Source: a virus
Length of the DNA stretch: 25,447 nucleotides
Reading direction: 5' to 3' (one strand)
IMG/VR virus record: IMGVR_UViG_3300025108_000346
Coordinates: 1 to 25,447 of that record
Within the stretch, counting starts at the first letter, position 1, and the number at the start of each line of letters is the position of its first letter. The translations under genes were made by a program, and so were the position numbers. Shown piece by piece: positions 1-25,447 of the stretch. Below the pieces are notes generated by a model, which did not search any database, was not told the origin of the DNA, and saw only the letters and a program-made list of their open reading frames with translations.

Positions 1-228
1 AATGAAATAATCAAAAGCACTCATACAGATTCAGAATTATCTGGGCTTCATTCATTTCGAGCAGAGTTTGAAGATGGTAGTGAACACTTTCAACTATCAC
101 TGCACTGTGATGAGCTTGACTTTACACAAGAAACAAACACCCGTGATTCATACAAGATCATGACCGTCAAAGCCCGTGGAAGAAATGGCAATGTTGCCAT
201 ACTTAATGTTTTCTTTGACAAAAAATAA
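1..228 (+). CDS. Hypothetical protein, 3' end only
   Basis: The reading frame is open from base 1 to a TAA at 226-228 and gives the last 75 residues of a protein that begins outside the window. The visible part is polar, with alternating short hydrophobic stretches near the end (NVAILNVFFDKK) that look like beta strands. I recognise no family. It runs in the same direction as the small-gene cluster that follows, and the next start lies 19 bases after its stop, so it is probably part of the same transcript. Function unknown. Confidence 0.6.
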   Translation, partial: NEIIKSTHTDSELSGLHSFRAEFEDGSEHFQLSLHCDELDFTQETNTRDSYKIMTVKARGRNGNVAILNVFFDKK

Positions 229-247
229 CCAACTAAAGGAAGTACCA

Positions 248-451
248 ATGACAATAAAGACTATGGATCATGGCGCGTATCAACGTAAGACAAAATCCAT
301 GACAGAAGAAGAGCTGTACTACACCATGCGAGATTGCAAGCAAGCAATGTTAGCAAACCCTAGAGGTATCAATGACAGCTACTATGCTGATGAAATTAAC
401 TACTGTGCAATGGAATTACACCAACGCAGACAAGCCTTACTAAGGAGGTAA
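248..451 (+). CDS. Small hypothetical protein, 67 aa
   Basis: I chose the ATG at 248 because an AAAGGAAG ribosome-binding site sits just upstream; the frame is open back to an ATG at 176, but that start overlaps the previous gene and has no such site. The 67-residue product is mostly helical and charged (TEEELYYTMRDCKQAML, then an Arg-rich end HQRRQALLRR) and has no membrane segment. I recognise no family. It is followed closely by the Cys-rich protein at 456. It belongs to the left-end block of small accessory genes that in lytic phages often act on the host early in infection; that role is inference from position. Confidence 0.65.
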   Translation: MTIKTMDHGAYQRKTKSMTEEELYYTMRDCKQAMLANPRGINDSYYADEINYCAMELHQRRQALLRR

Positions 452-455
452 TTAA

Positions 456-638
456 ATGAGTGGATTTGGATATGAATACCCAGCAGGTGCAGCTAATGAT
501 CCCAATGCACCTTGGAACGAGCAAGTCTGTGATGGCTGTGGCTATACCTGTGAGCCTGAAGACTTAAATGAAGAAGGGATTTGTAATGAATGTATTAACA
601 ATGCAGACACTGATAACTACTGTGAGAGGGAGACTTAG
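456..638 (+). CDS. Cys-rich mini-protein, likely zinc-binding, 60 aa
   Basis: The 60-residue acidic protein has six cysteines, C25, C28, C32, C43, C46 and C56. CDGC and CNEC form two CxxC knuckles about 15 residues apart, the layout of a small zinc ribbon or treble-clef fold. Metal binding is inferred from spacing only. A strong AAGGAGG site precedes the ATG. Its TAG stop is immediately followed by the ATG of the GP88-family gene, so the two are almost certainly translated together, and the pairing of a metal-knuckle mini-protein with a Cys-rich partner may be functional. No family is recognised. Confidence 0.7.
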   Translation: MSGFGYEYPAGAANDPNAPWNEQVCDGCGYTCEPEDLNEEGICNECINNADTDNYCERET

Positions 639-1325
639 ATGCAAACAGCTACCGCAAACTTAATACCAGTTGTAAATCTACGCCCCCCACATACCCGATA
701 TCGCAAGGGTGTAAAGCAGCCACATAACAACATGTTAAAACGTGGCAAACAGAACACCAAGCTAGGGGACAAGGTCACTATCAAGATGTGGAAAGGTATG
801 ACCATGTACTCCTTGACACTAGAAGAACGTGCTACCTGTCCTGATGATTGTTCGCAATGGGATAACTGTTATGGAGACAACATGCCATTCGGGCATAGGT
901 TCGATCATACCGCTTCAGACTTTATATATTATCTAGAAGAACAGTTAGAACAACTCAATAACAAACATACTAAGGGATTTATTGTACGTCTGCATGTATT
1001 AGGTGAGTTCTATGATCCGTTCTATGTCATGCAATGGCAGAAGTGGCTGCGTATTTTCCCCAACTTACGTGTGTTTGGATATACACATCGTAAATTAGGT
1101 ACTTTAATCGGTGATCAGATTGATTTAGCTAACAAGGAATTTCCTGATAGGTTTCGTATCCGCTTCAGTGATGATCCATCAACAAAGTTTAGCGCACATG
1201 TAGGCACTGACACTAAAGCTACAGGTGGCATCATGTGTCCAGAACAAACAGGTAAGACAGATAGTTGTGCTACCTGTGGGTACTGCTGGACTAGCAACAA
1301 CCCAGTAGTTTTTATTGAACACTAA
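639..1325 (+). CDS. GP88-family phage protein
   Basis: The 228-residue protein resembles the phage 'gene product 88' (GP88) family, whose function is unknown to me. The features that suggest the family are a central RLHVLGEFYDPFYVMQW segment (about residues 117-133), a following FGYTHRK, and cysteine groups at both ends: C67, C71, C77 and C200, C210, C213, C216. The seven cysteines could bind zinc or an iron-sulphur centre. C67-x3-C-x5-C is not a canonical radical-SAM CxxxCxxC motif, so I do not call it one. There is no signal peptide or membrane segment, so it should be cytosolic. The ATG abuts the stop of the preceding Cys-rich gene. Confidence 0.75.
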   Translation: MQTATANLIPVVNLRPPHTRYRKGVKQPHNNMLKRGKQNTKLGDKVTIKMWKGMTMYSLTLEERATCPDDCSQWDNCYGDNMPFGHRFDHTASDFIYYLEEQLEQLNNKHTKGFIVRLHVLGEFYDPFYVMQWQKWLRIFPNLRVFGYTHRKLGTLIGDQIDLANKEFPDRFRIRFSDDPSTKFSAHVGTDTKATGGIMCPEQTGKTDSCATCGYCWTSNNPVVFIEH

Positions 1326-1336
1326 CAGGAGTAAGC

Positions 1337-1537
1337 ATGGACAACAAAGATTTACTCAACAAAATAATCAAACTTGGACGCGAAGCTGATCTGATGCTTA
1401 GTGTGTGGGACAGGCGAGAAAAAGTAGATCCACTTGGCTGGTACACCTGTCCAAATAGGAAGTATCTGGCAAAAGCTAAAGCTCTGGACGCGCAACGTCT
1501 GGCATTGCAGAGCCAGTATTTAAAGGAGGCAACATGA
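1337..1537 (+). CDS. Small hypothetical protein, 66 aa
   Basis: The start is supported by AGGAGTAAGC directly before the ATG. The product is basic and mostly helical, with a central WDRREKVDPLGWYTCPNRKYL segment and one cysteine. No family is recognised. The stop TGA overlaps the ATG of the next gene (ATGA at 1534-1537), which indicates translational coupling. It is the first of a set of small genes sharing the AGGAGYAAGY leader. Confidence 0.6.
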   Translation: MDNKDLLNKIIKLGREADLMLSVWDRREKVDPLGWYTCPNRKYLAKAKALDAQRLALQSQYLKEAT

Positions 1538-1698
1538 AAAAACCTAAGCAACCTAAGTTAAAAGATGTAGCCAACGCTGCTATACCTAAATCATATTTGA
1601 CAGGATGGTTTAGCGTGGGTTCCAAAGGAGGTTCTGCAGAGGCTAGGCAACTGGCTGACAAGTGGCTGCAGAAAAATAAAAACAAACTAAAGGAGTAA
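1534..1698 (+). CDS. Small basic hypothetical protein, 54 aa
   Basis: The gene begins at an ATG overlapping the preceding stop, preceded by AAAGGAGG. The 54-residue product is strongly basic at both ends (KKPKQPKLKD and KWLQKNKNKLKE), with a small Gly/Ser-rich centre (GWFSVGSKGGSAEARQL). A positive charge of this size could suit nucleic-acid binding, but I see no defined motif and recognise no family. Placement and ribosome-binding site support it as a real gene. Confidence 0.6.
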   Translation: MKKPKQPKLKDVANAAIPKSYLTGWFSVGSKGGSAEARQLADKWLQKNKNKLKE

Positions 1699-1703
1699 GC
1701 ACA

Positions 1704-1841
1704 ATGGAAACTATAGACCTGCCCCCAACCCGTGAAGGTCACATCGTTTGTCTTAAAGCAATAATTCAAGGCAGTACTAATGCAGAAGATGTGGCATGGG
1801 CTAAAGAAGAACTAACTAAACTAGAGGAGCAAGTGCAATGA
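1704..1841 (+). CDS. Small hypothetical protein, 45 aa
   Basis: Preceded by AGGAGTAAGC (1691-1700) and ATG at 1704; it ends with TGA at 1839-1841, overlapping the ATG of the next gene at 1838. The 45-residue product has one predicted helix pair (IVCLKAIIQG, then AEDVAWAKEELTKLEEQVQ) and looks like a small helical protein, perhaps dimerising. No family is recognised. The leader and the overlap are the main evidence for coding. Confidence 0.5.
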   Translation: METIDLPPTREGHIVCLKAIIQGSTNAEDVAWAKEELTKLEEQVQ

Positions 1842-1981
1842 CTTTTCAAGTAAATAATTTAACTGAGTTTTTAGCGTGGGTAGAAGACTGCCCATATACT
1901 TTCACCATTTCTTCTATGAGCGGGGGGTTTGTACACGTTAAGTTTTTCATACCTTATGCTGCACCAGAAGAAACTAAGTAG
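1838..1981 (+). CDS. Small hypothetical protein, 47 aa
   Basis: AGGAGCAAGT (1825-1834) precedes the ATG at 1838. The 47-residue product has a helix-like start (NNLTEFLAWVEDCPYTFTI) and a strand-like centre (GGFVHVKFFIPYA), suggesting a tiny alpha/beta fold. No family is recognised. Its first four bases overlap the stop of the upstream gene, so translation is probably coupled. Confidence 0.5.
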   Translation: MTFQVNNLTEFLAWVEDCPYTFTISSMSGGFVHVKFFIPYAAPEETK

Positions 1982-1993
1982 GAGCAAGTGTAA

Positions 1994-2176
1994 ATGAGGA
2001 ACACTAACGAAGACCACAACGCATGGATAAAAGATCAAAAAGAAATTGCCCAGAAAGCTAAGGTCACAGAATGGCTAAAAGCTAATCCTGAAATTGGTGA
2101 GTTGAATGGAGGTAAATTTTACAAATTTGAAGACGGTCAGCAGATTTTCGTAACCCCCTCAAAGGAGCAAGCCTAA
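1994..2176 (+). CDS. Small hypothetical protein, 60 aa
   Basis: AGGAGCAAGT at 1980-1989 precedes the ATG. The 60-residue product has a charged amphipathic N-terminal helix (DHNAWIKDQKEIAQKAKVTEWL) followed by a probable beta hairpin (GGKFYKFEDGQQIFVTPS). No family is recognised. The TAA stop shares a base with the ATG of the next gene (TAATG at 2174-2178). Confidence 0.6.
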   Translation: MRNTNEDHNAWIKDQKEIAQKAKVTEWLKANPEIGELNGGKFYKFEDGQQIFVTPSKEQA

Positions 2177-2481
2177 TGAAATACCCCCTTCAAGTAGCAA
2201 AAATAATATCCTTTTCTCCTTATAACAAAAGGGCCACAAGGATTACCTTTCAGTCTAAAGAAGAACATGAGGAATTCATACGCACTATGCCTAGTAATGT
2301 TCAGCTTATTGAAAAGGATGAGAGTGGCCTACCAATATTTAAGGGTACTTGGAAAGCCTTTGATGAGTTAGTGGCTGAAGGTGATGCGATAATTGCTAAA
2401 CGAAAAGAGCCTGTATTACAGCAGCATTTCGAGCAGCTAGGTCTTGATCTTGGAGTGCTGGATAAACCCAATGAAAATTAA
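2176..2481 (+). CDS. Hypothetical protein, 101 aa
   Basis: The ATG overlaps the preceding stop and is served by AGGAGCAAGC (2163-2172) inside the end of the upstream gene. The product begins with strand-like segments (LQVAKIISF, ATRITFQS) and continues with a long charged helix (KAFDELVAEGDAIIAKRKEP). No signal peptide, membrane segment, metal motif or known family is seen. The next gene starts inside its last codons at 2471. Confidence 0.6.
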   Translation: MKYPLQVAKIISFSPYNKRATRITFQSKEEHEEFIRTMPSNVQLIEKDESGLPIFKGTWKAFDELVAEGDAIIAKRKEPVLQQHFEQLGLDLGVLDKPNEN

Positions 2482-2599
2482 TTTAACTATTGAGTTGGAC
2501 ACTGAAGATCTTGCTGACAGGGAAGAGTTAGAAGATCTATTAATTAAAATAACAGATGCTCTTAGGAGTAATACTGATGAAGAGGAGATCGAACCGTGA
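2471..2599 (+). CDS. Small acidic hypothetical protein, 42 aa
   Basis: The ATG at 2471 overlaps the end of the 101-aa gene, and the TGA at 2597-2599 overlaps the GTG start of the next gene. The 42-residue product is very acidic: a strand-like start (KINLTIELD) leads into a helix rich in Glu and Asp (TEDLADREELEDLLIKI, then TDEEEIEP). Small acidic phage proteins of this kind are sometimes DNA mimics, but nothing here proves that. Support comes from the overlapping gene arrangement. Confidence 0.45.
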   Translation: MKINLTIELDTEDLADREELEDLLIKITDALRSNTDEEEIEP

Positions 2600-2769
2600 C
2601 CGACGATAGAAAACTACTGCTCAAAGTTTTTGATTGTCTAATAGACACAGCAAAGAACCTCACTGATTTAGAAAATGTTTACAACGATAGTGACGATGAG
2701 TCTGTTTCGTGGGCTGAAGTGTATGAAGCAAGAGCGTTCTTGTTGAAAAAGGAGAAAGAATATGAATGA
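2596..2769 (+). CDS. Small acidic hypothetical protein, 57 aa, GTG start
   Basis: The start is a GTG at 2596 in a GTGA overlap with the preceding stop. The frame reads 57 residues to a TGA at 2767-2769 and overlaps the ATG of the next gene at 2762. The product is acidic and helical (RKLLLKVFDCLIDTAKNL, then DDESVSWAEVYEARAFLLKK). No family is recognised. The non-ATG start makes it easy to miss; coupling on both sides is the reason to call it. Confidence 0.45.
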   Translation: MTDDRKLLLKVFDCLIDTAKNLTDLENVYNDSDDESVSWAEVYEARAFLLKKEKEYE

Positions 2770-3055
2770 ACAGATAGAACATGTTATGTGTATAGCAAGG
2801 CAGGAAGACCTTAAAAAGCTACACCATTTCAGTATAGATTTAGCCTTGATGCAGGAAGAAGGAGGAACATTTGTGGGCTATAGTTGTTATGACACAGATG
2901 TTCTTGATGGTATCAAAGCTAAGGCTAGAACCATGCCTTATATAAACTCAGATGAACTAGAAGTAGTGAGTGTTATCTGGGCGCAACGCTTAAGAGGAAC
3001 AGGACTAGCCACTAGAATAAAGTATCACGCAGTACAAGTTGTAAGTTATCCTTAG
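2762..3055 (+). CDS. Hypothetical protein, 97 aa
   Basis: The ATG at 2762 follows AAAAAGGAGAAAGA, and the gene ends at TAG 3053-3055. The product has one helical half (LKKLHHFSIDLALMQE) and a strand-rich half (TFVGYSCYDTDVL; ELEVVSVIWAQRL), with three cysteines or fewer in no clear motif. I recognise no family. It is the last gene of the left-end small-gene block; its stop lies inside the first base pairs of the structured element that follows. Confidence 0.6.
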   Translation: MNEQIEHVMCIARQEDLKKLHHFSIDLALMQEEGGTFVGYSCYDTDVLDGIKAKARTMPYINSDELEVVSVIWAQRLRGTGLATRIKYHAVQVVSYP

Positions 3056-3175
3056 TTAGCCAGCCTTAGATACTCCAAGGGTGAGCAGGGACATCTTAAA
3101 ATACAATGCCTCGGGGAAAGGCTGGTGGGCGTAGTTAGCCCTTTCATATGCCCCTTAATTGTATTAATCCCTGCA
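3053..3175 (+). promoter_or_regulatory. Long foldable RNA element, possibly bistable
   Basis: Seen directly: four nested complementary blocks make an extended hairpin. 3085-3091 (GCAGGGA) pairs with 3168-3174. 3100-3107 (AATACAAT) pairs with 3058-type complement at 3158-3165. 3113-3116 (GGGG) pairs with 3151-3154. 3116-3123 pairs with 3137-3145 (GAAAGGCT against AGCCCTTTC, one bulge; G3116 is shared, so not all pairs coexist). A competing helix is possible: CCAGCCTT at 3060-3067 is perfectly complementary to AAGGCTGG at 3118-3125. The 9-mer TAGTTAGCC occurs both at 3053-3061 and 3132-3140, so two strands compete for one partner. The element begins at the stop of the last mini-gene and precedes the replication operon. 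A regulatory, switch-like role is inference, and I match it to no known RNA family. Confidence 0.5.
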
Positions 3176-3378
3176 CTTTATATTATGTATGCCTCCATTA
3201 TTTCTACAGAGTTCTACATAATTCCTTCACTATTGATACATAACAATGGAGAGAGTATGGAATGAAGTAATTAGTCTTTTTTTATGTGTGGTTGTCCAGT
3301 ACAATCATTTACATATTTCACAGATCAGTAATTATTTTTACTGAATTAATAAAACTAGAGTACAACAGGGACAATATT
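3176..3378 (+). other. Non-coding leader before the DUF932 gene
   Basis: No convincing gene is seen in this A+T-rich stretch. It holds a seven-base inverted repeat, CTCCATT at 3193-3199 and AATGGAG at 3245-3251, and a run of seven T at 3277-3283. A weak sigma-70-like pair, TTGATA at 3233-3238 and TATGGA at 3256-3261 with 17 bases between, could drive the downstream operon, but the -10 half is poor. TATTAT at 3181 is another possible -10. The frame of the next gene is open back to 3286, but the extension has no ribosome-binding site and a composition unlike the rest of the protein. Confidence 0.35.
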
Positions 3379-4347
3379 ATGAATAGTGACAGCAACATCC
3401 TTAGCTTTAACTCACACGTTAAAACAGAAGTACCCTCAGATAAAACCCCCTTAGCAAAGTTTGGTTTAGGTAGTTTAGAAAATGAATTACCAATCTATGC
3501 TTCTTCACCTGTGCATTTTAAATTGGGTGATGATGCAGAGATACTCACCAAATGTGCTGACCGTAAAGTCATTTACAATACTCGCAATGATCAAGTGATC
3601 AATGTAGTCAAGAAAAATTACAACATAGACTACCAACCAGCAGATGGTGTAAACATCATTGAAACAATGCTTGCTGGATCTGGTCTAGATTGTACTGACA
3701 TGACTAGAACATACGAGCAGTCGCATGAAGGAGCCAGATATGCAGTAATGTACACACTTCCTGCTCACACTATAGACTTAGGCAATGGTGATGTGTCTGC
3801 ATTGCAACTGGCACATAGAAACAGTGGTGATGGTAGCTGGTGCTTCACGCTTGAAGCTGGGGCTATCCGTATGATCTGCATGAATCGTCAAGTATCTATG
3901 GATTACTTCAGTCTGTTCAAGACTAAGCATACCCCCAGCATGTCACCTGAATATGGAGCTAGAAAAATAGCTGATGTACTTCAAGGGTTTGAGGCTGAGA
4001 AGGAACGCTGGACTGCATGGAAGAATCAATCCATCACTAACATGGAAGCATTCAAAATCTTTGCGGCAGCATCAAAGTTCAAGATAGATACTCAGTTGAC
4101 CTTGTCTGAATTGTTAGTTTCTACTAGCTACAGAAAGTCTAAGGCTATGCAGTTCATGTGGAATCGTTACACAACTGAAGAAGTTGTAGCACTTGGTTCT
4201 AATGAATGGGCTGCGTACAACGCGATGACAGGCTGGGCTACTCATGCTCCTGCTTCAACTGAACCTTCAAAAAAGAACATTGTATCCACTAAAGTTGATA
4301 GGGCGAATAGCGTAAGATCTGCTTGCACCTTGCTTAAAGCCGCTTAA
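3379..4347 (+). CDS. DUF932 phage/plasmid-like protein
   Basis: The 322-residue product fits the DUF932 family (the phage/plasmid-like TIGR03299 group), found widely in phages and plasmids and of unproven function. The recognisable parts are the central strand-rich region with HRNSGDGSWCFTLEAGAIRM, then ICMNRQVSMDYFSLFKTKH, and a helical C-terminal half. I place the start at the ATG at 3379, preceded by CAGGGACAATATT, because the same leader shape (CAGGGAACACTATT) precedes the primase-helicase ATG at 5502. No signal peptide is present. As the first gene of the replication operon it probably acts early or in DNA metabolism, but that is context only. Confidence 0.8.
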   Translation: MNSDSNILSFNSHVKTEVPSDKTPLAKFGLGSLENELPIYASSPVHFKLGDDAEILTKCADRKVIYNTRNDQVINVVKKNYNIDYQPADGVNIIETMLAGSGLDCTDMTRTYEQSHEGARYAVMYTLPAHTIDLGNGDVSALQLAHRNSGDGSWCFTLEAGAIRMICMNRQVSMDYFSLFKTKHTPSMSPEYGARKIADVLQGFEAEKERWTAWKNQSITNMEAFKIFAAASKFKIDTQLTLSELLVSTSYRKSKAMQFMWNRYTTEEVVALGSNEWAAYNAMTGWATHAPASTEPSKKNIVSTKVDRANSVRSACTLLKAA

Positions 4348-4361
4348 GCGAGGAGTCCCCA

Positions 4362-4592
4362 ATGGATACATCAAAAGAGCGTAAGCTTATTGAGGAGACT
4401 TTTGTCTTGGCTTTTGCATCCTCGTTACAAGTGGATGCACCAGCCAAAGACGTAGTCGAACACTTTGTTTCTTTTGTTATTTCAAAAAGAATAGCTGCCC
4501 TCAATTACTTACCTAATCTCCCCATAGATGAAAGGTTTATCTACTCATCTATACCTGAATTCATTAACTACTTACAGGGAGGACATAAATGA
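4362..4592 (+). CDS. Hypothetical protein, 76 aa
   Basis: The gene starts 14 bases after the DUF932 stop, with GCGAGGAG as ribosome-binding site. The product is helical: ERKLIEETFVLAFASSLQ, then DVVEHFVSFVISKRIAAL, then IPEFINYLQGGHK. The hydrophobic residues are spaced as in packed amphipathic helices rather than as a transmembrane span. No family is recognised. Its stop overlaps the start of the next gene at 4589. Confidence 0.6.
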   Translation: MDTSKERKLIEETFVLAFASSLQVDAPAKDVVEHFVSFVISKRIAALNYLPNLPIDERFIYSSIPEFINYLQGGHK

Positions 4593-4801
4593 TCATTATG
4601 AATAAAGACCAGTGGCAACATTTTACATCGTTGTACGGTGAAGAGATGTACAAAGATAAACTAACTCACCGTACCAGACAATGTGATGAAGATCCTAACT
4701 CAATAGAAATAACTTTTGGGCAAGGTATCGAGCATAACGGCTATAACTTAGTCGAAGAGTACTTAACTTTTATAAAAAACCAAGGAAAAACAAATGGCTA
4801 A
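4589..4801 (+). CDS. Hypothetical protein, 70 aa
   Basis: CAGGGAGGACATAA precedes the ATG at 4589, which overlaps the upstream stop. A second in-frame ATG lies four codons on; the ribosome-binding-site spacing favours the first. The product is polar (KDQWQHFTSLYGEEMYKDKL, then IEITFGQGIEHNGYNLVEEYL). No family is recognised. It overlaps the SSB-like gene by eight bases and may be co-translated with it. Confidence 0.6.
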   Translation: MIIMNKDQWQHFTSLYGEEMYKDKLTHRTRQCDEDPNSIEITFGQGIEHNGYNLVEEYLTFIKNQGKTNG

Positions 4802-5255
4802 ATTATCAAACATTATTGAAGGTGGAAGTTATTTTGCAAAGGTCTACGATGCTGTTCCTGACTACAACGAAAAGCAGTCGCCGGGATCTGGAAAGTACCA
4901 GTGGGAAATTAACTTAGCAGTAGACAAGGAAATCTTTGAAGCTTTTGAGAATGAAGGATTCAATGCTGGTATGAAGGAAGCTGGGAGAGCGTCTTATACT
5001 GACAAGCCTGTTATTACTTTCTTGAAGTGGGCCAATGATTATAAAGGTAATCCTAATACTAACCCTCCTGTCATGGACATAGATAAGAACCTCCTTTCTA
5101 TTGAAGACAGGATAGAGAATGGCAGTACCGTTAGGGTTCAATGGAAAGCTTACGAGTATGGAAAGACTACTCGATACAAGCGTCCTATGTTGGTAGCTGT
5201 TCAAGTAGTAGAACTAAATGAACCTACTGTATCAGAAGATGAGGTGGCATTCTGA
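4794..5255 (+). CDS. Single-stranded DNA-binding protein, gp2.5-like
   Basis: The 153-residue product has strand-rich character consistent with an OB fold. It ends with an acidic tail closed by an aromatic residue (TVSEDEVAF). In T7 gp2.5 an acidic tail ending in Phe contacts the polymerase and the primase-helicase, and here the gene sits directly before those two replication genes. The N-terminal GGSYFAKVYDAVPDYNEK and the central TVRVQWKAYEYG look like core strands. Identification rests on size, tail and context; there is no unmistakable sequence signature. The gene ends in TGATGG, overlapping the next start by one base. Confidence 0.6.
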   Translation: MAKLSNIIEGGSYFAKVYDAVPDYNEKQSPGSGKYQWEINLAVDKEIFEAFENEGFNAGMKEAGRASYTDKPVITFLKWANDYKGNPNTNPPVMDIDKNLLSIEDRIENGSTVRVQWKAYEYGKTTRYKRPMLVAVQVVELNEPTVSEDEVAF

Positions 5256-5485
5256 TGGTAGAAAAAATTGTATTTGAAGGAAAGAACTATGACCTAGATA
5301 AGACTACTGAAGAAAATGCAGAGCTTATAAGAGGTCTTAGTCGGGTGATACAGAAAGTCCAGCTAGAGCTGCAAGACTGTGGCGATAAAACTTTAGCAGC
5401 GCAGACCGCGCTTACTGTTTTTTATAAGACATTGAGGGAGAAGCATCTTACTGAGGAAATGATTGAACAACCAGAACAACAGTAA
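5255..5485 (+). CDS. Small protein, DUF6447-like
   Basis: The 76-residue product starts with a short strand pair (VEKIVFEGKNYDLDKTT) followed by two long helices (ENAELIRGLSRVIQKVQLEL; KTLAAQTALTVFYKTLREKH). This layout, an 'I-x-G-x-x-Y-x-L' opening and then a helical hairpin, resembles the small phage DUF6447 proteins as I remember them; the match is weak and unverified. Function unknown. It lies between the SSB-like gene and the primase-helicase, with a one-base overlap on its left, so it is part of the replication operon. Confidence 0.55.
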   Translation: MVEKIVFEGKNYDLDKTTEENAELIRGLSRVIQKVQLELQDCGDKTLAAQTALTVFYKTLREKHLTEEMIEQPEQQ

Positions 5486-5501
5486 AACAGGGAACACTAT
5501 T

Positions 5502-7205
5502 ATGGAAGTAACCAACGAACCAAGATACAAAAATCAACACTTACCTTGTGTATCTTGTAATAGCAGTGATGCTCTATCAGAGTATATGAATGGCAGTGCT
5601 TACTGTTTTTCATGTGAAACAAGGTTTAGTCCTGCTGACTACAGTAAAGCAAGAGGAGGAGATGTTAGTAGTCTGCCCCCTGCCAGACCTAAACATAAAA
5701 TAAGTAAACCTAAAGGAGGAGAAATATCAGCTATAGAATCACGTAGCTTAACCCTAGCAACTGTTAAAAAGTTCAATGTCAAAGTAGTAAAGGATGAGCA
5801 TGGTAATGACATCAAACATTACTACCCTTACTACAATGGTGAAGAAGAAGTTATAAAGATAAGGGACGTTGAAAAGAAAAGGAACAATGAAGCTTTTCAG
5901 TTTGTATGGACTGATGGTGCTTCAAAGGTAGATTTGTTTGGTAAGCAACTGTTTGATGGAGGACAAAGGTTCGTTACTTTGTTTGAAGGTGAAATAGATG
6001 CAATGTCTGGTTATCAAATGCTCAACACCAGTGATACCAACTACGCTGTACTAGGAGTGAAGTCCTCTTCTGATGCAGAAAGAGCAGTACGCAACAACCT
6101 TGAGTACCTCTACTCCTTTGACAATGTAGTCCTTTGTTTTGATATGGATGAGCCGGGGCGTAAAGCTACTGACAAAGTAGCCAAGCTTCTTCAGACAGGT
6201 AAAACAAAGATAGTCTCACTCCCTTCTGACTTCAATGATGCTAATGAAATGCTCATGGCAGGACAACAAAAAGCATTTAAGGATGCTTGGTATGGAGCTA
6301 AAACCTATACACCTAGTGGTCTTGTATCTGTTAGTGATCATAAGAAGCGATACCTAGAACGTCCAACTAAACTATCTGTACCTTATCCTTGGCAAGGGCT
6401 TAATGAAAAGCTAGAAGGCTTACGTCAAGGTGAAATAATGATACTGACGGCGGGAACAGGGTTAGGTAAGAGTGCTGTATGTAGAGAGTTACAACACCAC
6501 TTACTTAAAACAACAGAAGACAACATAGGTATCGTCATGCTTGAAGAAAGCTATGAACGAACCATTGATGGTCTGATGTCTATTGAAGCTAATGAACGTC
6601 TATCGAAAGATAGTATAAGGGATACCTACGAGCTAGATCGACTCAGTGAATGGCATGATGCTTTGTTTGAAGGTGTAAACAAAAACAGGGTATGGGTGTA
6701 CGAACACTTTGGCGAGAACAATCTTTCTGCTATTGCCGATAGAGTTAAGTTCATGGCAGCAGGTTCAGAGTGTAAGTGGATCTTTATAGATCACATCCAC
6801 ATGATCAGTGCTGCAGGTGGAGACAATGAGACTGCTGAAATTAACAAGATCATGCATAAGTTCAGGGATCTATGTGAAGAACTAAACATATCTATTGTTA
6901 CTGTGTCTCACTTGAGAAGGCTTGATGGCAACAAGGGACATGAGAATGGAGCAGAGGTTAATCTATCTCACCTTAGAGGATCTCATGTAATTGCTCAAAT
7001 AGCTGACTCAGTTCTTGCTTTAGAACGTAATCAACAATCTGAAGATGAAGTACAAGCTAGAACTACACGACTCAGAGTTCTGAAAAACAGATACTCTGGT
7101 GAAGTAGGCGAGGCAGGTCATATTATTTATGATCCAGTGACAGGTAGACTAACAGAATGTGATGACAGTGATTTACAAATGAGTAATGAGGAGTCATTGA
7201 TATGA
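5502..7205 (+). CDS. Bifunctional DNA primase-helicase, T7 gp4-like
   Basis: The enzyme should synthesise RNA primers and unwind DNA as a hexamer at the fork. From the ATG at 5502 the 567 residues show, in order: a zinc-binding domain (C16, C19, C35, C38); a TOPRIM core with FEGEIDAM near residue 160 and DMDEPG near 214; a RecA-like helicase with Walker A GTGLGKS (318-324), Walker B WIFIDH (426-431) and the SHLRR motif (469-473); and a C-terminal acidic tail. The size is close to that of T7 gp4. The frame is open 13 codons further, but those lie inside the previous gene, and CAGGGAACACTATT before this ATG is the better start. It overlaps the polymerase gene (TGATATGAG). Confidence 0.95.
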   Translation: MEVTNEPRYKNQHLPCVSCNSSDALSEYMNGSAYCFSCETRFSPADYSKARGGDVSSLPPARPKHKISKPKGGEISAIESRSLTLATVKKFNVKVVKDEHGNDIKHYYPYYNGEEEVIKIRDVEKKRNNEAFQFVWTDGASKVDLFGKQLFDGGQRFVTLFEGEIDAMSGYQMLNTSDTNYAVLGVKSSSDAERAVRNNLEYLYSFDNVVLCFDMDEPGRKATDKVAKLLQTGKTKIVSLPSDFNDANEMLMAGQQKAFKDAWYGAKTYTPSGLVSVSDHKKRYLERPTKLSVPYPWQGLNEKLEGLRQGEIMILTAGTGLGKSAVCRELQHHLLKTTEDNIGIVMLEESYERTIDGLMSIEANERLSKDSIRDTYELDRLSEWHDALFEGVNKNRVWVYEHFGENNLSAIADRVKFMAAGSECKWIFIDHIHMISAAGGDNETAEINKIMHKFRDLCEELNISIVTVSHLRRLDGNKGHENGAEVNLSHLRGSHVIAQIADSVLALERNQQSEDEVQARTTRLRVLKNRYSGEVGEAGHIIYDPVTGRLTECDDSDLQMSNEESLI

Positions 7206-8962
7206 GTAAGCTGGTATTTGATGTAGAAACTGATGGGCTACAGTATACAAAAATATGGTGCATTGTTGCTCAAGATGTAGACACTGAAGAGATTCGTTCG
7301 TTTGGCCCTAGTGAGTTAGCAGAAGGTTTGGAGTACCTTAAAACTGCTGACACTTTAATAGGTCACAACATCCTTACCTTTGATATACCTTGTGTACGCA
7401 AAATACTAGACGATCCCTACTTTGCTAGGGATAAAGAGATACTAGACACCTTAGTTCTTTCTAGATTGTTTGGTGCTGATCGTGAGTCAGGTCATAAGCT
7501 TGCTGATTGGGGAAAGATTTTAGGCTTTCCTAAGATTGAGTTTGATGACTACAGCCATTACTCAGTGCAAATGTTGAAGTATTGTATTAGAGATGTGGAA
7601 TTAAACACTAAGGTATTCCATGAACTTAGAAGTGAAGCAAAAGGATTCAGCAGACAGTGTATTGACCTAGAGCATAAAGTTGCTGAGATCTTAGGTGAGC
7701 AAGAACGCTATGGTTTTTTATTAGACTTTAATAAAGCAGGAGATATTCACGCTGAGTTAGGCAATGCAATTATTAAAACTGAGAAAAGGATTCACGAAGT
7801 ATTCAAACCTAAGAACAAAGAAACCAAGCTGTACCCTAAGTACAAGAAAGATGGTAGTGCTGCAAGGAATGCAATAACTGAAAATGGAGAAGGCACAAGA
7901 CTAAGTGATGTTGAGTTTGCTGAAATGCAGCAGTCAGGTACTAAGCATGTAGTCCGAACAGAAGTTAAAGAACTTAATATTTCTTCTAGGCAGCAGCTTA
8001 TTGAGTACTTAAAAGACTTTGGATGGAAACCACGTAAGTTTACTAAGAAAGGTAATGTCATCTTAAATGAAAAAATACTTGAGGAGATTACTGATATACC
8101 AGAAGCTGCTTACATCCAGAAGTACTTCCTATTGCAAAAGCGTATTACTCAGCTTAACTCTTGGATTAAAGAAGCTGACTCAGCTACGTTCAGAGTACAC
8201 AGTCATGTGATTCACAATGGTACTGTAACAGGACGCATGACACATCGTAGTCCCAACATGGCACAGGTTCCTAGTGTATCTGTTCCCTATGGTAAGGCTT
8301 TCAGGGGTTGCTGGCGAGTACCAGATAAGTACAAGTTAGTTGGTATAGATGCTAGTGGGCTTGAGTTAAGAATGCTGGCTCACTACATGAATGATGAGGA
8401 TTACATTAATGAAATTATCTCAGGAGATATCCACACAGCTAACCAAAAACTTGCAGGACTTAAATCAAGAGATCAGGCAAAGACATTCATCTATTCGCTT
8501 TTGTACGGGGCAGGAGATGAAAAGCTTGGGTCAGTGGCTGGAGGAAACAAAGACACTGGTGCAAAACTTAGAAAATCTTTCTTCGATAATCTACCTGCAT
8601 TTGCAAATCTTAGAAACAGAGTATCAAGAACTGTCCAAAAAAATGGATGTCTCAAAGGACTAGACGGTAGGAAGTTAAAAATTAGAAGTGAGCATAGTGC
8701 TTTGAATGCTTTGCTGCAGGGAGCAGGAGCTATTGTAATGAAAGAAGCTCTTGTGATATTGAATAACAAACTAGCAGTATATGACGCACACTTTGTAGCT
8801 AACGTACATGATGAGTGGCAGATAGAAGTAGTCGAAGAAGATGCAGATTATGTTGGGCAGTTAGGAGTAGAAGCTATAGAAGAGGCAGGTGTCTCTTTAA
8901 ACTTACACTGCCCCTTAACTGGTGAATATAAAGTAGGTGATAACTGGAGTGATACACACTAA
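7202..8962 (+). CDS. Family A DNA polymerase, T7 gp5-like
   Basis: The replicative polymerase has 586 residues, about 120 fewer than T7 gp5. The 3'-5' exonuclease is intact: FDVETDG with D7 and E9, GHNILTFD with N56 and D61, and YCIRD with Y127 and D131. The polymerase domain carries TGRMTHRSPNMAQVPS, motif A GIDASGLELR (D383), motif B RDQAKTFIYSLLYGAG (R423, K427, Y431) and motif C VHDEW (H536, D537, E538). Y431 corresponds to E. coli Pol I position 762 and T7 Y526; tyrosine there is typical of lytic T7-type phages. Its ATG overlaps the primase-helicase stop and its TAA overlaps the nuclease start. It may need a host processivity factor such as thioredoxin; none is encoded here. Confidence 0.95.
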   Translation: MSKLVFDVETDGLQYTKIWCIVAQDVDTEEIRSFGPSELAEGLEYLKTADTLIGHNILTFDIPCVRKILDDPYFARDKEILDTLVLSRLFGADRESGHKLADWGKILGFPKIEFDDYSHYSVQMLKYCIRDVELNTKVFHELRSEAKGFSRQCIDLEHKVAEILGEQERYGFLLDFNKAGDIHAELGNAIIKTEKRIHEVFKPKNKETKLYPKYKKDGSAARNAITENGEGTRLSDVEFAEMQQSGTKHVVRTEVKELNISSRQQLIEYLKDFGWKPRKFTKKGNVILNEKILEEITDIPEAAYIQKYFLLQKRITQLNSWIKEADSATFRVHSHVIHNGTVTGRMTHRSPNMAQVPSVSVPYGKAFRGCWRVPDKYKLVGIDASGLELRMLAHYMNDEDYINEIISGDIHTANQKLAGLKSRDQAKTFIYSLLYGAGDEKLGSVAGGNKDTGAKLRKSFFDNLPAFANLRNRVSRTVQKNGCLKGLDGRKLKIRSEHSALNALLQGAGAIVMKEALVILNNKLAVYDAHFVANVHDEWQIEVVEEDADYVGQLGVEAIEEAGVSLNLHCPLTGEYKVGDNWSDTH

Positions 8963-9813
8963 TGAATAGTCTACTAATAAAAGACATCTACAATAAATTA
9001 GATAAACTTAATGATGGGCCTATTGACCTGTCAGAAGAAGAAATTGAAAGGACAGGAGAAGCTGTTAAGGATGCGCTCAGACACTGGTCAAACCCTAAAC
9101 CATCTTCTGAGTTTTCTGTAAGAATGTCTAACATAGGTAAGCCTTTAAGACAGATGTGGTTTGATAGTAGACAAGAAAAAACTGCTTCAAGAATAGCACC
9201 TCAAACATTTATTAAGTTTCTGTATGGGCATTTATTAGAAGAAATTATTCTTATGTTAGTTCGTATGACTGACAACAAAGTAACTGATGAACAAAAAGAA
9301 GTAGACCTTGAAGGAATCAAAGGACACATCGACTGTAAGATTAATGGTGAGGTAGTTGATATAAAGACTGCTTCAAGCTTTGCGTTTAGAAAGTTTGCTG
9401 AAGGCACCCTCCATGAGAATGATCCTTTTGGTTACATGATGCAGCTATCTGCTTATGAAGCTGCTGAAAAATCTTCTAATGGAGGTTTCTTAGCAGTCAA
9501 TAAAGAGTCAGGTGAATTAACTTACTACAGTCCGGGTGACCTAATAAAACCTAATCCTATTACTAGGATAAATAATATTAAAGGTATTTTACAAGAAGAT
9601 GTAATGCCTGAAAAATGTTATGAGCCTGTCCCTGAAGGTAAGTCAGGGAACATGAAGTTAGCTGTAGGATGTGTGTACTGTCAACATAAAGCAATATGTT
9701 GGCAAGATGCTAATGGAGGACAAGGTCTTAGATCTTTTAAATATGCTAATGGCTTACGCCACTTTACAAGAATTGCTGTACTTCCTAAAGTAGAGGAGAT
9801 GACTGCATTATGA
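8962..9813 (+). CDS. PD-(D/E)XK exonuclease, Cas4/RecB-like
   Basis: The 283-residue protein has the PD-(D/E)XK core: H90 and E93/E94 in the first helix, GHID with D124, VVDIK with D133 and K135, and QLSAYE with Q161 and Y165. Four C-terminal cysteines (C219, C237, C240, C246; CVYCQHKAIC) could hold a 4Fe-4S cluster, as in Cas4 and AddB-type nucleases. At RMSNIGKPLRQ (54-64), where related phage proteins often have a cysteine, this one has Arg63. It sits where T7 carries its gene 6 exonuclease, directly after the polymerase, so the likely role is degrading host DNA and resecting ends for recombination. The ATG shares a base with the polymerase stop. Confidence 0.85.
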   Translation: MNSLLIKDIYNKLDKLNDGPIDLSEEEIERTGEAVKDALRHWSNPKPSSEFSVRMSNIGKPLRQMWFDSRQEKTASRIAPQTFIKFLYGHLLEEIILMLVRMTDNKVTDEQKEVDLEGIKGHIDCKINGEVVDIKTASSFAFRKFAEGTLHENDPFGYMMQLSAYEAAEKSSNGGFLAVNKESGELTYYSPGDLIKPNPITRINNIKGILQEDVMPEKCYEPVPEGKSGNMKLAVGCVYCQHKAICWQDANGGQGLRSFKYANGLRHFTRIAVLPKVEEMTAL

Positions 9814-10085
9814 ATTCTAGAACTGCTAAAAAGTTTAGTAAGAAAGCAGAAGAATTTTCAATGGCTTTACTGAAAGAACATCTATCAGAGAAAGAAGCAG
9901 CAAAGGTTGATAAATCTTCTGTGGCTAAAACAGAGTATGCTCCTAGTGAAAGAGGGAGCTATGCACTTACAATGTCTACTAAAGGTATGAAGTCTGTGTT
10001 AAAGCAATTAGCTAAAACAAAACCTATTGAAACTATTTCTTTAATAGATGTTAAAAATTATTGCGCTCAAGTAGGTAGAAGTTAA
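9810..10085 (+). CDS. Hypothetical basic protein, 91 aa
   Basis: The ATG at 9810 overlaps the nuclease stop (ATGA) and the TAA at 10083-10085 overlaps the endonuclease I start, so it is locked between two nuclease genes. The product is Lys- and Ser-rich with a helical N-terminus (KKFSKKAEEFSMALLKEHL) and a middle (APSERGSYALTMSTKGMK) that may be a loop. No family is recognised. Basic character and position suggest a DNA-associated accessory factor, which is inference. Confidence 0.6.
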   Translation: MNSRTAKKFSKKAEEFSMALLKEHLSEKEAAKVDKSSVAKTEYAPSERGSYALTMSTKGMKSVLKQLAKTKPIETISLIDVKNYCAQVGRS

Positions 10086-10534
10086 TGCAACGTAAAAGAA
10101 AGAAACGTCCTCCTGAACTAACAAGATCTAAGGGAGGTTACGACTCTGGCTTTGAAAGAAAGCTGCACAGCACAGTATTAAAACATTGGCAACATCATGG
10201 TGATCAAGTTAATTATGTTATTGAACACAAGTATGAACCTGACTTTGTTAGGAAGTTTGGTGAGCAGACAATACTAATTGAAGCTAAAGGAAGATTCTGG
10301 GATCACGCTGAATACACTAAGTATGTATGGATTAAAAAAGTACTACCAGCTAATACTGAATTAGTATTTTTATTTGATAATCCTGATCTTCCTATGCCTA
10401 TGGCTAAGAAAAGAAAAAATGGTACTAAGCGTAGCCACTCTGAATGGGCAAAGGCTAAAAATTTTCGCTGGTACACCGCAGACACATTGCCTACTGAATG
10501 GAGGGACTATGACCAAATCAAAGAAACTGAATGA
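10085..10534 (+). CDS. Endonuclease I, Holliday-junction resolvase, T7 gp3-like
   Basis: The 149-residue protein belongs to the phage endonuclease I family, which cuts branched DNA, resolves recombination and packaging intermediates and helps break down the host genome. Four catalytic-type residues line up with those of T7 gp3: E24 (SGFERKL), D53 (YEPDF), E66 and K68 (LIEAKG). The length equals that of T7 endonuclease I. The N-terminus is very basic (QRKRKKRPP). It starts in a TAATG overlap with the upstream gene, and the next gene begins inside its end at 10509. Confidence 0.92.
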   Translation: MQRKRKKRPPELTRSKGGYDSGFERKLHSTVLKHWQHHGDQVNYVIEHKYEPDFVRKFGEQTILIEAKGRFWDHAEYTKYVWIKKVLPANTELVFLFDNPDLPMPMAKKRKNGTKRSHSEWAKAKNFRWYTADTLPTEWRDYDQIKETE

Positions 10535-10889
10535 CTCTACGTCAGAAGAATGGGATGAAGCTTTTGAAAGAGACAATGCCAGAAAAAAAAGAGAATGGGA
10601 TGAAGCAAACGGGGTAAGTAAACCTGTTAGATATGTAGACCCTTATGATACTACTTCTGAAAGCAAATCAGATGGTTCTACTGCTGCATATTATGAACTG
10701 CCTAACCATGCAAAAGAACTACAAGATCTTATCTCATATAAGAATATGAATGCTCAAGATGGGGAGATCTTTCGTACTGTATATAGGAAAGGAAGGGCTT
10801 CACATAGTGACCAGTTAAGAGATGCTAAAAAAGTACAGTACTATGCTAACGCTGAAGTTATAAGACTAGAAAAAGGAAGAAATAGATGA
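10509..10889 (+). CDS. DUF3310-like protein (gp1.7-like)
   Basis: I start this gene at the ATG at 10509, served by GGAGGGACT; the open frame reaches back to 10374 only as a shadow of endonuclease I. The 126-residue product has a charged N-terminal half and a C-terminal segment (NHAKELQDLI, then EIFRTVYRKGR, then QLRDAKKVQYYANAEV) that resembles the DUF3310 family, which includes the T7 gp1.7 nucleotide kinase region. The family pattern is a helix, a 'K-Y/F-R-x-G-R-K' turn and a 'DLxKAxxYL' helix. The match is partial, so a nucleotide-metabolism role is only possible. Its stop overlaps the next start by four bases. Confidence 0.6.
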   Translation: MTKSKKLNDSTSEEWDEAFERDNARKKREWDEANGVSKPVRYVDPYDTTSESKSDGSTAAYYELPNHAKELQDLISYKNMNAQDGEIFRTVYRKGRASHSDQLRDAKKVQYYANAEVIRLEKGRNR

Positions 10890-11089
10890 GAGTTGTTAAA
10901 AAACTATGCCCTAACTGTGGCACAACAGATCCACAATTGTTTAGTGATAAAGCAAAGAAGAATACAAAGTGTATTACTTGTAACCGAGGCAACACTGATA
11001 ATGAAATTTACAAAGAAGCAAAAAGAAAAGGAGATCTACTAACTAAGTTACTTAAGCCTTCTAACTTTAAAGGAGTTGTCCGTGGATAA
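10886..11089 (+). CDS. Zinc-ribbon mini-protein, 67 aa
   Basis: The 67-residue basic protein has a classical zinc-ribbon arrangement: CPNC (C8, C11) and CITC (C29, C32) separated by 17 residues, then a Lys-rich C-terminal tail. The likely role is DNA or RNA binding or a protein-protein adaptor. It overlaps the upstream gene (ATGAG) and its end contains the ribosome-binding site and start of the nuclease gene that follows, so it is coupled on both sides. Confidence 0.7.
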   Translation: MRVVKKLCPNCGTTDPQLFSDKAKKNTKCITCNRGNTDNEIYKEAKRKGDLLTKLLKPSNFKGVVRG

Positions 11090-11522
11090 GAAAAGAATAA
11101 GACAAAACTTTGTCTACAGAGGTAGCGTAGATCGAGTTTACGATGGGGATACTATCTGGGTTACCTTAGATTTAGGTTTTGATATGTTGTTTCGATGTTC
11201 TATTAGGCTTAAAGGAATTGATACACCTGAATCTAAAATTAATATAAAAAAGCACCCAGAAAGAAAGAAAGAAAAAGCATTAGCTAAGATTGCTAAGAAA
11301 AGAATGAAAGAACTTTGTGGTAAAGAAGTATGGGTAGAAAGCAAAAAGCTTTTAAAAGGTAGTACTAAAGACAATGTAAAAGAAAGTACTGCTAAAGAGA
11401 AGTATGGCAGGGTGTTAGGAAACATCTATCAAATGGATGGTACTAACATTGCTGATGTACTTATCAGAGAAGGGTACGCTATTAAGTACAGTGGTAAAAA
11501 GAAAACTCATGTTTGGAAATAA
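11082..11522 (+). CDS. Thermonuclease (staphylococcal nuclease) homologue
   Basis: The 146-residue protein carries the SNase-fold signatures. These are VYDGDT (D21, D23, T24), IRLKGIDTPES (matching catalytic Arg35, Asp40, Thr41 and Glu43 of staphylococcal nuclease) and EKYGRVLG (matching Arg87). It should be a calcium-dependent DNase/RNase. It has no signal peptide, so it acts inside the cell, probably on host nucleic acid. I use the GTG at 11082, seven bases after AAGGAG; a TTG at 11076 in the same frame lies too close to that site. A Lys-rich insert (about residues 52-75) lies between the two catalytic segments. Confidence 0.9.
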   Translation: MDKKRIRQNFVYRGSVDRVYDGDTIWVTLDLGFDMLFRCSIRLKGIDTPESKINIKKHPERKKEKALAKIAKKRMKELCGKEVWVESKKLLKGSTKDNVKESTAKEKYGRVLGNIYQMDGTNIADVLIREGYAIKYSGKKKTHVWK

Positions 11523-11536
11523 TTAAGGAGAACTAA

Positions 11537-11785
11537 ATGTCTATTTTAACTTGGTTTAAAGAATTCTTTGTTACAACAGCTATGCAAGAATCAAAAGAAA
11601 AGATCACAGACAAAGCAGAAGATGTCCTAGATGATATTAAAAGTACTGTTACTGAAGGTATCGAAGAAGTAAAAGATATAGCTGAAGAAACAACAACAGA
11701 GATTAAACAAAGAGCAAGAGATAAGTTAGGTAGGTTCTTAGCTGATGATCCTGCTACTAAAAGTAATGAAGCTTATAAGGGGTAG
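11537..11785 (+). CDS. Amphipathic 11-residue-repeat protein, 82 aa
   Basis: AAGGAGAAC precedes the ATG. After a hydrophobic start (ILTWFKEFFVTTA), residues about 22-65 form four consecutive 11-residue units, each opening with I, I, V and I and having a small hydrophobic residue at position 5 (ITDKAEDVLDD, IKSTVTEGIEE, VKDIAEETTTE, IKQRARDKLGR). This is the apolipoprotein/LEA-type pattern expected of a surface-bound or coiled helix. The C-terminus ends in FLADDPATKSNEAYKG, a tail I have seen in similar form on other phage proteins but cannot verify here. Membrane association is inference. It is the last plus-strand gene and overlaps the last minus-strand gene by 29 bases. Confidence 0.65.
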   Translation: MSILTWFKEFFVTTAMQESKEKITDKAEDVLDDIKSTVTEGIEEVKDIAEETTTEIKQRARDKLGRFLADDPATKSNEAYKG

Positions 11786-11981
11786 AAGCTAATATAGGGC
11801 TATATACTTTAGTATCTTGTATTAAAACATGCTCTCCTCTTGAGACACAGGTGGCTTCTACAGCAAAGTTCTGTTCTATATGTTGTTTAAGTTGAGAGCA
11901 TTCTGCTATTTGTGTTGCGCCTTCAAACTCACTAAAGGCGTACCAAGCTGCTACAGATACCAGATATAAGACAGTCACCAC
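11757..11981 (-). CDS. Small membrane protein, 74 aa
   Basis: The frame starts at a GTG at 11981, just after the lipoprotein stop at 11982-11984, with AGGTGG as a poor ribosome-binding site. A second GTG at 11978 is an alternative start. The product has one N-terminal membrane span (VTVLYLVSVAAWYAF) and a short exported or periplasmic tail with two cysteines (AECSQLKQHI, EATCVSRGEH). No family is recognised. It closes the minus-strand arm and its last 29 bases overlap the end of the plus-strand arm. The GTG start and the small size keep confidence moderate. Confidence 0.5.
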   Translation of the reverse strand: MVTVLYLVSVAAWYAFSEFEGATQIAECSQLKQHIEQNFAVEATCVSRGEHVLIQDTKVYSPILASTPYKLHYF

Positions 11982-12227
11982 CTAATCAGAATCATCATCG
12001 TTAGACCAAAGCCTCATACCTAATCTTAAACGATCAGCATCATCTTTTTCTAATTGTTCAACTGTCTTTCCACAATCCCTGTGAGAATTATCACGCTTGA
12101 TTGTAAATGCCCCATCAACAAAAGGTATTCCTGATGGTATGGAAAAGCTTAAGGTACGAGTTGAGCATTCAGAAACTGAAGCACAAGAGGTAAGAAATAA
12201 AATAGGGATTAAAAGTAAGTATTTCAT
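11982..12227 (-). CDS. Small outer-membrane lipoprotein, possible spanin subunit
   Basis: AAAGGAG precedes the ATG at 12227 by the right distance; an in-frame ATG at 12251 has no such site. The product of 81 residues begins with a type II signal peptide, MKYLLLIPILFLTSC, giving lipobox LTSC and lipidated C15. The mature part is polar with two more cysteines and ends in acidic DDDSD. Position in the lysis-gene cluster suggests an outer-membrane lysis factor such as an o-spanin, but it is not Pro-rich as Rz1 proteins are and no matching i-spanin was found. A lipoprotein blocking secondary infection is an alternative. Confidence 0.7.
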   Translation of the reverse strand: MKYLLLIPILFLTSCASVSECSTRTLSFSIPSGIPFVDGAFTIKRDNSHRDCGKTVEQLEKDDADRLRLGMRLWSNDDDSD

Positions 12228-12243
12228 AAAGACTCCTTTAAAC

Positions 12244-12259
12244 TGTTTCATGTGAAACT
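12244..12259. promoter_or_regulatory. parS-like palindrome
   Basis: The 14-base core at 12245-12258 reads GTTTCATGTGAAAC. The bacterial parS core bound by chromosomal ParB is GTTTCACGTGAAAC, so there is a single central difference; one outer base also differs. It is nearly a perfect inverted repeat. It lies between the lipoprotein start and a foldable G+C-rich element. ParB binding is not shown, and a repressor operator or chance are alternatives; the site also overlaps a discarded in-frame ATG of the lipoprotein gene. Confidence 0.35.
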
Positions 12260-12277
12260 TCTTTGTAATGCGGCCTT

Positions 12278-12328
12278 TGACGCACCTGACCGCGAGGCTG
12301 TGAGGGACATGAATGAAACCTGCGTCAG
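12278..12328 (-). promoter_or_regulatory. G+C-rich foldable intergenic element
   Basis: In an otherwise A+T-rich genome this stretch is rich in G and C. Two mutually exclusive stems share the same right arm: TGACGCA at 12278-12284 with TGCGTCA at 12321-12327 (7 perfect pairs), or a longer stem at 12286-12297 with 12319-12328 (CTGAC, GC and AGG pair with CCT, GC and GTCAG, two single-base bulges). No U-run follows on either strand, so a classical terminator is unlikely. It lies in the gap between two minus-strand genes and could be a leader structure, RNA-processing site or protein-binding site. Confidence 0.4.
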
Positions 12329-12345
12329 TTAAATTTCAACACATA

Positions 12346-12561
12346 TCACTTAAATAAGAAAGTCCCTTCTCGTACCATCTTTGGAATGCAGTATGCAGAT
12401 ATGTTCTCCTGCCACTTATATGGGCGTTGATTTGGCCCTAACTCCCCACGCTCTATTGCATTTGAAAACTTATTACATTCGTAGACATTCTCAAACAGCA
12501 TATCGGGAGTACTAACAGTAGCTCCATCTACTATCACTACGAGCAGAAACGCCATTAACAT
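12346..12561 (-). CDS. Small membrane or secreted protein, 71 aa
   Basis: I start at the ATG at 12561, which overlaps the stop of the 149-aa gene (TGATG); the frame is open 20 codons further, but that part is a shadow of the upstream gene. The product starts with a hydrophobic stretch, LMAFLLVVIVDG, a signal or a single span, followed by a polar domain with two cysteines (YECNKFSNAI, AYCIPKMV) that could form a disulphide outside the cytoplasm. Small proteins of this design recur among marine phages near lysis genes, as I recall. The role is unknown. Confidence 0.6.
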   Translation of the reverse strand: MLMAFLLVVIVDGATVSTPDMLFENVYECNKFSNAIERGELGPNQRPYKWQENISAYCIPKMVREGTFLFK

Positions 12562-13010
12562 CAGCCGCTCTGTCGGTAAGCCCAAATCGCTGCAAACAAA
12601 AATGTCATGAAGAACACCCACGTAAACAGGATTGTTCCTGCTAACTCCATCGTCTTTTTAAATTTAGCCTTCCTTATCTTTATAAGTCTAAGTTCTTTTT
12701 CGTGCGCTAATCGACTCTCTTCCATGCGCATCTTGATGCTTGTGTATAGATCAAATTGCCCCTGCATCATGCAAACGTCTTTCAATTGTTGATCAAAGTT
12801 AGCAAGTTGCCGTTTCGCGCTCTCCATTTTTAGCGCGTCTTTGTACGACATTGCACCAGCTTTAGCTTTCTCTACCTCGTTATATTGCTCAGAAGCATCA
12901 GCCCACTTCCCACATATACTATCAAGGTTTCCCTTACCTTCCTTAAGCGTAGCAATACCAGAGTTAAGTGCCGATATTGCAGACAGTACAGCAGCTACTT
13001 CCCCTATCAT
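12561..13010 (-). CDS. Coiled-coil protein with C-terminal membrane anchor, 149 aa
   Basis: The product has an N-terminal amphipathic segment (VAAVLSAISALNSGI), a long charged helical region (about residues 40-118, YNEVEKAKAG to HEKELRLIKIRKAKF) and a C-terminal span (about 122-145, TILFTWVFFMTFLFAAIW). The helical rod with a membrane anchor lies just after the lysozyme and the 57-aa protein, so a lysis role, such as a spanin-like or holin-regulating factor, is possible. An i-spanin would carry its membrane span at the N-terminus, so this has the opposite layout. It starts one base after the 57-aa gene stop and ends in a TGATG overlap. Confidence 0.7.
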   Translation of the reverse strand: MIGEVAAVLSAISALNSGIATLKEGKGNLDSICGKWADASEQYNEVEKAKAGAMSYKDALKMESAKRQLANFDQQLKDVCMMQGQFDLYTSIKMRMEESRLAHEKELRLIKIRKAKFKKTMELAGTILFTWVFFMTFLFAAIWAYRQSG

Positions 13011-13011
13011 T

Positions 13012-13185
13012 TTAGAAGTATTTGGCTAAAAAGACAGACGCTAGGATGAATGGATAGACTCCCCAGATTGACATTTCCATTCTGTCCATCCGCTGAGAGC
13101 CACGTTCTAGCCGCTCCTCAATGGCTTTAACTCGCAGAGCAGATTCTTTTTCATATGATTCAAGCTTAGTAATATAATCAGCCAT
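13012..13185 (-). CDS. Small holin-like membrane protein, 57 aa
   Basis: Read on the minus strand from the ATG at 13185 to the TAA at 13014-13012. The first 38 residues are a charged helix (YITKLESYEKESALRVKAIE), followed by one membrane span near the C-terminus (WGVYPFILASVFLAKYF). A helix plus a C-terminal span is the XhlA-type design, in which a small protein helps a holin or forms the lesion itself. It lies right after the lysozyme gene, where a holin is expected. I see no second span, so class I or II holin assignment is not possible; function is likely but not proven. Confidence 0.6.
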   Translation of the reverse strand: MADYITKLESYEKESALRVKAIEERLERGSQRMDRMEMSIWGVYPFILASVFLAKYF

Positions 13186-13208
13186 AAGTACTACCTAATT
13201 CTAAATAT

Positions 13209-13664
13209 TTAAAGTGCTTCCAGCTTTTGACACAGACGTTCAGCTCTATTACCTACTTGTTTATGCCAGCGACTATCTCTTGCTTCAGCCCCTGCTTCAA
13301 CCCAATCATGAGCCTCTAATGCTGCTAAGTGTTTAGTAAACTTACTGTATCGAGGTCTTCCTAAATTAAACATCATGTTGACACAGACTTCCTGTACTTC
13401 ATCAGGAAATTTAGACCATGTAGGTGCAGTAAATAAAACCTCACACTCACTAATAGCTATTGCTAAATCATCTTGAAAAACTTCCCATATTCTTTCTTCA
13501 GAAACTTCAGTTCCTACAGGCATACCATATTCAATGTCTGATTCTAGTATCTTATGACCTACCCCAAAAGTAGGTACATTCTCAGAACATAAATAACATT
13601 CATGTTTAATGCCTTCATCAATCTTTAGTTGTTCAAATACATTGTCTTTTGATTTTGGGTTCAT
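13209..13664 (-). CDS. GH24 lysozyme (endolysin), T4-type
   Basis: This 151-residue peptidoglycan hydrolase cuts the glycan backbone of the cell wall at lysis. The T4-lysozyme pattern is visible: IDEG with catalytic E17, PTFGVGH (T32 to H37), MMFNLG, and a C-terminal DSRWHKQVGNRAERL. The residue matching T4 Asp20 is C26 rather than Asp; Cys at this position is compatible with activity in T4 lysozyme mutants and, as I recall, occurs in other natural GH24 enzymes. There is no signal peptide, so a holin is needed. AGGAGG precedes the ATG, which overlaps the 1918-aa gene stop (ATGA), so the lysozyme is translationally coupled to the giant virion protein. Confidence 0.92.
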   Translation of the reverse strand: MNPKSKDNVFEQLKIDEGIKHECYLCSENVPTFGVGHKILESDIEYGMPVGTEVSEERIWEVFQDDLAIAISECEVLFTAPTWSKFPDEVQEVCVNMMFNLGRPRYSKFTKHLAALEAHDWVEAGAEARDSRWHKQVGNRAERLCQKLEAL

Positions 13665-16600
13665 ACCAAGCCTCCTACTGCAAGTCCTTTATATGCCATA
13701 TCTAGTACAACATTTTTAGCTAGTACTAATGGCCCAATTTGAATAACTTCATCAGCTTCTCTTACAGGAGTATTTATCATGTCTCCTTCTCTAATATAAA
13801 AATTAGTTTGTCTTCTAGGATCAAACCCTATTTGAGTCCATTCAGGATTTTTTAGCAGTTCATTAGCTTTTTTTCTAATAGCTATAGGATCTAAATCTTT
13901 TATAAACCCCTTAATAAAAGCAATAGTAGTTTTATTCTTTTCTCCAGTAAGTATTTTTTCTGCTGGGTTTTCACTAACTGTAAATGTAACAGGCTTACCT
14001 TCTTCACCTATATAGTGCATAGCTTTTGCATAGTGAGTTCCCTTAACCCCTTTAGTTGTCCCTGCAACAATCCATGTATCATAAATATTATAAGCATTAA
14101 TATCTAAACGCCCTTTAAAAAAATCACCTATAGATAAAGGAGACTGAGTAACATTAAATTTATCTGTTATTTTTGAATCTAAAACAAAAAATCCTTTTTC
14201 CATTTGATCAGAATGTAAAGAAAAAACTAATGCTTTGTCACTAGGCTCTACAGTTAACCTAGTAAAAGGTGTTACAGGCTTATATAAATCAATGTTTTCT
14301 AAATGCTCTCCTCTAGTAATTAAGTCAGCTTTAAAAGCTTGAGCAGATTTTTCTAGTTCTGGAGTTCTTACAACAGGTTCTACTTCTCTTGTGTCTTTAA
14401 CAAGTTGTTTAACTGCTGCTTTCCACTCATCAGGTGTTTCTGTTTTATCTATAGCAGCTTTTTCTTTTATGTATTGATCAGTAGACATTTTTTTGTTTAT
14501 ATTTTTTACAGGGGCTTGTTGTAAACTCTTAGCTACATCATCAACACTTCCATCAGGTGTTTGACTTGCTAGTTGTTTAGCTGCCTTATCTACTCCTGTA
14601 GAATCCATCAGATATTTAAAAGCTTTTGTTACTTGTCTAGAGCCTACTTCTAAAACTTCTTCAGCTTTAGAACTTAGCTCTGCTCCACCTTCTACTGCAG
14701 TTTTAATTACTTTACTCCCTGCTGCAAAACCTAATCGCTGCATAGGATCAGTAGCCTTACCCCCACCTACAAGACCTAATCGTTTTAAAGGATCTTCTTC
14801 ATCTCTAAATGGAATACCTGCTTGAAGGTTGTATGGTAGTCCTGTCATCTTATCTATTCTTTCATCAGGTTCAGGTGAAGCATTAGGTACTTCTACCTCA
14901 CCACCTTTGTCCTTGCTTAGACGCTCACTAAACCTATCTATTAAGTTTTGTTCTACTAAGGTTTCAAATTTTTCTCTATTTCCTTTTGCTCTATCATAAA
15001 ACTTGAAGCCTAGTAGATTGTTTTTAGAGTCACCTAATGCTCCATGTGGCCCTCTATCACCCGCCACAAACTGAGCAAGTTCTTTTAACTGTGCTAGGTT
15101 TCTAAGAGACTGACTATCTTTTGCTAAAACGGCTGTGCGTAAATGGTTAGCAGCATTAAAAATATCTCCACCTGACAAATTACCTGACTTGTCAGGCTTT
15201 GCTCTTTCTCTTTCGTGGAAAAATCCTTTATCAACTAATTTATTAACTAAATCTGCTGTGTCTTGTGTATATTCTTTTAATACTTCTGAAGTTATTCCAA
15301 ACTGTTTAGCTGCTTGCTCTTCACCAAAACGAGAAACACGACTATATAGGTTTAAGCCACCTTCAGACTTATTTACACGCGCTGGATCTAATACTATTTG
15401 ATCAGCAGGATCTTCTTCTTGTTTATTAAGATCTGTTTCTCCATAAGGTAAAGTTATATCTGTTTTAAACTTTTTAAACCAAGGACGAAACTCAGTAGCT
15501 GTATTAGGTACTTTTCCCTCTGCTCTTAACAATTTTGTTTGATTCCAAACAGTTTCAGAACTTACATCTATTTGAGGTGCTGTCCCTCTAGAAATAAGTA
15601 AAATATTTGAATCTTTTGAAGTGTATTTGCGTAATGTAGACTTAGCTAACTTTCGACTTTCAGAAGTTTCACTGTAGAAAGTGTCAACTGCTCTTAATTT
15701 TAGGTAAAGTTTAGAAGCTTCTTCAACTAATGCAGTATTAGCCTCTACATATTTTTCAACAAGGTCTTCATAACTATTAGACTGACTTGCTTTAGGAATT
15801 TGGCGTAAGCTATTAGCACTATAAATATAGTTAGTAACTTTTCCTTTCAAGTCAACAAGAAGCTGAACTGGTTCTCTAGGTAATGTAGTAATTCTTCTAA
15901 AAGTAAAATCTTCTTTATCTTTAGGTTCAGCATAATAACCACCTGCTTCTTCATCAATTAAAATATCTTTTATTTGACCTATTTCAGTAATAACATTAGG
16001 CCCAATATCAACGAAGAAATTAGTTAAGGCAGCAGGAAGCCTGTCTAAAGGTTCATTACCTCCTGTATCTTTGTCAAAACCCCCACCATTTATTCTGTCT
16101 CCAGTTTGCAAAGTTGATATCAAATTAGCGATTGCTTGGTTAGCAACAGTTTCAGATATAAAAGGTCTTATTGCAGTTTTTGCAAACCTTACAGTGGCAT
16201 CTCCTATTATTTCATTGTATTCTTCTTTAGTTATTAATCCCTCGTTATAACTTCTTGTTGCTTCAGTAAAAGGCTGTCTAAGCATTGTCCAAGGATCAGT
16301 GTGAGTAAGATTAATAGAATCTATTTGTCCCTCTTCATCAGCCACAAACATATAAGTTTGTTCGCCATATTCTGATTTATAAAAATCTTTGAAAGCTTGA
16401 AGCTGTGCTTCTGTAAATCCTACTGCTTTAGCAGACATGTTTTCTGCTAGGTAACTAGATGTTCCTGCTATACCAGTAAAAGAAGCTAAACGTAAAGCTC
16501 CTCTTTTAGCAATAACAGCATTACCAGATGACATTTCTTTTGTAGCTTGCTTAAGTGTCCAAGCTCCTGTTCTAACTAACTCAGAAGAGAAACCTAAAAA

Positions 16601-19417
16601 AGAACCAACAACAGGAACATTTCTTAATCCTTTAACTCCGGGTGTAATTCTGTTGTAGTTAGGTAAACCATTCTTAACAAGTTCTGCTGCTTCTAAATCT
16701 AAAGCTTCCTCGCTTAAATCAGGATATGCTTTCTTAAGAGTTGCCCTTTCTTTTGACCATAAAGAAGCTTTAAAAAAATCATCAGTACCTTGATAAACTT
16801 TAGTAAGTACATTGTCTAAATCACTTAAATTAAACTTACCAACACCTAGTTTTTCTGCATTGTTTCTAACAAACCTATAGAATTGTTCTGCTCCTACATC
16901 AGCAGTTTCATTTAAATCCATTATTCTTCTATATTCTGCAAGAATTTCTTTATACTCTCCTAGTCTAGGACTAGATCCAGTAACACCTAGCTCTGTTAAT
17001 TTAAGTCTAAGGGCTAAACTTTCTTCATCTGTTTTTCCTGCAACAGCTTTAAAAGCTTTAAACGCTTCTGGAGTAAAAGGATTGTGACCTTGCGCTAGAG
17101 TCATAAAACTAGCACCTATCCCATTCCTCATATGCGTTGTTACACTCCAAACAGTTTTCCCTTTTTGGGTTAAACCTTTAAAAGAAGCAAGGTTAATTGC
17201 TGTTTGATTAGCACCTAACATTGTTAACATGCTGCCAGTTTTAGCTGCGTGTTTAGTAAATAGTGACCCAAATACAGGAGTTAAAGCAGCTTGTTTATTT
17301 TGTAATACAATTCCCATTTCAGGAGTAGTGTACAACCCATCTAATCTAGAATTAGTGCCTGTTATTTCGTAGCTATACTTGTTTTGATCCCGTAAAATTG
17401 TTAAATCTTTTTTATCAAAAACAAAAGGAACAGAAGATCTAGTTCCCATATCATAAAAGTCATCAAAGTATTTAGTTTGAGCAAGTAGTTCACCTAGTTT
17501 ACTCATAGTAACTAAATAATTTTCTGATGGATCTAGTACTTGACCAAAAAGTTTTCTTAGTTGAGGATCTCTTAAATCTTTTTTTTCTAAAATCCCAGTA
17601 TTTATTGCATTTGTTACATCAAAATTACCACTTGCTCCTCTTGGAGTAATTTGAGCAGCCTCAATTTTTTCATTAACAGTATCAGTAGCTTTATAAATAG
17701 CCTCTTCCATACTAAGAGATTCATCTTTTTCTATATATCGCGCAGCAAAGACATCAATAGTATCTTCTTTTAACTTGTCATCTACCTTCCAACCTTTATT
17801 GTGTATTCGGTAAGATGTATTTAAGTAAGTACCTACATTAGCTCTTACTGTATCTAGAAGTTCTATAAGTTCGGGAGTGTTAGGCTTTAACCCCATAGAA
17901 GTAGCAAGCTCATAAGATAGATCATCTACGTTTGATCTCATTTCAACAACAATATCTAACAAATCATCATTTAAAACATCGAACTTTGAATTTTTTCTTA
18001 GTAATTTTTTAACATCTGAAGTATCAATAGTTCCTGTAGGAGGAATCATGTCAAACCCTACAGTTAATGCTGATTGAATAGCTTCTCTAACTTTAGAGTC
18101 ATCAGCTTTACCTGCTGCTTCATCAATCAAACTGTCTAACCTTGTAGTTAAGTTAGATGCTCTTTGAATATTAGCTTGTATACTTTGTTTAGCTACTTCT
18201 TGTGCATTTCTTAAAGGTTTAGGAGCTAAACCAGAAGAAAGAAAAGTAGTTCTAAACAATCTTTCAGTAGCAGCCAATATATTTTTAAACCCATTACCTA
18301 TGCCTGTATCGCTTGTACCTGCTTGTCTTTGAACTTGTCTTCCTGCACTTCTTAATGCTTCAAAAACAACTTCTGCTTTTTCATTATCACTTAATAACTC
18401 ATAAGGTTTTTTAAGATTTTGTAACAAAGGCTCAAGATGAGGCATTAAATTTTGATTAACACCTTTAACAACTTTAGTACTAGTTCCTACTACTCCTTTA
18501 ACAGCAGGAATAGCAGCAATTAAAATAATTTCTTCTATAGCTTGAACAGCACGATCATGGCTTTCATCAGATAAATCTTCTGTAGTTATAGCATGAACAA
18601 GACTGTCCATAGCTTTACCATCAATAAAACCTAAATCTTTTAAAGTGTTTGTTAGTGTTTCTTCAGGAGGAGACAAAGCAGCATATGTAGCTGATCCTAC
18701 AATTAAACCTGTAACAACACCAGCAGGGCCGGGAATTGCTGAAGAAACAGCTACTCCAGCAGCTACAGGCCCAGCAGTTGAAGCTAGTGCATCTGTTAAT
18801 GCAGTTCTAGATGACACTAACCGCCCTGTATTTATGTCAAATAAAGGCTCTTGTAAATTAGTAACTAATCCAATGCTTTCTGTTAAATGTTTATAAGTTT
18901 CTGCTGATTCATTCTTAATACTTTCATCTAACTTTTTTTGTTCTGGTTCAGGCAAAGAGTTCCTGTGTTTTAAATAATTAATAGTTCTTTTTAAATTTTC
19001 AACTTGATTAACTGAAGAAGCTATTGCATCTTTTTGTTCATCTTCACTTAATCCCAAAACACCTTGGAGAAGTAGTTGTCTTCCAGCAGGTTCAGAGGCA
19101 AGAGAAATTACAGGAGATACATTACTAGAAATAAATTTATCAGTAGCTTTTTTTAAAACAGATCTATCATCTACTTCAGAATCTTTAATAGGTTCTAAAA
19201 CAGGAGATGAAGAAGTTTCAATATTCCTTGAAGTAACAGGTCTTCTTAATGGAGTAGGTTTTTCTGCTACATCATCTTCAGGAGATATTCCTAGTAAAGA
19301 ACTACTTACTTTTTCCTTATCAGGCACAACCCTAACACCCATACCTCCTTGTAACTCAGGTTTTGCTAATAAGGAAGACTGCTCTTCATCTTCTATAATG
19401 GGTTCTAGTATAGCCAT
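13661..19417 (-). CDS. Giant internal virion / ejection protein, T7 gp16-like position
   Basis: The 1918-residue protein is longer than T7 gp16 (about 1318) and takes the equivalent place in the late region. The first 90 residues look disordered. An Ala/Gly-rich hydrophobic patch lies at about 205-255, and smaller ones near 300, 915-945 and 970-995 (VPVVGSFLGFSSEL; LASFTGIAGTSSYL); the last region resembles large polyvalent protein-associated domains in phage ejection proteins. The final 200 residues (near GFDPRRQTNFYIREG and EVIQIGPLVLAKN) resemble another such domain. Two similar sequences, DPLKRLGLVGGG and DPMQRLGFAAGS, lie near 1547-1565, and the protein ends AVGGLV. I see no lytic transglycosylase signature, so a muralytic function is probably left to the lysozyme. 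The ejection role is inferred from size and context. Confidence 0.75.
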   Translation of the reverse strand: MAILEPIIEDEEQSSLLAKPELQGGMGVRVVPDKEKVSSSLLGISPEDDVAEKPTPLRRPVTSRNIETSSSPVLEPIKDSEVDDRSVLKKATDKFISSNVSPVISLASEPAGRQLLLQGVLGLSEDEQKDAIASSVNQVENLKRTINYLKHRNSLPEPEQKKLDESIKNESAETYKHLTESIGLVTNLQEPLFDINTGRLVSSRTALTDALASTAGPVAAGVAVSSAIPGPAGVVTGLIVGSATYAALSPPEETLTNTLKDLGFIDGKAMDSLVHAITTEDLSDESHDRAVQAIEEIILIAAIPAVKGVVGTSTKVVKGVNQNLMPHLEPLLQNLKKPYELLSDNEKAEVVFEALRSAGRQVQRQAGTSDTGIGNGFKNILAATERLFRTTFLSSGLAPKPLRNAQEVAKQSIQANIQRASNLTTRLDSLIDEAAGKADDSKVREAIQSALTVGFDMIPPTGTIDTSDVKKLLRKNSKFDVLNDDLLDIVVEMRSNVDDLSYELATSMGLKPNTPELIELLDTVRANVGTYLNTSYRIHNKGWKVDDKLKEDTIDVFAARYIEKDESLSMEEAIYKATDTVNEKIEAAQITPRGASGNFDVTNAINTGILEKKDLRDPQLRKLFGQVLDPSENYLVTMSKLGELLAQTKYFDDFYDMGTRSSVPFVFDKKDLTILRDQNKYSYEITGTNSRLDGLYTTPEMGIVLQNKQAALTPVFGSLFTKHAAKTGSMLTMLGANQTAINLASFKGLTQKGKTVWSVTTHMRNGIGASFMTLAQGHNPFTPEAFKAFKAVAGKTDEESLALRLKLTELGVTGSSPRLGEYKEILAEYRRIMDLNETADVGAEQFYRFVRNNAEKLGVGKFNLSDLDNVLTKVYQGTDDFFKASLWSKERATLKKAYPDLSEEALDLEAAELVKNGLPNYNRITPGVKGLRNVPVVGSFLGFSSELVRTGAWTLKQATKEMSSGNAVIAKRGALRLASFTGIAGTSSYLAENMSAKAVGFTEAQLQAFKDFYKSEYGEQTYMFVADEEGQIDSINLTHTDPWTMLRQPFTEATRSYNEGLITKEEYNEIIGDATVRFAKTAIRPFISETVANQAIANLISTLQTGDRINGGGFDKDTGGNEPLDRLPAALTNFFVDIGPNVITEIGQIKDILIDEEAGGYYAEPKDKEDFTFRRITTLPREPVQLLVDLKGKVTNYIYSANSLRQIPKASQSNSYEDLVEKYVEANTALVEEASKLYLKLRAVDTFYSETSESRKLAKSTLRKYTSKDSNILLISRGTAPQIDVSSETVWNQTKLLRAEGKVPNTATEFRPWFKKFKTDITLPYGETDLNKQEEDPADQIVLDPARVNKSEGGLNLYSRVSRFGEEQAAKQFGITSEVLKEYTQDTADLVNKLVDKGFFHERERAKPDKSGNLSGGDIFNAANHLRTAVLAKDSQSLRNLAQLKELAQFVAGDRGPHGALGDSKNNLLGFKFYDRAKGNREKFETLVEQNLIDRFSERLSKDKGGEVEVPNASPEPDERIDKMTGLPYNLQAGIPFRDEEDPLKRLGLVGGGKATDPMQRLGFAAGSKVIKTAVEGGAELSSKAEEVLEVGSRQVTKAFKYLMDSTGVDKAAKQLASQTPDGSVDDVAKSLQQAPVKNINKKMSTDQYIKEKAAIDKTETPDEWKAAVKQLVKDTREVEPVVRTPELEKSAQAFKADLITRGEHLENIDLYKPVTPFTRLTVEPSDKALVFSLHSDQMEKGFFVLDSKITDKFNVTQSPLSIGDFFKGRLDINAYNIYDTWIVAGTTKGVKGTHYAKAMHYIGEEGKPVTFTVSENPAEKILTGEKNKTTIAFIKGFIKDLDPIAIRKKANELLKNPEWTQIGFDPRRQTNFYIREGDMINTPVREADEVIQIGPLVLAKNVVLDMAYKGLAVGGLV

Positions 19418-19437
19418 TTATGTATTTCTCAATTTAG

Positions 19438-20961
19438 TTATTTAGCTTCAGCATCGAGGATAGCCTTTTGGGCAATTCTTAATTTATACCTAGCCTCACT
19501 CATATTGTTGTTTATAACGGCCCACTGTTCTTGCCATAATTTATATTCTTGTCCTAGTGGAGTACTAAGATCAGTTATAGCTTTAAGAGAGGTTTTATAT
19601 CTTCCTGCCGCAACTGCTTTATCAGCGGCATCCCACATTGGGTTAACTGTTTCCATATGTGAAGCAAATAAATCTAAATTCCCTAACTTTAATTGCATCT
19701 CAGTATCTAATTTTTCACTAGTAAACTGACCAGCATCTGTAGCAAACAAAGCAACTAATGGTTTAAAACCTGCTAATATTTCTTCTACATCCATTGATGT
19801 TCCATCTGCGCGAGTCCAATTACTGTGTGCTTGTGTTATTAGCTGTCTTGCTTTTTCTATTCCTCCAGCACTTTCTATAAAAGCAGCTTCACCACCCGGA
19901 GACAGTTGTTTATACAAAGAAGTCCAACTGTTACTTTCGCGTAGTCCTTTAAGAGTAGCTTCTTGAAGTTTTTTCTTACTGTCTAATATTTTGATGTCTA
20001 CAATTTCAGTTTCAGTTTGTACTGCTCCAGTCTTTGTATCTATTATTCCAAAAGGGGGTGTAATTACTCTACGTTCTGTTGTTTTTAGTAGGTTGTTATC
20101 TTCATCAACTTCAGTAGTTTTACTATAAACTTCTTGATTACGTTTTTTGTAGTTTTCTTTAATTTTACTTTCAGTTAAAATTGTATTTAACTCTTCTAAA
20201 TCAACAATATTTTCTTTAGCGTAAGTATCATTCAGATCTTGTAAACGATTTAAACTTGCCAGCACAGGATTCTGTGTGTGTAGTTTTAAAGCTTCTGCTT
20301 CAATAGACTCAGGAGATTTTCCTCTTATCCAGTTGTAAAAACTTCCAGCCATTCCCCCCGGAAACTTTTTCTTAGCAGCAGTTTCATATTTTGTTAACTG
20401 CGTTGGGTCACTTATTTCACCAGCTCTGTAAGCATTAAAACGTGCTGCCCATGCATCAAAACCAGCAGTGTCTCCAGCGGCATATCTTTCTCTAGATAAA
20501 GCTCCTAATATGCCTTCTTTAAAAACTGAATCTTTATTAGCTAAATCATTGCTGTGTCTTTGTTTTAAAACCTCATCCATATTTTCAGCTAAATAAGTTG
20601 GGGCTATTTTTTGATGATAGTACTCCTGCATAGATAAACCTGAATCTTTAATTTTAGTATCTTCTGATTCTAAATTTTCAAAATTCTTTATAGCTGCTTT
20701 TTTATTTTTTTCATATGCATACATATCTTCTGTATTAAGCTTCCAAGTTTCAAACTTGTTTCCAAACTTATTTTCTATGGCTCCACTAATACCTTGACTA
20801 ACTTGTTGAGCAAGTGGATTAAGTACTACCCCTAACAAAGAAGCTTTTAGCTGATCTCTTTGAAGATCTCTACGATATTTTCTTTCTTCACGCCTATCCT
20901 TTTTATATTGATCAGTTGTTACTTGACCTAATAAAGAATAAATTCCACCTGAATCTGCCAT
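19438..20961 (-). CDS. Probable internal virion protein, 507 aa
   Basis: AGGAGAAAC precedes the ATG. The product begins with a strongly charged helix (DQYKKDRREERKYRRDLQR) followed by a hydrophobic amphipathic stretch (ASLLGVVLNPLAQQV), then mostly helical sequence rich in Lys, Glu and Ala; no Cys-rich or enzymatic motif is seen. I recognise no family. It sits in the late operon between an acidic 174-residue protein and the giant protein, the region that in T7 encodes internal core proteins gp14-gp16. An ejection or core role is inferred from that order. Confidence 0.65.
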   Translation of the reverse strand: MADSGGIYSLLGQVTTDQYKKDRREERKYRRDLQRDQLKASLLGVVLNPLAQQVSQGISGAIENKFGNKFETWKLNTEDMYAYEKNKKAAIKNFENLESEDTKIKDSGLSMQEYYHQKIAPTYLAENMDEVLKQRHSNDLANKDSVFKEGILGALSRERYAAGDTAGFDAWAARFNAYRAGEISDPTQLTKYETAAKKKFPGGMAGSFYNWIRGKSPESIEAEALKLHTQNPVLASLNRLQDLNDTYAKENIVDLEELNTILTESKIKENYKKRNQEVYSKTTEVDEDNNLLKTTERRVITPPFGIIDTKTGAVQTETEIVDIKILDSKKKLQEATLKGLRESNSWTSLYKQLSPGGEAAFIESAGGIEKARQLITQAHSNWTRADGTSMDVEEILAGFKPLVALFATDAGQFTSEKLDTEMQLKLGNLDLFASHMETVNPMWDAADKAVAAGRYKTSLKAITDLSTPLGQEYKLWQEQWAVINNNMSEARYKLRIAQKAILDAEAK

Positions 20962-20962
20962 T

Positions 20963-21487
20963 TTATGTTTCTCCTACTGTATCGACAGGACTAGAAGGAG
21001 GAGCCAGTAAAGAAGTTCTTTCAGGCAATTCTGTTTCTTCTAGTTGTTCTGTTAGTTCTTCAGGCATATTCTCAGCCATAGCTTGTTCTCTTTCTTGTTC
21101 AGCTATATCTTCTTCATCGTCTTCTTGAATAACAAAATCTATCCCTTGTCTTTCTGCTAAAGCAGCCATCATGTATACAACTTGCTCTGTTAATATCATT
21201 ACAAGATCAGGATTAATAACACCATCTCTAAAAGCTTGATACATAAGTACTTGAGCTAAATCCATAAGAGGTGTTCCTTCCTCTATTGAATCTAAAAGTG
21301 AGTTATATACTTTAGGCTCTGTAAGTTTCTCTAAGAAAAACCTAGATGCTACTTGAGGATCTGTAATAGCAGGAGGTTGATCCCATTTATTTTGATCTTC
21401 AGGACTTCTTGTAAGAGACTCACCGGGAATAGGTCTTTTAAAAGAAGTACCTATTTTATAAAAGTCATCTTGTGCTATTTCTGACAT
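20963..21487 (-). CDS. Acidic late protein, 174 aa
   Basis: The product has a folded-looking first two thirds (PAITDPQVASRFFLEKL, LVMILTEQVVYMMAALAE) and a very acidic tail (DDEEDIAEQEREQAM and further Glu) ending in a Pro/Ser-rich segment. There is one base between its stop and the next gene. A small acidic protein in the late operon could act as scaffold, chaperone or adaptor for the basic proteins on either side (the N-terminus of the 476-aa product has 12 lysines in 31 residues). This is inference; no family is recognised. Confidence 0.6.
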   Translation of the reverse strand: MSEIAQDDFYKIGTSFKRPIPGESLTRSPEDQNKWDQPPAITDPQVASRFFLEKLTEPKVYNSLLDSIEEGTPLMDLAQVLMYQAFRDGVINPDLVMILTEQVVYMMAALAERQGIDFVIQEDDEEDIAEQEREQAMAENMPEELTEQLEETELPERTSLLAPPSSPVDTVGET

Positions 21488-21496
21488 TGTTAAATC

Positions 21497-22927
21497 CTAC
21501 GTGGTCTGATAAGGCTGTGAAAAGGTTCCAAACTGTGGAAGACCAATAGTTTGCAAAGGTTGGAAAGGTTGGAAACCTCCGTAAATCCCTTGAGATTGAT
21601 TTGCATCTTGGTTCATTAAACCAGATAGCAAAGAGCTGTATTCTTGTGCGCCAGACATTGAAGAAGTAACAAGACTAGGATCAAGACCACCAAAAGCATA
21701 TTGAGATTCTTGAAGTTGAGTATTATATCTTCCTAAATTTGGCTGATAAAACTGTCCTAGTGAAAATTTTGGGCCTACATCCCCAACTTGCTGCCCTCCA
21801 CCCATAATTTTATTAGTGAGTAAGCTTGTTGCTGTACCTGTTCCAACTTGGCTCAACATTTGTCCGGGCTTAGGCATCTCAAGTGATAGCCCTTCTTTCA
21901 TTTTCTGACCCATAGTTTGAGTTGAAGTATCTATATCATAAATTTTACCAAAAGGATTTCTTAGTTCTTTTTCAGTACCAAGAGCTGAGTTATAGTCTGT
22001 CCACTTTTTCATTGAATTTTCTGGAGCATAAACTACTTTAGTAAAATAATTAGGATTAGTGTGTACGGCTCTCAACTTATCTAAAGAAGACAAGTTTTTA
22101 AAATCTTCACCTTCTAAGACTCTGTCAAAGTTTGAAAGTCCTTCAGCCCCTACTTCAGTACTTAAATCTGACCTAAAATCACCTAGTAAATTATCTGCAG
22201 CCATAGTCTGTTTAGCAGCTATACCGGGAGCATCGAGAAGTTCATTAAATGAAGGCATAGCACTTACCTGAGCAGGAGCAGGAACAAGCCCAGCATCTAT
22301 CATTTCCTGATTGGGAATAGGACTCTGCATAGGCTTAAGGGACATATTTTGTACTTTGTTAACATCTCTAATATCTACCTTAACACCACCAACTTTTGTA
22401 ATATTTAACTTATCATCAATTAGTGTTGCTCTTGTTGCAGGGCTTTTAAGCGCACCCCCAATAACCTCTTTGAACTCAGCAAAATTATTAGTGACTTCCC
22501 TACCTACCTGACCAAATACACTGTCTGTGCCTTTACCAAAAAACTTAGTAGGCCCACCAACTTTAAATCCCATCGTGTTACCTAAGTACTTTGTAGTGTT
22601 TTTTACAAAACTTGTAGCTGCACTAGTAACAGTTTTAAATCCTTTTTGGATACCTACAACTACTCTTCTTGCAGTATCAATTATTGTAGAAGCACCTCTA
22701 ACTAAAGCACTGCTGTGTTTTAAACCTGCACTCAATAGCCTCATTGCGCCCTGCCCAAGCCCTTTAAACATGGTACTTATCAGTGGGCCTAGTCCCGGTA
22801 TAAAAGACAAAGCTATTTGCCCAAAGACACCAAGTTTTCCAAACCACTTGCCTACTTTTTTAAACGCTTTTTTAATAAATTTGCCTAACTTTTTAAAAGG
22901 TTTAAATAGTTTTTTAAAAAATCCCAT
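21497..22927 (-). CDS. Late virion protein with cationic amphipathic N-terminus, 476 aa
   Basis: The first 31 residues contain 12 lysines, no acidic residue, and Phe, Leu and Ile in a 7-residue spacing: FKKLFKP, FKKLGKF, IKKAFKK, VGKWFGK. A hydrophobic stretch follows (GVFGQIALSFIPGLGPLIS, about 33-51). This looks like a membrane-inserting or membrane-binding peptide similar to cationic antimicrobial helices. The rest is Gly/Gln-rich with little predicted secondary structure, ending in repeated FQPFQPL and FGTFSQPYQ. I recognise no family. The position beside internal virion genes suggests a role in crossing the cell envelope during DNA delivery. AGAGGAAT precedes the ATG. Confidence 0.7.
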   Translation of the reverse strand: MGFFKKLFKPFKKLGKFIKKAFKKVGKWFGKLGVFGQIALSFIPGLGPLISTMFKGLGQGAMRLLSAGLKHSSALVRGASTIIDTARRVVVGIQKGFKTVTSAATSFVKNTTKYLGNTMGFKVGGPTKFFGKGTDSVFGQVGREVTNNFAEFKEVIGGALKSPATRATLIDDKLNITKVGGVKVDIRDVNKVQNMSLKPMQSPIPNQEMIDAGLVPAPAQVSAMPSFNELLDAPGIAAKQTMAADNLLGDFRSDLSTEVGAEGLSNFDRVLEGEDFKNLSSLDKLRAVHTNPNYFTKVVYAPENSMKKWTDYNSALGTEKELRNPFGKIYDIDTSTQTMGQKMKEGLSLEMPKPGQMLSQVGTGTATSLLTNKIMGGGQQVGDVGPKFSLGQFYQPNLGRYNTQLQESQYAFGGLDPSLVTSSMSGAQEYSSLLSGLMNQDANQSQGIYGGFQPFQPLQTIGLPQFGTFSQPYQTT

Positions 22928-22930
22928 TTG

Positions 22931-25447
22931 TTATTCCTCTGATTTTTTCAAGTCTTCAGTAAGTTCAAAGGCAGCAGAACCTCTAATGTCATCTAAGGTG
23001 TCTCCAAAATCATCCATTAAAGCTAACAACCTTGCTCGTTGAGAATTATATTTATCTTCTGTCATAAAAGCTTCGTTAGCTAAAATAGCATTAATAGCAC
23101 TTACCTTTCTTTCCTTGTCACTTTGGTATTCTTGAAAGTCAAAGTTAGCTTGATCTCTTAGTGACTGCCAAGCTTGAGAAAGTGCTGTCTTATCCATATC
23201 AAACTGAAAAGATGCTTGTTGCTGATTAGATGCATTTGTAGCTGCTGTATCTGCAAGATTAGCTTTCCTTCTCCATTCTACATTAGACTGTTCAACTGCT
23301 TGAGCATTAGAAACATTGAACTGCTCAACTTGAACATCTTGCTGACTATTGAACTGTCTTATTTGAGTGTTTATTTGAGAAAGAAATTGCTCTGCTTGTA
23401 GCTCATTACCTGCATTAATAGCTGCTACTCTATTAGTCTCAGCAGAATTAAACTGTTCAAGGGAATTTACTTGTTGTGAATTAAACTGAGCAAGCTGTCC
23501 TGCTAAACTTGTAACATACTGTTGAGTTTGTAAATCACTTGTAGCATTAAACTGCCTAGCAGCATTTTGCTGGGCTACATCACTTAACATTCTTTGCTGT
23601 TTTTGTTGAGAGTCCAGCATGTAAGCTTGCTGCTCATTATTTAAATTAGCCATGTCCATAGACAAGAAGTTTCTAGCATTTTCAATACTTACTTTAGTTA
23701 GCGAATCTGCTGCTTGCAGATCCATAGAAGCTAAAGTAGTTGCATCCTGCAAAATAGTTTGTTGTCTATTATTTAGATCTTGTAGTGTAGCTGTCTGTAT
23801 AAACTTACTATTAGCTAACTCTATCTGTTGAGTAGCATTAAACTTAGTCAGATCAATATTAGCCACAGTAGAGGCATTCTGCATTGCAGATTGTTGATCA
23901 ACATTTAATTGAGCCAATCCCATCTGTTGAGCAAGACTTGCATTTACTTTATTAACTTCTAAACGCTTATTAAGATTAGCTAATTCTGTCTGCTGTGCAT
24001 TAGTTAAACTCTCAGACGCTGCTTGATTCTTAGCTGTTAGAAATGAAAGTCTCATTTGTTGATCATTAGATAGATTAGCTAACTCCATCTGTTGAACAAA
24101 CTCTTGATTCTTTTGCATGAAGTTTGCAGATACTTGCATCTCAGCCATTCTTTCTTGATTGACTGCGCTTTGATCAGCACCCATTCTTTCTGCTTCAACT
24201 TGTAAGTTAGCAAGTTCTATCTGCTGATCATTTCCAAGATTAGCCATTTCTGCTTGCTGTTCATTCTGCAGACTAGCCAGCCTTACTTGTTGCCTCTGCT
24301 CTGACTCAGTTACCTGTGCTTGCTGAGTAAACTGCTCTTGAGTCAGGTTAATCTGTTGAGCAAGGGTAGCTGATTGAGATTCAGCAGATTGTCTATTAGC
24401 AACATTAGTTAACCTTAACTGCATCTCCTGAGAAGCTTGCTGTAAGTTAGCTTGTTGTTGATTAGATAAGTTTTGATTAGCCCTTTGTTGTAGGGCTGCT
24501 GCATTACTTTGAGCTATTGGAATAGAGGTCTGAATAATTGCATTAAACAAAGCATCCCTACCTACTGTAGAAACACTTAAACCTCTAGCATTTAATCTAG
24601 ACTCTACTAATTGTACTGCAGGTCTAGCCCAAGTAGGTGTAGTTCCTTCATCAATACCAGCTAATAAACTTTCTAACTGAGCAGATACAAGAGCTTCTTG
24701 AGGCATTGCAGCTATTGCAGCTTGTACTTGAACTTCTGCTGTATCAACTTGAGCTGTTACAGAAGCAGGATTATCTAAAATAGCTTCTGCAATATTTTCA
24801 GGTATTTCACCTATTTCTTGAAGCAGTGATCTTGCAGCACCTTTAGCTGCTTCACCCTTAACTTCTCTTCTTTCAGCAGCTTCATAACCTACAGAACCTA
24901 CAATAATAGCCTCAGTACCTGTAGCAGCAACCTCATCTAGTATTGCATTTCGTTGTTGTCTTTCTGCGTCAGGAGTAGCTGCTAATTGAATAGTTTCCCC
25001 TGTAACAGGATCTACTTGAGATCTAAGATCTTCAGAAAATTCTGTTTTGGGGGCTAGTCCTTCTTCTTCATCTAATCTATTTCTTTCGGCTGCATCAGTC
25101 TTAGTTCTTATTGCTGCGGAAGCTTCAGCTAAACGCCCAACCTCTCCTTCAGCAAAGTCAGTATCTTCAAAACCTAAAACATAATTCCTACCTTTACCTA
25201 CTGCTGCATGATAAGCAATAAAATCAGGATACGCGCCATTATCTACTGCTTTTTTAGCCCAAGGATATCTAGCGTAATAGGCAGCTTCAGCAGATGTAAA
25301 TACTTTAAGAGTAGGTGCATCTACACCAAATTTAGCTGCCTCTTTTTTAATATCATCAGCAGAAGTTAGTTGTCTTTCAGTGTCTTCTACTGTATCAGCA
25401 AGAATATCACTAACACCTACAGCAGTATCAGTTAACTCTTCTACACT
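22931..25447 (-). CDS. Hendecad-repeat virion protein, partial (start outside window)
   Basis: The frame is open from base 25447 to the stop at 22933-22931, so at least 838 residues are present and the true start lies beyond the window. The ATG at 24706 is internal and has no ribosome-binding site. The first part includes a segment like the YLxxYPDV...HYxxxGxxEGR repeat of some adhesins and phage proteins (YYARYPWAKKAV then YHAAVGKGR, near 25190-25295). After it comes a long array of 11-residue units, typically xxQQxELANLN, changing to xxxQxEQFNxQ in the last third. The protein ends with a charged helix. No Cys or Pro is seen in the repeat. It leads the late genes here and is probably structural, such as a tail or internal rod; family unrecognised. 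Confidence 0.85.
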   Translation of the reverse strand, partial: SVEELTDTAVGVSDILADTVEDTERQLTSADDIKKEAAKFGVDAPTLKVFTSAEAAYYARYPWAKKAVDNGAYPDFIAYHAAVGKGRNYVLGFEDTDFAEGEVGRLAEASAAIRTKTDAAERNRLDEEEGLAPKTEFSEDLRSQVDPVTGETIQLAATPDAERQQRNAILDEVAATGTEAIIVGSVGYEAAERREVKGEAAKGAARSLLQEIGEIPENIAEAILDNPASVTAQVDTAEVQVQAAIAAMPQEALVSAQLESLLAGIDEGTTPTWARPAVQLVESRLNARGLSVSTVGRDALFNAIIQTSIPIAQSNAAALQQRANQNLSNQQQANLQQASQEMQLRLTNVANRQSAESQSATLAQQINLTQEQFTQQAQVTESEQRQQVRLASLQNEQQAEMANLGNDQQIELANLQVEAERMGADQSAVNQERMAEMQVSANFMQKNQEFVQQMELANLSNDQQMRLSFLTAKNQAASESLTNAQQTELANLNKRLEVNKVNASLAQQMGLAQLNVDQQSAMQNASTVANIDLTKFNATQQIELANSKFIQTATLQDLNNRQQTILQDATTLASMDLQAADSLTKVSIENARNFLSMDMANLNNEQQAYMLDSQQKQQRMLSDVAQQNAARQFNATSDLQTQQYVTSLAGQLAQFNSQQVNSLEQFNSAETNRVAAINAGNELQAEQFLSQINTQIRQFNSQQDVQVEQFNVSNAQAVEQSNVEWRRKANLADTAATNASNQQQASFQFDMDKTALSQAWQSLRDQANFDFQEYQSDKERKVSAINAILANEAFMTEDKYNSQRARLLALMDDFGDTLDDIRGSAAFELTEDLKKSEE
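23276..24496 (-). repeat. 37-unit in-frame array of 33-bp / 11-residue repeats
   Basis: Counting residues from 24496 leftward, 37 successive 11-residue units run without any insertion or deletion; about five weaker units follow, to 23111. Examples are NEQQAEMANLG, NDQQIELANLQ, FVQQMELANLS, NAQQTELANLN and ATQQIELANSK. In DNA the plus strand shows recurring TTAGCTAACTC and CTGTTG blocks. Units differ in sequence, so the array is old and kept in register by selection rather than freshly duplicated. Confidence 0.9.

Follow-up and report, generated by a model that had tools for sequence, protein, structure and literature searches.

What is encoded in the 323-base gap between the gene for a 97-aa protein (2762-3055) and the DUF932 gene (3379-4347)? 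The window, by which we mean the whole stretch of DNA analysed, comprises 25,447 nt (positions 1 to 25,447 of IMG/VR record IMGVR_UViG_3300025108_000346) and is apparently a fragment of an uncultured phage, whose replication genes occupy the + strand and whose structural genes occupy the - strand. The first-pass annotation had placed in this gap a structured RNA in front of the replication operon, drawn as a long nested hairpin with two helices competing for one arm, as in a switch or attenuator. It had also called the gap the only long one of the plus-strand arm; a second stretch of about 295 bases at 1699-1993 (+) has no ORF of at least 50 aa, so the gap may not be the only one.

Inspection of the window confirmed that GCAGGGA (3085-3091) can pair with TCCCTGC (3168-3174) and AATACAAT (3100-3107) with ATTGTATT (3158-3165), and that CCAGCCTT (3060-3067) is the exact complement of AAGGCTGG (3118-3125), a match which extends to 9 bp with G3059.U3126. 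The repeated 9-mer TAGTTAGCC was found at 3053-3061 and 3132-3140, as described. Statistics from the window sequence alone gave weak support to the structure. When the minimum free energy was compared with shuffled sequence, the nested fold of 3040-3180 was no more stable than the shuffles (z = -0.68), and 3053-3175 and 3083-3176 gave z = -1.11 and -2.50. Watson-Crick helices of at least 8 bp appeared in 38 of 300 dinucleotide shuffles (13%), and helices of at least 9 bp with G.U allowed in 164 of 300.

Relatives were obtained from protein and pattern scans of viral contigs (IMG/VR), giving eight distinct element sequences (window, L002, L003, L021, L046, L047, L051 and L161; the gap of L001 is identical to the window gap). 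All eight lie between homologous genes, with the same upstream gene on one side and DUF932 on the other, 0-4 nt separate the stop codon from the first paired strand (P1), and the gap is about 297-320 nt. The DUF932 proteins of the members are about 50% identical. The upstream proteins are about 20% identical and are the fastest-changing part of the locus, despite which the family has a conserved I.Y...V..YP-like motif at the protein end. An AlphaFold model of the 97-aa protein (pLDDT 80, fairly confident) gave no significant fold match, to an RNA-binding fold or any other. As the first-pass annotation had supposed, the gap is not coding, there being no conserved reading frame across the relatives. 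Stop-codon readthrough into a hidden ORF was also rejected: the window frame is open for 69 codons past the TAG and is broken by stops in more distant relatives.

Comparison of the homologous gaps, in a segment alignment of the eight sequences checked against the source sequences, revealed crossing helices that covary, and bore out the structured RNA in front of the replication operon. All three helices named above are supported across the eight relatives. In P1 (3059-3067/3118-3126), 72 of 72 cells are paired and six of the nine pairs are changed on both sides (for example GCCAGCCTT/AAGGCTGGT in the window, GCCAACTTC/GAAGTTGGT in L046 and GTTAGCCTT/AAGGCTAAC in L047), with a covariation score of 0.643; shuffles gave 0.363 and slid versions no more than 0.310. 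On the helicase-protein tree, P1 underwent 13 pair-state changes, about 10 of them double-sided, and was never unpaired; eight sequences are few and two groups are close kin, and the changes are spread over the tree. For the whole structure, scored on a MAFFT alignment, 98.7% of cells are paired versus 89.3% in shuffles, and 13 pairs show two-sided change (covariation score 0.443; shuffles 0.236, slides at most 0.168). G.U pairs occur in P1, P4 and P7, which fits a + strand RNA.

Two of the inner pairings changed on comparison. The helix proposed at 3113-3116/3151-3154 exists, with its partner shifted by one base to 3152-3155 (91% of cells paired, versus 53% with 3151-3154). The innermost one (3116-3123/3137-3145), which would exclude P1, was paired in 65.6% of cells, a value that did not exceed that of a one-column slide, and was not supported. 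The 3' strand of P1 lies inside the loop closed by P4, so that P1 crosses P2, P3 and P4, each with double-sided changes, and two crossing helices with compensatory change in both are what defines an H-type pseudoknot. The supposed competition for one arm was not upheld: no base is common to P1 and the P2-P3-P4 ladder, each of which covaries, and the simplest reading is therefore one pseudoknot. Comparison thus shows the first domain, 3059-3174 (116 nt), as a predicted H-type pseudoknot with a small embedded hairpin (P5), which is G-rich/C-rich in 8 of 8 members. Comparison alone could hardly make this predicted structure more certain. It also illustrates how a single-sequence fold can mislead, the weak-looking second helix (P1) being the best-supported part.

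Table 1. Genes and predicted RNA elements around the gap (positions in the window).
Feature	Position	Strand	Evidence or remark
Upstream gene, 97 aa, no known family	2762-3055	+	homologues of 89-97 aa 5' of the RNA in 8/8 members
P1 5' strand, GCCAGCCTT	3059-3067	+	begins 3 nt past the upstream TAG
Linker P1-P2, ending in near-invariant AAGGTGA / AGGGTGA	3068-3084	+	alignment
P2 5' strand, GCAGGGA	3085-3091	+	pairs with 3168-3174 in 56/56 cells; compensatory change, C-G to U-A
Conserved unpaired CATCTTAA between P2 and P3	3092-3099	+	alignment
P3 5' strand, AATACAAT	3100-3107	+	pairs with 3158-3165 in 64/64 cells; compensatory change at two pairs
P4 5' strand, partner 3152-3157	3111-3116	+	44/48 cells paired, several pair types
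P1 3' strand, AAGGCTGGT, within the P4-closed loop	3118-3126	+	covariation with 3059-3067
P5, small hairpin in the last pseudoknot loop, GGGC...GCCC (GGGTG...CACCC in L003)	3127-3141	+	
Junction with conserved TTTCAT	3142-3151	+	alignment
P4 3' strand	3152-3157	+	pairing with 3111-3116
P3 3' strand, ATTGTATT	3158-3165	+	pairing with 3100-3107
P2 3' strand, TCCCTGC, last strand of the pseudoknot domain	3168-3174	+	pairing with 3085-3091
Second domain: P6 (3194-3198/3257-3261) enclosing P7	3194-3261	+	conserved pairing
P7	3225-3227/3251-3253 and 3230-3235/3244-3249	+	compensatory changes
Third hairpin, CAGTAA/TTACTG (CAATAA/TTATTG in others)	3326-3343	+	8/8 members
DUF932 gene, first of the replication operon	3379-4347	+	Pfam PF06067, E 1e-18
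Gp2.5-like single-strand-binding protein, weak match	4794-5255	+	phrog_112, E 3e-4
Primase/helicase	5463-7205	+	phrog_239, E 1e-161
DNA polymerase	7202-8962	+	phrog_17, E 1e-136

Conserved pairing continues beyond the pseudoknot (Table 1), and the gap is shown by comparison to encode a two-domain RNA, predicted to span about 3059-3261. P6 is paired in 40 of 40 cells with an invariant sequence and P7 in 71 of 72 cells, and the minimum-free-energy fold of the window yields largely these two helices. The third hairpin stands within the AT-rich leader just 5' of the DUF932 gene. A run of seven T at 3277-3283 is confined to three sequences (those of the window, L002 and L003), where pairing with 3113-3126 would be possible.

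The RNA is a previously undescribed family of a phage clade, with a fold of known kind. All contigs of the helicase clade that were found to extend far enough upstream carry it, and each record searched has a single convincing copy. When a covariance model was built from the nested helices, the members scored 111-133 bits; the same model found nothing convincing at DUF932 loci of other lineages, and no match came from about 50 related loci that lack the element. The first-pass annotation knew of no described family that fits, and a search of Rfam 15 (4227 models) with the window and four relatives agreed, giving no match at gathering scores; at E up to 10 only chance hits to yeast-type snoRNAs were obtained, outside the pseudoknot. 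No isolated or sequenced phage was found by DNA search, and none with the DUF932 protein. The motif GGTGAGYAGGGACATCT occurred in 61 stretches of 84,980 bacterial and archaeal genomes, by estimate about the number due to chance, none of them with the P2 closing strand, and pattern searches for further relatives returned chance hits only. As read from the IMG/VR sample context and from a distant helicase kinship with pelagiphages and roseophages, per contig names, the clade appears to be marine. In this way, an uncultured marine phage lineage gains a structured RNA that is well supported and has no counterpart in Rfam 15.

The position of the RNA, its fixed spacing, the lack of a terminator in the window and the lack of the strong sigma70-like promoter seen in many RNA-free relatives suggest a cis-acting part of a read-through transcript. 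We give a probability of about 0.5 to the reading that the two-domain RNA, carried in such a transcript, sets in cis the expression of the replication operon behind it. The RNA would be made as the early genes are read through into the operon, would bind, as a receptor, a phage or host protein, a ligand or RNA polymerase, and would in this way set the expression of the genes for DUF932, the SSB-like protein, primase/helicase and DNA polymerase. A scan of the window (3141-3378, + strand) found no intrinsic terminator between the RNA and the operon; a nearby match at 3120-3140 is not a conserved helix and is without a clear U run. The best sigma70-like promoter before DUF932 scored on average 6.4 at loci with the RNA (at least 9 in 0 of 7) and 8.2 at loci without it (at least 9 in 12 of 54), in scans that assume sigma70 and in a comparison that is not independent, many of the 54 control loci being near-duplicates. 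Together, the missing terminator and the lack of a strong sigma70-like promoter at RNA-bearing loci fit read-through. A sigma70 promoter driving the RNA itself was considered and rejected, the candidates being weak and differing between members. A strong sigma70-like promoter (e.g., TTGACT-17-TAAAAT) was often seen directly 5' of DUF932 in phages lacking the RNA, at L056, L009, L063, L069 and similar loci. Against a leader role, about 205 nt separate the end of the pseudoknot from the DUF932 start, and the knot does not itself cover the ribosome-binding site. If the RNA is cis-acting, expression would be controlled at an RNA stage between the early genes and those for replication, in phages where a search of window genes turned up no RNA polymerase gene.

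Several known RNAs offer a comparison for such a cis-acting role. The translational operator of T4 gene 32 is a pseudoknot of about 28 nt that is bound by the phage SSB protein and adjoins the ribosome-binding region of the SSB gene (PMC535899). Our RNA resembles it in that it, too, is a pseudoknot of a phage, has AU-rich RNA after it and precedes replication genes, one of them for an SSB-like protein. However, it measures 116 nt, has extra helices plus a second domain, and is far from the position directly 5' of the ribosome-binding site of an SSB gene: the knot ends at 3174, DUF932 starts about 205 nt further on (3379) and the SSB-like gene about 1.6 kb further on (4794). Three-stemmed pseudoknot aptamers such as preQ1-II are H-type pseudoknots with a loop-embedded hairpin in an mRNA leader. 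The phage RNA shares this fold and would likewise lie in an mRNA leader, but has a longer ladder (P2, P3 and P4), precedes genes for replication and not queuosine, and gave no match to the Rfam model of the conserved preQ1-II aptamer. Because the defining position of the operator and the defining sequence of the aptamers (for a review, PMC11625349) are both lacking, the phage RNA falls outside the two groups; by analogy, it perhaps works like one of them. Processive antitermination RNAs (HK022 put, Bacillus EAR) are structured RNAs near the start of an operon or inside it that bring about read-through by host RNA polymerase, which they convert in cis to a terminator-resistant form. The phage RNA is likewise structured and near or in an operon, with read-through proposed here; unlike EAR, a described family, it has no Rfam match, and the likeness would be one of position and structure. 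It is possible, though unlikely, that the RNA represents a new functional class, a cis pseudoknot that would modify host RNA polymerase in a put-like manner, or be gated by the ribosome as it finishes translating the upstream gene 0-4 nt short of P1, and would thus let early transcription continue into the replication operon with no dedicated promoter.

Alternatively, the pseudoknot might be processed or transcribed separately and act in trans on host or phage targets, an option which we regard as unlikely but worth serious consideration. Its compact structure would suit such a role, as would the unpaired stretches GGTGAG, CATCT, TTTCAT and CTACA, which are nearly invariant while the neighbouring genes diverge. 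However, neither a dedicated promoter nor a terminator-like site bounds the pseudoknot, its place before one operon never varies, and each record searched holds one copy.

A role as 3' element of the upstream gene, with a stable knot after the stop codon protecting or processing the 3' end of an early message, appears rather improbable. P1 starts within 4 nt of the stop codon in 8 of 8 members, all of which have the homologous upstream gene, so position alone cannot separate leader from 3' element. The upstream protein, however, is the fastest-changing part of the locus, and conserved structure continues to 3261 and appears again at 3326-3343, near the next gene.

We consider it improbable that 3118-3125 is shared by two mutually exclusive folds, as in an attenuator or riboswitch. 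TTAGCC is present twice in the window, and RNAalifold also draws a weaker local hairpin of the P1 5' strand with AAGGTG (about 3063-3067/3077-3082), which is possible early in transcription. But this hairpin shows no compensatory change, the inner helix of the proposed switch is not conserved, and P1 is the strongest partner of the arm in every member (-11.4 to -16.8 kcal/mol), the TTAGCC-type competitors being weaker and confined to some members. Since the window scan found no intrinsic terminator 3' of the RNA, either competing or otherwise, a classical attenuator is not indicated and a terminator riboswitch was rejected.

A DNA-level element, either a replication origin or its primer RNA, is very improbable: the site precedes the replication genes, with AT-rich sequence at 3175-3378 (GC 0.26-0.31), but crossing helices that covary and contain G.U pairs speak for RNA, and the sign of the GC skew switches together with gene direction at about 12 kb and not at the RNA gap. 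HDV-like (theta) ribozymes occur in phages (PMC10879173), and the present RNA likewise comes from a phage and has a P1 that crosses P2 and starts with a 5' G, mostly in a G.U pair, but self-cleavage 5' of P1, as in these ribozymes, can hardly be entertained, as only 1 nt separates P4 from the P1 3' strand in 8 of 8 members, leaving no room for the P3 hairpin expected between the P2 5' strand and the P1 3' strand, no tRNA lies near the pseudoknot and no Rfam ribozyme model matches. A type III toxin-antitoxin RNA, with tandem short pseudoknot repeats before a toxin gene, was also rejected, the element being single in each record and without tandem repeat.

The intergenic stretch 12230-12345, in the - strand arm, contains the inverted repeat TGACGCA...TGCGTCA; neither strand of this stretch folded better than shuffles. 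A two-mismatch parS-like match was detected inside the helicase gene (5606-5621), where chance or coding is the likely cause. Another such site, the palindrome TGTTTCATGTGAAACT at 12244-12259, which is presumably two mismatches from the bacterial parS consensus, lies in or adjoins the intergenic stretch at about 12252-12345.
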